From contig NZ_JACBGN010000007.1 in the NCBI RefSeq assembly GCF_013401435.1, positions 1-64,000 of the forward strand: DNA of 64,000 bases, given 5' to 3'. The notes beneath the pieces are model-generated. The model was not told where the DNA came from and did not search any database. It saw only the letters and a list, made by a program, of their open reading frames with translations. The first letter of the stretch is position 1. Every line of letters begins with the position of its first letter. This document shows positions 1 to 64,000 of this stretch, piece after piece. A program made the translations under genes and the position numbers. Origin of the DNA: Streptomyces sp. BR123. Its GTDB lineage: Bacteria; Actinomycetota; Actinomycetes; Streptomycetales; Streptomycetaceae.

Positions 1-2
1 AG

Positions 3-104
3 TTCCGCGCGATCGCGACCAGGTACGACAAGCTCGCCGACCGCTACCGCGCCGGAGTCGTGCTGGCCTCGCTGATCCTCTGGCTCCGCGAACCAGCCAG
101 ATGA
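3..104 (+). pseudogene. C-terminal end of an IS5-type transposase (cut by window edge)
   Basis: The first 33 codons read FRAIATRYDKLADRY and end LILWLREPAR before a TGA. This is the usual tail of Streptomyces IS5-family DDE transposases. The start lies outside the window, so intactness cannot be judged. It abuts an IstB fragment in the opposite orientation, so the left edge is a junction between two insertion sequences. Confidence 0.75.
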
Positions 105-111
105 TCATTTG

Positions 112-321
112 TCAGACACTGCCTAGCGCGATGAGCATGTGGGACTTGCCCGTTCCGGAGTCGCCGATGAGGCAGAGCGGCTGGCTCTTCTTGATCCATT
201 CGCAGCTGGCGAGGGTGTGGATGGTGGCCGCGTCGATGTTCGGGTTCGCGTCGAAGTCGAAGGTCCGCAGGGACTTGTCCCGGGGGAAGCCGGCCGCCTT
301 GATCTGGCGCTCGGAACGCGC
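112..321 (-). pseudogene. istB: IstB-like ATP-binding protein fragment (IS21-type)
   Basis: Read leftward, about 70 codons match the IstB helper ATPase of IS21-type elements. ERQIKAAGFPRDKSL is followed by an FDFDANPNID segment, then TLASCEWI and a Walker A loop GDSGTGKSH, and a stop soon after. Both the N-terminal part and the rest of the ATPase domain are absent, so this is an internal stump. It touches unrelated coding debris on both sides. Confidence 0.7.
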
Positions 322-330
322 TGACGCTGC

Positions 331-455
331 CCACGGGCGAACTCCTCAGCCTCCTGGACCGGGGCTGGAAGCACGCCTTCAAGGTCCTCTCCCCCACCGC
401 CGCCATCACCACGGTCCAGGGGATGCCCACCATCACCGGCGCGCTGTCCGACTGA
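331..455 (+). pseudogene. C-terminal fragment of an unidentified protein
   Basis: An open stretch of about 41 codons (LPTGELLSLLDRGWKHAF, ending TITGALSD) has Streptomyces-like codon use but no start. It begins exactly where the IstB fragment ends. It looks like the tail of a protein cut by rearrangement. I do not recognise the family. Confidence 0.3.
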
Positions 456-612
456 CGCCCCACCGGACCCGCTCCGGTGAAGTGCAGAACCGTGTCCGCC
501 GACCCCACTCCGCCCCGGTCCGGTGCCGTCGTACTTGTCCGCGACGGCACCGGACTGGCACGCAGCAGCAGGCCAGAACCCACCCGAACACCCGTCGACT
601 TCGAGGACCCCG

Positions 613-1230
613 ATGCCCGCCCCGGACACCCGACCCAGCGCCCAGCGCCTCGCCGACCGCCTTCCGCCTTTACCTCCGGCCATGCGCGGCAACGCAGGCC
701 GAGAACGTGCCCGTCACGCCTTTGTCACCCGCACCCTCACCACACTGCGTACGGAACAGAGCATCACCGGTGACCGCGCGGAGGACTGGCGCCGGGTGGC
801 CTCAGAACTCGCCATGCTCGGGCAGATGGCCGCCCTCGGGGACGACTTCCAGGTGGCCGTCTTCGAACTGGAAGCGCTCGCCAGGCTGACCGCCGGTCTT
901 GAACCGGCACCCGCAGGTCTTCCCTCCGGCACCGGCCCCCAGGGAGGAGACCTGATCTTCCCCTGGCAGGCCGGCGAGGACGACTGGATCTCGGTGCCGG
1001 GCGGCCCGGCGGGGCCCTTCGTGTCGACGGCTATGGCGATGCCGAACCAGGCGGGTATCGCCCGGACCGTGGTCGTGGTCAGCCAACGCCATCGGTACCA
1101 CGCTGGTTCGTCGCATGCCGATGTCCACATCGAGGACGGAACGCGCATCGAACGTCTGGACGCAGAAGTGGAGCGGGTCCGGGCCCGGAAGCAGTGGAAC
1201 GAGGACCACTCTGCTTGGCACAACCGCTGA
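613..1230 (+). CDS. hypothetical protein (205 aa)
   Basis: The ORF begins MPAPDTRPSAQRLADRLPPL. The ATG is preferred over an upstream in-frame ATG at 523 because the earlier codons look non-coding. The N-terminal half is helix-rich (TRTLTTLRTEQSITGDRAED, LAMLGQMAALGDDF). The C-terminal half has beta-type segments and ends in a charged helix (RLDAEVERVRARKQW). No signal peptide, membrane helix or catalytic motif is visible. It stands alone between an IS junction and two small leftward ORFs. Function unknown. Confidence 0.6.
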   Translation: MPAPDTRPSAQRLADRLPPLPPAMRGNAGRERARHAFVTRTLTTLRTEQSITGDRAEDWRRVASELAMLGQMAALGDDFQVAVFELEALARLTAGLEPAPAGLPSGTGPQGGDLIFPWQAGEDDWISVPGGPAGPFVSTAMAMPNQAGIARTVVVVSQRHRYHAGSSHADVHIEDGTRIERLDAEVERVRARKQWNEDHSAWHNR

Positions 1231-1294
1231 CCGGGCTGGGGCGCCTGGCCAGATCAGCCGAGCGACAAGGGGCGACGGTGCCCGGACCGTTCGG

Positions 1295-1498
1295 TCACCG
1301 CGCGTCGTCGTCCGCATCCTCCAGGGCGGGGGGCTCCTGCCAAGTCAGCGTGTCCAGTGGCCGCGGCAGGTTCCGGGCCTCGCCAGGCACGGCTCTCGTC
1401 ACCGCAGAAGCCTCGTCGCTGAAGAGGGCGACGGGGGCGCCCGGCGTACGGCTGGGCACTGATACTGCCGAGCTTGAGGTCTTCGTCGTGGTGGTCAT
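1295..1498 (-). CDS. small hypothetical protein (67 aa)
   Basis: Starts MTTTTKTSSSAVSVPSRTPG and ends ALEDADDDAR. The ATG follows a purine-rich GGGGGACAAG, a plausible ribosome site. The N-terminus is Thr/Ser-rich and the C-terminus very acidic, with no membrane helix. A leader-like shape followed by an acidic tail could suit a modified-peptide precursor, but no maturation enzyme is nearby, so that is speculation. It lies downstream of another tiny ORF and a strong hairpin. Confidence 0.5.
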   Translation of the reverse strand: MTTTTKTSSSAVSVPSRTPGAPVALFSDEASAVTRAVPGEARNLPRPLDTLTWQEPPALEDADDDAR

Positions 1499-1582
1499 CT
1501 TGTCCCCCTGATTCGTCCCGGGCCGAGCCCGGCTGCAGGCCGGCGCGCAGGCCGGCTGCGAAAGCGTATACAGATTCCGAAC

Positions 1583-1613
1583 TGCGGCCCGAGGAGATTT
1601 CCTTCGGGCCGCA
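1583..1613 (-). terminator. strong hairpin, 10-bp perfect stem
   Basis: TGCGGCCCGA at 1583-1592 pairs perfectly with TCGGGCCGCA at 1604-1613 around an 11-nt loop. It begins 8 nt beyond the stop of the tiny leftward ORF at 1622-1747 and lies upstream of the 67-aa ORF. It could terminate or attenuate leftward transcription. There is no U-tract, which is common for Streptomyces terminators. Confidence 0.6.
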
Positions 1614-1621
1614 TTCCCATG

Positions 1622-1747
1622 TCAAGCCTCGCTCGCTCCCGACCGCCGCTCCTCCTGGCCGCTCGCCTGCGCCACGTCCGCCGGCACGAACACGTCGTCG
1701 ACCACTGCCTCCGGGCCCGAACCGTCACCGCTCGTCCGCCCCTTCAC
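1622..1747 (-). CDS. possible tiny ORF (41 aa)
   Basis: A GTG preceded by GAGGGGTGAGC (a good ribosome site) opens a 41-codon frame. It starts VKGRTSGDGSG, contains VVDDVFVPADVAQ and ends GASEA. Codon third positions are G/C-biased and a hairpin begins 8 nt beyond the stop, which favours a real transcript. No family recognised. It could be a small peptide gene or a chance frame. Confidence 0.35.
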   Translation of the reverse strand: MKGRTSGDGSGPEAVVDDVFVPADVAQASGQEERRSGASEA

Positions 1748-2025
1748 GCTCACCCCTCGGAGACCACTAGAGCGGTCGCAATGGCCGACTCATTTCGTAC
1801 ACCCAGCGGGTGGGCCCGGCCAGCGCCGGGCCGGAGGCAGGCTGGCGTTACAGGCCTTCGCCGAACGCCGCTCGGTCCGCCGGCGTGATGGGGAATTCCG
1901 CTGGACGCCGACTGCGTGCTCGAGGGCCGGGGCCGGCCGGCTCCGCCGCACCGCAGATAGTGGACCGCGGTGCGGCAGGGCATGCGTGAACGGCTCGCGA
2001 GACGAGGCGGGGGGCGGACCGGCTG

Positions 2026-2487
2026 TCAGTCCTTGATCTTGTACTCACAGGGCTTGGGCGACTTGCCGTCCTGGTTGTCAGCGACCTGCTTGCCGTCGAC
2101 CTTGATCGTGCACGGGGCTGGCTTGAGCATCCCGTCCGGGCCCGTGACCGAGCCGGGCACCACCGAGACCGTGACGCCGACCTTCAGCTCGGCACCCTCC
2201 AGCTGCATGGCCTCCGTCTTGGTCCAGGGCAGCGTTACCTGGTCGAAGTGGTTGCTGTTCCCGTTCCACATGACCTGGGCCGCGCCCGTCCCGCCCACCT
2301 CGAAGACCACCTGGTGCGGAACACCCTTCTTCCCCGAGGACGAGCCGTTCGCCTCGCTGCTCGCCGAGGCGCTCGGTGAGACCTCGCTTGCCTTGGCCGG
2401 GCTGTCGTCCTTCTTCTCGCTGCCGCACCCGGTCACCAGGACCGCCGCCGTGAGCAGACTGATGGTGAGTGTTGCTGTCTTGCTCAT
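2026..2487 (-). CDS. MmpS-like secreted lipoprotein
   Basis: Begins MSKTATLTISLLTAAVLVTG with a lipobox (LVTGC) at residues 17-21, so it should be exported and lipid-anchored. A Ser/Ala/Lys-rich linker is followed by a beta-sandwich-type domain with the pattern FEVGGTGAAQVMW, LPWTKT and CTIKVDGKQV. That pattern resembles the MmpS/transport accessory family of actinobacteria. The start is supported by GGGGAAA 9 nt upstream; a longer in-frame ATG at 2544 would bury the signal peptide. No MmpL partner is adjacent. The fold assignment is by pattern only. Confidence 0.7.
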   Translation of the reverse strand: MSKTATLTISLLTAAVLVTGCGSEKKDDSPAKASEVSPSASASSEANGSSSGKKGVPHQVVFEVGGTGAAQVMWNGNSNHFDQVTLPWTKTEAMQLEGAELKVGVTVSVVPGSVTGPDGMLKPAPCTIKVDGKQVADNQDGKSPKPCEYKIKD

Positions 2488-2581
2488 GTGCGTATTTCCC
2501 CGTTGCTGAAGATCAGTGCTGGTGCGGTAACGACCGTAGATCATGCCGCCGCGCGGGTTGCCATCGCCTGAGGGGCGGGGC

Positions 2582-4104
2582 CTAGAACAGGGTCAGGGGC
2601 GCAGGTGGGGGCGGGTTGGTCTGGTGTGCCCGGATGGCGTCCCGCAGGTGGGCGGGGGTCACGAGGGTGGCGTCGAACGTCTCGGTCCAGCCGTTGGGCA
2701 TCTGGGCGGCGGTGAGGAAGATGCCGTGCCCGTCGGCGCGGAGCCGGCGCAGGATCGTCTGCTCGACGGACAGGGCGTCGTCGCCGGTGGGCACGTGGCG
2801 TTCGTAGAACAGGGCCCATCCGAGGCGGCGGTGCTGGGCGATACGGTCGTTGCGCTGGAGAGCGCCTGCAACGCCGATCTTGACGGCGCCGTGCTGTGCG
2901 TGGGTGACGACGTAGACGCGGGCGGGCGCGGCACGGTCGAAGCCGTGGCGGGCGCAGTACTTGCATCTGCGGCCGCTGCGGATCTTGGCCAGGGTGGGGG
3001 TCGAGGTGCGGCCGCAGGTGGTGCAGCGGCAGCGCCAGGGCGTCATGGCCGTGGTGTAGGGCTCCAGGGGCTCGAGGCCGGCTTCGCGCATGGAGGCGGT
3101 GGCGCGGTCGGGGTCTTCCCGTCGTGCGGCGGCGGCGCGGAGGTCGGCGCAGCGTCGGCATCCGCTCTGGCCGGCGAGGATGGAGCCGAAGGTCGGTGAG
3201 GTGATGGTGCCGCAGCCGTGGCACAGGCACCGGGGTGCTTGACCCCGCGGTACGGTTCCTGGGGTTCGAATCCGTGCTCGCGCATCTCGGCGACGGCCAG
3301 GTCCTCGTCGTGGCGCTGTGCCTCACCGTTGGCCCGGTCGGCGCATCGTTTGCAGGCCGCACGTCGGCTCCGGCCGGCCAGGGAGCACAGGCGCGGGGAG
3401 ACGATGGCCCCGCACTTGGTGCAGCGGCTCTTCCACGGGAACGCGGTGCCGAGGTAGGGCTCCAGCGGCTCCAGGCCCGCCGCCCGCATCACCGCGGCCG
3501 CGGTCTCGGCGTCGTGGCGCATCGACGCGTTGGCCTTGCGCCGGCCACAGGGGTAGCAGCCGCCCTGCCCCCGCCGGATGGAGCCCAGCGTGGGGGTACC
3601 GGGCGCTCCGCACGCCCGGCAGCGGACGGGCCACGGCGTGTCCACTCCCGGGTACGGGGTGAGGGGTTCCAGGCCCGCGGCCCGCATGTCGGCCGCGGCG
3701 ACGGCCGGGTCGACTGGCGCGTTCGGTGCGCACCACCGGCAGGGTCCGGAGCCGGAGTTGATCCGGACGTAGGTGGGTGTGACCTCGCGTCCGCATGCGA
3801 GGTGGCGGCATCGCCACTTGCGGTCGCTGCCGGGGTAGGGCTCCAGGGGTTCCAGGCCCGCCGCCCGCATCACCGCGGCCGCGGCGTCGGGGTCGATGCG
3901 GGCCCGCCCGGAGCAGTACACGCAGCCGCGCTGTCCCGTGGTGACGTTGCTCAGGCGGGGGGTGACCTCCCGCCCGCACGTCGTATGGCGGCATCGCCAC
4001 GGGGCGGAGCTGCCGGGGTAGGGCTCCAGCGGCTCCAGGTCGGCCGCCCGCATAATCTCTTCCGGCTCGCGGGGGTCCTTCCGCGGTCTGCCGGTGCGCG
4101 CCAT
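2582..4104 (-). pseudogene. multi-zinc-module protein with GIY-YIG/T5orf172-like C-terminus, frame broken
   Basis: The start MARTGRPRKDP has GGGGAG 8 nt upstream. The protein is built from six tandem modules of about 50 residues, each with LEPLEPYPG, W-R-C-x4-C-G, a TP segment and a final C-x2-C. These look like treble-clef or ribbon zinc modules. The tail (VYVVTHAQHGAVKIGVA, later VEQTILRRLR) resembles the GIY-YIG/T5orf172 nuclease-like fold. In module five, near 3230, the frame shifts between VKHP and RCLCHGCG. The conserved W of that module is missing, which fits a small deletion. Downstream codons stay well preserved to 2582, so the break is recent or a read error. Probably a DNA-binding or DNA-processing protein. 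Confidence 0.65.
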
Positions 4105-4239
4105 GGGGCCAACTCCCCGCACTTGAAGGGTGAGCGAGGTCGTGCCTCGCTGTGCGGCGCAGCATAGGGGTGGCCACTGACATCGATGCTGGGCCTGGCC
4201 TTGTCGCCGATGGGAACGGGTCCCGGGCGGTCCGGCGGC

Positions 4240-5823
4240 TCAGTGAGGAAGCGGCCTACAGGTGGTGGCGTCGTTCAGGTGGGGGTAGCGGCGGGCCGGG
4301 GCCGGGTGCCGAGCCGGAGTTCGAGGCTCGCGGTCCTTCGCCGACGTGGGAGGGGCATGGCGGGTTCGGCGCGGTGTGAGGACCGCGGTGAGAAGTGCTG
4401 CGGCCGGCCACAGCACGACGCCGGCGGTGACGAGCGTGAGCGGCGGAAGGCCGGCGTGGGGGGCGGCGACCAGCACCGTGGTGGTCTGCAGGGCGCCGGC
4501 GGTCGTCGCGAGGTCGCCGTGCCAGGCCGTGCGGTGGAGCGTGTACTCGACCAGGTGGCGCAGAGCGCTGGCGCAGGCGAGTAGGGCCGGGCCGCCGAGG
4601 ACGCTGATGGTCAGGGCGGCCGCCCAACGGGAGACGTCGGTGACGAGGATGGTGAACGCCGCGCCGCCGGTGAGGAGCAGGAGGGTCATGAGGGCGGCCG
4701 TGGTGATCTTCAACTGTCCGGGGTGCGGTGGCTGGGGCGGGTCGAGAAGGTAGAGGACGGCGAGCAGCAGCCCGGCGAGAGCGCCAAGGCTGGCCGTCCC
4801 GGGCATCGGCAACGTGGTGGTGAGCGAGAGGGCTCCGGTGATGGCGGCCGCGGTCAGGCCGGCCGCGCACATCGTGGTGCGGCGCGCGCCCGGCTCGAGG
4901 CGGTGGCCGACGCCGTGGGTGGCAGTCAGGGTGGCGACCAGGGTGGGCGGGTGCTGGTGCGCTGGCGCGGTGGGTGCGTCGGCGAACGCGCCCAGCGCGG
5001 TGTGCAGCCGGGTGAGCCGCGTGCGGGTGGCGGCCGCGGTGGGCCGGCGGTCGGGGTCCTTGTCGAGGAGCTCCAGGACCAGCTGCTCGAGCTCGCGGGG
5101 TACACCGGGGCGCAGGGCGGACAGCGGGGCCGGCGCGTCGTTGATGTGCTGGTTGAGGACCTGCCAGCCGGTGCCGGTGAACGGGACGTGGCCAGTGAGC
5201 AGCTCGTGGAGGAGGCAGCCGAGCGAGTAGAGGTCGCTGGGTGCGCCCAGGGTTGTGTCTCCGCGGGCCTGCTCGGGCGACATGTAGGCGGGGGTTCCGA
5301 TGGCGATGCCGGTCACGGTCAGGGTGTGGTGGGTGGCCTCGGCCAGGCGCGCGATGCCGAAGTCGCACAGCTTCGCAGCGCTGCCGGAGGCCTGGTCGAG
5401 CAGGATGTTGGACGGCTTGAGGTCGCGGTGGACGATGCCGCGGTGGTGGGCGGCTTCCAGGGCCTGGCTGATCTGGATCGCCCAGGTCAGGGCCTCGGGG
5501 AGCGGGATTGGGCGGCCGGTGAGCGTGTTCAGCGGGCGACCGAGGACGAGGTCCATGGCCAGGAAGAGGATCCGGTGGCCGTCGAGGTCGGCGGCGCTGT
5601 GGTCCCGGACGGCGACGACGTTCGGGTGGGACAGGCGCGCGGCGACCTGTGCCTCGCGCCGGAAGGCCGCTTCCCGCACCGGGTCCCCCTCGCCAACCGG
5701 AATGATCTTGAGGGCGACGTCGTGGTTCTCGTGGAGGTCCTCGGCACGCCACACGGTGCCCATGCCTCCGCGGCCGATCGCCTCCTTCAGCCGGTACCGG
5801 CCGGCGACCGTCGTGCCGAGCAT
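4240..5823 (-). CDS. membrane-anchored Ser/Thr protein kinase
   Basis: The kinase domain fills residues 1-270. Visible motifs are the glycine loop GRGGMGTVW (17-25), the ATP lysine (VALK, K39), catalytic HRDLKPSN (132-139), DFG at 154-156 and the GTPAYMSPE activation segment. It is a complete Hanks-type kinase. The C-terminal 200 residues hold several hydrophobic helices (for example GALAGLLLAVLYLL) and a basic tail, with no PASTA repeats. The start at 5823 is favoured over 5853 because GGAGGACTTG sits directly before this ATG. Substrates unknown; it probably phosphorylates cytoplasmic or membrane partners in response to an envelope signal. Confidence 0.9.
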   Translation of the reverse strand: MLGTTVAGRYRLKEAIGRGGMGTVWRAEDLHENHDVALKIIPVGEGDPVREAAFRREAQVAARLSHPNVVAVRDHSAADLDGHRILFLAMDLVLGRPLNTLTGRPIPLPEALTWAIQISQALEAAHHRGIVHRDLKPSNILLDQASGSAAKLCDFGIARLAEATHHTLTVTGIAIGTPAYMSPEQARGDTTLGAPSDLYSLGCLLHELLTGHVPFTGTGWQVLNQHINDAPAPLSALRPGVPRELEQLVLELLDKDPDRRPTAAATRTRLTRLHTALGAFADAPTAPAHQHPPTLVATLTATHGVGHRLEPGARRTTMCAAGLTAAAITGALSLTTTLPMPGTASLGALAGLLLAVLYLLDPPQPPHPGQLKITTAALMTLLLLTGGAAFTILVTDVSRWAAALTISVLGGPALLACASALRHLVEYTLHRTAWHGDLATTAGALQTTTVLVAAPHAGLPPLTLVTAGVVLWPAAALLTAVLTPRRTRHAPPTSAKDREPRTPARHPAPARRYPHLNDATTCRPLPH

Positions 5824-6095
5824 CAAGTCCTCCAGCCCTGCGTGTCCGAGCACCGGGGCCGGCCGGCTCCAGGCGCACCGCGGACGAGGGCGTTGCCCGC
5901 GGTGCGCCGGAGCATACGAAAACGCTCCGCCGGGGCCGGGCCGAGCGATGCCGGCTCAGAGGCTCCCGGCCACGACCAAGGGGTGTTTTGCAGGTCAGCT
6001 GGGTGATGGCGGCTGTTTCGGGGTGCGTGGCCGGCCGCGTCGTTCGCAGACGCGGCGGGCGTGCTGTCATCGGGTTCCGGTGGAATCCTTCGGAT

Positions 6096-6521
6096 ATGGA
6101 CGACAGGTGTTGCGCGTGGTGCGGCGCCAGGCTTCCAGGTGGGCGGCGCCGCCGGTACTGCCCTCGTCCGCGTTCCTGCCGGCAGGAGGCGTACCGGGAG
6201 CGACGGCGGGCCGCGGCCGCTCTGCGGGCCCGGATCGCTCTGCTGCAGATCTCTCGGGAGATCCGGGCCCGGTGCGAGGCCCTGGAGCTGCTGGTGGCTG
6301 ACGCGATCGGTAGCGAGCGAGCCGGCGCCGGGCTGCACAGCACCGCTGCTGCGGACTTCCATCACCTGACCAGCGAACTGGTGCGGTGCGCGGTGATCGC
6401 GGATCGGGAGGTGGGTGCGACCTGGGAGCAGATCGGGCGCCCGCACGGGCTGAGCGCGGACGCGGCCCGTGCCCGGTACGGCCGGGCACGGCTCGTGTGG
6501 CCTCCTCCGATGCCCGAGTGA
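6096..6521 (+). CDS. small zinc-finger/HTH-like protein
   Basis: Begins MDDRCCAWCGARLPGGRRRR and continues YCPRPRSCRQ, a Cys pattern like the FCS/treble-clef fingers seen in many Streptomyces accessory proteins. The middle is helical. The C-terminus has a helix-turn-helix-like stretch (VGATWEQIGRPHGLS). The organisation resembles the protein at 22,015-22,329. Likely a small DNA-binding regulator; target unknown. It is convergent with hemC (24 nt between stops). Confidence 0.6.
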   Translation: MDDRCCAWCGARLPGGRRRRYCPRPRSCRQEAYRERRRAAAALRARIALLQISREIRARCEALELLVADAIGSERAGAGLHSTAAADFHHLTSELVRCAVIADREVGATWEQIGRPHGLSADAARARYGRARLVWPPPMPE

Positions 6522-6545
6522 TCGGGGTTCGCGGGGAGGAGCTGG

Positions 6546-7477
6546 TCAACTGCGCCGGGAGGAGGCGAGGACGTCGTTGGCGCCTTGGGCGATGAGGTCC
6601 TGGGCGACCGCGTGGCCCACGGCCTGTGGGTCGGGGCCGGTCCGTGTGGCGGCCAGCATCTGCGATCCGTCCGGGGTGTAGACCCGGGCGGCCAGGTGAA
6701 GGTCGCCCGCCACGGCGGTGGTGGTGGCGTGGCCTGCGATCGGGGCGTGGCAGTGCCCGGCGAGGGCGCGCAGCAGGGTCCGTTCCGCGAGGGCGGCCCG
6801 GGTGGCGGTGGCGTCGGTGAGCGGGGTAAGGAGGTCGAGGAGGTTCTGGTCGTCGGCGCGGATCTGCAGGGCGAGCTGGCCGGCGCCGAGGGCGGGCATC
6901 ATCCGGTCGGTGTCGATGATCTCGGTGCTTCGGCTTCTCGGCCCAGACGGCGCAGACCGGCGAGCGCGAGGATCACCGCGTCGACGTCGCCGGCGTGGGC
7001 GAGACCAAGGCGGGTGTCGGCGTTGCCGCGTACGGGGACGATCGTCAGGTGGGGGTGCGAGGCGCTGAGCTGGGCGATCCGGCGGGGCGCGGAGGTGCCG
7101 ATGCGGGTGCCGGCGGGCAGGTCGTCGAGTTTGCGTCCGGCGGGGTCGACCAGGACGTCGTGGACGGCGTCGCGCCGCGGGTACAGGCAGAGGGTGCCGT
7201 CCGGCTCGGGCTCGTCGCCAGGCATGTCCTTCGCGCAGTGCAGCGCGAGGTCCGTGCGGCCGTCGAGCACGGCCTGGGCCACGGCGCTGGTGAAGGCGCC
7301 CTTGCCGCCGACCTCGGCCAGGGGCCCGCTCCAGCGGTCGCCGACCGTCGTGATGGGTACGAACTCTGGTACGACGCCGGGGCTCGCGCGGGTGATCTCT
7401 TCCATCAGCCAGTTGACTTGTGCTGTCGCCATGGTGGATGCGCGGCTCGCGATCCTGATGTGCTGCGTCATACCCAT
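6546..7477 (-). pseudogene. hemC: hydroxymethylbilane synthase, frameshifted
   Basis: The two leftward frames together match porphobilinogen deaminase, which condenses four porphobilinogens in tetrapyrrole synthesis. The N-terminal part has IRIASRAS, the KGAFTSAV region, LHCAKDMP, GTSAPRR and VRGNADTRL. The C-terminal part has IIDTDRMMPALGAGQLALQ, and CHAPIAGHA corresponds to the dipyrromethane cofactor cysteine region. The frame changes between LGREAEA and IIDTDR near 6930. No other hem genes are near, so this is probably a second copy rather than the housekeeping gene. The start is MGMTQHIRIAS at 7477 or the ATG at 7471; neither has a strong ribosome site. Confidence 0.75.
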
Positions 7478-7878
7478 GCACCGTAAGCCCGGCGTGGGGA
7501 TGCACATGCCGGCACGGTGTCCGTTGTGGGGCCGGGTTTCGCCTGTCGCGGAGAATGCGCCGCAGCGCGCGGCACGCGAGGAAGGCCGGCAGCGAGTGAG
7601 CCGACGTGTACGAAAGGTGCCGGAGCCGATGGTCAACGGCTTGCGGCCGACTGCCACCGAGCCGTGAAACAGTGGAGCGCACCAGCACGCAGCCGGTGCC
7701 CTCAGCCGCCCGCCGCAGGTCCCGGGCCGCCGCAGTCGCCCGGTGAGGCACTGTTCCGACGAGGGCCTTGGCCGCTCCCGGGGAGGGCTGAACTGCAAGA
7801 TTCACCTGGCCAGCGAGGGCGGTCGTCACCCGTTGGCTTTCGTCATCACGCCCGGACAGTGGGGTAACGCCCCGCAGT
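7478..7878. other. about 400 bp without a confident gene
   Basis: On the minus strand a stretch upstream of hemC reads like degraded coding sequence (VSRLGGSRPQAVDHRL, then LPAFLACRALRRIL). It has no usable start, and I cannot name a family. No hairpin or repeat stands out. Confidence 0.3.
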
Positions 7879-8211
7879 TCATACCTGTGCTCGGCCCTTC
7901 AAGATGACCGGCCATCCGGAGCCGCCCGGCTGCCAGGCCGGTGATGAAGCGTCGACCGGTGCGCGGCGGTCGCGGTCCACCGTCACCGTGATGCCGTCGC
8001 CGGAGGCGGCCAAGTGGAAGTTCGTCACTCCCCCGGCGTGGCGCTGGGCGTTGGTGACGAGTTCGGTGACGACGAGCAACAGCGGGCCCGACTCGGTTTG
8101 TGGCGGTATTCCGTGTGCGGTCAGGAAGTCACGTGTGAGGTCGCGCGCCGCCGCAGCGCTCAGCATGCTCGGCGCTGGGGGGGCCGGCTGTGGGCCTTGA
8201 TCCATCTGCAT
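7879..8211 (-). CDS. RsbW/SpoIIAB-type ATP-binding protein, short C-terminus
   Basis: Belongs to the HATPase_c group of anti-sigma/regulatory kinases abundant in Streptomyces. Visible features are a helical N-terminus (AAARDLTRDFLTAHG) and an N-box (VVTELVTNAQRHAGG), followed by ITVTVDRD. The usual G-box region is reduced to GGSGWPVILKGRAQV and a stop, so the final strands are missing. The start MQMDQG follows GGAGGACGA. It may regulate a sigma factor or anti-anti-sigma protein. The shortened end could be natural or a truncation. Confidence 0.7.
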   Translation of the reverse strand: MQMDQGPQPAPPAPSMLSAAAARDLTRDFLTAHGIPPQTESGPLLLVVTELVTNAQRHAGGVTNFHLAASGDGITVTVDRDRRAPVDASSPAWQPGGSGWPVILKGRAQV

Positions 8212-8370
8212 TCGTCCTCCCCCTCCTGGTGGTGCTGCGTGCCTGCAGCCTACGACGCTCGGCCACGTCGACGGCCCCGCGTCCCGCCGAGGATCTAGCG
8301 TGGCCGGGCTCGGTGCGCGTTTGCTGCCGTGTGGCGCCGGCCCGCGTGGGAGCACCCCCGCGCACGGGTG

Positions 8371-9471
8371 TCAGGGGTTGAAGCGTCCGGTGAAGGTGCG
8401 CAAGGAATCGAGGTAGCCGGGGGTGAAGAGGCTGCGGGGGGCGAAGACCGCCGTCAGGAAGGCGCGCGTCTCGGAGCGGATCACGTCGAGGTCGGCCAGG
8501 CCGTGGTCGGCCTGCGCGTAGTGCTCCACCTGCAAGGAGCTAGGCGGAAGTTCGCGGCGGTAGACCGTCTCGGTCTCGGCCACGTCGACGTTGCGGTCGT
8601 GCCCGGCCAGCACCAGGAGCGTGGGAACGCCGCGGGCGCCGGCCGCTCGTAGGTCAGAAGTGGCGTCGGAAGCCCAGTTGCGGCTGATGAAGTGCCAGCG
8701 GTCCGCCGTCATCGCCCGGTCGGAGGGCACGGCCGCGCGGTAGTCGGCGTACGTGCCACCACGGCGCAGCACCGCAAGGGCGGCTTCACGGCGAGCGAGG
8801 GCAGCATCCCGCTCGGCCGGCGGTGCGCCGCGGTCGGCAAGCTCGGCGAGGGTGTTGTAGCGGCCTTGCCGCAGCCAGTTGATGGCTGGTGAGACGGCGA
8901 TGACGAAACGGATGCCGGGGGTGGTGGCCGCGACCTTGGGCAGGACCCAACCGGCCTGGCTGGCGCCCCACAGGCCGACGCGGCGGCCGTCGAGGTCGGG
9001 CCGGGTGCGGGCCCATGCGATGGCGTCGGCGGTCTCGGCGGCGCGGTCGGCCATGCTCTGGTCAAGCCAGTTGCCCGCGGACCCGCCGACGCCCGGCTTG
9101 TTCCAGGACAGCAAGGCGTAGCCGGCCTGGGCGAACGCCTCCCACATGGGCCGGTAGAAGGTGTCGTGGGTGGCGTCGATGGGTCCGTCGCCGTGGACGA
9201 AGACCACCACACCGAACGGGCCCCGGCCGCGGTGGGGCAGGGCCAGGACCGCGTTCAGGGCTCGGCCGCCGGTGTGGATCACTACGTGCTCCTCGCGCAG
9301 GTCGTATGTGTTTTGCCAGGCGGCGAGGCCAGTGAGAGCGACGGCAGCCAGCGACAGTGCGGCCGCCGTTGCGGCAATTGCCCGCAGAAAGCGGCGCCTT
9401 CGCGAACGCGGTCTGCTCGCGGGGCCGAGCTGTCCCTCGGCTTCCTGCTCGGTCTCGTGGGTGTGCGACAT
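8371..9471 (-). CDS. membrane-anchored alpha/beta hydrolase
   Basis: The 366-residue protein starts MSHTHETEQ after GGGGGAGGAAGCCG. A basic stretch and one hydrophobic helix (residues ~28-50) anchor it to the membrane. The hydrolase core has an oxyanion-type VVFVHGDGP, a nucleophile elbow GASQAG, and a late acid/His pair (LAGHDRNVD; QADHGLADLD). Substrate unknown; such proteins are often esterases. It is divergent from a GNAT acetyltransferase across about 100 bp containing a palindrome, so the two may share regulation. Confidence 0.8.
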   Translation of the reverse strand: MSHTHETEQEAEGQLGPASRPRSRRRRFLRAIAATAAALSLAAVALTGLAAWQNTYDLREEHVVIHTGGRALNAVLALPHRGRGPFGVVVFVHGDGPIDATHDTFYRPMWEAFAQAGYALLSWNKPGVGGSAGNWLDQSMADRAAETADAIAWARTRPDLDGRRVGLWGASQAGWVLPKVAATTPGIRFVIAVSPAINWLRQGRYNTLAELADRGAPPAERDAALARREAALAVLRRGGTYADYRAAVPSDRAMTADRWHFISRNWASDATSDLRAAGARGVPTLLVLAGHDRNVDVAETETVYRRELPPSSLQVEHYAQADHGLADLDVIRSETRAFLTAVFAPRSLFTPGYLDSLRTFTGRFNP

Positions 9472-9525
9472 CGGCTTCCTCCCCCTTCGCGCGCCCTCTG
9501 ACGCGCCCTCCCGCTCTTGCTATTG

Positions 9526-9539
9526 GATAGCAAACTATC
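9526..9539. promoter_or_regulatory. candidate operator between hydrolase and GNAT-PaaX
   Basis: GATAG-CAAA-CTATC is a perfect 5-bp inverted repeat in the AT-rich gap between two divergent genes. The next gene pair ends in a PaaX-type repressor, so this is a natural candidate for its binding site. That link is inferred from position only. Confidence 0.4.
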
Positions 9540-9571
9540 GTTTCACATTCGAACGTACTACAGTTGATCAC

Positions 9572-10195
9572 ATGATGGCTTTGACGGAGATCCGGCGGGG
9601 CGTGCCCGAGGGCGCCGAGGGACGGGTGGCACAGCTCTACTGGGAGGCGTTCGGGCGCAAACTGGGCCCGGCCCTCGGCCCGTCCGAGGCGGGGCAGGCC
9701 TTCCTTGCCGCCCACCTGCACCGCGATCGGGCCGTGGTGGCCCTGCGCGAGGGACGGGTCGTCGCGGTCGGCGGGTACAAGACCGCCGATGGCCGGGGCC
9801 TTACGGGCGGTGGCGCGGTGGACGTCCTGCGCGCGTATGGCCCTGTGCGTGGGCTGCCCCGGCTCGCGCTGCTCGCCCTGCTGGAGCGCGATGCGGCAAG
9901 GGGGGAGATGGTGATGGACGGGCTCGCCGTCGCGCCGGAGCTGCGGGGCAACGGCATCGGGGCGCGCCTGCTGCGGGAGGTGTACGCGGTCGCGGCAGAG
10001 CACGGCTGCGACCGGCTGCGGTTGGACGTGATCGATGTCAACCCCCTGGCCCGCGCACTGTACGAACGCCAGGGCTTTCGCGCCACGGCGACCCAGCGCA
10101 CTCCCTTCCTGCGGGATCTGATGGGATTCGAGGCCGTGACCACCATGCACCGCCCCGTCACCGCAGCCGACCGCACCCCAGGAGCGACATCATGA
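9572..10195 (+). CDS. GNAT-family N-acetyltransferase
   Basis: The 207-residue protein shows the GNAT acetyl-CoA loop in MDGLAVAPELRGNGIGARLL (V-x-P-x-x-R-G-x-G-I/A), followed by LRLDVIDVNPLARALYERQGF, the usual last strands. It acetylates an amine of unknown identity. The start MMALTEI lies very close to the predicted promoter and has no obvious ribosome site, so the message may be leaderless. Its stop overlaps the start of the PaaX regulator by four bases, so they are translationally coupled. Confidence 0.85.
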   Translation: MMALTEIRRGVPEGAEGRVAQLYWEAFGRKLGPALGPSEAGQAFLAAHLHRDRAVVALREGRVVAVGGYKTADGRGLTGGGAVDVLRAYGPVRGLPRLALLALLERDAARGEMVMDGLAVAPELRGNGIGARLLREVYAVAAEHGCDRLRLDVIDVNPLARALYERQGFRATATQRTPFLRDLMGFEAVTTMHRPVTAADRTPGATS

Positions 10196-11154
10196 TGAGC
10201 GAGGCCGCGAAGGCCACCGGGCATGCGCCCCGGGCCGCAGCCCGGACCGGGGCCCGCGCCGCCACGGGGGTCAAGGCCCCCGAGATCCCGACCCGGCTCC
10301 TGGTCGAGGCCCTCGTACGCGAGGACGGCAGCGTGGACGCGGGCGAGCTGTACGCCGTGGCGACAGCCCTGGGCATGACGGACCAGCAGGTCCGCCTGTG
10401 CATCAAGCGGCTGGTCGCGGAGGGGCGGTTCAGCCACGAGGGGCGGGGGCGCAAGGCCGTCCTGCGCGCCGTCACCGACGCTTCGGGGGCGCTCGCCCCG
10501 GACGCGGCCTTCGTACGCTTCGCCTATCGCCAAGACCGCGGCCAGGCCCCGTGGGACGGCCGGTGGCACCTGATCGCCTTCGCCGTACCGGAGTCCCGGC
10601 GCCCCGCCCGCGACGCGCTGCGCGACCGGCTGCTGTCGCTCGGGGCAGCACCGCTGCAAGGCGGGCTGTACGTGACCGCCAATGACGTCGGGCCGTACGT
10701 GAGCGCGGCCGCGGCCGAACTCGGCATCGCTTCGGCCATCACCACGCTCACGAGCACCGATCTTCGTGTCGGGGGGACGTCCGACCCGAGCAAGCTGGCT
10801 GCCTGCTTGTGGCCGCTTCAGGAGATCGCCGCACGGTACGAGGACCTTGCCGCGCTCGCCATGGACCGGCTGGCACGCATCGAGGCGGCACTGGACGCCG
10901 GAGCCGGACCCGGGCAACTGGGTGCAGTGCAGCGGCTGACGTACGCGGTGGAGACGGCCGCGGAGTTCACGCGGGCCATGACTCCCGACCCGCTGCTTCC
11001 ACCGGAGCTCCTGCCCGCGGACTGGGCCGGGAGGCGAGCACGGGCGCTGGCGGCTCAGTTGTGGCAGCGGCTGGCCGAACTGCCCGCCGAGCCGAACGAG
11101 CCCCGGCTCTTCCGGCTTTACACCCAGGGCACCGGACACGCTCCGAACCCATAG
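10192..11154 (+). CDS. PaaX-family transcriptional repressor
   Basis: The 320-residue protein has a basic N-terminus, then a winged-helix region (TRLLVEALVREDGSVDAGEL; MTDQQVRLCIKRLVAEGRF). The PaaX middle domain follows (WDGRWHLIAFAVPESRR, and LGAAPLQGGLYVTANDVGPY). Length and layout fit the family, which in its founding member senses phenylacetyl-CoA. No paa genes are present, so the ligand is probably different. It overlaps the upstream GNAT gene (ATGA) and likely controls that gene and the divergent hydrolase. Confidence 0.85.
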   Translation: MMSEAAKATGHAPRAAARTGARAATGVKAPEIPTRLLVEALVREDGSVDAGELYAVATALGMTDQQVRLCIKRLVAEGRFSHEGRGRKAVLRAVTDASGALAPDAAFVRFAYRQDRGQAPWDGRWHLIAFAVPESRRPARDALRDRLLSLGAAPLQGGLYVTANDVGPYVSAAAAELGIASAITTLTSTDLRVGGTSDPSKLAACLWPLQEIAARYEDLAALAMDRLARIEAALDAGAGPGQLGAVQRLTYAVETAAEFTRAMTPDPLLPPELLPADWAGRRARALAAQLWQRLAELPAEPNEPRLFRLYTQGTGHAPNP

Positions 11155-11639
11155 GCGAGCACGACGGCAGCAGGGCGAAGCAGTCGGTCACCCCGCCTGG
11201 GGCCGCCCCAGGCAGCTGCCGAGCCGGCTTTCGAGGCCATCCTAGAGCGAAGTGCCAGCGGCGCCCGCCAACTGCCGAGGCTTTGCTCTGACTGGCCCGG
11301 CGGCAGGGCGTGTGCGACCACCCGACCCTCCCCGCAGGGCACCATCGGGCTCACCGCCGCCCTGCACAGCCGCTCCGATCCCGGCCCGCCGCGGAGCAGG
11401 GACGCGCCCTGGTCGTTATCGTGCGGGCGACACGACGCTGGACGGCTTGGCGCACGCACCGGCCGCCACTGGCTCGCAGGGCCGCCGCACGTCCTCGACG
11501 CGGTGGTGGCCGCCACCGCTCCTCCTTCCCGCGCGCATAGACCAGGGGTGAGTGGAAAGGCGCCGACCATGAGGCCCACAGGCAACGAGCAGCACGGTGA
11601 CAAGCGGCGCGCTGCTCGAGCGAACGCCGATCACAGGGG
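11155..11639. other. about 480 bp without a gene
   Basis: No frame in this stretch has a convincing start, domain or codon bias on either strand. It runs from the PaaX stop into the truncated acyltransferase and may hold decayed sequence. Confidence 0.4.
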
Positions 11640-12218
11640 CGGGGCGGGGTCCGGCCCCGACCGGGAGGTGTCCATCGTGGACTCGACTTCCTGCCGCTGG
11701 TGCTGGACCGGCAGGTGACCTTCATGGCGAAGGCGGAGTACATCGACGGAGGTTCCTGGCCGAGGCGGATCGTCTCGGCCTTCATGCGGGGCAGGGGGCA
11801 GGTTCCGGTCGACCGCGGGAACCAACGTGCGGCAGTGGCCTCGCTTGACGCGTGTCTTCGGGTGGTGAAGGACGGGGGCGTCTTCTGCATCTGCCCCGAG
11901 GGCACACGCTCCCCGGGCGGCCGGCTCTACCGGGCCAGGACGGGCGTGGCATGGCTGGCTCTCACGTCCGGCGCGCCCGTGGGGCCTGCGGCCATGAGCG
12001 GCACCGATCGCGTCCTGGCACCCGGGCGCGTGCTTCCGCGTCCGGCCAAGGTCAAGGTCACCTTCGGCAAGCCCGTCGACCTCTCCCTGCACGAGGGCTC
12101 CGTCGCTGACGCCGGCGCGCGAAGGGCGGTCTCCGACCTGATTGTGCGGGCCATAGCGGAGGTGTCCGGCCAGGAGTACGTGCCGGTCTACGCGGCGAGC
12201 GCGAAGACGCGCGGCTGA
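11640..12218 (+). pseudogene. plsC: 1-acyl-glycerol-3-phosphate acyltransferase, 5'-truncated
   Basis: From VTFMAKAEYIDG onward the protein matches PlsC-type acyltransferases, which make phosphatidic acid at the membrane. The EGTRSPGG motif and the following VAWLAL and GTDRVL segments are present. The N-terminal HX4D catalytic motif is missing. The expected bases (SIVDS then FLPLVLD) are split by a one-base shift near 11685. A GTG at 11700 could still start a product, but it would lack the catalytic histidine. It lies next to a remnant of psd, another phospholipid gene. Confidence 0.6.
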
Positions 12219-12359
12219 CCCGGCCCCGTTCTCTCCGAAACTGCGGCGAAGTGACAAGCGCCCCTGTCCTCCGCCACGGCCGGAACGAGCACGCTGAGCT
12301 GCTGCGCCGGAGAGCCTCCGACGGGGCGCCATCCCGCCGGGCGGGGGGAGCCGTGACCG

Positions 12360-12625
12360 GTCCACGTGCGGCGCCCGGTGGCACGACGCCCCCGAACTCA
12401 GGAGCGTCGAGGCGTGTCACGCCCGCGATGGTCTTCTGCCCCACCTCGACAGCGGCCTCGACGCCCTCGGGGAGGTAGACGTCGACGCGCGAGCCGAAGC
12501 GGATCAGGCCGATGCGGTCACCCTGCTCCACCTTCGAGCTCTGTGGGATGTACGGCACGATGCGCCGCGCGACGGTCCCGCGATCTGGACCATCTCGATG
12601 TCGCCGAGCTCGGTGTCGAAGTGTC
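12360..12625 (-). pseudogene. psd: phosphatidylserine decarboxylase C-terminal remnant
   Basis: Leftward, FDTELGDIEMVQIAG is followed after a one-base deletion by RRIVPYIPQSSKVEQGDRIG and GSRVDVYLPEG, then VGQKTIAGVTRLDAP. These are conserved segments of the Psd beta chain, which makes phosphatidylethanolamine. The catalytic LGST serine processing site expected after this region is not present, and unrelated sequence follows. It is an inactive stump. Confidence 0.6.
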
Positions 12626-13261
12626 AGACTGACACTGCGTCCCCTGCTGCCCTACGGCGGCACGGGTGAGGACGGCCACCCGGTGCCCGCACCGCCCGCG
12701 GCGCTCCCTGCACCCGGGGACGCCGTCGTGGGGCACGGCGTCGTGGACGATGTGCGCTGGTCGCTCGTCGCACGAACCGACCTCGGCACCCCCGGGGGCA
12801 CCCCTCGCGGAGCCGGTACGTCAGGCACGGACTGTCAGATGAAGCTCTCCGTGCAGCCGGCGGCCGACTCCGTGGCCCCGGAACGCCGGGACCGCCCGCC
12901 GACCCCCGGCTCGGAGGGCCGCTGGTTCCCCTGCCCGCAGCCGCCCGACCCCCGGCTGGAGGCCGACCACGGCGACGGCAGCCGCTGGGGGACCCTGCTG
13001 ACCGCCCGTGAGACGGGCGTACCCGGCCTCACGATCTGGCTGGGCAGCCCCGGTCCGAACGCCCGTACCGGACGGCTCGTCTTCGAGGACGGGCTGATCC
13101 TCATCGCACCCGTCGGCGACGTCCCCGCGATCGGCCGGCGTACCTGCGCTCTCGCCTGGAACACCGAGGAGCACCGGCTCGCGGGCTACCGGGAACTGGA
13201 CGTCGACGGCCACACCGTCTCCCGGTTCGAGGTCCAGGGTGCCAGACAGCCGGCTCCCTGA
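12512..13261 (+). CDS. hypothetical protein, start uncertain
   Basis: A long rightward frame ends VSRFEVQGARQPAP. Coding character is best from about 12,640 (LRPLLPYGGTGEDG) to the end, including WGTLLTARETGVPGLTIWLG and TGRLVFEDGLILIAPVG. The upstream 120 bases overlap the psd stump, so the true N-terminus was probably lost or the start is internal (an ATG at 12839 is available). No family recognised. It may be the 3' part of a broken gene. Confidence 0.4.
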   Translation: MRSPCSTFELCGMYGTMRRATVPRSGPSRCRRARCRSVRLTLRPLLPYGGTGEDGHPVPAPPAALPAPGDAVVGHGVVDDVRWSLVARTDLGTPGGTPRGAGTSGTDCQMKLSVQPAADSVAPERRDRPPTPGSEGRWFPCPQPPDPRLEADHGDGSRWGTLLTARETGVPGLTIWLGSPGPNARTGRLVFEDGLILIAPVGDVPAIGRRTCALAWNTEEHRLAGYRELDVDGHTVSRFEVQGARQPAP

Positions 13262-13308
13262 GGCGCCTTTCCGTTGGCGCTTCGGCTCCTCGTGCCGAGC
13301 ATGCCTTT

Positions 13309-13833
13309 TCAGGGGCGGGCGACGGGTTCTGCGCTGCGGCGCAGGGCGCGGGAGGCCAGGGCGTGCAGGAAGCGGACGTAGGGCGACCAGCCGGCGGAGC
13401 GGGAGACGGTGCCGGTGCAGGCGAGTTCGGCGCGGTCGAAGGCGTCCTCCATGCAGGCGTCGTGCATGGGGCGGAAGACCAGGGGCCAGGTGATCCGGGC
13501 CTGGCCGCGGGGGGACATGGTCAGGGTGTGATGCAGGCGCGTGCGGTCCGGGCCGGCGGGCAGGACGGCCAGTTCGTGGAAGCCGTGGAAACCGCTGGGG
13601 CCGGTGAACTCGAAGCGGATCCACTGCCCCGGCACGTATCCGGCCACGGTGTAGCGGACCGGTCCGTGCCCTCCCGCGGCGCCGGGTCCCAGCGGGCGGT
13701 CGAACTCCATCGGCGACCAATGGCGGCCAGGCCAGAGCCGGTCGTCTTCCCCACTGGCCAGCGTGTCGATGAGTGCGCCCACCTCGTCGGCCTTTGCGGC
13801 CAGCAGGCGCTCGTGGACGTTGTAGACACCCAT
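13309..13833 (-). CDS. SRPBCC-type polyketide-cyclase-like/lipid-transfer protein
   Basis: The 174-residue protein starts MGVYNVHERLLAAKADEVGA. The alternating pattern (MEFDRPLG, VRYTVAGYVPGQWIRFEF, FHELAVLPAGPDRTRLHHTL, then a C-terminal helix) fits the START/SRPBCC fold, which forms a hydrophobic ligand pocket. No catalytic residues can be assigned. It is divergent from a TetR regulator over 62 bp, which is the usual sign of direct control by that regulator. Confidence 0.7.
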   Translation of the reverse strand: MGVYNVHERLLAAKADEVGALIDTLASGEDDRLWPGRHWSPMEFDRPLGPGAAGGHGPVRYTVAGYVPGQWIRFEFTGPSGFHGFHELAVLPAGPDRTRLHHTLTMSPRGQARITWPLVFRPMHDACMEDAFDRAELACTGTVSRSAGWSPYVRFLHALASRALRRSAEPVARP

Positions 13834-13852
13834 GCCATCTCCTCCGCACGTT

Positions 13853-13889
13853 TTGGAGACATGCCTCTAATAAATTGGAGGGTACTCTC
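13853..13889. promoter_or_regulatory. candidate TetR operators
   Basis: In the 62-bp gap between divergent genes, TTGGAG-acatg-CCTCTAA (13853-13870) is an imperfect inverted repeat. GAGGGTACTCTC (13878-13889) is palindromic at 10 of 12 positions. Both overlap the region where the tetR promoter should be, as expected for autorepression. Confidence 0.4.
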
Positions 13890-13895
13890 TGTTTC

Positions 13896-14474
13896 ATGGC
13901 GAGACCACCCCGCTTCGACACAGGGCAGCTCCTCGACGCCGCCGTCCGCCTCGCCGCGAGCGGCGGACCGGCCTGCGTGACCATGTCGGCGGTCGCCCAG
14001 GCCGTCGGGGCGCCGAGCGGATCCGTCTACCACCGCTTCAGCGGCCGCACGGCCCTGCTCGCTGAGGTGTGGCTGCGCACGGTCGAGCGCTTCCAGGAGA
14101 GCTACACGGCTGTGCTCGGCAGCCACGACGACCCGCGTCTCGCGGCGCGCGCGGCATCCCGGCACGTGATCGCCTGGAGCCGCCACCACCCCGACGAGGC
14201 CGCCCTGCTCCTCTACGGCGCCGCCGACTTCGACCGCGCCCACTGGTCGCAGGAGCACACCGCACGCGCCGACGCCGGCAACCGCCAGACACTCACCGCC
14301 GTCCACGACCTCGGCAAGGCCCTCGGCGCCACCGGCGAACAGGCACGCGAGCGCATCACGCTCGCCCTGATCGACTTCCCGCTGTCCCTCGTCCGCCGCC
14401 ATCTCCGCGCGGGCGCGGAACTCCCCCCGCACGCAGAAGACCTGGCCGAGGAGTGCACCGCAGCACTCCTGTGA
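13896..14474 (+). CDS. TetR/AcrR-family regulator
   Basis: The 192-residue protein begins MARPPRFDTGQLLDAAVRLA. It has the canonical helix-turn-helix VTMSAVAQAVGAPSGSVYHR and continues FSGRTALLAEVWL. The C-terminal ligand domain is all-helical. It probably represses itself and the divergent SRPBCC gene; the ligand is unknown. GGAGGG occurs 14 nt before the ATG, so spacing is long. Confidence 0.85.
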   Translation: MARPPRFDTGQLLDAAVRLAASGGPACVTMSAVAQAVGAPSGSVYHRFSGRTALLAEVWLRTVERFQESYTAVLGSHDDPRLAARAASRHVIAWSRHHPDEAALLLYGAADFDRAHWSQEHTARADAGNRQTLTAVHDLGKALGATGEQARERITLALIDFPLSLVRRHLRAGAELPPHAEDLAEECTAALL

Positions 14475-14625
14475 AGACCGCACCCGCGCGCGGAACCGCG
14501 GCCTGTCGCCCCTCGCCGCCCGGGGCGCGGCCGGGGTGCGATCGGACTGGAGGACACTTCGTGGGCGCGTGAGATCGAGGTGCGCGACTGCGCGGCCGCC
14601 GCCAGCCGCGGACCGGCCGCGCTGC

Positions 14626-15966
14626 TCATCTGCGGTCGGCCAGGAAGGCGGGGATGTCCTCGCGGGTCGGGTAGTTGGGCAGGGGGGCCGGCCGGCCCTG
14701 GAGGAACGCGCTGATGACGGCGGCGGCTCGCTCGTCGTTGTCGTCCAGGCCGTTCCACATGTGGTGTCCGACCCCGGGCATGAACTGCGTGCGCTCGACG
14801 GCCGGATCACGGGCGAGGACCGCGGTCGCCCACTGGCGCAGCTGGGAGAAGCACTCGGCGATCATCAGCATCGCCGGGGTCGTCGACCGGCTCAGTTGCG
14901 GGGCGAGGGAGGGCGAGTCCCTGACCGTCTGCTGGACACGGAGGCTGGCGGCGGGGCTGAAGGAGAAGTTCTGCGGTGTGTCCTCGACGGGGATGCGGTG
15001 CGCGTCGCGCGCGCAGTAGGCGGATGCGGTGTCGCCGCCGAGGTCGGCGGCGGTGAAGGCGTTGTCGCCCTCGGCCTGTCCGACCAGCCCCGTTTCGGGT
15101 GTGAGCAGTCCCAGCCGCATGAGGCCGAACGCCGCGGCGTAGCGGGGGACGTGCGTCGATCGCGGTCCGGCGGGGGCAGGTGCGAGGCCCCGAGCCGACG
15201 GCCGGCCCTTGTGTCCGTCGGCGCGCGCGGTGGGGCCGTCCATGGGGCCCGGCTCGGCGATCACGGCGCGGTGCAGGCGCCCGGCGACGTCCGGGTCGGC
15301 CAGGGCCCTGGCCAGGACCGCCCCGCCCGCGGAGAAGCCGAGAACGTCGACCTCGCCCTTGCCGAGGCGGTCGACGAACGCGGCGAGGTCGCGGACCGAC
15401 CTGGAGACCGTGTACTGGCCCATGGGCAGCAGGTCGCTTCGGCCGCCGCCGGCCTGCTCGTAGGCGTAGACGTCGTAGCCGCGCCGTGCCAGCAGCTGCA
15501 GGAAGCGGTGGTCGAGCACCGAGATGCCGCGGACCGGTCCGCCGTGGAGGTACACCAGCGGAACGGGCTGCCGGGCACCGGGGCCCGCGGACGGATAGTG
15601 GTACACCGCAACGCGGCTGCCGGTGGCCAGGCTCCAGTGCTGCGTGGCCACGAACGGCAGGGCGGGCGGGGCCTGCCGGGCGGTCGGCACCGTCGGAATG
15701 CAGACGGCCGCCGACAGGGCCGCCGCGACGACGACCAGCAGGAACGGCACCAGCTGCGCCGGCCAGGCGCGCCGCCGTCGCCGCACCCGCCACACGGCGA
15801 GGGCCGATCCCACCCCCAGGGCCGTCAGCCATGCCGGGAGGCCCGAGCCCGCGCCGTCCGTGAGGACGACCAGCACGAGAAAGACGACGACCAGCGCGGC
15901 AACGGCCGCCACGGCCAGGGATAAGCGGCCGATGGAGCGTACGAGACGTATGGCGGGTGAGGGCAA
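14626..15966 (-). CDS. alpha/beta hydrolase with N-terminal membrane helices
   Basis: The 446-residue enzyme has three hydrophobic N-terminal segments (VAALVVVFLVLVVL and LVPFLLVVVAAALS among them), then a proline-iminopeptidase-like hydrolase. Visible motifs are VYLHGGP (oxyanion loop), GFSAGGAV (nucleophile Ser) and a late GVGHHMW (His). TTG is chosen as start because GGAGG-TCCGCC directly precedes it and it falls where membrane topology makes sense. The catalytic domain probably faces outward. It is divergent from the TetR gene at 16036. Confidence 0.8.
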   Translation of the reverse strand: MPSPAIRLVRSIGRLSLAVAAVAALVVVFLVLVVLTDGAGSGLPAWLTALGVGSALAVWRVRRRRRAWPAQLVPFLLVVVAAALSAAVCIPTVPTARQAPPALPFVATQHWSLATGSRVAVYHYPSAGPGARQPVPLVYLHGGPVRGISVLDHRFLQLLARRGYDVYAYEQAGGGRSDLLPMGQYTVSRSVRDLAAFVDRLGKGEVDVLGFSAGGAVLARALADPDVAGRLHRAVIAEPGPMDGPTARADGHKGRPSARGLAPAPAGPRSTHVPRYAAAFGLMRLGLLTPETGLVGQAEGDNAFTAADLGGDTASAYCARDAHRIPVEDTPQNFSFSPAASLRVQQTVRDSPSLAPQLSRSTTPAMLMIAECFSQLRQWATAVLARDPAVERTQFMPGVGHHMWNGLDDNDERAAAVISAFLQGRPAPLPNYPTREDIPAFLADRR

Positions 15967-15982
15967 GGCGGACCTCCGGACA

Positions 15983-16005
15983 GTTTCGGAACAGTGTTTT
16001 GAAAC
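15983..16005. promoter_or_regulatory. 23-bp near-perfect palindrome, likely TetR operator
   Basis: GTTTCGGAAC then AGTGTTTTGAAAC reads nearly the same on both strands (about 18 of 23 positions), with perfect GTTTC/GAAAC ends. It sits between the hydrolase start (15966) and the TetR start (16036), which is the expected place and length for a TetR dimer site. Confidence 0.55.
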
Positions 16006-16035
16006 GACGTTATCAGAGAAGGTAGGCTGCGGGAC

Positions 16036-16653
16036 GTGGGTAGGCCGAGAACGAACGACGACGCCGTCAGGGAACGGCTCGTGGCATGCGCGACCGAGAT
16101 GCTCGCCACCCGCCCCAGGGAGTCGGTCACCGTCCGCGCCGTGGCCGCCGCGGCCGACGCGTCCACGACGGCGGTGTACTCCCTCTTCGGCGGCAAGGAC
16201 GGGCTGATCGGCGCGGTGCGCGACAGAGCCGTCGCCGGCCTCTTCCGGAGCCTGTCGGCGGTGCAGCCCTCCCCGGAACCCCTCGCCGACCTCTACGCGC
16301 TGGCCGCCGCCTACCGCCGCTGGGGACTCGGGCACACCCACCTGTACACGGTCCTGTTCGGCGGTGTTCAGGCCTTCGACCCCGCCGGGCAGGTCGGCGC
16401 CGCCGACCCCGTCCGACCCCTCATCGAAGCGATCGACCGCGCACGGGCGGCGTCCCTCCTCGCCGGCGAGCCGACACCCATCGCCCTCTCGATCTGGGCC
16501 ACCCTCCACGGACTCGTCACCCTCGAACTCGCCGGGGCCCTCGACACCGCCACCGCCGACACCGCATTCCGGTCGGCGATCCACGCCACACTCCGCGGAT
16601 GGACCACCCCCGCGGTGTTCCGGACCCTCCGCCAGAGCGAAGCCGCCCCCTGA
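16036..16653 (+). CDS. TetR-family regulator
   Basis: The 205-residue protein starts with GTG at MGRPRTNDDAVRERLV. The helix-turn-helix is VTVRAVAAAADASTTAVYSL and continues FGGKDGLIGAV. The C-terminal part resembles the WHG-type TetR ligand domain (YRRWGLGHTHLYTVLFGGVQ). It likely represses the divergent membrane hydrolase through the palindrome between them. Ligand unknown. Confidence 0.85.
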   Translation: MGRPRTNDDAVRERLVACATEMLATRPRESVTVRAVAAAADASTTAVYSLFGGKDGLIGAVRDRAVAGLFRSLSAVQPSPEPLADLYALAAAYRRWGLGHTHLYTVLFGGVQAFDPAGQVGAADPVRPLIEAIDRARAASLLAGEPTPIALSIWATLHGLVTLELAGALDTATADTAFRSAIHATLRGWTTPAVFRTLRQSEAAP

Positions 16654-16784
16654 CCACGCGGCCGCGGCACCGGCACCGGGCAGGGGCGGGGCGCGGCATT
16701 GCAGGAGCACGAGGCGGGACGTCCGGGACGGTCGGGCCGCCTTGCGCATCAGGCACGGCAGTTGCCCACTGCCGACACGCCGGC

Positions 16785-17262
16785 GTGCTAATCGAAGGCA
16801 AGGCCTGCGACTGGGGTTTCGACCGGGTGCGCCACCACCACACCCGCTTCACGCCGCCGTTCCCGCTGGAGGACACCCAGGCGTACACGATCGCCAGCGA
16901 CAAGATGATCATTACCGGGTTCCGGGGCACCGAGCCCGCGCAGGGTTCACCGACCACAGCCTCGGCGGCGCACTTGCCATGCCCGCCGGATGCCGCATGT
17001 ACCTGGAGGCCCCGTGCCTGCAGGCCGACGGCATCTCCACCTACGGCCAGCCCCGTACCTGCGACCGCCTCCTGGCCGCCTCCTGCAACAAGGGCTTCAA
17101 GAACCGCCTGCAGCTACGTCGACAACAACGACATGTCCCCCAGCTGCCGCCCGAGCCCGCCTGCACCCATCTCGAGACCCTGCACTACATCGACGCCAGC
17201 GGTCGCGTCCGCTCCTCGCCGATTGAAGCACTACGTCGCCGCCCTGGAGAAGAACCTCGTCT
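16785..17262 (+). pseudogene. class 3 lipase-like gene, heavily decayed
   Basis: In shifting frames one can read a lipase: KACDWGFDRVRHHHTRF, then FPLEDTQAYTIASD, then ITGFRGTEPAQ. After a deletion come the nucleophile elbow DHSLGGALA, later NNDMSPS, ETLHYIDASGRVR and HYVAALEKNL. At least three frame changes and missing segments rule out an active product. The intact family hydrolyses acylglycerols or similar esters. Confidence 0.55.
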
Positions 17263-17563
17263 GCGCCGGCTGCGGGCTGTGCTGCCTGGCGGTGTGGTCG
17301 ATCGTCGAGGGTGGGGACACGGCATTCTCCCGGCCGGCGTCGAGGATGGGTGGGACCTCCGCGGAGCGGCCCGCGGGTGACCAGCCCGGCGCGTGGCGGC
17401 CTGCGGAAGGGCCGTCGCGAGGCCGGGTACCGAGACGCTGGCTGGGGACCGGTGCGGCGTGAGGGCACCACCGCCCGGGTGGCCTACCGGAACGATCCCG
17501 CATCACCCGTACGCCGTGAAGGAGGCCCACTCGCCTGGTCCACATAGCCTGGGCGGCGCGCAC

Positions 17564-17715
17564 CGCCCGCCGGCCTTCGACCGCGAGGCAGCGAAACACC
17601 GTCGAGCGCTGCATCAACAAGCTCAAGCAGCGGCGCGGTCGAGCCACTCGGTACAACAAGACCGCCACCATCTACCTCGCCGCACTCCACCTCGCCGCCA
17701 TTTCATCTGGCCGGC
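17564..17715 (+). pseudogene. IS5-type transposase remnant
   Basis: RPPAFDREA is followed after a frame shift by NTVERCINKLKQRRG and RYNKTATIYLAALHLAAI. This is the conserved C-terminal region, with the catalytic Glu, of a Streptomyces IS5-type transposase. It is too short and broken to be active. Confidence 0.65.
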
Positions 17716-17801
17716 AAGGTGATCCGGAGGGAACGGCCCACACCAGGCCGGCGATCGAGGGCATCCGCGTCGGCCGCCCCTACACCGAACTCGGCTGGAC
17801 C

Positions 17802-17837
17802 TGACCCGGGGGGAGCGGCCGCTTCCTCACCGGGTCA
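17802..17837 (-). terminator. hairpin overlapping the stop of the DUF7691 gene
   Basis: TGACCCGG (17802-17809) and CCGGGTCA (17830-17837) form a perfect 8-bp stem around a 20-nt loop. The right arm contains the stop codon of the leftward gene at 17835-18488, so it is well placed as its terminator. Confidence 0.45.
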
Positions 17838-18488
17838 GCCGGTGATCGAGAAGAAGATCGAGCCGTCCTCGGCCCACCACCAGGCGCCCTCGCCCTTGTT
17901 CCACTCCGAGGCCCAGCCGTCGAGGGCCTCGATGAGCTCCCCGAGGTCGTACCGGAGATCGGCGTCGACGCGGTCCAGCACGGCGCGGTAGGCCTCCACC
18001 GCGGGGCCGGCCTTCGCGAGTGGCCAGCAGCCGATCTCCGGTGAGCCCTCCAGGGGATGGGGTATGTGGAACCCGATCTCCGAGGGCGGGCCGCTGAAGA
18101 CGTACTGGTAGGGCAGCAGGTCGGCCGGGACGCCCGCCGAGCTGAGGGCGTCGTCCAGGGCGGAGAAGTAGGTGACGGGGCTCCGGTAGCTCGCCAGGGT
18201 CGAGCTGTCGCTCGCGTTGTGGTCGATGATGATCTGGAGGGCCGCGTAGTAGGCGCAACCGGCGTAATCGGCGGAGGAGTCGGCCCGGCCGGAGACCAGC
18301 TGCTCCAAGGCGTCCGGGACCGACAGCCCCCAGTCCACGCCCTGATGGTCGAGGCTGTCCTGACGTGCCTTCGCCCTGACACGCATGTTGTCCAGGCGTC
18401 GTGATTCGTCGGCGCTCAGGTCCAGGGCGGGCACGAAGCGCACGATCGCGCCGCGGTTCGCCATGCTGTAGTTCACTACCTTGCTCAT
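17835..18488 (-). CDS. DUF7691-type protein
   Basis: The 217-residue protein starts MSKVVNYSMANRGAIVRF. It shows the pattern of a family common in Streptomyces: DSLDHQGVDWGLSVPDALE, then AYYAALQIIIDHNASDS, GVPADLLPYQYVFSGPPSEI and IPHPLEGSPEIG. The family has no established function, and no signal or membrane segment is seen. It is sometimes found in toxin/immunity-like accessory regions, which fits this IS-rich neighbourhood. The longer in-frame ATG at 18791 would run into the mobile element end and is rejected. Confidence 0.75.
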   Translation of the reverse strand: MSKVVNYSMANRGAIVRFVPALDLSADESRRLDNMRVRAKARQDSLDHQGVDWGLSVPDALEQLVSGRADSSADYAGCAYYAALQIIIDHNASDSSTLASYRSPVTYFSALDDALSSAGVPADLLPYQYVFSGPPSEIGFHIPHPLEGSPEIGCWPLAKAGPAVEAYRAVLDRVDADLRYDLGELIEALDGWASEWNKGEGAWWWAEDGSIFFSITG

Positions 18489-18628
18489 GGATTCATGCTG
18501 CCAAAGGGCACTGACAGCCCGGTGTCCGGGAGCGGGTCTACGCCAACGTCCTGCGCCCGGGGCGGGAGCGCCCGTAGCGGGAGCCTGGGCAAGCCGCCCT
18601 CGCGGTGGGCTTGCCCAGGGTCGCCTAA

Positions 18629-18644
18629 GTGCCTGTTTCTGAAC
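18629..18644 (+). repeat. left terminal inverted repeat of the transposon
   Basis: GTGCCTGTTTCTGAAC, identical to the reverse complement of 22366-22381 and preceded by TAA. Confidence 0.75.
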
Positions 18645-18762
18645 CTCTACGGCGGGATTCTGAGCGGGAGCATCGGGCCAAGCCCGTGCTTGTGGGAGCC
18701 AGCCGAGGGCGGACATGGCCCCAGTAGGGCACGGCTGTTCCGTGGAACTACGGTGGCTCGTT

Positions 18763-19440
18763 ATGAACTCTGAAGACTGGTTGGCAGACACCCAGGCGTC
18801 CTACGACACCGTCGCCGTCACCTACACGGACCAGGTGCGCGACCTCCTGGATGAAACGCCCTACGAACGTGCGGTCCTGGAGTTGTTTGCCGGCCTGGTG
18901 ACCACCGCAGGCGGAGGACCGGTGGCTGATGTGGGCTGTGGACCGGGGAGGATCACGGCCTACCTGCATGGACTGGGCATGAACGCGTTCGGAATCGACC
19001 TGTCGCCCGCGATGATAGAGATAGCTCGGCGTGAGCACTCTGGTCTCCGGTTCGAGGTCGGTTCCATGACGGACCTAGACCTAGCCGACGCCTCGTTGGC
19101 CGGCCTGGTCGCGTGGTACTCACTGATCCACGTTCCTGACGATGAGATCAGCTCAGTTCTCACGCACTTCCGGCGAGTGCTGCGGCCCGGTGGGCCGCTG
19201 CTGCTCGGCTTCCATGTTGGTGACGAGTCGAGGCTGAAGACGGAGGGCTATGGCGGCCACCCGATGAAGGTCTACGTCCATCTGCGTCAGCCTGACCAAC
19301 TGGCCGCATGGCTCAACGATGCCGGCTTCAGGGTCGAGGCACAGATGACTCTCACCTCAGCAGAGAGTCCGCTCGGAGGGATTCTCTTCGCGCGTCGCCA
19401 GCCGGATACTCAGGAAGGTCCGGGCAGCGAGAAGTCCTGA
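18763..19440 (+). CDS. class I SAM-dependent methyltransferase (transposon cargo)
   Basis: The 225-residue protein starts MNSEDWLADTQASYDTVA. The SAM-binding motif VADVGCGPGRITAYL is followed by an acidic strand end (FGIDLSPAMIEIAR), then LVAWYSLIHVPDDE and VLRPGGPLLLGFH, a complete small-molecule-type methyltransferase. The substrate cannot be inferred. It is the only rightward gene of the element and begins about 120 bp inside the left terminal repeat. Confidence 0.85.
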   Translation: MNSEDWLADTQASYDTVAVTYTDQVRDLLDETPYERAVLELFAGLVTTAGGGPVADVGCGPGRITAYLHGLGMNAFGIDLSPAMIEIARREHSGLRFEVGSMTDLDLADASLAGLVAWYSLIHVPDDEISSVLTHFRRVLRPGGPLLLGFHVGDESRLKTEGYGGHPMKVYVHLRQPDQLAAWLNDAGFRVEAQMTLTSAESPLGGILFARRQPDTQEGPGSEKS

Positions 19441-19495
19441 CCTGGGCGGTGCCGTGAACGGGGCAGGAGCGGGGTGACGGTCGCCCGGGCGACCG

Positions 19496-20350
19496 TCAGT
19501 CTCGTTCGCCCTCGCGAGAGAGGGCTTGACCGGTCCTTCGGGACTGCCGACGGGTGATTCTCCTGGTCATGAGCGTGATCGCGGCCCAGGTGATCAGCGA
19601 CTCGGAGTGCTGGATGAGCCGTTCGTAGTCGCGGGCGTGTCGGCGGGCGTGCATGATCCAGGCCAGCGACCGCTCGACGACCCAGCGGCGGGGCAGGATG
19701 ACGAACCCGACGGCTCCCTTGGGCCGGCTGACGGTCTTGAGCGTGAGGTTCAGATACTTCTTCGCCCAGTTCACGAGCTGTCCGGCATAGCCGGAGTCGG
19801 CCCAGACGATGGTGATCTCGGGGTGCATGAGGCGGAGCCGGAAGAGGACTTCCTTGGCCGCGTCGCGGTCGGTCATGTCGGCGGGGGTGACCATGACGAA
19901 CAGTGGCAGGCCCTTTGTGTCCACGACCAGGTGCCGTTTGCGGCCGTTGATTTTCTTTGCTCCGTCGTAGCCGCGTGAGTCCTTGCCGACGGTCTCGGCG
20001 GCTTTCACGGACTGGGAGTCGATGACGGTGGCGACCGCGCCGGGGGCCCGGCCCATCTCGCGGCGGATGCGTTTGCGGAGCTGGTCGCGGATCTGTCCGA
20101 CGATACCGGCCGCCACCCAGCGGGCCATGAAGCCGTAGCAGGTCCGCCAGGGCGGGAAGTCTCTGGGGAGGGCTCGCCACTTGCAGCTGGTGTCTACGAC
20201 GTACCGGATCGCGTCGACGATCTCACGACGGGGGTGTTTCTCCGGGCGTCCGCCCCTGCGGCTCTCGCAGGCCGGTGACGGCAGCAGCGGTTCGATCAGG
20301 GCCCATTCGTCGTCGAAGGTGTCGGAGGGGTAGCAGCGGCGCCGGGCCAA
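19496..20350 (-). CDS. IS5-type DDE transposase
   Basis: The 284-residue protein reads RRCYPSDTFDDEWALIEPLL, a typical N-terminus. The DDE residues lie in VIDSQSVKAA, VWADSGYAGQ and RWVVERSLAWIM. No frameshift is seen, so it should be active. The TTG start is chosen because GGAGGGACCG precedes it; an ATG at 20485 would overlap the RacP-like gene. Probably the enzyme acting on the 16-bp terminal repeats. Confidence 0.85.
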   Translation of the reverse strand: MARRRCYPSDTFDDEWALIEPLLPSPACESRRGGRPEKHPRREIVDAIRYVVDTSCKWRALPRDFPPWRTCYGFMARWVAAGIVGQIRDQLRKRIRREMGRAPGAVATVIDSQSVKAAETVGKDSRGYDGAKKINGRKRHLVVDTKGLPLFVMVTPADMTDRDAAKEVLFRLRLMHPEITIVWADSGYAGQLVNWAKKYLNLTLKTVSRPKGAVGFVILPRRWVVERSLAWIMHARRHARDYERLIQHSESLITWAAITLMTRRITRRQSRRTGQALSREGERD

Positions 20351-20406
20351 CGGTCCCTCCCTGGAAGACGGGCCGGGGCCGGCCGCTTCGCGGCTGGCCC
20401 CGGCGG

Positions 20407-20835
20407 TCAGGCGTCGATGAAGTCGGCGATCACATCGAGCGTGGACTCCACCGAGCTGAGCTGGGTGTTCAGGTGCTTGATCCACCGTCCCTTCGGTTGC
20501 AGGGCGGCGTGCGGGGCGACGACGCCGGTGATGAACCGGCGGATCTCGGTGAGCTTCTCTCGGATGATCGCGACTTCGTACGCCTGGAGCTCGGCCAGGT
20601 CGGAGCAGAACTTGTAGCCGTCGGTCCTGGTCCAGATCAGGGGCGGCCAGCCGCGCTCGGTGATGATGTCTCTCAGGCAGGCCAGGCCCGCGCGGGCCTG
20701 GCTGGGCGACAGCTCGCTGGATCGGATCAGCTGGTTGAAGGCCAGGCCCGCCGGCCTCGCCTCGAAGAGTACGAACCGGACGGTGTCGGCGTGTCGCTGG
20801 GCGGCGGGTGATCTGCGCTCGGCAGCGCGGGGCAT
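20407..20835 (-). CDS. RacP-like protein (transposon cargo)
   Basis: The 142-residue protein has winged-helix character: RFVLFEARPAGLAFNQLIRS then LSPSQARAGLACLRDIITER. A helical C-terminal half follows (KLTEIRRFITGVVAPHA). It resembles Streptomyces proteins I recall being annotated as RacP, whose role is not known to me. Likely a small DNA-binding regulator. Its start is 3 nt from the stop of the DUF6192 gene, so the two form an operon. The name is a recollection, not a database match. Confidence 0.6.
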   Translation of the reverse strand: MPRAAERRSPAAQRHADTVRFVLFEARPAGLAFNQLIRSSELSPSQARAGLACLRDIITERGWPPLIWTRTDGYKFCSDLAELQAYEVAIIREKLTEIRRFITGVVAPHAALQPKGRWIKHLNTQLSSVESTLDVIADFIDA

Positions 20836-20838
20836 CGC

Positions 20839-21849
20839 CTATTCACCTTGCAGGAGACGGGCCAGCTCTCTGTCGACGTCAACCTTTCCGGTGTCGACGG
20901 CCGTCTCGATCCAGTCCAGCGTCGCCCGGACGCGGGCGATGTTCTCGTGGACGACTCCGCGTTCGTCGTCGCCGAGCTGGCGGTCGCGCAGGCCCGGGAC
21001 GACACGACCTGCCGCCGCGACGAACGCGTGGCAGGCGGTGACCAGGTCCAAGAACTCCACCGACCGGTCGATGCTGCGGATCGCCGGAGCGACGGGGCTG
21101 GTCTCCTCGAAGTGCTCGCGGGCCTGCCGGCCGCGTTCGACCTGGGCGTGGTTGACCTGGTGGCGGGCGGTGTCGTCCGACATTGCGCGGAAGGCGACGT
21201 CGGGACGCCGCAGCAGGCCGGTGGTCACCGTCGCGGCGACCTGGTCGTCGCGGGTGAGTTCTTCGACGGCCCGGACCTTGTCCTCCTGTCTGACCTGGGC
21301 GACCACTGTCGGACGCCGCAGCAGGTCGCTGGTGACGGTGGCGGCGACCTTCTCGTCCCTCGCGAGGGTGTGGATCGCGCTGACCTTCTCCTGCGGGGTG
21401 ATCGGGTGCTCGACCTGTCGGCCGACCCGGCGCCGGGCCTCGTCCGCGGTCCACCGCGGTTTGCCCTCCGGCGGGGTCAGGATCGCGGCGAACCGTTCCC
21501 GCTCGTCGCCGATGCCCGCCAGGATCTTGTGGACGGTGAAGGACACCGTGCTCTGCCGGTGTTCCTTCGGCCAGCGTGAGGCCGTCCACCTGGCCTCTTT
21601 CACCGTCGAGTACGACAGTCCGATGTCCTCGGCCAGGCGGAACATCGACTCCTTGACCGTGAATAGCTCCTCGCCCCGCTCCTGGCCGCCGGCCTCGCGC
21701 ATCGGCTCGATCTCCAGCGCGTAGTCGCCGATCGTGAACTGGCCCCGGGTCTGGTTCTCCACCACCGTGCGCAGCTCGGCCACGATCTGCTCGTAGCGGC
21801 TGGAGCTGACGCTGCCGACCATGTCGGCGTTCTTGATCTCTTCGGGCAT
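20839..21849 (-). CDS. DUF6192 (RacO-like) protein (transposon cargo)
   Basis: The 336-residue protein starts MPEEIKNADMVGSVSSSRYE. The first half has a helix-turn-helix-like LAEDIGLSYSTVKEARWTAS and VSFTVHKILAGI. The second half holds two near-repeats, DEKVAATVTSDLLRRP and DDQVAATVTTGLLRRP. A basic/acidic helical tail follows. The composition resembles ParB/KorB-type or phage regulator proteins, but this is inference. A GTG-GTG pair four and five codons upstream is an alternative start. Confidence 0.65.
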   Translation of the reverse strand: MPEEIKNADMVGSVSSSRYEQIVAELRTVVENQTRGQFTIGDYALEIEPMREAGGQERGEELFTVKESMFRLAEDIGLSYSTVKEARWTASRWPKEHRQSTVSFTVHKILAGIGDERERFAAILTPPEGKPRWTADEARRRVGRQVEHPITPQEKVSAIHTLARDEKVAATVTSDLLRRPTVVAQVRQEDKVRAVEELTRDDQVAATVTTGLLRRPDVAFRAMSDDTARHQVNHAQVERGRQAREHFEETSPVAPAIRSIDRSVEFLDLVTACHAFVAAAGRVVPGLRDRQLGDDERGVVHENIARVRATLDWIETAVDTGKVDVDRELARLLQGE

Positions 21850-22014
21850 GGCATTCACCACCCACCGCGGGCCGGGGCACAGCCCCTCGGCCGTGACAAG
21901 ACGCGGCCCGCTTCCTGGCCCGAGAGTCAGACCGGAAATCCTAAGATCACAACGAACGACCACGAATGACCGGAATCTGACCGAAGGTGCGATTCTGATG
22001 CGTTCGCGATGCGG

Positions 22015-22329
22015 TCACTGTGACCGTTCGCCGAACGTTTCCTTCCGGGCCCGCCAGGCCCTCACGACGCACCGACGTGAGCAGTAGACGGCGTTCGACC
22101 GCCGGTCCACCCCCGCCACCCAAGCCGTCCCGCACTCGGGACACTCAGCCCGGCCGGCACCACTCAACTCCGCGGCCACCCGCTTGCGCAGACGGCGGCC
22201 CCGGCGCCACTGCCTGGCACGACAGGCCGTCGAGCAGTACACGGCATCGGGCCGCGCTTCCGGCCTCAGCCGTTCACCGCAGCCCCCACACACCCGCTCT
22301 CCGGCCCGCCCGAAACGCTCGGACACCAC
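22015..22329 (-). CDS. small double zinc-finger protein (transposon cargo)
   Basis: The 104-residue protein carries two similar Cys clusters: CGGCGERL...YCSTACRARQW and CPECGTAW...YCSRRCVVRAW. They look like two FCS/treble-clef fingers. The very basic sequence suggests nucleic-acid binding. GTG start at 22329 next to the right transposon end. It is the first gene of the leftward set that ends with the transposase, so it may control the element. A similar single finger occurs at 6096-6521. Confidence 0.65.
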   Translation of the reverse strand: MVSERFGRAGERVCGGCGERLRPEARPDAVYCSTACRARQWRRGRRLRKRVAAELSGAGRAECPECGTAWVAGVDRRSNAVYCSRRCVVRAWRARKETFGERSQ

Positions 22330-22365
22330 GCCAGCGTAGGCCCCCTGAGGCTACTCAGCACGGCA

Positions 22366-22381
22366 GTTCAGAAACAGGCAC
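22366..22381 (-). repeat. right terminal inverted repeat of the transposon
   Basis: GTTCAGAAACAGGCAC, the exact inverse of 18629-18644, followed by TAA. Confidence 0.75.
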
Positions 22382-22626
22382 TAAGGCTTGCCCGGCCGCT
22401 CAGGCTGCCCGGCAGCCGCTTCAGTGCACCATGGTGCGCGGATAGGACGACCGGCCGTCGTGCGGGAGAGAACTCGTGTGAACGGTGATGTCGATGACCG
22501 GCAGACAAGAGGGACGCATACCCCCGCCGGTACGCCAGCAGCGCTCGCACCTCGGCCGGACCTCGGGCTGGTGGCGCCCGCACCGGGCGGCTGGCACGGG
22601 CGTCTTCACCACGCGGGGTGCCGGCG

Positions 22627-22935
22627 TCAGTTCGCCCATACGGGCGCCCACAGGCTGACGCTCCAGATGTCCCCGTGCCCCACGTGGTAACCCCTCTCCT
22701 CCTCCTCGTCGTCCACGACGATGACGGAGACACAGGACGCCTCCGACCGGTACTCCAGGAAACCGCCCTGGTCGGTGACGGTGAACTCCGGAACCGGAGC
22801 GACGTTGGAGAGCGCCTGCCGCACGTCCGCCCAGGCGGTGTATGGGGTGAACTCGACGCCCGTGCTGCCGCTCCACCGCGTCGCCGGCTCGAGGGCGTTG
22901 GCGAGGCGGTGCAGCTCGATCGACCCGCCGGACAT
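22627..22935 (-). CDS. hypothetical acidic protein (102 aa)
   Basis: Begins MSGGSIELHRLANALEPATR after GGGGAGGAG and ends VSLWAPVWAN. The middle reads VEFTPYTAWADVRQALSNVA and VSVIVVDDEEEERG, a small alpha/beta, acidic protein. Such size and acidity are common among immunity-type proteins, but I cannot assign a family. An in-frame ATG at 23115 with a very good AAGGAG site would add 60 residues and is a real alternative start. Confidence 0.5.
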   Translation of the reverse strand: MSGGSIELHRLANALEPATRWSGSTGVEFTPYTAWADVRQALSNVAPVPEFTVTDQGGFLEYRSEASCVSVIVVDDEEEERGYHVGHGDIWSVSLWAPVWAN

Positions 22936-23621
22936 CACCCGCTCCTCCCCGAGTGTCGGGCCCCCAAGTGGGTACCGAAGGAGACCCCGAAGTGCCCTCT
23001 CAAGGAGCTCCCTTCGGCTTGCCCAGCCAGCGCGCGGCTTGCCCACGTCCAGGTCGACGCGCGGCCGGGCCGCCGACCGCACGCCGTCTCCCGGGCGGCA
23101 GTGGATCGTCGCCATCGTCGTATCTCCTTCACTCCTCCTTCACCGCCCCCCAGCGTGCCACGCCCGCGCGTGCACGCCTCATGGCGGTGCCCCATTACGC
23201 ACGCCTAGCTCCTACCTGCGCTTCCCCACTGATATGCCCAGCGGAGGGTGCCAGCACCGCGCCTGTGGAAGTCGTTCCCGGGCGCGGTGGTTCACAGGGC
23301 CCCTGACGGGCCGAGGTGCGGCGGCTTCGGTGAGGCGGTCGAGGCGCTCGTGGGCGGCGCGGATCAGGCGGGCTCGCCACTGGGCGCAGCGGACGGTGCC
23401 GTGCGGGGCGGTGCCTGCTACGCGGCCAACGTCGCGTAACGCCTGGACACGCCCGGCGCCCGCGCGTTCCCCGCCCCGCTCGCCCCACTGCCGTAGCGGG
23501 CAACCGCCCTGCGCCCCCGTCCGGACTCGGACAACTGTTCATGACCGCCTGCGCAGGGCGGTGCCGTGCCCCTACGCTCGGCCTGGGCAGACGTGCAGTC
23601 GACGGGGACGGGGTGGGATGC
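22936..23621. other. about 690 bp with no confident gene
   Basis: The left part may be the N-terminal extension of the previous ORF (strong ribosome site and ATG at 23115). The rest, up to the Trypco2 gene, shows only antisense frames and probably holds the promoter of the conflict module. Confidence 0.35.
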
Positions 23622-23951
23622 GTGGAGATCGGGTTGGCGGACGCCGTGGCGGCGGTGCGGGACGAGCTGCTGGAAGCCGCGGCGAGCGGTGCGGGACACG
23701 AGATCTCGTTCGTGGTCGGGCCGGTGGAGATGGAGTTCGAGGTCGAGCTGCGCGCCGATGCGCGGGCGAAGGCGGGCTTCCGGGTGTGGGCCGTGACGGC
23801 GGACGCGGAGGCCGGGGTGGCCCGCGGCCGGACGCACCGGGTGTCGTTCACCCTCACCCCGAGGAGTCCCGCCGGCGGCGATCTGCTGGTCAGCGGGGGC
23901 GCGGACCGGCCGGCCGGTCCCGGCGACGTGAGCGGCCGGATCCAGGACTGA
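23622..23951 (+). CDS. Trypco2 (trypsin-co-occurring domain) protein
   Basis: The 109-residue protein starts GTG (VEIGLADAVAAVRDELLEAA). Its pattern is GHEISFVVGPVEMEFEVELR, then AGFRVWAVTADAEAGVARGR and THRVSFTLTP. This is the Trypco2 layout: helix, then paired strands. The domain is known from two-gene arrangements with trypsin-like proteases in actinobacterial conflict systems. It sits 31 bp upstream of the protease-NTPase gene in the same direction, so they are co-transcribed. It probably regulates or is a substrate of the protease. Confidence 0.8.
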   Translation: MEIGLADAVAAVRDELLEAAASGAGHEISFVVGPVEMEFEVELRADARAKAGFRVWAVTADAEAGVARGRTHRVSFTLTPRSPAGGDLLVSGGADRPAGPGDVSGRIQD

Positions 23952-23982
23952 CCGGGCGTCGCCGTACGGAACGGGGGATGCG

Positions 23983-26900
23983 ATGAGGCGGGATCGTCTG
24001 GTCGCGGTCGGAGGACCGGGCGGGCCGGGATCGGGGTACGTGATCGGTCCGCGGCTGGTGCTGACCTCGGCACACGTGGCCGGTCGGCGCGGCACGCGGG
24101 TGCAGGTGTTCCGGCCGGGCGGCAACGCGGTGTTCGGCGGGGCCGTGGTGTGGTGCGGCACGCCCGGCGGGCGCGACGATGCGGCCCTGGTGGAAGTGGA
24201 CGACGCCGGGTGGCGGCCACCGGCGGGCGCGGGGGTGCACTGGGGCCGCCTGGTGACCGAGCAGCCCGGCCAACCCTGCGCGACCTGGGGCGTACCGGAC
24301 GTGGTGCAGCGGCCGGGGGCGGCGGTGGAGGCCGCGCAGCTGGCGGGGACGGTGAATCCGGGCAGTGGCTTCGTGGCCAACCGGCACGTGATGGACCTCG
24401 GCCCATATCCGCCGGTCTGGCCGACCGACGGGTCGTCGCCGTGGGGCGGGCTGTCAGGGGCCGCGATGTTCTGCGGCCGCCTGCTGACCGGGGTGGTCGC
24501 GGCCGACGCGGGCCGCTCCGGGCATGCCGCGCTCTCGGTGGTGCCGGCGTACGTACTGCACCACGACGCGGAGTTCCGGGCCGTGCTGGCCGAGCACTGC
24601 GCCGGTGCGATGGTGCTCGAAGCGGTGGAGTTCCAGGACGTGGCCGAGGCCGGTCCGGTGGCGCCGGCCGGCGGTCTGGGCTCGGCGGCGGCGCTGCTGC
24701 AGGCTGGCCGGCAAGTCGTGGCGTTCCACGGCCGCGAGGAACTGCTGGGCCGGTTGGCTCGCTGGTGCCGGCAGGAGGGGTTCGGCAGCTGGCTGCTGCA
24801 CGGCCCGGCCGGGCAGGGGAAGACCCGGCTGGCCCACCAGCTCGCCGCCACCCTGGCTCCGGACGGCTGGGCGGTGCTGTGGCCGCGCGCCGGTGCCACC
24901 CCGGCAGAACTGCGGGCGGTGGGCCGGGCCGCCAAGCCGCTGCTGGTGGTGCTGGATTACGCGGAGACCCGCGCAGCACAGCTCGCCGCGATCCTGGAGG
25001 CCGCCGCCGAGCACGGGGGTGCCACGCCGTTCAAGGTTTTCCTGCTGGCCCGGACGGCCGGGGACTGGTGGGCCAGCGCGCAGGCAGTGAGCCGTACCGC
25101 CGAAGAACTACTCGACGGCACCCCGGTGGCCGCGCTGCCGGCGCTGGAGAGCGATGCAGCCGCGCGTCCGGAGGCGTACCGGCGGGCGGCGGAGGCCTTC
25201 GCGGCCGCGCTGCCCGAGGTGCGCGGCCGGCAGGGGCCCGACTGGCCGGCGCTGGCCGCCGCCCTCCCCTCCCTCGAGGTGAACCGGGCGAGCATGGACA
25301 ACGCGCTGACCCTGCACATGACCGCCCTGGCCGATCTGCTGGACGCCGCCGACCCCGGTCCGGCCGAGGACGGGGCGGGACCCGCGGCCGGCGTCGAGGA
25401 CCGCCTGCTCCTGCACGAGCGCCGCTACTGGGAGCAGAGCGCGACTGCCTGCGGTCTCCGTCCGGCGCTGAGCACGGCCACCCTCGATGCCGCGCTCGCC
25501 GCCGCCCTGCTGGTGGGGGCCGCCGGCCGCGATCAGGCCGCCGAGGTCCTGCGCAAGGTCGGCGGGCTGGCCGACCAGCCGCGCGACCGCCGCGATGCCG
25601 TACTGGCCTGGATCGCCGCCCTCTATCCTTCGGCCGATCCGGGTCCTTGGGGCAGCCTGCAGCCCGACCGGCTGACGGAGCGTCTGATCGGCCGCCGCCT
25701 GGAAGCGCAACCCGGGCTGGCCCACGACCTCGTACCGGGCATCACCGAAGAGCAGGCGGGCCGGCTGCTGACCCTCTACAGCCGCGCGGCCGCGCACGCC
25801 GTCTTCGCGGGGCAGCTCGACGACCAGCTGACCGCGCTGTGCGTCCGGCACCGCACCGTCCTGGCACCCACGGCGATGGCCGCCGCCACCCAAGTGGAGC
25901 GTCCCGGCCCGCTCGTGGCCGGCCTGCAGCAGATCGCCGCGGATCCCCGGACCCCGCTGGACACCCTCAGGCAGCTCGACGACCGAGTCCCGCGCAGCCA
26001 GCGCCTGGCCGTCTGGGCCTGTGACCTGGCCTGGCACCTGGTCGCCCGCCACCGCGGGCTCCCCCACAGCCCCGACCTGGTGTGGAGCCTGCATTCCCTC
26101 TCCTCGCGCCTGGCGGCTCTGGACCGACGGGAGGAGGCGGTGGCCCCCGCCGAGGAAGCCGTCACCGTCGCCCGTTCACTGTCGGACGCCGTCCCCCTGA
26201 TCGCGAGCCTGAACGCGTACGCCGACCGGCTGCGTGACCTCGGGAGCCGTGAGGAGGCCCTGGCCACGATCACAGAAGCCGTGGCGCTCTCCCGCAGCCT
26301 TGGCAGCGGCCGCACCTCCGACCTCGTCGAGAGTCTGAACAAGCTCGCCGCCCTGCTGGGCGATCTCCGGCGACAGGAGGCGGCACTGGCCGCGTCCGAG
26401 GAGGCGGTGCGCCTGCGTCGCGATGCCGGGACAGGTTCGGACGCCGAGGCCCGCCAGCTCGCCCGGAGCCTGAACGTCCACTCCGAACGCCTGTGGGACC
26501 TGGGCCGGAAGGAGGAGGCCATGGAGGCGCTCATCGAAGCCGCCCGGCTGCACGACGGCCTGGCCGGTGCAGGCTCTGCGTACTCTCCCGCCCATGTCGC
26601 GACGCTGAGCGAGATGGCGGTCAAAGGTGCGGAGATGGGCTGGCTGAAGGGGGCCCTGTCGGTGGCCGAACGCGTGGTGCACCTCAGCCGCGCCATGGCC
26701 AGGACCCGTCCCGACGCCCACCTGCCCCAGCTGGCCCAGAGTCTGGGTCGGCTGGCCTGGGCCCTGGAGGACTCGGGCCGGAAGGAAGAGGCCCTGGCCG
26801 CCGCCGAAGAGGCCCTGGCCATTCACCGGGGCCTGGTCGCCATCCATCCCGACGCCCACCTGATGGCGCTCAACGCGAGCCTGAGCACGGTCGCGGCGCT

Positions 26901-27405
26901 CCACGCGGCCCTGGATCGGCCCGAGCAGGCACTCGCCGCCACCGAGGAGTGCGTACGGATCCTCCGCGGCCTGACGCGCGCCTACCCCGAGGCCCACCTG
27001 TCCCACCTGCCGGTGCAACTGCACACCCTCGGCACCCGGCTGGCGGCCGTGGGGCGCACGGAGCAGGCCCTGGCGGCCCTCGAGGAAGCCCTCGACATCC
27101 GCCGCACCCTCGCTTCCCGCGACCCGGACGCCCACCTGCAAGGGCTGGCGAGCAGCCTGATCGCCGTGACCGTACGGCGGGAGCAGTCCGGCCGGCCGGG
27201 GGAGGCCCTCGCCGCCCTCGAGGAAGCCGTCGCCGTCTATCGCACCCTGGCCGCCACCCGCCCCGCCCACGTCCCCGACCTCGCCAAGGCCCTGTACACG
27301 CTCTCCCGCAGGCTGGAGGGGCAGCACCGGTGGGACGAGGCGCTGGCCGCGGCCCGCGAGGCGTTCCGCCTCCTGCCCGAACTCGCGCTGTACGAGCGGC
27401 GCTGA
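23983..27405 (+). CDS. trypsin-like protease-NTPase-TPR protein (predicted conflict effector)
   Basis: The 1,140-residue protein has three parts. Residues 1-210 are a trypsin-like serine protease with the triad visible: LTSAHVAG (H31), RDDAALVEV (D66) and GGLSGAAMF (S158). Residues 245-600 are a P-loop NTPase with Walker A GPAGQGKT (274-281) and Walker B LLVVLDYAE (320-328), of STAND type. Residues 700-1140 are at least eight TPR-like repeats with the recurring phrase EEALAAxEEAL. This matches NTP-dependent conflict architectures in which TPRs sense and the NTPase oligomerises to switch on the N-terminal effector. No signal peptide, so it acts in the cytoplasm. The target is unknown. Confidence 0.85.
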   Translation: MRRDRLVAVGGPGGPGSGYVIGPRLVLTSAHVAGRRGTRVQVFRPGGNAVFGGAVVWCGTPGGRDDAALVEVDDAGWRPPAGAGVHWGRLVTEQPGQPCATWGVPDVVQRPGAAVEAAQLAGTVNPGSGFVANRHVMDLGPYPPVWPTDGSSPWGGLSGAAMFCGRLLTGVVAADAGRSGHAALSVVPAYVLHHDAEFRAVLAEHCAGAMVLEAVEFQDVAEAGPVAPAGGLGSAAALLQAGRQVVAFHGREELLGRLARWCRQEGFGSWLLHGPAGQGKTRLAHQLAATLAPDGWAVLWPRAGATPAELRAVGRAAKPLLVVLDYAETRAAQLAAILEAAAEHGGATPFKVFLLARTAGDWWASAQAVSRTAEELLDGTPVAALPALESDAAARPEAYRRAAEAFAAALPEVRGRQGPDWPALAAALPSLEVNRASMDNALTLHMTALADLLDAADPGPAEDGAGPAAGVEDRLLLHERRYWEQSATACGLRPALSTATLDAALAAALLVGAAGRDQAAEVLRKVGGLADQPRDRRDAVLAWIAALYPSADPGPWGSLQPDRLTERLIGRRLEAQPGLAHDLVPGITEEQAGRLLTLYSRAAAHAVFAGQLDDQLTALCVRHRTVLAPTAMAAATQVERPGPLVAGLQQIAADPRTPLDTLRQLDDRVPRSQRLAVWACDLAWHLVARHRGLPHSPDLVWSLHSLSSRLAALDRREEAVAPAEEAVTVARSLSDAVPLIASLNAYADRLRDLGSREEALATITEAVALSRSLGSGRTSDLVESLNKLAALLGDLRRQEAALAASEEAVRLRRDAGTGSDAEARQLARSLNVHSERLWDLGRKEEAMEALIEAARLHDGLAGAGSAYSPAHVATLSEMAVKGAEMGWLKGALSVAERVVHLSRAMARTRPDAHLPQLAQSLGRLAWALEDSGRKEEALAAAEEALAIHRGLVAIHPDAHLMALNASLSTVAALHAALDRPEQALAATEECVRILRGLTRAYPEAHLSHLPVQLHTLGTRLAAVGRTEQALAALEEALDIRRTLASRDPDAHLQGLASSLIAVTVRREQSGRPGEALAALEEAVAVYRTLAATRPAHVPDLAKALYTLSRRLEGQHRWDEALAAAREAFRLLPELALYERR

Positions 27406-27439
27406 TCCGGCGGGCGTCGTGCGGGATCCCGGCGAGCCG

Positions 27440-27766
27440 GGGCTGCGGGGCGCGGGCTTCGGCGCCAGGTGGACCTCGGGGGCGAGCATGCACCATGCGT
27501 TCACGCTGTAGCGGGCGAGGATGCGGGTGGCGAACTGCTCGCGGACCTCCGGGCCACCAAGGGCGCAGGCCACTTCGACGGCCGGGGAGGTCTCTTGGAA
27601 GAGCCGAACGATTTACAGTCCCGGGCCCGGCCGCCGCCGTACCCCCGCCCTTGGCCAGCCACTCGGGCGGCACGGTGTCCGGGTAGTCCTCGACCCGGCG
27701 CAGCGGGAACTCCCCCAGGCCCGGGGGCAGGGCGTGGGTGCCGGACTCCGGCAGCCGCAACGTCCG
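27440..27766 (-). pseudogene. remnant of an unidentified protein
   Basis: Leftward, RLPESGTHALPPGLGEFPLR and EDYPDTVPPEWLAKGG have strong coding character, then the frame changes. The second half reads ALGGPEVREQFATRILARYS and NAWCMLAPEVHL. Both parts resemble real Streptomyces proteins, but the middle is missing. I cannot name the family. Confidence 0.4.
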
Positions 27767-28050
27767 GATAGAACGGGTCTACACCCCTTGACCAAGGAAC
27801 AGTGCATTTCCATCGACCCGTACCGAACCTGTCACCACGGACCCTTCATCCCGTTCGAAGCCATAATCGCCGCAGAAGCGCCGGTCGAGCCGGATCGTTA
27901 CCTCAAGTTTCGCCCAGATCCAGTGACACCGAGGCGGCAGCATTCTTAGCTTCCTCTTACACGCGTCTTGACGCTTCTACGTACCCCGCGGTTCCACGCG
28001 CACCGGCGATCCCGCTCCGCGTCCCGCGTCCCCGAGGAAAGAGTTGCAAC

Positions 28051-28869
28051 ATGAAGGTCCCCAAGGCTGGCGCGATGGCCGCTGTGATCGGCCTCGCCCT
28101 GACCGCCACCGGCTGCGGCGGCGACGAAGGACCCAAGGGGACCCTCTCCATCGGCATCGCCTTTGACCAGCCCGGTGTCGGCCTGCGCGAGGCGGGGGGC
28201 ACCTTCTCCGGCTTCGACGTGGACGTCTCCAGGTACATCGCCAAGGAGCTCGGCTACAAGCCGGAGCAGATCGAGTTCAAGAAGGTCGACAGCTCCGAAC
28301 GCGAGCTGCTGCTCCAGTACAACGAGGTCAAGTTCGTCGCCGCGACCTACACGATCAACGACAAGCGCCGGGAGAAGGTCGACTTCGCGGGCCCGTACTT
28401 CACGGCCCACCAGGACCTGCTCGTCCGCGCCAACGACGCCACAATCACCAAGGCCGAGGACCTCAACAACAAGACGCTCTGCTCCACCGCCGGCTCCACC
28501 TCGGCGCAGAACGTCAAGCAGAACCTGGCGCCGAAGGCCAGCGTGCTGGAGCTCGACGGCTACTCGGAGTGCGTGATCGCCCTCCAGGACGGCGTGGTCG
28601 ACGCCATGACCACGGACAACGCGATCCTGGCCGGGTACGCCGCCCAGAAGGGCAACACGGGCAAGTTCCGGCTCGTCGGGCTGAGCCTGAGCAACGAGAG
28701 CTACGGCATCGGCATCAAGAAGGGCAACAAGGATCTGCACGCCAAGATCAATGCCGCCCTCAAGAAGATGGTCCAGGACGGCTCCTGGGACGCGGCCGTG
28801 AAGAAGAACTTCGGCCAGTCCAACTTCAAGCACGAGCCCGCCCCGCAGGTCACCTCCGCGGGCAGCTGA
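28051..28869 (+). CDS. gluB: glutamate-type ABC transporter substrate-binding lipoprotein
   Basis: The 272-residue lipoprotein has signal peptide and lipobox (LTATGC) in the first 21 residues. The periplasmic-binding-protein type 3 domain shows GFDVDVSRYIAKELGYKPEQ, KFVAATYTINDKRREKVDFA and GPYFTAHQDLLVR, plus a second lobe with GSTSAQNVKQN. It resembles GluB, which captures glutamate or related amino acids. The partner permease and ATPase genes (gluA, C, D) are absent here, so it is an orphan or depends on components elsewhere. The ribosome site is GAGGAAAG; a perfect hairpin follows the stop. Confidence 0.85.
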   Translation: MKVPKAGAMAAVIGLALTATGCGGDEGPKGTLSIGIAFDQPGVGLREAGGTFSGFDVDVSRYIAKELGYKPEQIEFKKVDSSERELLLQYNEVKFVAATYTINDKRREKVDFAGPYFTAHQDLLVRANDATITKAEDLNNKTLCSTAGSTSAQNVKQNLAPKASVLELDGYSECVIALQDGVVDAMTTDNAILAGYAAQKGNTGKFRLVGLSLSNESYGIGIKKGNKDLHAKINAALKKMVQDGSWDAAVKKNFGQSNFKHEPAPQVTSAGS

Positions 28870-28883
28870 CGGCGCCCGGGGCG

Positions 28884-28916
28884 GCGGCAAGGGAGAACCG
28901 GAAACCCCCTTGCCGC
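28884..28916 (+). terminator. terminator of the gluB-like gene
   Basis: GCGGCAAGGG (28884-28893) and CCCTTGCCGC (28907-28916) form a perfect 10-bp stem around 13 nt, starting 15 nt after the stop codon. Confidence 0.75.
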
Positions 28917-28923
28917 ACCCGGG

Positions 28924-29105
28924 TCAGGTCAGCGGCGCCTTGTCGGCCAGCACCTTGAGGAACTCCCGCTTCCAGGCCGGGTGGTCGGGCCAGGCCCGGG
29001 CCGAGACAAGGGTGCCGTCGACCACGGCCTCGGAGTCCTCGAAGGCCGCCCCCACCGCCTTCATGTCCGGCTCCAGGGCCGGGTACGCGGTCACCCGCCG
29101 ACCGC
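28924..29105 (-). pseudogene. DJ-1/PfpI-family C-terminal remnant
   Basis: Leftward codons [20 protein letters not shown] then [18 protein letters not shown] match the last strands of PfpI/DJ-1 family amidotransferase-like proteins. The nucleophile-Cys region is absent, and upstream sequence belongs to another fragment on the opposite strand. Non-functional stump. Confidence 0.6.
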
Positions 29106-29109
29106 CCGG

Positions 29110-29411
29110 GAGGGCCTGGCCGAGCTGCTGGACCGTGAGACGCCGCTCAGGCCGGAGCAGGCGGCAGCTCGGCTCGGCGTCCGTCGGGTCGATTTTGAGT
29201 GGATGCGCCGCCTGGGCTGGATCGCTCCGATCTCCTGGGGCTGCGTCCAGTTCGGCGCGAGCAAGGCCGGCGCCGTCGACGTCCCCCGCTTCTCCGCCGG
29301 CCACGTCGACGACCTGCCCAGGGCACACCCCAGGTCGACTGGGCGCAGCTGCGCACGGTCGGCAAGGGCCGGCGCTCTCCCCTCGCCGGACTCCAGGCGC
29401 AGCCGGCCTGA
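29110..29411 (+). pseudogene. remnant of an HTH-type accessory protein
   Basis: [20 protein letters not shown] continues [17 protein letters not shown], a helix-turn-helix-like stretch. [17 protein letters not shown] follows and, after a one-base shift near 29323, [20 protein letters not shown]. It is truncated at the 5' end by junction with the PfpI stump. The family looks like one found on Streptomyces plasmids and chromosome arms; function unknown. Confidence 0.45.
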
Positions 29412-29560
29412 GCTCCGCGGCCCGGCCCTGAAGGGACGACACCTCTTCCCCTCGGCTATCGCGTGGGAAAGACACCTCATGCGGTTAAGCCGTCAAGCGA
29501 AGACCGGTCCCTTGCGGAAATCGGATACTCGCCGCGGATACGGCCTGCGAGGCTGTGGGG

Positions 29561-30082
29561 GTGACTGAGACGACCCCTTACGACGCCGACCGTGCCCGAT
29601 TCACCCGCCAGGCTCTGGCACGCCTGGTCCTCTGCGACCACTCCGTGAACGTGGCCGACCACGCGAGTGGCTTGGTGGCCACCGAGTGGGACGCCGACAC
29701 CGGTCCCGGGGGCCGGGTAAGCCAGGCATTCCAGCTCATCGAGCTCGCAGAGCGCGCTCTGGCCGCGGCCGTGATCTACGAACGCGAGCGCGGCAGTTCC
29801 TGGGCGGAGATCGCCCAGTACCTGGGAATCGGTCCGGCGCAGGCGGAAGAGCGTTTTGCCGCGGACCTGGACGGCTGGAACACAGCTTTCGACGTTCCCT
29901 ACCGCCTCGACGAGACCGGCCGCAAGCGCATACCGCAGCTGCCCACGGCAGCGTACGACCCCGACTCGGCCTGCTACCTCCTCAACCGCTGGGCCTCCGT
30001 CCAGCGCGTGGGGATCGACGCCGTGAGCTCGGGCCTGGTCATGGCCGCGCCGGAGGAAGAGTGCCCGTCAGTCACCCCGTAG
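29561..30082 (+). CDS. hypothetical protein with sigma-region-4-like HTH
   Basis: About 173 residues, GTG start (a second GTG lies at 29555). Sequence begins MTETTPYDADRARFTRQALA. The central RERGSSWAEIAQYLGIGPAQ looks like a helix-turn-helix. The C-terminus has LLNRWASVQRVG. No enzyme motif. Its stop overlaps the end of the convergent IS110 gene by 11 bases, so the insertion reached the very end of this gene. Confidence 0.55.
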   Translation: MTETTPYDADRARFTRQALARLVLCDHSVNVADHASGLVATEWDADTGPGGRVSQAFQLIELAERALAAAVIYERERGSSWAEIAQYLGIGPAQAEERFAADLDGWNTAFDVPYRLDETGRKRIPQLPTAAYDPDSACYLLNRWASVQRVGIDAVSSGLVMAAPEEECPSVTP

Positions 30083-31306
30083 CGGCGTTCGCGGGGAAAG
30101 CGATCGCTTCGTCGAACAGACTGCGCGTCTGAAGGCAGTGGTGGAGTTGGCCGAGCATCCGGTTGAACAGGTGCCGGAGGGCCTGCGTGTGCCAGTCACC
30201 TCCTGCTCGGCGGCGCCGGTGGTGGGAGTCCGCGCCGGATGAACCGCTGAGGGAGGTGAAGGCCCACAGGTGGCCGACGTGGTTGAGCCGGTTGTTCTTG
30301 ACGAACCGGCGTCCGACGTAGCGGCGCTTACCGGAGGCCCGCGTGATCGGGGCCGAGCCGGCGTACGCCTTCAGTCCTCCAGCCGTGGCGAACCGGCTCC
30401 TGCCGTCGCCGATCTCGCCCAGGATGCGGGCACCGACCTGGAGGCCGATCCCGGGGAAGCTCAGCATGATCGTCGCGTCCGGGTGTGACCGAAAGGCCTG
30501 CTCGGTGGCGCTCGCCAGGTCATCGACCGCCTGACAGGCCGCGTCCAGCTGCAGCAACAAGGCCAGTGCCTGCTTGCCCATGGCGTCCTCGACGAGAGGC
30601 AGCTGCCGAGGAGCTTCCTCGCGGAAGAGCTGCTGGATTCGCTCCGCGTCCGTCTCGATGCCCCGGCGGCGGCCGGCTCGCCGGAGCATGGCGGTCAGCT
30701 TCCCCATCGGCAGCTTGGCCGCCAGAGCAGGTGTGGGCGCGACGGCCAGGATGCGGCGGGCATCGGGGCGGGTCAGGGTTCCCGGCTTGTCCCTGAACGC
30801 CTCGATCATCGCCGGGAAGTACTCCCTGAGCAGGGACCGCAGCTGATTGGCGACCTGCTGCCGGTTCCAGACCGCGTCCTGCTGTGCGCAGGCCAGGACA
30901 GAGACGGCTTGGGCCAGGTCGTTGTCAGCGGGTAGCGGGTAGCGGGGCGGTGTACCGGCGCGTCGGTGCGGATGATGTTCGCGAGCACCAGGGCGTGGCC
31001 CGGGTCTGACTTCTTGCGGCTGACTCCGTGCCGGTCGCGGTAGCGGGAGGCAACCATCGGGTTGACCGCGTAGATCTTGCGGGGGCCCTGCCGCAGCGTG
31101 GCGACCAGCAGGCCGCGGCTGGTCTCGATGGCCACCGGGATCGGCGCTTCCGCGGTGTCGCCGTGCTCGGCCAAGAGGTCCAGCAGCAGCCGGTAGCCGT
31201 CCAGGTCGTCGTTGATCCGGCACTTGGCCAGCAGCTTGCCGGTGTCATCGACGAGCGCGACGTCGTGGTGTCCCTCTGACCAGTCGATTCCGCAGAACAC
31301 GTCCAT
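30072..31306 (-). pseudogene. IS110-family transposase, frameshifted
   Basis: The N-terminal part starts MDVFCGIDWSEGHHDVALVD, with the DEDD-type first acidic residue, then IETSRGLLVATLRQG and DPGHALVLANIIRTDA. The C-terminal part carries the transposase_20 region FPGIGLQVGARILGEIGDGR and continues FATAGGLKAYAGSAPITRASG. Between them, near 30,940, a local repeat of CGCTACC shifts the frame (expected HRPLPADNDLAQ). Restoring it would give about 400 residues, the family norm. IS110 elements lack conventional terminal repeats, so ends cannot be drawn. Confidence 0.8.
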
Positions 31307-31366
31307 GGATCCCGCCCCTTCTCCGGTGCTGTTCTCGAAGGCGAGCACGCAGGGCCGCACGGCGCA

Positions 31367-31687
31367 CTAATTCCAGGGCTCCAAGGCCCGCCACCTCATC
31401 AGCCGTGCGCGGCACCGCCGGACCGCACGGGCGCACGCCGTGTCCAGAGCTCGAAGCTGGCCGTTCCCGACGACCCGCCACACTCGGCCGTCGGCTCCGT
31501 CGCGGGTCAGCCGGGGCAGGGTGGTGGTCGCCACGGTGAGCCGGTAGTTCACGTTCCCGACCCGGCGGGCCCGCTCGTGGAAGACGGCCCCTCGTAGCCG
31601 GCGCCGCGCGGCGCGGGGCCGGGCGAAGGCGAACAGCACCGCCGGGAAGGGCCGCGCCAGAGACGGCCCGGCTTGCCACCTGAGCAA
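31367..31687 (-). CDS. hypothetical basic protein, possibly a fragment
   Basis: A 106-codon frame reads GNVNYRLTVATTTLPRLTRD then GRVWRVVGNGQLRALDTACA and ends RWRALEPWN. The last two-thirds looks coding, the N-terminus does not, and there is no ribosome site. It may be the tail of a larger gene cut by the IS110 insertion. Family unknown. Confidence 0.3.
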   Translation of the reverse strand: MLRWQAGPSLARPFPAVLFAFARPRAARRRLRGAVFHERARRVGNVNYRLTVATTTLPRLTRDGADGRVWRVVGNGQLRALDTACARAVRRCRARLMRWRALEPWN

Positions 31688-31793
31688 CCCTCACCCACCA
31701 CCGCGAGGCCTGAGCCGCAGCGGATACGGCCTCGCGGTGATGCACGTTTCCGGCAGGAACTGGCGAGCCGCTACCAACGCGCTGTCTTCCAGG

Positions 31794-32141
31794 TCACCGA
31801 CTGACGTACTCGAAAACGCCTCCGTCCGGGTGCCGCAAGACCGCCCGACGTCCGTTCGGCGTGACCGCAGGAGCGGCGATCACCTCAGCGCCCGCCGCCT
31901 CGCAGGCCGCGACCGCGGAGTCCAGGTCCGGGACGGACAAGGTGGCTGCCACCCCGGCGAACCGCTCCGCGGCCTCCCTCGGCCCAGTGAACAGGAGAAA
32001 GGGGCCCGTGCTGGCCAGCTTCAGCCCCGCGAACTCAAACCGGACCGCCGGCTCACCAGTCAGTCCCTCATAGAAAAGCGCGGCCGATTCGAGGTCGTCC
32101 ACACGCCGTCGCAGAACCACTGAGTCAATCGCCATGATCAC
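31794..32141 (-). CDS. VOC/glyoxalase-family protein
   Basis: The 115-residue single-module protein starts MIMAIDSVVLRRRVDDLESA, with AALFYEGLTGEPAVRFEFAG, TGPFLLFTGP and RRAVLRHPDGGVFEYVSR. This is the vicinal-oxygen-chelate fold; the final Glu of FEYV is a typical metal ligand. It probably acts as a small dioxygenase-, lyase- or resistance-type protein; the substrate cannot be told. The alternative ATG two codons in is equally possible. Confidence 0.8.
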   Translation of the reverse strand: MIMAIDSVVLRRRVDDLESAALFYEGLTGEPAVRFEFAGLKLASTGPFLLFTGPREAAERFAGVAATLSVPDLDSAVAACEAAGAEVIAAPAVTPNGRRAVLRHPDGGVFEYVSR

Positions 32142-32396
32142 ATCATCGCAGCAGAGCGGCGCCCATCCGAGCGATCAGCATAAATCCCCTTGCTGATCAA
32201 GTAGCCCGCCGCAGAACTCTGCACACGACCCCGTACTCAGCTCTGCAGATGAACTCGTACGCCGACACCACCTGGAGGAGCCGGCGGCACGCTGCCGATT
32301 GAGCCCGGCGAGGTGATGCATCAGGGCGAGGACCTCGGGTGGTGGGTGCGCAGCCAGGAGCTGGCCCGCATCAGCCACCACCAGCACGAAGGCGCC
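32142..32396. other. short gap with possible debris
   Basis: Minus-strand codons MLVVADAGQLLAAHPPPEVL and ALMHHLAGLNRQR look coding but stop soon; family unknown. The rest carries nothing recognisable. Confidence 0.25.
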
Positions 32397-33383
32397 TCAT
32401 GCTTGCCGATGCAGGTGATCGTCGTCGGTGGCGAGGGATGTCAAGCGTGCTGCCCAGGGCGGGTCGGCGCCGGGGACGGAGCAGGTGAGGGCGGCCACGT
32501 GCGCTGCGAAGGAGCAGGCGTTGGCGGTGTCATCGAGGGTCAGGGTGTCGAGTCGGCCGCCGAGGTGACCGAGTGCGGTGAGGCGGTGGAGCAGCCCGGC
32601 GGTGAAGGAGTCGCCGGCGCCGACGGTGTCGACGACTTCGACGGCCGGTGCGGGGACGGTGACGCGGTGGCCGTCGAGGGAGGCGAGGGCGCCGCGGCTG
32701 CCGAGGGTGATGACGACGAGGCGGGCTCCGGCCTCGTGCCAGGTGTCGCAGGCCTGCTCGGGAGTGGCTCCGGGAAGAAGCAGGGCGAGGTCGTCTTCGC
32801 TGAGGCGGAGGATGTCGGCGAGGGCGCACCAGCGGTGGAGTTGCCTGCGGTAGGCGGCGGGCGGTACGAGCAGGGGACGGACATTGGGGTCGATGGAAAC
32901 GCTGGCGTGCTCGCGTGCGTCGGCGAGGTGGTCCTCGATGTGGCTTCCGCCGGGCCGGCGGATCAGTGCCAGGGATCCGGTGTGCAGGGCGGCGGTGTGC
33001 CCGTCCGGTGCGGTGGTCAGTTCGTCGGGATTCCACTGCCAGTCGGCGGCACCGTCGGCAAAGAAGGAGTAGGTGGCCTGGCCGGCCTCGTCGAGGTTGG
33101 CGATGGCGAGGGTGCTGGGCTCGGGGGCGTTCACGCTGTCGGTCAGGTCGACGCCGGAGGCGGTGAGGTGGTTGCGGAAGAGGGTGCCGAAGACGTCGTG
33201 GGAGATGCGGGCAAGGAAGCGGGTGGGAGTGCCGAGCCGGGCGAGGGCGACGGCCGTGTTGGCGGGGCCGCCGCCGGGGAGGACGTTCAAGGCGAGTTGG
33301 GCGGGGACGGAGTGGGAAGCGTCGGTGAAGGCGTCGGCGACGCATTCACCGATGACGGTGATGCCGCAGGTGGCCGTGCTCAT
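32397..33383 (-). CDS. PfkB-family sugar kinase, probable fructokinase
   Basis: The 328-residue ribokinase-fold protein shows the first PfkB signature GGGPANTAVALARLG and the second signature DTVGAGDSFTAGLL with catalytic Asp. SIDPNVRP supports a carbohydrate kinase. As the last gene of a fructan/sucrose uptake locus it most likely phosphorylates fructose in the cytoplasm. It starts MSTATCGITVIGE, 64 nt after the permease stop. Confidence 0.88.
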   Translation of the reverse strand: MSTATCGITVIGECVADAFTDASHSVPAQLALNVLPGGGPANTAVALARLGTPTRFLARISHDVFGTLFRNHLTASGVDLTDSVNAPEPSTLAIANLDEAGQATYSFFADGAADWQWNPDELTTAPDGHTAALHTGSLALIRRPGGSHIEDHLADAREHASVSIDPNVRPLLVPPAAYRRQLHRWCALADILRLSEDDLALLLPGATPEQACDTWHEAGARLVVITLGSRGALASLDGHRVTVPAPAVEVVDTVGAGDSFTAGLLHRLTALGHLGGRLDTLTLDDTANACSFAAHVAALTCSVPGADPPWAARLTSLATDDDHLHRQA

Positions 33384-33447
33384 GAAGTGTCTCTCTGCGG
33401 GGGTGGACGTGGGGTGCGCACGCAGGTGCGGGTGCTCGGTCGGTGGG

Positions 33448-34290
33448 TCAGCCCTTGACGGCGGAGCTGGCGACGCTCTGGACGAACCACCGCTGGAAGA
33501 ACGCGAAGACGATCAGGACGGGCAGGACGAGCAGGACGCCGAAGGCGAGGACCTGGCCCCAGTCGACGGGCGTCTGTCCCTGGAAGACGCTCATTTCCAG
33601 CGGCAGGGGGCGGACCGAGGGATCGGAGACCATGAGGACGGGCCAGAGGAAGGAGCCCCACTGGGTGAGGAAGGTCAGGATGGCGACCGAGGCGAAGACC
33701 GGCTTCGACATCGGGACGATGATCGCGAAGAAGGTCCGCCAGGGGCCGGCGCCGTCGATGCGGGCTGCCTCTTCGATGCTGGGCGGGATGGCCCGGAAGA
33801 AGGTGGCGAACTGGTAGATGGAGAAGGCGTTGGCGATGAAGGGGATCGCCTGCATGTAGATGGTGTTGCGCTGGTTGTTGAACATGTAGAACAGCGGCAC
33901 GGCCACCGCTTCGAACGGGACCAGCATCAGCAGCAGGATGAGGGCGAAGACGACGCCCTGACCTTTCCAGCGCAGGCGGGCCAGCCCATAGGCGGCCATG
34001 GAGTTGACGATCAGGCCGCCGAGGACGACGACGGTGGACAGCAGCAGGGAGATGCCCATGAAGCGCCAGAAGTAGCCGGTGGCGTCGGAGTCGAAGCTGT
34101 CCAGGACGGCGCTGTAGTTGTCGAAGGAGAGGTGGGTGGGCAGGAAGCCGGTGAGGCCGCTCAGGACTTCGTCCGAGGGCTTGAAGCTGCCGAGGATCAG
34201 GTAGAGGACGGGCAGGACGAAGATGAAGGACAGCACGCTCAGGACGGCGTAGTCGAGGAAGCGGCGCAGGGAGCTTCGGGTCTGGGCCAT
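33448..34290 (-). CDS. carbohydrate ABC transporter permease (MalG type)
   Basis: The 280-residue protein has six hydrophobic segments and the EAA loop (EEAARIDGAGPWRTFFAIIV) that contacts the ATPase. Starts MAQTRSSLRRFLDYA, 5 nt after the stop of its partner, so the two permeases are coupled. No ATPase gene is in the cluster; Streptomyces sugar importers of this class commonly share the MsiK ATPase encoded elsewhere. Confidence 0.88.
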   Translation of the reverse strand: MAQTRSSLRRFLDYAVLSVLSFIFVLPVLYLILGSFKPSDEVLSGLTGFLPTHLSFDNYSAVLDSFDSDATGYFWRFMGISLLLSTVVVLGGLIVNSMAAYGLARLRWKGQGVVFALILLLMLVPFEAVAVPLFYMFNNQRNTIYMQAIPFIANAFSIYQFATFFRAIPPSIEEAARIDGAGPWRTFFAIIVPMSKPVFASVAILTFLTQWGSFLWPVLMVSDPSVRPLPLEMSVFQGQTPVDWGQVLAFGVLLVLPVLIVFAFFQRWFVQSVASSAVKG

Positions 34291-34295
34291 GGGGA

Positions 34296-35285
34296 TCAGT
34301 CCTCGTTGCCGGTGCGGAGGACGCGGCGCTGGATGAGGGTCAGGGCGACGACGATCAGGAAGAAGACGACGGTGATCGCGGATGCCTGGCCGATGTTGTT
34401 CTGGTCGAAGGCGGTGGTGACGGCCTGGTACATCACGGTGCGGGTGGCGTCCTCGTCGAGTCCGCCGCCCTTGACGAGGACGTAGACCTGGTCGAAGACG
34501 CGGAAGGACAGCACCGAGGTGAGCATGGCGACGAAGGCGAGAGTGCCACGGATGCCGGGCAGGGTGACGTGGCGGAACTGCTGCCAGCGGGAGGCCCGGT
34601 CGAGTTCGGCGGCCTCGTAGAGCTCGCCGGGGATCTGCTGGAGTCCTGCGAGGAGGATGACCATCTGGAAGCCGACACCTTGCCAGATGGACAGCACGAT
34701 GATCGAGGCCATGGCGGTCAGACCGTCGCCGAGCCAGTCGAAGGCCCCCCAGTTGCCGAAACTCACCGCGTCCAGCGCGGAGTTGAGCAGGCCGTCGCCG
34801 CTGCGGGCGAGGATGAGCCGCCAGATGACGGCGACCAGGGCCATGGGGAAGACGACCGGCAGGAAGAACAGCGACCGGAAGACGCCGATGGCCTTGAGTT
34901 TGCGGTTGAGCAGGATCGCGAGTGCCAGCGCGAGGCCGGTCTGTACGGGGACCACGACCACGGTGAAGGTGAGGTTGTTCAGCAGGGCCCGCAGGAACGG
35001 GCCGGACATGTCGGGGTCGGTGAACAGGCGCCGGTACTGCTCGATGCCGAAGAAGCGGGGCGGCAGCGGGGAGCCGAGGCGGACGTTGTAGAAGGAGAGC
35101 ACGACGGCGTAGACGAAAGGTACGCCGACGAAGGCGATCAGTCCGCCGAGGGCGGGCGCGGACATGAGCAGTCCGCGCAGCCAGTCGCGGTTCCTGCGCC
35201 CGGGTCGTTTGCGAATCCGGGAGGTCGATGGCGGAGTCGGTTTCCTGCCTGCGGGGGCGGCGGGTGCAGGGCTCACGGTGGTCAC
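34296..35285 (-). CDS. carbohydrate ABC transporter permease (MalF type)
   Basis: The 329-residue protein starts MTTVSPAPAAPAGRKPTPPS. A basic cytoplasmic N-terminus precedes six hydrophobic segments and the EAA motif YEAAELDRASRWQQFRHVTL. It forms the membrane channel with the next gene. It lies 53 nt downstream of the binding-protein gene in the same leftward operon. Confidence 0.88.
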   Translation of the reverse strand: MTTVSPAPAAPAGRKPTPPSTSRIRKRPGRRNRDWLRGLLMSAPALGGLIAFVGVPFVYAVVLSFYNVRLGSPLPPRFFGIEQYRRLFTDPDMSGPFLRALLNNLTFTVVVVPVQTGLALALAILLNRKLKAIGVFRSLFFLPVVFPMALVAVIWRLILARSGDGLLNSALDAVSFGNWGAFDWLGDGLTAMASIIVLSIWQGVGFQMVILLAGLQQIPGELYEAAELDRASRWQQFRHVTLPGIRGTLAFVAMLTSVLSFRVFDQVYVLVKGGGLDEDATRTVMYQAVTTAFDQNNIGQASAITVVFFLIVVALTLIQRRVLRTGNED

Positions 35286-35338
35286 GGTAGGGGTCCTCTC
35301 CCGGCTGCTGGATGCCGGCTATGGCGACTGACCGCCGG

Positions 35339-36682
35339 CTACGGCAGCTTGTAGCCGTCGTTGTCCGAGAAGTCCTGGTCGATGGCGCGGGCGGCCTTCT
35401 CGAGGGCGGCCTTCGGATCGGCCCCGCCGTAGATGCCGGCCAGCGCCTGGCTGAACTTGGCAGTGACCGTGGGGTATCCGGCGGTGACCGGGCGGGTCAC
35501 GGCGACGCAGGACTTGTCGCTCCGGGAGTCGCCGCAGGGCTTGGCGAGCTGGTCGGCGAAGAGCTGGAGCGGGCCGCCCTGCTTGTACAGGTCGCTCTTG
35601 GCGAGCACGGACGTGGTCCCGGGAGGGGCACCGTTGGCTGTGGTCATCGCGGTGACGTTGGTGTCGTTGAGGAGGGAGTCGAGGAAGGCGCCGGCGGCCT
35701 TGCCGTTCTTGGTGTTGGCGCCGATGCCCCACTGCCAGGAGCCCTGACCGGTCTTGGGGCCGTTGCCGAAGTCGGGCAGCGGCAGGACGACCAGGTCGTC
35801 GCCGAGGGCCTTGCTGTAGGTGGGGTACATCCAGTGGCCGACCCAGCTCAGGGCAACGCGGCCCTTGGCGAAGGCGTTGCCGTCGGTGTTGGGGTCGGTG
35901 TACTTCTTCCAGTCCTGGAACGTCTTCAGGGCCGACGCCACCGCCGGGGTGTCCAGGACGCCTTCCGCCTTGCCGTTCTCCAGCAGCGAGCCGCCGGCCG
36001 ACCAGATGATCGGGGCGAAGCCGTAGGTGCCCCATTCGTTGGCGTAGCCGCCGCTCTCCTGGAGGTCCAGGCTCTTGCCGTCGGAGTCCTTGGCGGCGAG
36101 GTTCGTGACGGCGGCTGTGAACTCGGCCGCGGTCCAGTCGTCGGACAGCCCAGTGGGGTACTTGATCCCGGCCGCGTCGAGAAGCTTCTTGTTGCCGTAG
36201 ATACCGAGCCCGGAGTCGTACATGCCCAGGCCGTAGTGCTTGCCGTTGATCTCGCCCTGGGCCTTGATGGCGTCCGTGGCGTTGGCCATGGTCTTGACGG
36301 AAACGTAGTCGTCGATCGCGGCGAGCTTCTTGTTGTAGACGAAGTTCGCCATGGTCGGACCGTCGAACTCCATCACGTCCGGCAGCTTGGAGGCGTCGGT
36401 CGCGGTGAGGGTCTTGGTGTAGTCGGTGTCCGGAATCAGGGTCAGCTTGACCTTGACCTTGTCCTGGGAGGAGTTGAACGACTTCACCGCGTTCTGCAGG
36501 GCGGTCGACTCACCGGCCTGGCCCTGGTGGGCCCAGACGGTGATGGTGCCGGTGCCGCTGCCCTTCTCGGCGGAGGTGGCGGTGTTGCTGCCGCCCCCGC
36601 AGGCGCCCAGCGCCGCCAGGGGAAGGGCCAGGGCCAGGGCCGTACAGGCTGTCCGGCGTGATCTCCTGCTCGGCGTGTTCAT
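35339..36682 (-). CDS. extracellular sugar-binding lipoprotein (ABC importer)
   Basis: The 447-residue protein starts MNTPSRRSRRTACTALALAL with a lipobox (LGAC) at about residue 25, so it is anchored outside the membrane. The type-1 binding-protein fold is indicated by GTITVWAHQGQAGESTALQN, AKGRVALSWVGHW and GAPPGTTSVLAK. With the GH32 enzyme upstream and a sugar kinase downstream, its ligand is probably sucrose or a fructo-oligosaccharide. The longer ATG at 36841 is rejected because the signal peptide starts here. Confidence 0.87.
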   Translation of the reverse strand: MNTPSRRSRRTACTALALALPLAALGACGGGSNTATSAEKGSGTGTITVWAHQGQAGESTALQNAVKSFNSSQDKVKVKLTLIPDTDYTKTLTATDASKLPDVMEFDGPTMANFVYNKKLAAIDDYVSVKTMANATDAIKAQGEINGKHYGLGMYDSGLGIYGNKKLLDAAGIKYPTGLSDDWTAAEFTAAVTNLAAKDSDGKSLDLQESGGYANEWGTYGFAPIIWSAGGSLLENGKAEGVLDTPAVASALKTFQDWKKYTDPNTDGNAFAKGRVALSWVGHWMYPTYSKALGDDLVVLPLPDFGNGPKTGQGSWQWGIGANTKNGKAAGAFLDSLLNDTNVTAMTTANGAPPGTTSVLAKSDLYKQGGPLQLFADQLAKPCGDSRSDKSCVAVTRPVTAGYPTVTAKFSQALAGIYGGADPKAALEKAARAIDQDFSDNDGYKLP

Positions 36683-36851
36683 GGTGGGTTCCTCCGGTGT
36701 CGGTGCGGGTGAGGGTGGGTGGTGCGCAGGTGCATGGGGGGGGATTCGCCCTTGCCGGTGTACGGCGTGGTGGCCTCCGCCTTGGCGGACGCGCCCTTCG
36801 CGACCTTGAGGGCGGTCGGGATCACCTCGGGCCGTGGCCACGGCGGCGGGA

Positions 36852-36865
36852 TGACGGATCCGTCA
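36852..36865. repeat. 14-bp perfect palindrome at the end of the GH32 gene
   Basis: TGACGGATCCGTCA overlaps the GH32 stop codon (36863) in the 180-bp gap before the binding-protein gene. With no loop it could be a regulator site or a short attenuating hairpin between the enzyme and transporter genes. Confidence 0.35.
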
Positions 36866-38338
36866 GGGGGACTGCTCGTGCAGCAGTCCGGTGTCGGCGC
36901 TCGGCTCCTTGACGACCAGTGGGCGCAGGTTCCAGGCATCGACGGTGTAGCCCAGGCGTGTGTCCGGTGCGCTGTGGGCCTGCAAGCGCCACGGGGCGTC
37001 GCCGGTTGGGTAGAAGCGCAGGGTGAGAACCTGACCGGTGGAGGTCAGGAAGACTTCGGCGACGGAGTGGTCGACGACCACACGCAACTCGACCGGCCGG
37101 CCGGCGGGGCAGGGCATCCGGTAGGAACCGGCCCGTGCGCGGGCGTCCAGCGAGGCGTGGTCGCGGTCCACGACCAGCTCGCCGGTGGCGGCGTCACAGC
37201 GGATGTCGAGGTATTCGGAGCCGTCGGGGGTGGTGAGCAGTCGCAGACCGGCCCCTTCGGCGGGCTCCAGGCGGGCCACCAGCTCGAAGGCGCGGCCGAT
37301 GGAACCGAGGTCCACCGGATCCGGGCCGTGCATCTCGCCCGAGGCATGGACGGCGTGCTCGCCTCGCAGGGCGAGCAGTTCAGCCGCCGGCTGCTGCCGG
37401 AGTGTACCGTCGCCGCCGACCTGGACCTCGCGAGGCAACGTGAGCACCCCAGCCCATCCGTCGGCGACCGCCCAGCTTTCCTCGCGGGCCTCTGCGGACC
37501 AGCCCCACAGCAGCCATCGGCCGCCCGGTGCACGCAAGAGGGCGGGCGCGTAGCAGTCCGGGCCGTAGTCGACGAGAACGGGCTGGCCGGCTTCGAAGGC
37601 GTCCCCGTTCTCCTCGCCGATCAGGGCTGTGACGCAGCGGTCGCCGTCGTGGTCGTTCCAGGCACTGAAGATCAGGGCACCGCGGTGTCCGGACTGCGGC
37701 GGCAGGTACTGGGGGCACTCCCAGCCCTCGCCGGTGTGCAGACCGGTGCCTCCGATCGGCTCCTGCTCGCGCCCCTCGAAGGGGCCCAGATAGGTCCAGC
37801 TCCCCAGGTCCGCCGACTCGTACAGCAGGGCCGCGCCCCGGCCGTCCGCGAGGGCCGCGCCGACCAGCATCCGCCACCGCTCGCCCTCCCGCCACACATA
37901 CGGGTCGCGGTACATCGTGCAGTCGTCGGGCCATGCGGGGATGACCAGGTCGTTCCGTGGAGTGAAGGTCCGGCCGCCGTCGAGGGAGGTGGCGGTGGTG
38001 ACCGGCTGGTGCTGGGGCGAGCGGTCCCAGCGGTTCGCGGAGTAGAAGACGACGAGGCGGTCGCCGTCGGAGACGGCGTTGCCGGAGAAGCACCCGTCCG
38101 CGTCCACGCCGCCGGGGGTCGGGACGAGGGCGATCGGCAGCGGTTCCCAGCTCAGCAGGTCGGGGCTGCGGAAGTGACCCCAGTGCATGTTCGCGTGCGT
38201 CGCGCCAGAGGGGTTGTACTGGTGGAAGACGTGGTAGTGGCCGTCATGGAAGACCAGCCCGTTGGGGTCGTTGATCCAGTTCCGGGGCGGGCGCAGATGC
38301 GCGATCGGCCGGTACGGATCGCAGGGCGCGGTGGACAC
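36863..38338 (-). CDS. glycoside hydrolase family 32 beta-fructosidase
   Basis: The 491-residue enzyme has all three GH32 catalytic signatures: NWINDPNG with nucleophile D24, MYRDPYVW (transition-state Asp) and WECPQYLPP (acid/base Glu). A C-terminal beta-sandwich follows (VVDHSVAEVFLTSTG). It cleaves terminal fructose from sucrose, inulin or levan oligomers. No signal peptide is seen from the GTG start (AAAGG site just upstream), so it probably acts inside on imported sugars. First gene of the leftward set, about 390 bp after the LacI gene. Confidence 0.88.
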   Translation of the reverse strand: MSTAPCDPYRPIAHLRPPRNWINDPNGLVFHDGHYHVFHQYNPSGATHANMHWGHFRSPDLLSWEPLPIALVPTPGGVDADGCFSGNAVSDGDRLVVFYSANRWDRSPQHQPVTTATSLDGGRTFTPRNDLVIPAWPDDCTMYRDPYVWREGERWRMLVGAALADGRGAALLYESADLGSWTYLGPFEGREQEPIGGTGLHTGEGWECPQYLPPQSGHRGALIFSAWNDHDGDRCVTALIGEENGDAFEAGQPVLVDYGPDCYAPALLRAPGGRWLLWGWSAEAREESWAVADGWAGVLTLPREVQVGGDGTLRQQPAAELLALRGEHAVHASGEMHGPDPVDLGSIGRAFELVARLEPAEGAGLRLLTTPDGSEYLDIRCDAATGELVVDRDHASLDARARAGSYRMPCPAGRPVELRVVVDHSVAEVFLTSTGQVLTLRFYPTGDAPWRLQAHSAPDTRLGYTVDAWNLRPLVVKEPSADTGLLHEQSP

Positions 38339-38663
38339 ACGCGTGCCTTTCGGTATGTGCAGCAGAGCATGCGAGGACGACGGGCGCCGGACGCAGCCGG
38401 CCACGATCCCCTCGGGGGACTCAGTGAAAACGCCTGCCCCCGGCAACCGCTGCCAGCCCTCAAGGCAGAGCATGGGAGGACCGGCACGGCGAGATGCCGA
38501 CGGCGAAGGGTGGGAAGGCGGTCTGAAGCGCCGGCACAGGGACGGCGGGAAGAGCGCGGCTCAGTACTCCGCGGCGCTGTCGGACATCAGGCGGGAATGC
38601 CGCCTGGACCGCTCATCGAAAATCTCAGGCGACATCTGTGTACCCTCACTGTGTTCCATGTAT

Positions 38664-38701
38664 TGACAGGACCGACGACCGGTCGCAACGGTCGCCTGTC
38701 A
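38664..38701 (-). terminator. terminator after the LacI-type gene
   Basis: TGACAGG (38664-38670) pairs perfectly with CCTGTCA (38695-38701), with an inner ACCG/CGGT extension. It lies 29 nt past the lacI-type stop, separating the regulator from the GH32 gene and leaving room for the promoter of the catabolic operon. Confidence 0.6.
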
Positions 38702-38729
38702 CGGTGTGAAGTGCTTCGCCGTCCCGGGG

Positions 38730-39785
38730 TCAGAGTCGGGGCGGCGAAGCGACCGATGCCCGCGCCACCAGCGGGCAAGGCAGCAATTCCTTCATGTCCG
38801 GGCCCGGTGGCCGGCCCGGGGACTTGGTGAGAGCGAACAACCGAGCCACAGCCTGTGCCCCCATCTCGTAGTGCGGCAGCTGAACCGTGCTCAGCTGCGG
38901 GTAAACCGACTCGCAGACCAGCTCCTGGTTGTCGAACCCGATGACCGACAGGTCACCGGGGATGGACAGCCCCAGCTCGGCAGCAGCTCGGTAAGCACCA
39001 GCCGCCATCCGGTCGTTGAAGCAGAACAACGCCGTGGGGCGCTGCTCCGCCGTCAGCAGCCGCCGCGCGGCCCGGTAACCCGCCTCCACGTCACCGCCGA
39101 CCGTGTTGAACGGCACCGCCGTCTCGGCAGCGACCAGCGACGGGTCGTAGGTGACGCCGACTTCCGCCAGCGCCTTGCGGTAGCCCTCCAGGCGGCCCCG
39201 CCGGGCGGGAAGGTCGACGGTCTGCACGGTCACTCCTATCCGGCGATGGCCGTAATCGGTCAGCTCGCGCACCGCCGCGTAGCCACCCTGGACCTCATCG
39301 GGTACCACCGAGGGGACGGCAGGATCGGCCGAGCCCGCGTCGAGCAGCACGGTCGGCGTGGCGTGCAGGGCGCCGGGCAGTTCCACGATGCGGTGGTACA
39401 TGGCCGCGTACACCACGCCGTCCACCTGCCGCTGGAGCAGCATCTGGATGCTTGTGCGTTCCAGTTCGGCGTCCCCGCTGGTGTTGACCAGCAACAGAAC
39501 CACACCCTCGGCCGCGGCGGCCTCCTGGGCTCCCAGGATCATCCGGCCCGCGTGGGGGGTGGTGGCGATCTGGTCGCTGACGAAGCCGATGGTCTGCGAC
39601 CGCTGCATCCTCAGCCCGCGAGCCAGTCCGTTGGGCGCGTACCCGAGCTCATCGGCAGCCTTCCAGACGCGCTGACGCGTCTCTTCGCTGATCCGCTTGC
39701 CCTCGACCCGGTTCAGGACGTGCGAGACGGTGGCGGTCGACACACCTGCCGCCGCAGCCACGTCCTTGATCCCGATCCGGCGCAT
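38730..39785 (-). CDS. LacI-family repressor of the fructan/sucrose locus
   Basis: The 351-residue protein begins MRRIGIKDVAAAAGVSTATV with the complete LacI helix-turn-helix and hinge (SHVLNRVEGKRIS; hinge ELGYAPNGLARGLR). A periplasmic-binding-type effector domain follows (GFVSDQIATTPHAGR through SVIGFDNQELVCES). It should sense a sugar or sugar phosphate and repress the downstream genes and itself. An operator-like palindrome lies 37 bp before its start. Confidence 0.9.
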   Translation of the reverse strand: MRRIGIKDVAAAAGVSTATVSHVLNRVEGKRISEETRQRVWKAADELGYAPNGLARGLRMQRSQTIGFVSDQIATTPHAGRMILGAQEAAAAEGVVLLLVNTSGDAELERTSIQMLLQRQVDGVVYAAMYHRIVELPGALHATPTVLLDAGSADPAVPSVVPDEVQGGYAAVRELTDYGHRRIGVTVQTVDLPARRGRLEGYRKALAEVGVTYDPSLVAAETAVPFNTVGGDVEAGYRAARRLLTAEQRPTALFCFNDRMAAGAYRAAAELGLSIPGDLSVIGFDNQELVCESVYPQLSTVQLPHYEMGAQAVARLFALTKSPGRPPGPDMKELLPCPLVARASVASPPRL

Positions 39786-39821
39786 CGTTGAACCTTCTCA
39801 AATTGGTCGATAACGGTTTGC

Positions 39822-39833
39822 CTAATCGTTTAG
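39822..39833. promoter_or_regulatory. LacI/GalR-type operator candidate
   Basis: CTAATCGTTTAG has CTAA/TTAG arms around a central CG, close to the consensus of LacI/GalR sites. It sits just upstream of the lacI-type gene, consistent with autoregulation. A second A/T-rich stretch with AACGGTT lies beside it. Confidence 0.5.
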
Positions 39834-39859
39834 CCAACCGTGTGGAGATGAGACTGCCT

Positions 39860-40155
39860 CCAGCCGAAGCCACTGTCAATGGCTCGTTACGAACTCGTGG
39901 CCACGGCATGTCGGGCGACTTTGCGGGTTCCGGCCGCTCACCTACCGACGAGACGGCGGCACGGACGAGCGGAACAACCTTCGCCTCGTGCACTCCGAAT
40001 GCCACCGCCAGCATCACGCTGGCGACGGCAGACGGGCCACGTGACCCTGCTGACCTGCGAAGCCATCGTGGCTTGCTTCAGCCGGATGCGCTGAAAGGTG
40101 CACGTCCGGTTCTGAGGGGCGGGGTCACGGCAACGTGATCCGGCTACCCGACCAC
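39860..40155 (+). mobile_element. 3' remnant of a group II intron
   Basis: Around 40080-40112 is a domain V hairpin: AGCCGGA pairs with TCCGGTT, TGCGC with GTGCA, and the loop is GAAA with a CG bulge. It is followed by the typical TCTGAGGGG and a domain-VI-like stem. Upstream codons LRLVHSECHRQHHAG look like the C-terminal HNH domain of an intron-encoded reverse transcriptase. The rest of the intron is missing, so it cannot splice alone. Confidence 0.6.
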
Positions 40156-40310
40156 AGCTGCCTGTATCCACAGGCCGACGGCTGTAGAAGGGAGGTGTCC
40201 GCTTCCGGGTGTGAGGTGCCTGGACGCACACCGAAAGACATCTCACGGCCCTACTGATCTTGTCGTAAGCTCGGTGGGTGTAGTGGCGGTGTGGGTGGGA
40301 GGCTGTCGGG

Positions 40311-40808
40311 GTGGCTTATCAACCTTCGCCTTCTACGGCCAGCGCCTGCCTTCCGCCGTTGTCGCGACCTCACTTGGCGGAGGCGCGTCGTGTCCGGGCG
40401 GTCGAGTTGTTCGAGGACGGTGTCTCGAATGCGGAGATCGCGCGGGCGGTGGGGGTGTGCGCCGAGAGCGTGCGGCGATGGCGGCGGGCGTGGGAGGAAG
40501 GTGGTGCTTCGGCCCTGCGGCGGCGTGCCGCCACCGGTCGCCCGCCCAAGCTGACGACGCCCAGGTCGAGATCGTCCGGGCCGCGTTGGAGCGGGTTGCC
40601 CAGGCCCATCGTTTCGAGGCTGACCTGTGGACCCTGGAGCGAGTCGGCGCCGTCGTTGAGCGGGTGACGGGAGTGGTTCTGTCGAGGGCGTCGGTGTGGC
40701 GGTTGCTGACCGGCCGACTCGGATGGGGTCTGCAGCGGCCCGAGCGGCGGGCGGTCGAGAGGGACGAGTCGGAGATCGCCCGCTGGATCGCGCACGAGTG
40801 GCCGCGCA
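40311..40808 (+). pseudogene. IS630-type transposase N-terminal remnant
   Basis: AEARRVRAVELFEDGVSNAE then IARAVGVCAESVRRWRRAWE is the winged-helix start of IS630/Tc1-type transposases. After a one-base shift near 40560 the frame continues VEIVRAALERVAQAHRFEAD and [18 protein letters not shown]. It ends abruptly at [11 protein letters not shown], where IS5-type sequence begins. The catalytic domain is absent. Confidence 0.65.
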
Positions 40809-41030
40809 TCCAGGGGCTTCAAGGTCATCCCGCGGCGATGGGTCGTGGAGAGGACGTTCGGCTGGCCCATGCACCACCGCCGCCTGGCCCGCGACTACGA
40901 AACCCACCCCCACCGCTCCGAAGCCATGGCCCGCCTCGCGGTGATCGACTTCATGAGCCGAAGACTGACGAGAGAGTCGACTCCGAACTGGAAGTCACGA
41001 TCCGTTTCCACCAGCTCCAGCGGGCACGCT
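40809..41030 (+). pseudogene. IS5-type transposase C-terminal remnant
   Basis: Directly joined to the IS630 fragment, the sequence reads [20 protein letters not shown], then [20 protein letters not shown] and [16 protein letters not shown]. This contains the last catalytic Glu of a different transposase family. The fusion joint near 40810 is a rearrangement scar. Confidence 0.65.
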
Positions 41031-41091
41031 GAGCCGCGGAGAACTTAAATGCGTCGACAGCGCCCCTCGGCACCCGGCACAGTGGCCACCC

Positions 41092-41832
41092 GTGACGAGC
41101 AGTGAACTGTGGACCCGCGCGACCGCCGACCGCTACGACGCAGAGGAAGCCGAAGCCTCCTCGGCTACCGTTCTCGGACCGACCCTCGCCTTCCTCGCCG
41201 AGCTCGCCGGAGACGGCCGGGCGCTGGAGTTCGCGATCGGAACCGGACGGGTGGGAGTCCCGCTCCGGGAACGCGGCGTGCCGGTGTTTGGCATCGAACT
41301 GTCCGAGCACATGGCAGCGGTGCTGCGGCGCAAGGTCGACGAGGGCACCCTCCCGGTAGTCATCGGGGACATGACCACCACCGTCGTTCCCGGAGCGTTC
41401 ACCCTGGTCTACCTCGTCTACAACACCATCACGAACCTGCTCACGCAGGACGAGCAGGTCGAGTGCTTCCGCAACGCCGCACGGCATCTGGAGCCCGGCG
41501 GTCGGTTCGTCATCGAGCTGGGTGTGCCGCCGCTGCGGCTTCTGCCGCCCGGCCAGGTCGCGGTGCCGTTCGACGTCTCCCAGCAGCATCTCGGCTTCGA
41601 CACCTTCGACCTGGTCGAGCAGATGCTCGTCTCGCACCACTTCACCCGCGACGGCAACGACGGCCGCTACCGCCGCGAAAACTCCCGACACCGCTACGCC
41701 TGGCCGGCGGAGCTCGACCTGATGGCGCGGATCGCTGGGCTAGAGCTGGAACGTCGCGTCGCGGAATGGGACGGGTCTCCGTTCACCCAGGACTCCGCGA
41801 AACACGTCTCCGTGTGGCGCAAACCAGCCTGA
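41092..41832 (+). CDS. class I SAM-dependent methyltransferase
   Basis: The 246-residue protein starts GTG (MTSSELWTRATADRYDAEEA). Motif I is ALEFAIGTGRVGVPL, followed by FGIELSEHMAAVLRR, YLVYNTITNLLTQDEQVECF and HLEPGGRFVIELG. Intact and complete. The C-terminal half (YRRENSRHRYAWPAELDLMA) is typical of a family of small-molecule methyltransferases. Substrate unknown. It is isolated between transposase debris. Confidence 0.85.
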   Translation: MTSSELWTRATADRYDAEEAEASSATVLGPTLAFLAELAGDGRALEFAIGTGRVGVPLRERGVPVFGIELSEHMAAVLRRKVDEGTLPVVIGDMTTTVVPGAFTLVYLVYNTITNLLTQDEQVECFRNAARHLEPGGRFVIELGVPPLRLLPPGQVAVPFDVSQQHLGFDTFDLVEQMLVSHHFTRDGNDGRYRRENSRHRYAWPAELDLMARIAGLELERRVAEWDGSPFTQDSAKHVSVWRKPA

Positions 41833-41872
41833 GGCCGGCCACCGGGCCATCAACGTTGGCCGTGCCTGTCTT

Positions 41873-42757
41873 GAACTTCTATCGGGAGTTCAGGCGTCGC
41901 CAGCAGATCAGTGCGCATCCGAGGTTGAGGAAGGCTTCGTGGATGTCGTCGCGTATCTCCCAGCGGATCCGCAGGCGGCGGAACCAGTGCAGGTGGGCGA
42001 ATGCTCGCTCCACGACCCAGCGGTGGGTGCCGAATCCGGAGCCGTGCTCGGTGCACCGGCGGGCGATCAGCGGCTTCACGCCGAGATCCCGGACGAGGCG
42101 GCGGTACTTGTCGTGGTCGTAGCCGCGGTCGCCCAGCACCACGTCCGGGCGGCGCCGGGGCCGGCCTCGCTTGCCCCTCACCGGCGGCGCCGCCTGAAGC
42201 AACGGAATCAGCTGGGTGACGTCGTTGCGGTTGCCACCGGTCAAGGTGGCGGCGAGCGGGATACCGGTGGCGTCGGTGATCAGGTGATGCGTGCTGCCCG
42301 TCCTGCCCCGGTCAACAGGGCTTCGTCCCGTCGTGGATCCCCCTTTCAATGCCCGTATGTGGGAGCCGTCGACGGCCGCCTGGGAGAAGTCCAGGGCGTT
42401 CACGCTGCGAAGCTTGGCCAGAAGGACCTCGTGCAGCCGGGGCCAGACTCCAGCCTCGGTCCACTCGGCCAGGCGGCGCCAGCAGGTCATGCCCGAGCCG
42501 AAGCCGAGTTCCTGCGGCAGATGCTCCCAGGCGATCCCGGTGTGCAGGACGAACAGGATGCCCTGGAACACCAGCCGGTCCGGATGCCGCCTTCGCCCAG
42601 GGTGCCGGGGCCGACGTTTCACCTTCGGCAGCAGCCGCTCGATCACCCCCCACAGCTCGTGGTCGACATCCCACGGCTTCGACCGAGCCACTCCAACCCC
42701 CGGATCGTCAGTCCCGGAGTGATCCAACCACCTTGTAGATCATTTCGTTAGGAGTTC
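41873..42757. mobile_element. IS5-type insertion sequence with weak terminal repeats
   Basis: GAACTTCTATCG at 41873-41884 matches, with two changes, the inverse of CGTTAGGAGTTC at 42746-42757, close to both ends of the transposase. I cannot see a clean target duplication, so these boundaries are tentative. The right end abuts an ISL3 fragment. Confidence 0.45.
41879..42727 (-). CDS. IS5-type transposase, apparently intact
   Basis: The 282-residue protein has a DDE set: AVDGSHIRALKGG, VLGDRGYDHDKY and THRWVVERAFAHLHWF. No frame break. Its N-terminal HELWGVIERLLPKVK is usual for the group. This transposase differs clearly from the one at 19496-20350. Confidence 0.85.
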   Translation of the reverse strand: MDHSGTDDPGVGVARSKPWDVDHELWGVIERLLPKVKRRPRHPGRRRHPDRLVFQGILFVLHTGIAWEHLPQELGFGSGMTCWRRLAEWTEAGVWPRLHEVLLAKLRSVNALDFSQAAVDGSHIRALKGGSTTGRSPVDRGRTGSTHHLITDATGIPLAATLTGGNRNDVTQLIPLLQAAPPVRGKRGRPRRRPDVVLGDRGYDHDKYRRLVRDLGVKPLIARRCTEHGSGFGTHRWVVERAFAHLHWFRRLRIRWEIRDDIHEAFLNLGCALICWRRLNSR

Positions 42758-42774
42758 TAACTCCTTGACCAGCT

Positions 42775-43126
42775 AGAGAGCTGGCCGGTCAGACGTGTGG
42801 TGCGGCGCTGATGGCGCTCCAAGAGCCCGGGAACCTGCTCTCGGAAGGTCTGCCACCTGCAGCCCAGGACCGGACAGACCAGCCGTCGTATTCCTCACCC
42901 GCACCACGACCTGTCGGCCGTCGACCGACACATCCCGCACCATCCGGCCCTGATACCCGTGGACCCTCCCCGTCACCACCCCGCACACGGGACAGGGAAC
43001 GGGAACATCCCGAGTCCGAGCCGAAACCCGGACTCTCTCGTCACCGTCCGCCACATCCTCGATGACCAACGCCGACAACCCCGAAAACACCGTTCCTACA
43101 AGCGCTTTCGCATCCTGCACGCTCAA
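42775..43126 (-). pseudogene. ISL3-family transposase N-terminal remnant
   Basis: Begins MSVQDAKALVGTVFSGLSAL, then VIEDVADGDERVRVSARTRD and the zinc knuckle CPVCGVVTGRVHGYQGRMVR. This is the ISL3 N-terminal domain. After RNTT the frame shifts (continuing in another frame as GLLERHQRRTTRLTGQL) and stops at the IS5 element. Only about a quarter of the transposase remains. Confidence 0.7.
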
Positions 43127-43596
43127 TGATCACAGGCGAGCACTCAGCGTCACCACCGACTACGGAACAGACCCCCGGCGCCTGTCCGGCCTCGGCGACG
43201 GTACGGGCGGCTGGACCGTTGTCCGAAGGGTTGCTTTCGGCGGGGAACTGGGAGTGTGACCGAAGGTGTGAACCCCTGAAATTGCCGGCTGCCGGTTTGC
43301 CCAGATCAATCCAGAGGAAAGCCCTTCCCGACGTCGACAGCTCTTTCCATGCGATAGCCGAGGGAAGAGGTCTGCTTGGGTCGGGGCTGCTGGCGCTGTG
43401 AGGGGTGCATGTCGGCTGCTCTTCGCTGCCGTCCCGTGCGTCGACCGCGATGTCCTCGCCCAGCTGGAGCAGCGCCGGGCCCTGGCCGCATTCCTTTGCT
43501 GGGGCTGATCGCCGGGGTGTGGTGTCGTTGCGGGGGTGAGGTCGTACGGTCGCAGGTGGCGGTCGGCGTGGGTTCGGCCTGGATCGGGAGGCGTGC
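43127..43596. other. about 470 bp without a confident gene
   Basis: Several open but unsupported frames exist on both strands; none has a recognisable domain. The right end should contain the promoter of the STAS gene. Confidence 0.35.
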
Positions 43597-43917
43597 GTGG
43601 AGTCGCCGAGGGTGACGGTGAGGCCCGAGCCGGACGGCGTGCGGGTGGTCGTCTGCTCCGGTGCGTTCGACATGGACACGACGGGGAAACTGGCGGTCGC
43701 GTGTGATCGCGACGCCGCCGACGCCCGGCTCCTGGTGGTCGACGTCGCTGGCGTGACGTTCGCAGACTCGTCCTTCCTCAACCTCCTCATCCGGCTGAAC
43801 AACAGCCGCTCCCTCGCCCTGGCCGGGCCGCTGCCGCACCGGTTGCAGCGGCTGCTGGAGACGACAGGCGCGCTGGCCCTGTTCACGCTGCGCGACGGCC
43901 ACACACCGACAGACTGA
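43597..43917 (+). CDS. STAS-domain anti-sigma factor antagonist-like protein
   Basis: The 106-residue protein starts GTG (MESPRVTVRPEPDGVRVVVC). The STAS pattern is complete: CSGAFDMDTTGKLAVACDRD, LLVVDVAGVTFADSSFLNLL with the usual D-S-S phosphosite region, and a C-terminal helix. Such proteins bind anti-sigma kinases and release sigma factors. An RsbW-like protein is encoded at 7879-8211 but not nearby. Confidence 0.8.
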   Translation: MESPRVTVRPEPDGVRVVVCSGAFDMDTTGKLAVACDRDAADARLLVVDVAGVTFADSSFLNLLIRLNNSRSLALAGPLPHRLQRLLETTGALALFTLRDGHTPTD

Positions 43918-43929
43918 CCCGGCCCCGAA

Positions 43930-44187
43930 GAGCGGTCCCCCTCAGAAAGCGCCGACTGCGCAGTCGAACACGACCAGCAGCCACTCGACGCCTCGAACTC
44001 GACGCTCAGGCCGACTGCCTCAGCTGCCGCCGTGGCCAGTGCGAAGGCGTGCCGCAGCCCCGGTAGATCACCAGGAGCGGATCGGCGGCCGCGTCGAGGA
44101 ACCGGCGGCGATTCCTCGAACCCCGCGCCAGCCAGGACTGCCCGGACACGGGTCGGCAGTTCTGGGATCGCCGCGGCCGCGCGCCGG
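43930..44187 (-). other. possible decayed coding sequence
   Basis: Minus-strand codons AAIPELPTRVRAVLAGAGFE and LRHAFALATAAAEAVGLSVE look like real protein but are joined by low-quality sequence and have no start. Family unknown; probably a remnant. Confidence 0.3.
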
Positions 44188-44463
44188 TCAGGTGTGGATG
44201 CGGCTGTTGGGGCCGTCCTGGTCATCGGCGGTGTCGTCGTTGAACCAGTAGTCTCCGGCGGCGAGGTAGCGGAAGGAGTGGGTGCTGCCCTTGGGGAGTT
44301 CCACGGTGACAGCCCGGTTGCCGTCCTTGCGCGGGGTGAGGGCATGAACGCCGGGACGCCAGTCGTTGAAGTCCCCGACCACGCTCACTTCGGCCGCTGG
44401 AGTGTCGGAGGGCAGGACGAAGGTGACCTTGGCGGAGTTCTTGCACACGGCGCGTTCCAGCAC
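44188..44463 (-). CDS. free-standing isoamylase-early-set/CBM48-like protein
   Basis: The 91-residue protein has the carbohydrate-binding beta-sandwich pattern: KVTFVLPSDTPAAEVSVVGD, FNDWRPGVHALTPRKDGNRA, then VELPKGSTHSFRYLAAGDYW. The FNDW phrase is a hallmark of CBM48/AMPK-type glycogen-binding modules. No catalytic domain is attached. GTG start with GGAG 8 nt upstream. It may bind glycogen or trehalose-type polymers or simply serve as a scaffold; unknown. Confidence 0.75.
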   Translation of the reverse strand: MLERAVCKNSAKVTFVLPSDTPAAEVSVVGDFNDWRPGVHALTPRKDGNRAVTVELPKGSTHSFRYLAAGDYWFNDDTADDQDGPNSRIHT

Positions 44464-44668
44464 GGTAGGGCTCCTGACGGGCAGGGTGAGCGGGGATACG
44501 GGACCATCCTCGACTCCGGGCGTCGGCTGGGCGCGCTGACGTCGCCGTACCAGCCGACGGGTCACCCACCCGCCGCACCGGGCACGCCCTGAGGTATCCC
44601 CGCGTGTGACAGTCCCGGGTGGGAAGACCGGATGACGGGTTGCTGTCGCGCCGGCCCCCCGCAGCGCT

Positions 44669-45073
44669 CTGGGTCAGACCTTTGACGACGATGCCTTCGA
44701 CTCCGGGCACCCCGGTCCACGAGTCCGGCCACTCCTGGGCAACTTGATGGTCGGTGGTCATGGGGCACAGCGTCCACGGCGGCGCCAGCGCGTGCTCGGT
44801 GAAAAGTCCCTTCAGGGCGGTGCGGCGCTGCTGGTAGGGCTCGGCGAGCAGTTCCCGGCCGTCCTGCTGGAGGATGTCGGAGGTGATGAAGGGGCGGGGA
44901 AGGCGGCCGTGAGCCGAACGGCCGTGGGGTCGGCGGTGACTGCGCGGGTCCGGAGTTTGTCGAGCCCGCCGAGGCGTCCGGACCGGCATAAGGTGGAAGT
45001 GGGCTTGCTGCCGTTTCAGGGCGTGCGCATCCAATCGGGCCAGCTCCCCGAAAGCCGGGCGGGCGCGCATCAA
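44669..45073 (-). pseudogene. ATP-dependent DNA ligase remnant
   Basis: Leftward, ILQQDGRELLAEPYQQRRTA then LKGLFTEHALAPPWTLCPMT and WTGVPGVEGIVVKGLTQ match the middle of ATP-dependent (LigD-type) ligases. GVEGIVVK corresponds to nucleotidyltransferase motif IV. The upstream part is scrambled (RPAFGELARLDAHALKRQQA) and the C-terminus is lost. Inactive. Confidence 0.6.
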
Positions 45074-45102
45074 GCCGGCCGGTCACGGCGAGGTGAGACG
45101 GC

Positions 45103-45351
45103 ATGGAATGGGAGTTCGGCATCACCGTGCGGCGCTACGGTCCCGCCGTGCACGTAACACTGGCCGGTGAACTCGATCTGGACAGCAGATCCGCCCTCGA
45201 CGACCTGCACGCGGCCTGCGGCGAGGGCATCGACGTGCTCCTGTGCGACATGTGCCACCTGACGTTCATGGACGTCACCGGCCTGCACCGGCTCATCGAC
45301 CTCGCCCGTAGCGCCGACGAGCGAGGAATCACGTTCTTCGCCTACAACTGA
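45103..45351 (+). CDS. STAS-domain protein, probably truncated by a premature stop
   Basis: The 82-residue protein starts MEWEFGITVRRYGPAVHVTL, then AGELDLDSRSALDDLHAACG and CDMCHLTFMDVTGLHRLID, a STAS domain with the phosphosite strand. It stops at FFAYN-TGA. The same frame continues without a further stop as QRQPHRLLDLIDSLYPPEGA, which looks like the expected C-terminal helix if the TGA were TGG. The product may therefore lack its last helix. Confidence 0.7.
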   Translation: MEWEFGITVRRYGPAVHVTLAGELDLDSRSALDDLHAACGEGIDVLLCDMCHLTFMDVTGLHRLIDLARSADERGITFFAYN

Positions 45352-45706
45352 CAGCGACAGCCCCACAGGCTCCTGGACCTCATCGACAGCCTCTACCCAC
45401 CCGAAGGGGCCGGAAAGCCCTGCTCTGGCCCCGCCCCCGCCTGCTGCGCCGCACACTGCAGGATGCTGCAGCATCCCACCGCGCCACCGGCGCCGAGCCG
45501 GCCCATGGGGCGCCGTCCCGGCGAAAGCTGTGATCGGCAGCGGGAGGCAAGGCAGGTGTGGCCAGGCCGGGTGTTTTCCGCGAAGCCGGCGATCCGGTCG
45601 GGCCCGGGGCGGTTGGGCGGCACGAAATGAGCCGGAGTTCCTGCAGCCTTCCTCTGCATCACCGGCGGTATCTTCAGCCCCTGGCCACGAGCGAAGTGGG
45701 GTGTGC
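45352..45706. other. gap with lost STAS tail
   Basis: The first ~60 nt are the in-frame continuation of the truncated STAS gene. The remainder carries no recognised gene and leads to the ADF-like gene. Confidence 0.4.
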
Positions 45707-46108
45707 GTGAGCAGCCTGATCGGCTTTTCGGAGGGGTGCCTTGATGCCTTCCGCCACCTGAGGGAGACGCGGGAGATCAATACCGTGATCCTCCAGTACA
45801 TCGACACCCTCGAGGTCCTGGTGGCGGAGGTGGAGGGCAATCTGACCCATGACGAGCTCATTCAGGCCCTGCCCGAGGACAAGCCACGTCTGGTCATCCA
45901 CGAGCTGTCCTTCGCCACCCGGGAAGGCAAGCGCAGGAACGAACAGCTGCTGGTCTTCTGGATGCCGCCCGGTGGCAGCGGACAGGAAGAGGCCTACACA
46001 GCCCTCTACACCGTCCTGAAGGGGTACCTCGCCGACGTTCACGTTCGCCTCACGGCCAGGCGGGCAGATGAGCTGGACTACCACAGGCTCGTTGCCCTGG
46101 CCGGCTGA
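45707..46108 (+). CDS. ADF/cofilin-like (actin-depolymerising factor homology) protein
   Basis: The 133-residue protein has the length and order of eukaryotic ADF/cofilin. It has an N-terminal helix (FSEGCLDAFRHLRE, residues 7-20), a strand pair (INTVILQYIDTLEVLVAEVE), HDELIQALPEDKPRLVIHEL, SFATREGKRRNEQLLVFWMP, the long helix EEAYTALYTVLKGYLADVHV, and a final strand and helix RLTARRADELDYHRLVALAG. The phrases LPED-PR, REGKRRNEQLLVFWMP and DELDYHRL align well with plant and yeast ADF. The actin-contacting KMxYASSK stretch is not conserved (EAYTALYTVLK). GTG at 45707 is preferred (AGTGGGG upstream). Its bacterial role is unknown; it could bind a filament protein or be exported toward a host. 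Confidence 0.7.
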   Translation: MSSLIGFSEGCLDAFRHLRETREINTVILQYIDTLEVLVAEVEGNLTHDELIQALPEDKPRLVIHELSFATREGKRRNEQLLVFWMPPGGSGQEEAYTALYTVLKGYLADVHVRLTARRADELDYHRLVALAG

Positions 46109-46421
46109 CGAGACTCCGGCCGCGCGGGCCAGGTGTTCTGGCCAGAACGAAACTCGGCAACATGGGGTTGTCCTGTCGGCACTTAAGAGGTCGCTGGTTG
46201 AGCCGCGCGTTCGCTCGGGGTAGAGCTGGTTCATGCTGCCCTCGGGTAGGTAGCGGCGAGGGAAGGGGATCCTTCCTGGACGCCCTGGCCGGCGTGGGCT
46301 CACGTGCTCAGGCGAGCCGCACTGGCGCGGCGCTCGGACCCCGGTCAGGCCCTCGTTCCTTGTGCCGCTGCCACGCCGGTCGGCCCGTCGCCCACGGCCA
46401 CTGTGTCCGTTGCGCGGGCTG
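46109..46421. other. about 310 bp without a gene
   Basis: No supported frame on either strand between the ADF-like gene and the propeller remnant. Confidence 0.4.
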
Positions 46422-46775
46422 TCGAGGGGTGTCGATGACCGAGAGGGTGTCCGAGTCGAAGTTGCTGACGTAGACCGGGGAGCCGCCCGGGCTGACAGCG
46501 AGGCTGCTGGGGCCATCTCCCACGGCGACGGTGTCGGTGACGGCACGGCCGCGGGTGCTGATCACGGACACGTTGTCGGACCCGATGTTGGCGACGTAGA
46601 CCTGGCGGCCATCCGGTCGCACCCGATTCCAGCAGGCTGGTCCCCGACTGGGATGCGGTCCGATTTTCCGCGCCGTCCTGAACGTCGCCCCACCGACACG
46701 TCGTCCGAGGTCAGGGCGGAGACGTACAGGCGACGGCCGTCGGGGGGTGAGCACCAGAGCGGTCGGTCCGCTGCC
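46422..46775 (-). pseudogene. YVTN-type beta-propeller remnant
   Basis: Leftward, PDGRQVYVANIGSDNVSVIS then TVAVGDGPSSLAVSPGGSPV and YVSNFDSDTLSVIDTP show two propeller blades of the YVTN family. An earlier blade (PDGRRLYVSALTSDDVSV) lies in another frame. The gene is broken by shifts and truncated. A second, also broken, gene of this family lies at 56743. Confidence 0.6.
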
Positions 46776-47266
46776 GACGGGCGCAATACGCGCCGCTCGG
46801 CTGAGGGCTACTCGTTCGCATGGGCAGCCCAGCGGACCCATGCGTCCAGAGTGTGGCGAGTATCACCGCGCTCGCGTGGCGGCTCTCCAGACGCTCGGTG
46901 TATGCGGGGAGCCGGTGCTGCGAGCCTGTTGACCATGAAAGATCTCCCGCGGCCAGCCGCGCGAGTTCGCCGACGGTGGTCTTCGAATTGCCGGAGGCAG
47001 GCGCGGAAGCCTTCGTCCGGGCCGGATCGGTGCCGCTCGTCCGAGGCCAGGTCGTCGCCGACGAGTCCCGCCCTGATGCATTCGGCCGCCGATCGGTCAC
47101 GCTCCAGCCTGTCCGGCTGCGGGCACGTGCGTCTGGGGGGCCATTTGGGAAAGGAGCGGCTGCGGCCCGGGTGGGTCGCGAGCCGCGGCACCACGTGCAG
47201 CGTCCGGCATCGCAGCACCCGCGCCGTGCCCCTTCTCGGCGCACGGCCCGCCCGCGACCGGTCCGG
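46776..47266. other. about 490 bp without a confident gene
   Basis: Long antisense frames exist, including one of 136 codons leftward (46808-47218), but none shows a family pattern. Treated as non-coding or decayed. Confidence 0.3.
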
Positions 47267-47380
47267 CTACCAGGTGGTGATGATCTTTTCGTGTCCGTTG
47301 CATGCGCTGCATGAGTAGCCCACGTAGGTCCCGTTGTGTACCCAGCCGTTCACCCGGCCTGTGGGGGAAGCGGTGAAACG
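47267..47380 (-). pseudogene. zinc-ribbon-like C-terminal fragment
   Basis: The last 37 codons before the stop read RVNGWVHNGTYVGYSCSACN then GHEKIITTW. The CSAC pair and the conserved tail look like a small Streptomyces zinc-ribbon protein whose N-terminal CxxC half is missing. Confidence 0.4.
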
Positions 47381-47525
47381 CCGTCCCGCGCCGCCGAACG
47401 AACCCCTACCGGCACGGCGCGACGGGGTTCGATGCCTCGTCGTGTGGGCGAGGTTGATGGCTGAAACCTGGGGCAGGCGCACTCCGGGCGGGGACTTTTG
47501 ATCCTTCGATTGACCAGGAGGAGCC

Positions 47526-48263
47526 TTGAGTGACTTCCAGGAATCGAGCCGCCGGCAGGACAGCAGCGCGGCGGCGGTAGCGCAGACGGCGCAGGACAAG
47601 GCGAGCGAGGGCGCCGCTCTCGTCGGAGGCAAGGCCGCCGAGGTAGGCGGAACGGCGAAAGAGCAGGCGGCCAACGTCGTCGGCGAGGCCACCTCCCAGG
47701 CCCGCAATCTGGCCAGCGACCTGCGCGATCAGCTCCAGGGGCAGGCACAGGCCCAGACTCAAAGCCTGGCGGAGAACGTGCGCCGGCTCGCGCAGGAGCT
47801 GAAGGAGATGAGCGAGAGCGGCAAGCCCGACTCCACCATGGCCGGTGTAGCGCGGAAGATGGCCGACGGCGGCAACCAGGCCGCCGACCGGATCGAGCAG
47901 CGCGGGCCCGGGGGGCTGGTCAGCGACCTGCAGAACTTCGCCCGCCGCCGCCCGGGCACCTTCCTGGCGGGCGCGGCCATTGCCGGGTTCCTCATCGGGC
48001 GGGCCGAGAAGGGGGTAATCGCGGCCGCCTCCGCCGACACCGGTACGGGCGAAGGCAGCGGTCCGGCGGCTGGTGCAGGTGACCGGACTGATGGAGGCGT
48101 TCCTCCGGTCCAACCGGCTGGCATACCGGCCGGTTACGACGACCTGACCGACACCTACGGCCAGTCGCAGCCCCCGCACGTGGTCCCAACACCGTCCTCC
48201 CACCCGCCGGCCGGCGGTGCGCAGCCGTACGGCGGTTCGTCGCGGCAGGCGGAAGGGATGTGA
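47526..48263 (+). CDS. alanine-rich amphipathic protein with one membrane segment
   Basis: The 245-residue protein starts with TTG after AGGAGGAGCC (MSDFQESSRRQDSSAAAVAQ). Residues 20-120 are long Ala/Gln/Glu-rich helices with LEA/apolipoprotein-like periodicity (AAEVGGTAKEQAANVVGEAT). A hydrophobic glycine-rich segment TFLAGAAIAGFLIG precedes a disordered Pro/Gly tail. Overlaps the next gene by four bases. With the two following genes it forms a set seen in Streptomyces that I infer is envelope-stress related. Confidence 0.65.
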   Translation: MSDFQESSRRQDSSAAAVAQTAQDKASEGAALVGGKAAEVGGTAKEQAANVVGEATSQARNLASDLRDQLQGQAQAQTQSLAENVRRLAQELKEMSESGKPDSTMAGVARKMADGGNQAADRIEQRGPGGLVSDLQNFARRRPGTFLAGAAIAGFLIGRAEKGVIAAASADTGTGEGSGPAAGAGDRTDGGVPPVQPAGIPAGYDDLTDTYGQSQPPHVVPTPSSHPPAGGAQPYGGSSRQAEGM

Positions 48264-48700
48264 CCGTGGCCACCGCATATCAGGAACGACCGATGCGCCC
48301 CGCCCCGCCTCACCGTCAGGTTGCCGAGCCGTCGATCGGTGATCTGGTCGAGGCGATCGGCCAAGACGTATCCGGACTGGTCCGCACCGAGATCGAACTG
48401 GCGAAGGCCGAGCTCACGCAGGAGTTCGCCAAAGCCGGCAAAGCGGGCGGGATGCTCGGCGGCGCCGGCTACGCCGGCCACATGGTGATGCTGTTCGGCA
48501 GCCTCACGGCTGTCTTCGCGATGGCCAACGTGATCAACATTGCGTGGGCCGCGCTGATCGTCACCGCCCTGTGGGCCGCCGTCGGCGCGGCGCTCTACGT
48601 GAGCGGACGTGCAGGCTGGCGCAACGTCCACCTCAAGCCCGAACAGACCGTGGAGTCGCTGAAGGAGGATGCGCGATGGGCCCGACACCCGACGAGCTGA
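48260..48700 (+). CDS. phage-holin-family (DUF1469-type) membrane protein
   Basis: The 146-residue protein has an N-terminal amphipathic stretch (SIGDLVEAIGQDVSGLVRTE, then IELAKAELTQEFAKAGKAGG) and two membrane helices. The tail KPEQTVESLKEDARWA is the hallmark ending of Actino_holin-type proteins. GTG start overlaps the upstream stop and the next gene starts inside it, so translation is coupled. Confidence 0.8.
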   Translation: MTVATAYQERPMRPAPPHRQVAEPSIGDLVEAIGQDVSGLVRTEIELAKAELTQEFAKAGKAGGMLGGAGYAGHMVMLFGSLTAVFAMANVINIAWAALIVTALWAAVGAALYVSGRAGWRNVHLKPEQTVESLKEDARWARHPTS

Positions 48701-49341
48701 GGATCGACGCGGAGTACCGGCGTGAGCATCTGGCGCGTAACGTCGACGCCCTCGCGGACAGGATGAGCCCCCGCAGGATGGCGCAGCGCAAGGCCGCTTC
48801 GGTGCGCCACCGGGTCAGCGGAGTGAGGGAGCGTGTGATGGGCACGGCACAGAGCACGGCGCACGGGGCCTCCGAAGGCCTGAGCCAGGCCGCCGGCACC
48901 ATCACGGAGACCGCGAAGGACGTCAGCGGGACGGTGAGCGAGACCCTCCAGCAGGCGCCTTCGCAGGTGAAGCGGCAGACCCAGGGAAGCCCGCTGGGCG
49001 CGGGGCTGATCGCCTTCGGCGCCGGCATGCTCACTGCCGCGCTCCTGCCGACCACCGAGGCCGAGGAACGTGCCGGACGGCAAATGAGGGAGCACTCCGA
49101 AGAACTGCTGGAACCGGTCAAGCAGACGGTCGTCGAAGCAGCCCAGGAGGTGAAGGAGGAGATGAGGGAGCCCGCGGCACAGGCCGTGGAGGCGGTGAAG
49201 AGCACCGCCCAGGAGGCAGCGGAGACCACCAAGGACCACGCCCAGAGCGCCGGCCAGGAGACAGCGCAGGGCCTGCGCCAGGTGGGCCAGGACGCTGCCG
49301 AAGAAGTGCGCCCCACCCCCGGCACCTCCGGTTCTGCTTGA
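48676..49341 (+). CDS. DUF3618-type protein
   Basis: The 221-residue protein starts MGPTPDELRIDAEYRREHLA then RNVDALADRMSPRRMAQRKA, the DUF3618 signature. A single hydrophobic segment (GAGLIAFGAGMLTAALLP) sits mid-protein, followed by a long coiled, charged tail. Commonly paired with holin-like genes as here; the function is not established. Starts within the upstream gene. Confidence 0.78.
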   Translation: MGPTPDELRIDAEYRREHLARNVDALADRMSPRRMAQRKAASVRHRVSGVRERVMGTAQSTAHGASEGLSQAAGTITETAKDVSGTVSETLQQAPSQVKRQTQGSPLGAGLIAFGAGMLTAALLPTTEAEERAGRQMREHSEELLEPVKQTVVEAAQEVKEEMREPAAQAVEAVKSTAQEAAETTKDHAQSAGQETAQGLRQVGQDAAEEVRPTPGTSGSA

Positions 49342-49524
49342 GCCCCACCCTATAGATGGGGACTTCTGAGAACGGTGCGGGCTCGCGGCATTCCCGCGGG
49401 CCCGCGCTCGCGCGTCGGTTGAACGGGTGCCCCGAAGACGTCAGTCCGCTCAGCCGAGGCAAAACAAGGGGAGGGGCCCGCCGGCCGAGCGGACGTCCCC
49501 CAATGGGTTCTTCCCCGACCGGTG

Positions 49525-49645
49525 TCAGCGGTCGCGCATGTCGCCGTCTGTGTCGGCTTCGACCTTCTCCTTGCGGACCTCGCCGGTGACCGCTTCCTCG
49601 ACGGTCTGCTCCTTGGTGGTCAGGCGGACGCGTTCCAATCTCGCC
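49525..49645 (-). pseudogene. DUF2382-domain C-terminal remnant
   Basis: Leftward codons RLERVRLTTKEQTVEEAVTG then EVRKEKVEADTDGDMRDR and stop match the end of DUF2382 proteins. Nothing upstream continues the domain. Confidence 0.5.
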
Positions 49646-49749
49646 TACCTTCCTACTGTGTGGGCAACGCGCTTGTGTGGGCAGCGCGCTCAGGCCGCCC
49701 GGCCTCCGGTCGGTGCATGGGAGTGGGTGTGGGTGGAAAGCCGCCATGT

Positions 49750-50790
49750 ATGACAGGTACGCCGAAACCAGAGGACGGCGAGGACCGCGAGCCCGCTGCG
49801 GGCGGGACTGGCAGCGTGGGTCCCGATGAGCGGGTTGAGGAGCGGGCGCCGGATCGGCTTTCGCAGATGCCGAAGCGGTCGTGGACGGCGGTGCTGCGCG
49901 GCACGCTGAAGGAATTCAAGGACGACGAGCTGGCCGACCGGGCCGCTGCCTTGACGTACTACGGCGTGCTGGCGCTCTTTCCGGCCCTCCTGGTGATGGT
50001 GTCGCTGCTGGGCATCGCCGGCGAGTCGGCGACGAAGCAGGTGCTGGACAATGTGCACAAGCTGACACCCGGCTCCGCGCGTGACGTGATCAGCAACGCG
50101 GTGCAGCAGCTCCAGGGCACCAGCAGTGTCGGCTCGATCCTGGCCCTCGTCGGCCTGGCGGTTGCGATCTGGTCCGCCTCGGGCTACGTGGCCGCCTTCA
50201 TCCGTACCTCGAACGCCGTCTACGACATGCCCGAGGGCCGGCCGGCCTGGAAGGTACTACCGCTACGGCTGGCGCTGACGATCACGCTGATGATCCTCGC
50301 GGTGGTCAGTGCCCTGATCGTGGTGTTCACCGGCGGGCTGGCCCGGCAGGCGGGCGCCGCCCTTGGCGTCGGTGACACGGCGCTGGCCGTGTGGTCGATC
50401 GCGAAGTGGCCGGTCCTGGTCCTGCTGGTGACGATCATGATCGCGATCCTCTACTGGGCTGCCCCCAACGCCAAGGGCCGCGGATTCAAGTGGATCACAC
50501 CCGGGAGTCTCCTGGCGCTGGTGATCTGGATGATCGCCTCGGCCGGCTTCGCCTTCTACGTCGCGAACTTCGGCTCGTACAACAAGACGTACGGCACTCT
50601 CGCGGGCGTCATCATCTTCTTGATCTGGTTGTGGATCACGAACCTGGCGATCCTCCTGGGCCTGGAGTTCGACGCCGAAATGGTCCGACAGCGCGCCATC
50701 GCTGGCGGACACCCTGAAGACGAGGAGCCCTACGTCGAGCCCCGGGACACTCGGAAGTGGAGTGATGAAGACCGCCGCCGCATGGAGTGA
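49750..50790 (+). CDS. YihY/BrkB-family inner membrane protein
   Basis: The 346-residue protein has an acidic N-terminus, then KEFKDDELADRAAALTYYGV, LALFPALLVMVSLLGIAG and five further hydrophobic segments. WAAPNAKGRGFKWITPGSLL continues A-LVIWMIASAGFAFYV, and WITNLAILLGLEFDAEMVRQ completes the YihY signature. The role of the family is unclear. The start MTGTPKPEDG is preferred over an earlier ATG because upstream codons look non-coding. Confidence 0.85.
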   Translation: MTGTPKPEDGEDREPAAGGTGSVGPDERVEERAPDRLSQMPKRSWTAVLRGTLKEFKDDELADRAAALTYYGVLALFPALLVMVSLLGIAGESATKQVLDNVHKLTPGSARDVISNAVQQLQGTSSVGSILALVGLAVAIWSASGYVAAFIRTSNAVYDMPEGRPAWKVLPLRLALTITLMILAVVSALIVVFTGGLARQAGAALGVGDTALAVWSIAKWPVLVLLVTIMIAILYWAAPNAKGRGFKWITPGSLLALVIWMIASAGFAFYVANFGSYNKTYGTLAGVIIFLIWLWITNLAILLGLEFDAEMVRQRAIAGGHPEDEEPYVEPRDTRKWSDEDRRRME

Positions 50791-51379
50791 GCCCCGTGTG
50801 GCGCGGCCGCGGGCGGGCAAGCGGCGAAGCATGGAAATCCTGACGTCCCTGCGCAGCGGTGATCATCGGCTCACCAAACGGATGGCCGCGTGGGACTCCG
50901 TCTTGGCCCGCCAGTTGCTGCCGCCGCTGGAAGAAGCGGCCGAGCACACGAAACTGTGGTGGGCGGCCGCCGTGATCATGGCGACGGGCGGGGGCGGGCA
51001 GGGCCGCAAAGCCGCGGCAGCCGGGGTCACGGCCATGGCCGTGGCGGAGCTCCTGTCCAACGGGGTCGCGAAACAGCTCGTCGAGCGTCGCCGACCGCCC
51101 AAGGAGTGGGTCCCACACGACAAGGTCGAGGACCGGCCCGACAGCTCCTCCTTCCCCTCCGGCCACACCGCCGCCGCCGTCGCCTTCACCGCGGCCATCG
51201 CGCCCTCCTGCCCCTGGGCCGGCGCGGCGTGCGCCGTACCGATGGCGCTGGTGGCGATCGAGCGGGTCCACAGCGGCGCGCACTACCCCTCCGACGTCGC
51301 CGCCGGCGCCGCTATCGGCCTGGCCGCAGCCGCCCTGGTCCGGGCGACACCTCGCCTCGTTGTCCGCCACATGGGCTGA
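50765..51379 (+). CDS. PAP2-family phosphatase
   Basis: The 204-residue membrane protein has the three PAP2 signatures: KQLVERRRPP (KX6RP), SSSFPSGHTAAA (PSGH) and ERVHSGAHYPSDVAAG (SX5HXXXD type). It should dephosphorylate a lipid phosphate such as undecaprenyl or phosphatidyl phosphate. Its start overlaps the end of the YihY gene. An internal start at 50831 (MEILTSLRSGD) is also possible. Confidence 0.82.
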   Translation: MKTAAAWSEPRVARPRAGKRRSMEILTSLRSGDHRLTKRMAAWDSVLARQLLPPLEEAAEHTKLWWAAAVIMATGGGGQGRKAAAAGVTAMAVAELLSNGVAKQLVERRRPPKEWVPHDKVEDRPDSSSFPSGHTAAAVAFTAAIAPSCPWAGAACAVPMALVAIERVHSGAHYPSDVAAGAAIGLAAAALVRATPRLVVRHMG

Positions 51380-51436
51380 CCACAAGCCGCTGCGGGGGAC
51401 CAGAAGGTTGCGGGGTAAGCGTGCTTTGACAGAAAC

Positions 51437-51689
51437 GCTTCGGCGTGGGCGGCGGCCTGGTCGGCATCCTCGCCACGCAGGTCTTGGTCGGCGCCGTCGC
51501 AGCCCTCGCCCTGCTCCTGCCGTCTGGGCGTCCGCCTTGATCACCGCCGCCCTGCGGGCAGCCGTAGCCGCCGGGATGGCTGCTGCCGGGAAGAAGCAGA
51601 TCGCCAAGGCCGGCACCCCTGCACCCGAGCAGATCAGCGACCGCGTCAAGGACGACATGGCCGAGATCAAGAAGACAGCACACCGATGA
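51437..51689 (+). pseudogene. second holin-like gene, truncated and frameshifted
   Basis: In one frame GGLVGILATQVLVGAVAALA, then after a shift VWASALITAALRAAVAAGMA, GKKQIAKAGTPAPEQISDRV. This is the second half of an Actino_holin-type protein; the first half is absent. Confidence 0.55.
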
Positions 51690-51868
51690 GTACCCCCTCC
51701 CAGGGCGACAAAGAAGCCGCACCTACTCCCGAGGAGCTGCGCGAACAGGTCGAGCAGTACGGGCCGCCCGCCGACCGCGGCGGACTCGGCTCCGACCGTC
51801 CAGAAGGCGGCGAAGACCACCGAAGACGAGGCGCGGAGCGGGGACCAGGAAACCGAAGGTCCAGGTAG
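51686..51868 (+). pseudogene. DUF3618-like N-terminal fragment
   Basis: ATG overlaps the previous stop (ATGA). MSTPSQGDKEAAPTPEELRE continues QVEQ like a DUF3618 start but then becomes low-complexity and stops after 60 codons. The holin/DUF3618 order repeats that at 48260-49341, so this is a decayed second copy of the pair. Confidence 0.45.
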
Positions 51869-51996
51869 CCACGCACAGGCCCGTTCCGGCGCATACCGGG
51901 CCCCTCGGAATGCTGCACATGTGCGCTCGGGGCACGTGTGCTCGATCCGGCCGCACTGCGGCGCGGCCGCGTAGGAGAGCTATCGGAGGCATGAGG

Positions 51997-52338
51997 TCAG
52001 CGCAGAACCGTGATGCTCATGCCGACTGCGGCTGCCGTGACGGCGACGACGGCCCCAAGCGCCACCGCGACGGTGCGGCGGCGCAGCACGGCGTAGCGGT
52101 GGCCGTATTCGCCGCGTAGTTCGTGGGCGCGATCGATCGCCGCTCGCAGCATCTGCTTGCGCAGGGCGAGGTGGTGGTCGGCGAAGCGGCGGGCGATCTC
52201 GTCCTGTTCGTGGGGGCCGAGCCAGGAGAAGCAGCGGGCGAACGTCTCGCCCGCCGTTGCGGCTTCCTGCAGGGCGGTTTGGCTCATGAGGTAGCCCTCC
52301 AGCCGGGCGAGGCCGGCCGTGGTCTCCTTCCGGTCCAT
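51997..52338 (-). CDS. small membrane protein downstream of ctaD
   Basis: The 113-residue protein starts MDRKETTAGLARLEGYLMSQ, with a helical charged middle (RCFSWLGPHEQDEIARRFAD) and one C-terminal membrane helix (VAVALGAVVAVTAAAVGMSI). It begins 13 nt after the ctaD stop, so both are on one transcript. Possibly an assembly or accessory factor for the oxidase, inferred only from position. Confidence 0.65.
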   Translation of the reverse strand: MDRKETTAGLARLEGYLMSQTALQEAATAGETFARCFSWLGPHEQDEIARRFADHHLALRKQMLRAAIDRAHELRGEYGHRYAVLRRRTVAVALGAVVAVTAAAVGMSITVLR

Positions 52339-52351
52339 GGGCGCGCGCCGC

Positions 52352-54088
52352 CTACCGTGTGGCCGGGCCCGGGCCGGTGCCCGGCGTCTTGCGGGCACCC
52401 GCCTCGTCGACGACGTCCCGCTCGCCGTGGTCGCCGGTCCACTCCAGCGCGGCGATTTCCGGGTAGTGGAGGTCGAAGGCGGGGGATTCGGAACGTACCC
52501 GGGGGAGGGTGACGAAGTTGTGCCGCGGCGGAGGGCAGGAGGTCGCCCACTCCAGGGAGCGCCCGAAGCCCCAGGGGTCGTCGACCTCGACACGGGGCGC
52601 GGTCTTGGCAGTCTTCCACACGTTGTAGAAGAACGGCAGCGTCGACAGGCCGAGCAGGAACGCGCCGACGCTGGAGACCATGTTCAGGGCGGTGAAACCG
52701 TCGGCGGCCAGGTAGTCGGCGTACCGGCGAGGCATGCCTTCGGCACCCAGCCAGTGCTGGACGAGGAAGGTGCCGTGGAAGCCGATGAACAACGTCCAGA
52801 AATGGATCTTGCCGAGGCGTTCGTCGAGCATGGTGCCGGTCATCTTCGGCCACCAGAAGTAGAAGCCCGCGAACATCGCGAAGACGACGGTGCCGAAGAC
52901 CACGTAATGGAAGTGGGCGACGACGAAGTAGGTGTCCGTGACCTGAAAGTCCATCGGCGGCGAAGCCAGAATGATGCCGGTCAGCCCGCCGAACAGGAAC
53001 GTCACGAGGAAGCCGATGGACCACAGCATCGGCGTCTCGAACGACAGCGAGCCCTTCCACATGGTGCCGATCCAGTTGAAGAACTTCACCCCCGTGGGGA
53101 CGGCGATGAGGAACGTCATGAAGGAGAAGAAGGGCAGGAGCACGGCCCCGGTGGCGAACATGTGGTGGGCCCACACCGTCACCGACAGTCCGGCGATGGC
53201 GATCGTCGCGGCGACGAGGCCGATGTAGCCGAAGATCGGCTTGCGGGAGAACACGGGCAGGATCTCGGTGATGATCCCGAAGAACGGCAGGGCGATGATG
53301 TACACCTCGGGGTGGCCGAAGAACCAGAACAGGTGCTGCCACAGCAGAGTCCCGCCGTTGGCCGGGTCGAAGACGTGGGAGCCGAACTTCCGGTCCGACT
53401 CCAGCACGAGAAGCGCGGCGGCCAGCACCGGGAACGCGAACAGCACCAGCACCGAGGTCAGCAGCACGTTCCAGGTGAAGATCGGCATCCGGAACATCGT
53501 CATGCCGGGGGCGCGCATGCAAATGATCGTGGTGGCGAAGTTCACCGCGCCCAGGATGGTGCCGAAACCACCCATCGCCAGCCCCATGATCCACATATCG
53601 GAGCCGATGCCGGGGCTGCGTGTCACGTTGCTGAGCGGCGTATAGGCCGTCCAGCCGAAGTCAGCGCCGCCCTGCGGGGTCAGGATCCCGGCCAAGGCGA
53701 TGATCCCGCCGAAGAGGAACAGCCAGTACGACAGCATGTTCAGCCGAGGAAAGGCCACGTCCGGCGCCCCGATCTGCAGCGGCATGATCGCATTGGCGAA
53801 CCCGGCGAACGTCGGCGTGGCGAAGAGCAGCAGCATGATCGTGCCGTGCAGGGTGAACGCCTGGTTGTACTGCTCGTTGGAGAGGATCTGTGTCCCCGGC
53901 CGGGCCAGCTCCGCCCGGATCGCCAGCGCCAGCACCCCGCCCACCAGGAAGAAGACGAACGAAGTGATCAGGTACAAGTGACCGATCTTCTTGTGGTCGG
54001 TGGTGGACAGCCAGGTCACCACCACCTGCCCCGGCGTGCGCCCCGGCGTCGGGACCGGAGCGACCGGCTCGGTCGATGTCATTGCCAT
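52352..54088 (-). CDS. ctaD: cytochrome c oxidase subunit I
   Basis: The 578-residue, twelve-helix protein carries the haem and copper ligands: [10 protein letters not shown] (haem a His), [10 protein letters not shown] (CuB His and cross-linked Tyr), [10 protein letters not shown] (CuB His pair) and FHYVVFGTV (haem His). It reduces oxygen at the membrane as part of an aa3-type oxidase. No ctaC, E or F genes are nearby, so this is a second, isolated ctaD copy. An 11-bp perfect hairpin lies in its leader. Confidence 0.93.
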
Positions 54089-54107
54089 GCGGAATCCCTC
54101 GCGTGAA

Positions 54108-54143
54108 GTAGCGGTGAGTATCGATCTCCTGGCTCACCGCTAC
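54108..54143. promoter_or_regulatory. 11-bp inverted repeat in the ctaD leader
   Basis: GTAGCGGTGAG (54108-54118) pairs perfectly with CTCACCGCTAC (54133-54143) around 14 nt, 20-55 bp before the ctaD start. It could be a regulator site or a leader RNA hairpin controlling oxidase expression. Confidence 0.5.
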
Positions 54144-54321
54144 CTGTCTACGCTCCTCAACGCCGATTCGTCCGCCCTGGCGAAGGCGCGTACGGGTGAG
54201 GCCCAACGGTCCCCGCCGGGCGGATGCCGCCATAGCCCGTCCCTCGGCAGTTCACGGGCGTGGCGTGCCGGAGCGGGGGTAGGCGGCTGGCATCGCCGTG
54301 CCAGTCGGCAAGGAGGACCCC

Positions 54322-54786
54322 ATGCCCGTCTCCACGCAACCCCTCACCCGGCAAGACCGGGCACATGTGCTGCGGCAGGGATTCCATGACGAGATCCTCG
54401 GCCTCCTCATGTTCGCTGCTGCCCTCGCCCTGTGGCTGTTCACCATGATCACTCAGGACGGACCCAAGGACGCACAGGTAAATGAAGCCTTTGTCGGTCT
54501 GGTTCTGATGTTCGTCGCCGGTCGGCGGCTGTACCGGGGCGGCGGTGTGCTCTCCGATGTGGTGATCGGCCTCGGCGGCCTGTGGATGATCGCGTCGCCG
54601 TTCGTCCTCGGACTGCAGAACACGGCGATGAACAGCGGAACCCGCATCTTCGACATCGCCGTCGGCACCGTCCTCGTGGTGCTCGCGGCGATATCACTGC
54701 TGGTCCTGCGCAGGGACCGCCAGGCCACCGGTGGACAGGAGCACCGCCCCTCCGCCGAGACGGTCCGAAAGGCCGGGGGCCGTTGA
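54322..54786 (+). CDS. SPW-repeat membrane protein
   Basis: The 154-residue protein follows a perfect AAGGAGGACCCC. Four hydrophobic segments are visible (LGLLMFAAALALWLFTM through VGTVLVVLAAISLLVL). The phrase GGLWMIASPFVLGLQNT is the SPW signature (here ASPF). Family of unknown function, often in stress-related loci. Divergent from ctaD. Confidence 0.75.
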   Translation: MPVSTQPLTRQDRAHVLRQGFHDEILGLLMFAAALALWLFTMITQDGPKDAQVNEAFVGLVLMFVAGRRLYRGGGVLSDVVIGLGGLWMIASPFVLGLQNTAMNSGTRIFDIAVGTVLVVLAAISLLVLRRDRQATGGQEHRPSAETVRKAGGR

Positions 54787-54949
54787 GGCCCGGCCGGCCG
54801 GCAGGATGGCGGCGCCGTCGCCCATCTGGTGTTCGCGCACCCGGACGTGAGAAAGCCCGCCGGCGTTCGAGTGCGCCGAGAGGGGTAGGCGCGGGAAGCC
54901 ACCGGCCGATCTGCCCAACCGGGGTGACGGCCGTGAGGAAGGGGAAAGG

Positions 54950-55483
54950 ATGACTGCCATACGCCGATCACCGTTCGCCGTGACGACCATGCTCGCAGCC
55001 GCGGTAGGGCTGTGTGCGCCCTCGGCCTTCGCGGCACAGCCCGGTGGGGATGGCGACAAGGAGTTCGTCGTCGCTGCCCACCAGTCCAACCTCGCGGAGA
55101 TCGCCGCCGGGGAAGACGCACGGAAGAACGCACAGGACTCCTGCGTCAAGAACGTCGGTGCCGCGCTGGTCAAGGACCATACGAAGCTGGACGCCGACCT
55201 GAAAGCGCTCGCCGACAAGATGAACATCAGCTTGCCTGCCACCCCGACACCGGAACAGGAGCAACATCTCAAGGGCGTCCAGCAGAAGGCCGGCTCCCCC
55301 GATTACGACGAGGCGTGGCTGACTGCCCAGGAAGCCGGCCACAAGACCACGCTGGCACTGATCGACAAGCAGATCGACCAGGGCGACAACAAGGATGTGA
55401 CAGCAGCCGCCAACAAGGCGCGGCCCATCGTCGCCCGGCACCTTGACATGGTGCGCGACGCCACCTGCCACCCCATGGGCTGA
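54950..55483 (+). CDS. secreted DUF4142 protein
   Basis: The 177-residue protein has a signal peptide (FAVTTMLAAAVGLCAPSAFA) and a helical DUF4142 domain: KEFVVAAHQSNLAEIAAGED, LVKDHTKLDADLKALADKMN, SPDYDEAWLTAQEAGHKTTL. A C-terminal RHLDMVRDATCHPMG follows. Ferritin-like helical bundle proteins of this type are exported. Function unknown. Confidence 0.82.
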   Translation: MTAIRRSPFAVTTMLAAAVGLCAPSAFAAQPGGDGDKEFVVAAHQSNLAEIAAGEDARKNAQDSCVKNVGAALVKDHTKLDADLKALADKMNISLPATPTPEQEQHLKGVQQKAGSPDYDEAWLTAQEAGHKTTLALIDKQIDQGDNKDVTAAANKARPIVARHLDMVRDATCHPMG

Positions 55484-56742
55484 CGGACCGGTTCCCCGGC
55501 GTCGTGGCCCCGCGCGAACCCGTACTCGTCCCGTTCGGGCGTCCGCGCGCTGCTCACCTCGTCTCCTCTCCTGCATCCCGCCTGAGCGCTGCCCCTGACC
55601 GCGGCACAGCATCGGCCGCCGCTTCGGCCGCGCTGCCCCCAGCTCAGGGGTGGCGCCGAGTACGCCAGGGCCCTTTGGTACGGTGCGGCGGCATCGGGAT
55701 CACGTGTCCTGCCCTTCATGCCGGGCCTGCGCCAGCAGCGCCGCCACGACGTCGTTCGTCCCGTCCTCGCTCTGTTCAAACGAGCGTGTCCAGCATTTTG
55801 TCGGTGGAGGGCCAAGGGCCTGCCAGGTGACGTTCCATCAGTTCAGGGTCGGTGCCGTTGCCGGCCGGGGACGTCCACCCGGGTCGCCCGTTGCGGGGCG
55901 ATGACGTCCGGCCGGTTCACGGCCGCCCCTGGCGGGGTCCTCGGGCACCGGCACGTGAAGCTTCTTCCGAAGCGGGGCCACGAGGATGAGGCGGACGGTG
56001 TGGTACTTCGTCGCGGTCTTCCCGCCGCGGGGGGGGTGGCAGGAACTGCCCGACGGGGCTTCGCACCTGGAATAGTCGTTTCGTTCCACCGCGATTGCAG
56101 CTTGATCGGGCATCAGGTCCACGCCGGATGCCTGTCAGGACTGTCTCGCACCACGCTCTGGTTTGAGAGGACTTCTGCGAATCCCGACTCGGGGCAACGT
56201 GATCGGCTTCGGCATGTGCTCATAACTCTCGCAGCCAGTCATTTAAATACCACAGCAGCAGGCGTCAGAACGGGAAGCAACACCTTGATTCCCTGCAAGC
56301 CCTTGGGAAGCCACCCGGAATACGCCGGAAACGTGCCGTAGGCCGCTGTAAGAAACCCCGACGGCGGGCGGCGGAGTCGTCCTCAGTAACGTGCCTGGCG
56401 ACGGCGTTGACTCGGGGGCGAGCGTAACGTTCCAGGGACCGTACGGAGGCTGGGGGCTTCGTGTAAAAACTGAAGCAGGCATTCCACGGATGAGTAGGGT
56501 GCATATGATGCAGTGAGTGGTGAATATTACAAGATGTATTTACTTCCCGCTGGTCACATGTGCGCCCGAGCGCTCCGGTTGACCAATTGTGCAGGGTCGC
56601 GGCGGGTGGGACGATTCGGGGAAGTACGCGCGGAATCGACTCCTGAAAGTCACGGGCGCCAGGTTATGGGACTGCAGGGCTGAAATCCTCAACTCGCTCT
56701 GACACTCGTCGAATTCGGGAGTCCGGTCGAGAGGAGTCGGCA
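55484..56742. other. 1.26 kb without a confident gene
   Basis: The longest leftward frame (55838-56122, MDLMPDQAAIAVERNDYSRC) has no recognised domain or clear ribosome site. From about 56,210 to 56,540 the sequence is unusually AT-rich for this genome (for example TCATTTAAATACC and ATATTACAAGATG), suggesting foreign DNA or a regulatory region. Confidence 0.4.
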
Positions 56743-57315
56743 ATGCCAGTCGGTCAAGCCCCGCCACAGGACGAGAAGTCCGGAAGTTTCCCCTCCGCCG
56801 CCCTGCCCCTGGTGGCCGACGCCGACACGATCCCGGTGGGACCGGCACCCCACTCCGTCGCCATGCGGCCCGACGGGTTGCGCGCCTACGTGACCAACTC
56901 GGGCGGCAACACCCTGAGCGTGATCGACACCGCCGCGGACGCCGTCGCCGCCACCATCGCCGTGGGGGCCGGCCCGTGGGCCGCAGCGGTCACCCCCGAC
57001 GGCCAGAACCTCTACGTGACCCTGCCCGGCTCGGGGACCGTCGCCGTCGTCAGCACGGCCACCGACACCCTCTTCACCACCATCGGCGGCCTCAACGCCC
57101 CGCGCGGGCTGGCCCTCACCCCCGACGGCACCCGCCTCTACGTGGCGAACTCCGGCGCCAACACCGTCAGTGTCATCGACACGGCCACCCACACCGTCAC
57201 CGGCACCGTCCCCGTGGGAAACGGCCCCAAGCCGTCACCGTCCGCCCCGACGGGCTGCGGGCCTACGTCAGCAACTCCACCGGCACCACCGTCAGCGTGA
57301 TCAACACGCTGAGGC
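56743..57315 (+). pseudogene. YVTN-type beta-propeller, frameshifted and truncated
   Basis: Begins MPVGQAPPQDEKSGSFPSAA and then has four blades with the repeated phrase PDGLRAYVTNSGGNTLSVID. A base is missing near 57228: the frame ends GNGPKPSPSAP, while the next blade (VRPDGLRAYVSNSTGTTVSV) continues in another frame and then stops. Such propellers usually act outside or on the surface; there is no signal peptide here. The product of the first frame would be 185 residues. Confidence 0.65.
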
Positions 57316-57379
57316 GAGGCCGGGATCGTCAGCGGGCCCCGCTTCCCAGTCCGCTGCGGCGATGTCCCGGCCCTCACCG

Positions 57380-58327
57380 TCAGTTGTGTCCGCCTGGTTC
57401 GTCGCCTGCCGTCTTGACCTGCTTGCGGTAGGCGCCCGGCGGCGATCCGAAGTGTCGTTTGAAAGCTTTGGCGAAGGCGAACTCCGACGTGTACCCCGTG
57501 CGCTGCGCGATTGTGCTCAGCGGGGCAGGCGACTGGTGCAGCAACCGCGCCGCGGTGGCCATCCGCCAGTTGGTCAGGTAGGTCAACGGCGGCTCGCCGA
57601 CCACCGAGGCGAAGCGGCGGGCGAACGCCGCGCGGGACAGCCCGGCGCGGGTGCCCAGAGACTCCACGGTCCAGGGATGGCCGGGATCGTCGTGGATCGC
57701 CTTCAGGGCCGGGGCGACTGCCGGGTCGGTCAGCGCGGCCGCCCAACCCCGGGTCCGCTCCTTCGGTAGTTCGGCGTACCACGACCGGAGGATGTACAGC
57801 AGCAGCAGATCGATGAGCGCCGTGACGACCGCGTCCGAGCCCGGCTGCGGCGCGTGGAACTCGGCGCACAGCTGATCGACCGCCGAGCGCAGCACCGGGT
57901 GTCGGCCCGGAACCGCGGGGAGGTGGATGACCTCCGGTAGATCGCTGAACAGCGGATGCGGGCGATCGACGTCGATCGCGTACGCGCCGCACACCAGCAC
58001 CGTGTGCGGCCCTGGTCCGTCCACGGTGACCTGGCCGATCGGCGAGGAACGGTCCACGCGGTCCGGTACGAAGTCCACCGGATCGCGGCCCGGTGCATCG
58101 CACAGGGTGTGTCCGCTGCCGCGCTGCAGGAACACGATGTCGCCGGGTCCGAGCGCGAGCGGTTGGCCGCGCGGTGGCAGCAGGTGGCAGTGTCCTTCCA
58201 CGACCACGTGGAATCCGGCTCCTGAGATGGGTTGGAACTTCAGGGCCCAAGGGGCGTGCGCGTCGGTGCGAGTCACCATCGGGCGTCCCGTGCGCAGGAC
58301 TTCGAGGGTGTCGCTCAGGATGTCCAT
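57380..58327 (-). CDS. AraC-family regulator with cupin_6 domain
   Basis: The 315-residue protein starts MDILSDTLEVLRTGRPMVTR. The N-terminal cupin part is FHVVVEGHCHLLPPRGQPLA. The C-terminal AraC part has both helix-turn-helix motifs: TVESLGTRAGLSRAAFARRF, and LSTIAQRTGYTSEFAFAKAF then KRHFGSPPGAYRK. It probably controls the divergent SDR gene; such pairs are common in Streptomyces. Confidence 0.88.
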   Translation of the reverse strand: MDILSDTLEVLRTGRPMVTRTDAHAPWALKFQPISGAGFHVVVEGHCHLLPPRGQPLALGPGDIVFLQRGSGHTLCDAPGRDPVDFVPDRVDRSSPIGQVTVDGPGPHTVLVCGAYAIDVDRPHPLFSDLPEVIHLPAVPGRHPVLRSAVDQLCAEFHAPQPGSDAVVTALIDLLLLYILRSWYAELPKERTRGWAAALTDPAVAPALKAIHDDPGHPWTVESLGTRAGLSRAAFARRFASVVGEPPLTYLTNWRMATAARLLHQSPAPLSTIAQRTGYTSEFAFAKAFKRHFGSPPGAYRKQVKTAGDEPGGHN

Positions 58328-58470
58328 AGCGCCACTCTAGTGGCTGCATGATGAGACGATATGACAGAGGATCAAGATCTCAAGTCATTCACCGTCTCGA
58401 TGTGGAGACGTACGTTCTTGTCGTGGCGGTTGCCGAACCCCGGCACTGCATCGACGAAGGAACGGATCCC

Positions 58471-59187
58471 ATGTCTCTGGCCGGCAAGAAGATCGTGATC
58501 ATCGGTGGAACCTCCGGCATCGGCTTCGCGGTAGCCCAGCAGGCCGCGGGGGCCGGCGCGGACGTCGTGGTCGCCTCCAGCAATCAGGACCGCGTGGACG
58601 CCGCGACGAAGCGGTTGGGCGAGTCGGCCGAAGGCCGCCGCCTGGACGTCGCCGACGGCAACGCCATCGCCGCGTTCTTCGAGCAAGTCGGGGAGTTCGA
58701 CCACCTCGTCTACACCGCGGGCGAATCCCTGCTGATCAAGCCGTTGGTCGACACCACCCCGCAGGAGGCCAGGGCCGTCTTCGAGCGCCGGTTCTGGGGC
58801 GCGTTCCTCTGCGCCAAGTACGCTGCGCCGCGACTGCGCGACGGCGGCTCGATCACTTTCAGCTCCGGCGTCCTCGCGATCCGCCCCCTGTCCGGAACCG
58901 CGCTCACGGCAGGTATCACCGGCGGCATCGAGGCCCTGTCCCGGGCACTCGCCGTCGAACTCGCCCCTTTGCGCGTCAACGTGATCCAGCCCGGTGTGAT
59001 CCGCACCGAGCTGTGGGACGGCAGTGTCCCGGACCCGGAGGCTTTCCTCCAGGGCGCCGGGTCCGAGCTGCTCACGCGGCGTGTCGGCACTGCCGAGGAA
59101 GCCGCGGCGGCCTATCTCTTCGTCTTGTCCAACGCCTACGTCACCGGCACCACGCTCGCGATAGACGGCGGCGCGGCACTGGTGTGA
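58471..59187 (+). CDS. short-chain dehydrogenase/reductase family protein
   Basis: The 238-residue protein starts MSLAGKKIVIIGGTSGIGFA. The Rossmann motif is complete (GGTSGIG), and FSSGVLAIRPLSG carries the catalytic-Ser strand. The usual YxxxK is not seen (TALTAGITGGIEALSRALAV), so it belongs to a divergent subgroup or has lost normal redox activity. It ends with the family tail VTGTTLAIDGGAALV. AAGGAACGG site before the start. Divergent from the AraC gene. Confidence 0.82.
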   Translation: MSLAGKKIVIIGGTSGIGFAVAQQAAGAGADVVVASSNQDRVDAATKRLGESAEGRRLDVADGNAIAAFFEQVGEFDHLVYTAGESLLIKPLVDTTPQEARAVFERRFWGAFLCAKYAAPRLRDGGSITFSSGVLAIRPLSGTALTAGITGGIEALSRALAVELAPLRVNVIQPGVIRTELWDGSVPDPEAFLQGAGSELLTRRVGTAEEAAAAYLFVLSNAYVTGTTLAIDGGAALV

Positions 59188-59210
59188 CGTACGCGCCACA
59201 CATGCTGACT

Positions 59211-59432
59211 TCAGCTCGTCGGGGTGACGCTGGGTCGTCAAGGGTCAGGCCGGTGCCCGCCATGAAGCCGTCGGGGGTGTCGGGCCGGTATTGAAGGCGT
59301 TTGAGCCGGTTGCGGACGAGGGTTTCGAGGCGGTCGAGGGCCATGACGGCGAGGTTGGCCAGGCCGCGTTTGACGTGTGCCCATACCCACTCGACCGGGT
59401 TGAGGTCGGGCGAGTGCGGGCAGCTGGATCAC
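59211..59432 (-). pseudogene. IS630-type transposase C-terminal remnant
   Basis: Leftward codons include CPDLNPVEWVWAHVKRGLAN, LAVMALDRLETLVRNRLKRL and YRPDTPDGFMAGTGL, the usual IS630 end with the PDLNPVE catalytic segment. There is one frame change near 59400. Upstream domains are missing. Confidence 0.65.
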
Positions 59433-59983
59433 CGTCAGCCACTCGCGCTCGGCGATGGGACCTCATGAGCACCGAATTCTCGCGTCGCACCGTACTCAAG
59501 CAAGGGTGCGAGCCGCGCCAGGCCGCTGGCGCTTCCGCGCGCCCCAGAGGGCGGAGGACAGCATCCGGCGCCGCCGAAAGAGCGAACCTGCCCTCGCGTA
59601 CCTGGGCGTGGCCCTAGTCGCACCCGGTCCAATTTGCCTGATTTCAGTGGCTATTGGCATGTTTTTGGGCGGTCTGTCATGTTCTTCTATCACCAAGGCA
59701 CAAAGTCAACGAGTGAGAGCGAGGAATCACCCGGCACTTGGGCCTCCAGATAGCCTCTGACCTGCTGAAACAAGTTCCGAAGATGTCGTTTCGGTCGTCC
59801 CTGCGCGACCCCTTGTTGACCGCTGTTCACCGCCTCTACTGGCACGTGGTGGCACGGCCTTCTCGACAAGCCGGCGGACGGGACGGAGCGGTCTGTGACG
59901 CAGCGCACTCGGGTGGGGGCGATGACTTTGCGTACGGCCGTCGGTCATAAGGGCGACAACACCGACGCGAGGAAGGCCCGTCC
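59433..59983. other. about 550 bp without a confident gene
   Basis: A rightward frame contains a hydrophobic stretch (PGPICLISVAIGMFLGGLS) but no start or family pattern. The segment is less GC-rich than its neighbours. Confidence 0.3.
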
Positions 59984-60592
59984 ATGACCCACACGCTCAG
60001 CGCAACCCAGCACGTCACCCCTGTCGCGTCTGAGTCTGGTCTTGCGGCACGGAGGGCTCTGGTCGGCGGGCCCGCTGTTTCTCCTGGTCGGCATCGCTCA
60101 GGGATTCGCGCGTGACGGGTTCGACTTCACCCGTAACGCGATCAGTCAGCTCGCGCTCGGGGAGGCGGGGTGGATCCAGACGGTGAACTTCCTGCTCACC
60201 GGGATGCTGCTGATCGCGGGTGCCGCCGGTCTGCGCCGGACGTTGCACGGAGGTGCGGGAGGAACCTGGGCCCGGTCCTGGTCGGTGTCTTCGGTGCCTC
60301 GTTCTGGGCCGCCGCGCTCTTCCCGGCCGACGCCGGGGCAGGTTTCCCCGAAAGCTCCCCGGACGCGACGGTGATGAGCGGGCACCGCGCCGCGCACATG
60401 TTCGCAGGGATGATCGGTTACCTGGCCCTGTGTGCCGCGTTCGTCGTCCTGGCCCACCCGCTCGCCGCCCGGGGCCACCGCCGCTGGGCTCGTGCCTCGC
60501 GCCTCGCGCCCGTGATCGTTCTCGTCGGCTTCATGGCGTCCGCCGCCTCCGTCCTGGCCTTCATGGCCGGCGCGGGACTCGGCCTGTGCTAG
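59984..60592 (+). pseudogene. DUF998-type membrane protein, two frameshifts
   Basis: Starts MTHTLSATQHVTPVASESGL, then shifts near 60045 to LRHGGLWSAGPLFLLVGIAQ, and ARDGFDFTRNAISQLALGE. A second shift near 60255 leads to VLVGVFGASFWAAALFPADA and SGHRAAHMFAGMIGYLALCA. Together these make the six-helix DUF998 protein. Coding character is otherwise excellent, so breaks are recent or read errors. Function of the family unknown. Confidence 0.65.
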
Positions 60593-60709
60593 CTGGCGGC
60601 GGTGACAGCCCGGCTGGCCACCGCCCAGGTGAACCAGTAGCCGCCTGTCGCACCCGGCAGGCATCATCGACACCATCAAGATCGTTTCGACAAGAAACGG
60701 GGACATCCC

Positions 60710-60922
60710 ATGACCGACGCGGTAAAGGGTCCTGCCAGCTACTTCCCCTCCATCGAGAAGAAGTACGGCCGCTCGATCTCCGAGTGGAAGGACCTCATCC
60801 GTTCCTCCCCGCTGACCAAGCACATGGAGCTCGTCTCCTGGCTCAAGTCCGAGCACGGCCTGGGGCACGGCCACGCCAACGCCTTGGTCGCGCACACGCT
60901 TGCCGAGAACAGCGGTCAGTGA
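60710..60922 (+). CDS. DUF4287 protein
   Basis: The 70-residue protein starts MTDAVKGPASYFPSIEKKYG then SISEWKDLIRSSPLTKHMEL. The remainder GHGHANALVAHTLAEN is the DUF4287 pattern. Soluble, no membrane segment. Function unknown. Confidence 0.82.
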   Translation: MTDAVKGPASYFPSIEKKYGRSISEWKDLIRSSPLTKHMELVSWLKSEHGLGHGHANALVAHTLAENSGQ

Positions 60923-60934
60923 ACGGGAGCGTGA

Positions 60935-62794
60935 TCACGCCGTCCGGCTCCTGGTGACTTCTCCAAGCACTTCCCGGAGTACGTGCACCAGGACGTCCGG
61001 CCGCTCCAGGTGAACATCGTGTCCCGTCCCGGGGATACTCAAGGCCACCGTCTCCGGCCGCAGTCGGAGCATCTCGTCGATCTCCCCCGACGAGATGATG
61101 CCGGACTGGCCGAGGACGGCCAGGGTCGGGCACGTCACCTTCGACCACTCGTCCCAGAAGGACCGCTGGGCAATCTCCGCCAGCGACCCGACCATCACGT
61201 CCCGGTCGAAGCGCGGCCACCAGCCGCCGTCGCGTGCCACCAGGCCGGCCGCCCAGCCTTCGCCGACCGGACCACCGCCGAGAAACTCGACGGCGGCCTC
61301 CCGTGAAGGGAACGGTCTAGGCCAGGCATCGAGCCACCCCCCGATCTCCGCCTGCACGTTACGGTTCGGCCCGCCCGGCCCGGCCTCCACCAGGACGAGC
61401 GCACGGAAGAGCCCGGGATGTGCGGCGGCGGCGAGCATGGCGGTGTGGCCGCCCAGCGACTGGCCCACCAGGACGGGTCGCTGGAGGCCGAGCTGTTCGA
61501 GTACGGCGACGACATCCGCGACGTACGCGGCCCTGGACACGTCCCGCGGACAGCGCTGGCTGGCACCGTGGCCGCGCTGGTCGACGGCGACGACCCGGTA
61601 GCCGGGGCTCAGGTCTCGGGCGATGGCGTCCCATTCGGCCGCGTGGCCGGCCAGCCCGTGCAACAGAACGACGGACGGCCCTGAACCTCCCCAGCCACGG
61701 CAGGAAATACGGACGCCGTCACGGACGACGGTGTGCTCTGACCAGGTCATGCGGGGTTCCTTCGGGCGGTGTGCCGGGCTGCGGAGGTGGCGGCGTTCGG
61801 GGGCGCTGGTGTCGGCAGAGGAGTCTGGGCCGATACGTGCGGGGAGGCCGAAGAGCGGGAACAGGCGCTCGGTGTCGCGGAAGGCGTTGATGCCGGTGAT
61901 GCGGTTGCCGGAGATCTCGATGACCTGGAGCGCCCAGGGTTCGTAGCCCGTTCCGTCGGGGGTGGGCCGGTACTGGCCGAAGGCGGGGGTGCCGTTCGCC
62001 GTGGTCGGGATCAGGCGGGAGCCGCGGCAGCCGACGGCGGGACCGGTCAGCCACGCCTGGATGTCGGGGACTCCGCACATCCACTTCGTGTACGGGGGTA
62101 GGCACAATGTGGCGTCGACGTGGAGCAGCATGTTCAGCTCCTCCATGTCGTGGCGGGAGAAGGCCGTGGCGTACCGCTCGGCCAGCGCCCGGCGTACGGC
62201 GTCGGACGGCTGGGTGCCGGGCGCGTCGGCCGGTCCGCGGTGCGCGGCCAGCGTTGCACGGGCCCGCTGCAGAGCGCTGTTGACCGAAGCGACGGTCGAG
62301 CTGTGCAGCTCGGCTACCTCGCGGGCCGAGAAGGCCAGCACGTCCCGGAGGATCAGCGTTGCCCGTTGCTTGGGTGGCAGGTGCTGGAGGGCGGCGACGA
62401 ACGCCAGCCGTATCGATTCGCTCGCTGCCACGGTCGCCTCGGGGTCCCCTCCGGGGCAGGGACCGATCCAGAGGGCGGCGTCTTCCGGGGCTTCCGGGGG
62501 CACGGCACCAGGCGATGGTTCGGCAAGATCCATTGGCAGAGCCCGCCGCTTGGCTGCGGCCAAGGCGTCCAGACACACGTTGGTGGCGATGCGGTAGACC
62601 CACGACCGCAGCGACGAGCGTCCCTCGAACCGCTCGACGTTCCGCCAGGCCCGGATCATCGTCTCCTGCACGGCGTCCTCGGCCTCGGCGTACGAACCGA
62701 GCATCCGATAGCAGTACCCGCTCAGTTCTGCCTGGTGTTCCTCCAGCCGGACCGCCGTCTCGCGCTCGCCGTGGCCCACGGCAAGATCCTTCAT
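60935..62794 (-). CDS. ECF sigma factor (SnoaL-type) joined in frame to an alpha/beta hydrolase
   Basis: One 619-residue frame. Residues 1-180 are an ECF sigma factor: region 2 in YCYRMLGSYAEAEDAVQETM, region 4 in LPPKQRATLILRDVLAFSAR. Residues 190-330 are a SnoaL-like regulatory domain (HVDATLCLPPYTKWMCGVPD). From about residue 355 an alpha/beta hydrolase begins with its own Met and a GAAGGAA site (MTWSEHTVVRDGVRISCRGW), with VVLLHGLAGH, GQSLGGHTA and a late GTGHDVH. No stop separates them. It may be a real fusion, or two genes where the sigma stop was lost. The sigma start MKDLAVGHGE follows GGGGCGG. Confidence 0.8.
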   Translation of the reverse strand: MKDLAVGHGERETAVRLEEHQAELSGYCYRMLGSYAEAEDAVQETMIRAWRNVERFEGRSSLRSWVYRIATNVCLDALAAAKRRALPMDLAEPSPGAVPPEAPEDAALWIGPCPGGDPEATVAASESIRLAFVAALQHLPPKQRATLILRDVLAFSAREVAELHSSTVASVNSALQRARATLAAHRGPADAPGTQPSDAVRRALAERYATAFSRHDMEELNMLLHVDATLCLPPYTKWMCGVPDIQAWLTGPAVGCRGSRLIPTTANGTPAFGQYRPTPDGTGYEPWALQVIEISGNRITGINAFRDTERLFPLFGLPARIGPDSSADTSAPERRHLRSPAHRPKEPRMTWSEHTVVRDGVRISCRGWGGSGPSVVLLHGLAGHAAEWDAIARDLSPGYRVVAVDQRGHGASQRCPRDVSRAAYVADVVAVLEQLGLQRPVLVGQSLGGHTAMLAAAAHPGLFRALVLVEAGPGGPNRNVQAEIGGWLDAWPRPFPSREAAVEFLGGGPVGEGWAAGLVARDGGWWPRFDRDVMVGSLAEIAQRSFWDEWSKVTCPTLAVLGQSGIISSGEIDEMLRLRPETVALSIPGTGHDVHLERPDVLVHVLREVLGEVTRSRTA

Positions 62795-63159
62795 GCTTGT
62801 TCCGCCCCCCTGATGCGTGCCGCCCGAGGCCACCGAGCAGGTCGTTCCAGTGATGTTCCCGGCCGCACGAAATTACCGGTCAGCAGGGACGCCCGGCCAG
62901 TGATCAAGATTCCCAGGATGTCCCCGCTGCCGCGCCAACGAGGAAGGTCCTCATCACCGTACGGAGCCGTGAGATCAGGCTAGACAGCCGGTGGGCCCTC
63001 GGCCCACCGGCTCTATGCTGCCACCACCGGCCAGCTCGCCCCCGGCGGGACGTAGGCCAGCCCAACCGGCGACTCACCCTGCAGGGACACGAAGCAGGGC
63101 CGGCACCATCGGGGCCGGCCCCAAGGAGTCGCTCCGCCTGCTCGACCGTCGCTTGCCGG
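62795..63159. other. about 365 bp without a gene
   Basis: Probably contains the promoter of the sigma factor gene; no coding pattern seen. Confidence 0.4.
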
Positions 63160-63545
63160 TCAGAGAACCTGAAGGGGTGCGCCTCTGCGACGGCGGTCGC
63201 CGAGACTGATCACCGGTGCGGTGCGGCGCGGGGCCGGGTCCGCTGCGACATCGGGGGCGAGGGAGCGCATGAGGACGTTGTGCAGGCCGAAGTCTTCGGC
63301 GGCTTGGAGCAGGGACGGTGGTTCGCCGTACTTGCGGCCGAGCATGGCGCGGACGAGTGTGGGCTGCTCGGGGTGCACGGCGACGGGTTCGTTTGTCCGC
63401 CATCCGCGGGCGGCGAGCTGCTTGTAGAGGCTCTCCTGGCGGGTTGGTCGATGTGGCCCAGGTCGTGGGCGCAGTTGGTCAGGGCTTGGATGGAGATGCC
63501 CCAGCGCCGCTTGAGGACGGCGAATTCGCGAAGTACAATATCTAA
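63160..63545 (-). pseudogene. ImmA/IrrE-type (M78) protein C-terminal remnant, frameshifted
   Basis: Leftward, REFAVLKRRWGISIQALTNC then AHDLGHIDQ, and after a one-base shift near 63445 ESLYKQLAARGWRTNEPVAV. This is the usual end of phage-type M78 peptidase/regulator proteins, plus a basic tail. The HExxH part is missing. Confidence 0.55.
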
Positions 63546-63731
63546 TTCGAATCCCCGGCCTGGCTGTTCGAACCGCTGTACGCGCTGTACGTGGCAGCCT
63601 CCGGCCTGCTCGGCGCCCGGTTCCTGGCCCTCTGGGCCCGTCACTGCCGTGCCGCTGGAACGCCCGCCTGGGTCGTACCGACAGTGTGCGCGGCGTTCTT
63701 CCTTGGCGTATTCGCGCTCTGGCACGCCTGA
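63546..63731 (+). pseudogene. C-terminal fragment of a membrane protein
   Basis: FESPAWLFEPLYALYVAASG continues LLGARFLALWARH and VVPTVCAAFFLGVFALWHA before a stop. Two membrane helices with good codon use, but an in-frame stop lies just before and there is no start codon. Confidence 0.4.
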
Positions 63732-63810
63732 TCGTAGGTCCAGCCCCCCCGTGAACAGAGGGCGTCCGGCCTGAGCTTGCATCAGGCCGGACGCCCAGCA
63801 CGACATCACC

Positions 63811-64000
63811 GGATCATGTACGTGGTCCTCTACGTCGACCGCACCAGCCTCGCCTGGCGGTACTTGCCGCACGACTTTGCACCCGTGGGAAACCGCCTCC
63901 GGGTACTTCGCAGCCTGGCAGAAGGACGGCGTATTTGACCAGCTCAACGGCCTCCTCCGCCGACTTGCGCGAGAGGCCGAAGGGCGGGAAGCCGAGCCGA
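63811..64000 (+). pseudogene. IS5-type transposase N-terminal part, frameshifted, cut by window edge
   Basis: MYVVLYVDRTSLAWRYLPHD then, after one extra base, WETASGYFAAWQKDGVFDQL and LLRRLAREAEGREAEP. It matches the N-terminal region of IS5-type transposases. The frame break indicates a dead copy; the rest lies outside the window. Confidence 0.6.

Follow-up and report, generated by a model that had tools for sequence, protein, structure and literature searches.

Apparent Loss of the Actin Contacts in a Divergent Clade of Streptomyces Proteins with the Cofilin Fold

In eukaryotic cells, cofilin normally dismantles actin filaments, and the ADF/cofilins are often described as eukaryotic. Here we describe a bacterial relative encoded in a 64,000-nucleotide stretch of the genome of Streptomyces sp. 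BR123 (contig NZ_JACBGN010000007.1, positions 1 to 64,000; hereafter the window). This protein belongs to a group of streptomycete ADF-H proteins, termed clade B, which by residue comparison appears to have lost the actin contacts while the fold was kept. The best-supported explanation is exaptation, in which the predicted fold was retained, the actin face would have been erased, and new residues became fixed. Hence, bacteria appear to have kept the shape of cofilin and given it another job. As to the nature of this job, we tentatively favor an account to which we give somewhat less than an even chance: a horizontally acquired, eukaryotic-type ADF-H domain became a protein-binding module in clade B, likeliest in STAS-type stress or developmental control. 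A preliminary description of this gene had proposed that the fold was reused for a bacterial filament or for another partner, or that the protein acts on a host. Reuse for another, putative partner is now the likeliest of these readings.

The identity of the window protein is settled by the agreement of a profile search, an AlphaFold2 model, Foldseek and VIA-align: it is a member of the ADF-H superfamily and a true relative of cofilin. The Pfam profile PF00241 matches residues 11–128 over nearly its full length (profile positions 1–122 of 125; 51.8 bits with a cut-off of 22.4; E = 8.1e-14). Among PDB entries searched with phmmer, the closest are 5ivu (E = 4.6e-8) and actophorin (E = 6.2e-8). 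The AlphaFold2 model, computed from 28 sequences (the window protein and fetched loci), has a pLDDT of 90.5 and a pTM of 0.85; its predicted elements are, in sequence, a helix, two strands, a second helix, two further strands, a long helix, another strand and the C-terminal helices. All 50 Foldseek matches listed for this model are ADF-H proteins or complexes containing one (best E = 1.7e-10), and VIA-align superimposes it on yeast cofilin with a Z score of 19.8 and an rmsd of 1.6 over 129 residues. Yeast cofilin (1cfy), actophorin (7sog) and Arabidopsis ADF1 (1f7s) share this fold with the window protein from end to end at 16, 25 and 21% identity (Foldseek). Together with the clade described below, profile and fold rule out a chance similarity to cofilin. 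The preliminary description, which had read a 133-residue frame in ADF/cofilin order from end to end, was correct in its coordinates, and the motifs it quoted (LPEDKPR, REGKRRNEQLLVFWMP, DELDYHRL and a final AG) are all present in the translation. The frame remains open in the 5′ direction to a GTG at 45530, and clade members align from 45707 (Table 1). No NCBIfam model matches the window protein, searches of PADLOC (defense genes) and PHROGs (phage families) gave no match up to E = 0.1, and no STAS profile match was found within the ADF-H protein itself.

Table 1. Features of the window discussed in the text
Feature	Position	Strand	Description	Basis
ADF-H (cofilin-fold) protein, divergent Streptomyces clade B	45707..46108	+	133 aa, GTG start at 45707, stop ends at 46108	PF00241, AlphaFold, Foldseek/VIA, tree
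NTV motif	45779..45787	+	Residues 25–27, start of first long strand	Conservation in 33 clade-B rows
GNLTHDEL motif	45836..45859	+	Residues 44–51, end of second strand into helix	Conservation in 33 clade-B rows
Long helix	45968..46027	+	Helix of the AlphaFold model, residues 88–107, here GQEEAYTALYTVLK; in cofilin carries the KMxYASSK actin contact	
STAS-domain gene	45103..45351	+	82 aa, ~0.35 kb upstream of the ADF-H gene, same strand; reads FMDVTGL	PF13466, E = 9.5e-8
Second STAS-domain gene	43597..43917	+	106 aa; reads FADSS	PF13466, E = 1.4e-8
Small CBM48-type gene	44188..44463	-	NCBI "isoamylase early set domain" in relatives	PF16561, E = 2.4e-5, 24.9 bits, just under the cut-off of 26.8
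Reading frame with ATP-dependent DNA ligase fragment	44222..45073	-	Overlaps the CBM48-type gene	phmmer, E = 2.1e-29 to annotated ligase in NZ_CP130721.1
IS5-type transposase	41879..42571	-	Relative in NZ_CP108617.1 annotated as IS5 family	Family clustering

Cofilins in Streptomyces are in part already known, and their presence is not new, as is evident from a 2009 table, a crystal structure and database names. The table of Yutin et al. contains the entry "A homolog only in Streptomyces (112791749), probable HGT" (PMC2651865), PDB entry 5ivu is titled "Crystal Structure of Streptomyces griseoflavus Cofilin", and three of six plasmid genes related to the window gene are annotated at NCBI as "cofilin family protein" (one is a "hypothetical protein" and two records are unannotated). 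The preliminary description was right about an ADF-H protein in a Streptomyces-type genome and had overlooked these precedents. As to the function of Streptomyces cofilins, we found nothing beyond PMC2651865 among the matches listed from the openly licensed PMC literature (titles and abstract starts).

The distribution of these genes is patchy. PF00241 matches once in the genome of the window and, by profile search, in 9 of 199 Streptomyces genomes (group A, introduced below, and clade B counted together). A larger draw from the family yielded 19 genomes with a match among 394, spanning both kinds and 4 of 17 genera, and an earlier draw gave 7 of 200. Across the phylum, a single genome of 396 matched, which is that of the window, and 14 control genomes contained no match. 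Relatives of the window protein occur on 6 of 72,556 plasmid records, all of them linear Streptomyces plasmids. A collection of genome contigs yielded 18 loci, 17 titled Streptomyces and one "Actinobacteria bacterium", when the family alignment served as query; a single-protein query gave none. Searches of phages by tblastn, with the window protein and with the group A protein of locus L012, returned no copies, and viral contigs contained no relative of the window protein.

In a phylogenetic tree the window protein stands beside eukaryotic cofilins, as the preliminary description had anticipated, within a clade of its own. Clade B comprises 34 rows on one side of a branch with support values of 96/97, recovered in 98% of 200 bootstrap trees, and stands apart from the eukaryotes and from a second set of streptomycete proteins. 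These group A proteins (L002, L012, 5ivu, L058, L059, L060, L014 and L013) are cofilin-like to varying degree; L012, for example, matches 5ivu with 216.7 bits and fission yeast cofilin with 168.3 bits. Group A shares a fork with two yeast cofilins in the tree computed without L013. A constraint to a single group A clade fits slightly better than the free search and is not rejected (p-AU 0.64). One common bacterial origin of groups A and B is not rejected either (p-AU 0.44), and the same value leaves separate transfers for the two groups undecided. The eukaryotic side of this tree is small (seven rows from five kinds of organism), and 12 loci that are copies, fragments or frame-broken (L005, L015, L034, L043, L045, L048, L049, L050, L061, L068, L069 and L070) were omitted, as were L013 and L016 for their very long branches. 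In the favored account, the eukaryotic-type domain would have reached streptomycetes by horizontal transfer.

The proteins of the 5ivu type share the fold and the bacterial family with the window protein, but differ from it in sequence and in position. The window protein is 17–24% identical to seven group A proteins and 18–19% identical to 5ivu (Foldseek); 5ivu retains KQKMAYASSK and groups with L012 and L002, whereas the window protein falls in the separate clade (96/97). Glia maturation factor (GMF) also has the ADF-H fold but lies outside clade B and keeps QMMYAGSK. While cofilin acts on actin, GMF acts on Arp2/3.

The most conspicuous change in clade B concerns the residues with which cofilin holds actin. 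In yeast cofilin, R96 and K98 are conserved basic contacts to G-actin, and R80, K82, R135 and R138 are essential for F-actin binding, as described in PMC3541276. In the window protein, R96 and K98 are replaced by Q and E, leaving no basic pair at the G/F site; at the F site, R80 is kept and K82, R135 and R138 are lost. Compared with the ADF/cofilin family, the window protein is thus distinguished by its bacterial origin, by the loss of the G/F-site and most F-site residues, and by the NTV and GNLTHDEL motifs discussed below. The same trend extends through the clade, which we tabulated as 31 core and three intermediate, basal members (L056, L051 and L047), leaving out L016 and GMF. Among the 31 core proteins, the R96 position is basic in two, the K98 position is basic in three and acidic in 20, and both are basic in two. 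The R80 position is basic in 29; the K82 position is acidic in 19 and basic in three. The R135 position is basic in one protein, and the R138 position in none.

The net charge of the contact helix changes in parallel, with means of +4.4 for five eukaryotic proteins, +3.1 for eight group A rows, +1.3 for the three basal members, and -1.5 for the 31 core members (range -4 to +3). The helices of yeast cofilin (SKMVYASSKDALRR), basal L056 (KQRMVHSSSYSTLKN) and L051 (EQRIEHSTSRNTLRN), and the window protein (QEEAYTALYTVLKG) illustrate this series. The KMxYASSK contact is therefore changed more thoroughly than the preliminary description, which had noted the change, could tell. Judged by these residues, clade B has probably lost its actin grip through alterations in the contact helix, one of two basic residues of the F-loop, and the C-terminal helix. 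The Streptomyces cofilins look like living intermediates between an intact and an erased actin site, and for this reason the exaptation of a cytoskeletal fold could be tested stepwise in culturable bacteria.

These observations bear on two readings that keep the protein on a filament. In the way that cofilin regulates actin, it could control a bacterial filament of the actin-like kind, formed by MreB, Mbl or an actin-like protein from a plasmid, through a re-shaped interface. The predicted fold is intact, and all 15 ADF-H genomes tested contain matches to the actin-family profile PF00022, presumably MreB-type proteins. However, these matches are weak (best 45.5 bits; none in the 15 genomes scores like a conventional actin) and occur also in 6 of 14 control genomes without ADF-H, while ADF-H is found in just nine of the 199 Streptomyces genomes. 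Furthermore, the annotated neighbors of four plasmid copies, hypothetical proteins in many cases, include no gene named actin-like, and the actin-contact residues are lost or charge-reversed. We consider this reading rather unlikely. Alternatively, a released protein could act on the eukaryotic actin of soil amoebae, fungi or plants. Group A, with its more cofilin-like sequences, its positively charged helix and the high scores of L012, would suit such a role, but the contacts are gone in nearly all clade-B members and no secretion signal is evident by eye in the window protein, making action on host actin very improbable. Both proposals of the preliminary description are best regarded as unsupported rather than disproved.

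Clade B is marked not only by losses but also by residues of its own. Among 33 clade-B rows (L066 was also left out), T and V of the NTV motif are invariant and N reaches a weighted conservation of 0.88; the positions of GNLTHDEL range from 0.84 to 1.0. Neither N25 and T26 nor G44, L46, H48 and L51 occur in the five eukaryotic cofilins compared. P56, W85 and P87 are conserved in the same 33 rows and are common to other ADF-H proteins too. Neither motif overlaps any of the five regions that PMC3541276 lists as contacting actin. Strand order and predicted secondary structure suggest that they form one surface patch. We infer that the strongly constrained positions R22, N25-T26 and G44-L51 probably provide the surface for a new protein partner.

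A possible clue to the expression of these genes lies upstream of them. Of 32 clade-B loci, 12 contain the hexamer CGTTGA in the 130 bp ahead of the gene, where 300 dinucleotide shuffles gave 0.97 loci on average and 5 at most. This hexamer was first noticed by eye, and the BldN consensus then led us to search for a CGTAAC-like box, defined by at least four of six positions, followed by 15–17 bp and CGTTGA. This two-box element precedes 11 of the 32 clade-B genes (mean 0.07, maximum 1 in 300 shuffles), as against 2 of the 640 other genes that were called across 28 clade-B and seven group A loci; 21 of the 32 loci lack it at this threshold. It resembles the BldN consensus CGTAACN16CGTTGA given in PMC2375139. 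Near-copies (L004, L010 and L057) are among the rows with the element, but since the spacer length varies between loci such as L041, L042, L046 and L064, the element reflects more than recent common descent. By sequence, these 11 upstream regions may carry a putative sigma-BldN-like promoter, although a CGTT -10 element would also suit other sigma factors of the ECF type. At the window copy no BldN-like promoter is seen, the best match being 7 of 12 positions; the seven group A genes examined all stay below 10 of 12. A sigma-B-type motif was found upstream of none of 31 clade-B genes. A promoter common to the eukaryote-type plasmid genes is not supported either: of the non-ADF-H genes examined, only that for S. 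globisporus TCTP reaches at least 10 of 12 positions.

The clade-B gene family is under purifying selection. For 20 core genes, NG86 dN/dS has a median of 0.39 and a maximum of 0.86 and is below 1 in 190 of 190 pairs, values that call for caution at this G+C content, and third codon positions are the most variable. This result, the clade-wide conservation of the motifs, and the retention of the promoter-like element in divergent loci all speak against the idea that the transferred gene is decaying and has no present function. On the other hand, a group A-like cofilin gene lies across two overlapping frames and is apparently broken (L061/L070, G895:C28:6201-6561), L066 is changed at its end, the distribution is patchy, and the window copy is without the promoter. 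On balance, decay appears quite improbable.

The favored account, a protein-binding module in STAS-type control, draws on the surroundings of the genes. In one genome (G162), a clade-B ADF-H domain is fused to a STAS domain in a 264-residue protein (L027:9656-10450, minus strand), with STAS_2 at residues 20–96 (E = 5.5e-14) and PF00241 at residues 146–256 (E = 8.2e-8). The STAS domain of this fusion reads FIDSGG, a gene for a PAS-GAF-SpoIIE phosphatase lies about 1 kb away, and the ADF-H domain sits on a long branch of the tree. The link with SpoIIAA-type STAS anti-sigma-factor antagonists consists in this one fused clade-B protein; the STAS genes of the window are separate neighbors. In the 82-residue protein, FMDVTGL stands at the site of the phospho-serine of SpoIIAA-type proteins. 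STAS relatives, the fusion included, occur within 0.5 kb in 4 of 28 clade-B loci, a number that rises to 6 when the distance is widened to 5 kb. Given at least 9–26 STAS_2 matches per genome in 15 ADF-H genomes (150 candidates per genome scored), the proximity within 0.5 kb is far above random placement. The STAS neighbors in the window and in L026 are of the same type, probably common by descent.

Judging from this one fusion, the neighborhood and the promoter motif, clade B would most likely be used together with STAS-type regulators in stress or development. The likeliest setting would be SpoIIAA-like partner switching. Since they can be examined directly and cheaply, the STAS fusion and the promoter provide handles on the new role.

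The neighborhoods themselves call for some restraint. CBS, PRC-barrel, hemerythrin, DUF6766, CsbD, ATP-dependent DNA ligase and IS5 transposase genes each occur within 5 kb in 2–4 of the 28 loci, and in four loci, the window included, a gene of the family of its IS5-type transposase is found no farther than about 3 kb from ADF-H. The clade-B loci resemble islands of a general stress or mobile kind, and little may therefore be read from their neighbors; the genes would sit in stress-gene islands on linear plasmids as well as chromosomes. Longer relatives of the DNA ligase fragment of the window adjoin ADF-H in L026 and L055. In L023, a gene with a Chaplin domain (PF03777; 9027-9314, minus strand) adjoins a partial ADF-H frame, and a gene that looks STAS-like by eye lies about 3.5 kb off.

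The small CBM48-type protein is an example of a partner that would place the binding module outside STAS signaling. Its relatives lie within 1.2 kb of ADF-H in 8 of 28 clade-B loci and are present in 21 of 199 Streptomyces genomes, more often in those with ADF-H of either group (6 of 9, as compared with 15 of 190 others). Nevertheless, orientation and order vary between loci, and the gene is multi-copy with up to seven matches per genome. In addition, several strains are relatives of one another, and a fusion of the two genes was not encountered. A module of this kind is in our estimate unlikely. In genome G000, three short CBM48 matches (C183, C349 and C423) start no more than five bases into a contig, as would be expected of a repeated gene at which the assembly breaks.

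Returning to STAS-type control, a broader version of the favored account would hold that streptomycetes made a eukaryotic actin-severing domain part of developmental or stress signaling. The actin face would have been erased stepwise from group A through basal to core clade B and a new binding face established; the gene would have come under a sigma-BldN-type promoter of aerial growth and, in one strain, been fused to STAS. Cofilin would then be one example of a wider plasmid pool of eukaryote-type cytosolic genes that includes TCTP, eIF5A-like, ML-domain and cyclophilin genes. In this full form we regard the proposal as doubtful.

Several eukaryote-type genes were encountered on Streptomyces plasmids. 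On the S. globisporus plasmid NZ_CP108665.1 (L071:19874-26319), a basal clade-B gene lies in a region where G+C is mostly lower (0.61–0.67 for the genes) and which also holds genes for TCTP (PF00838, E = 5.8e-41), an ML-domain protein, a cyclophilin, an S8 protease, an EF-hand protein and a GH108 protein. The whole has the appearance of eukaryote-type genes gathered on a bacterial linear plasmid. TCTP relatives occur on six plasmid records, all from Streptomyces, and in one of the 199 Streptomyces genomes, which is outside the nine with ADF-H. On the S. anulatus plasmid NZ_CP109263.1 (L073), genes annotated as IF-5A (eif5A, 3370-3840) and translationally-controlled tumor protein (9989-10492) are about 6 kb apart. 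Relatives of the ML-domain gene were found on an S. virginiae plasmid and a 3.1-Mb Embleya replicon (L075:10001-10438 and L076:10001-10435). Finally, a truncated cyclophilin gene (L018:11498-11698, minus strand; PF00160, E = 4.6e-19) has a group A cofilin gene about 1.3 kb away.
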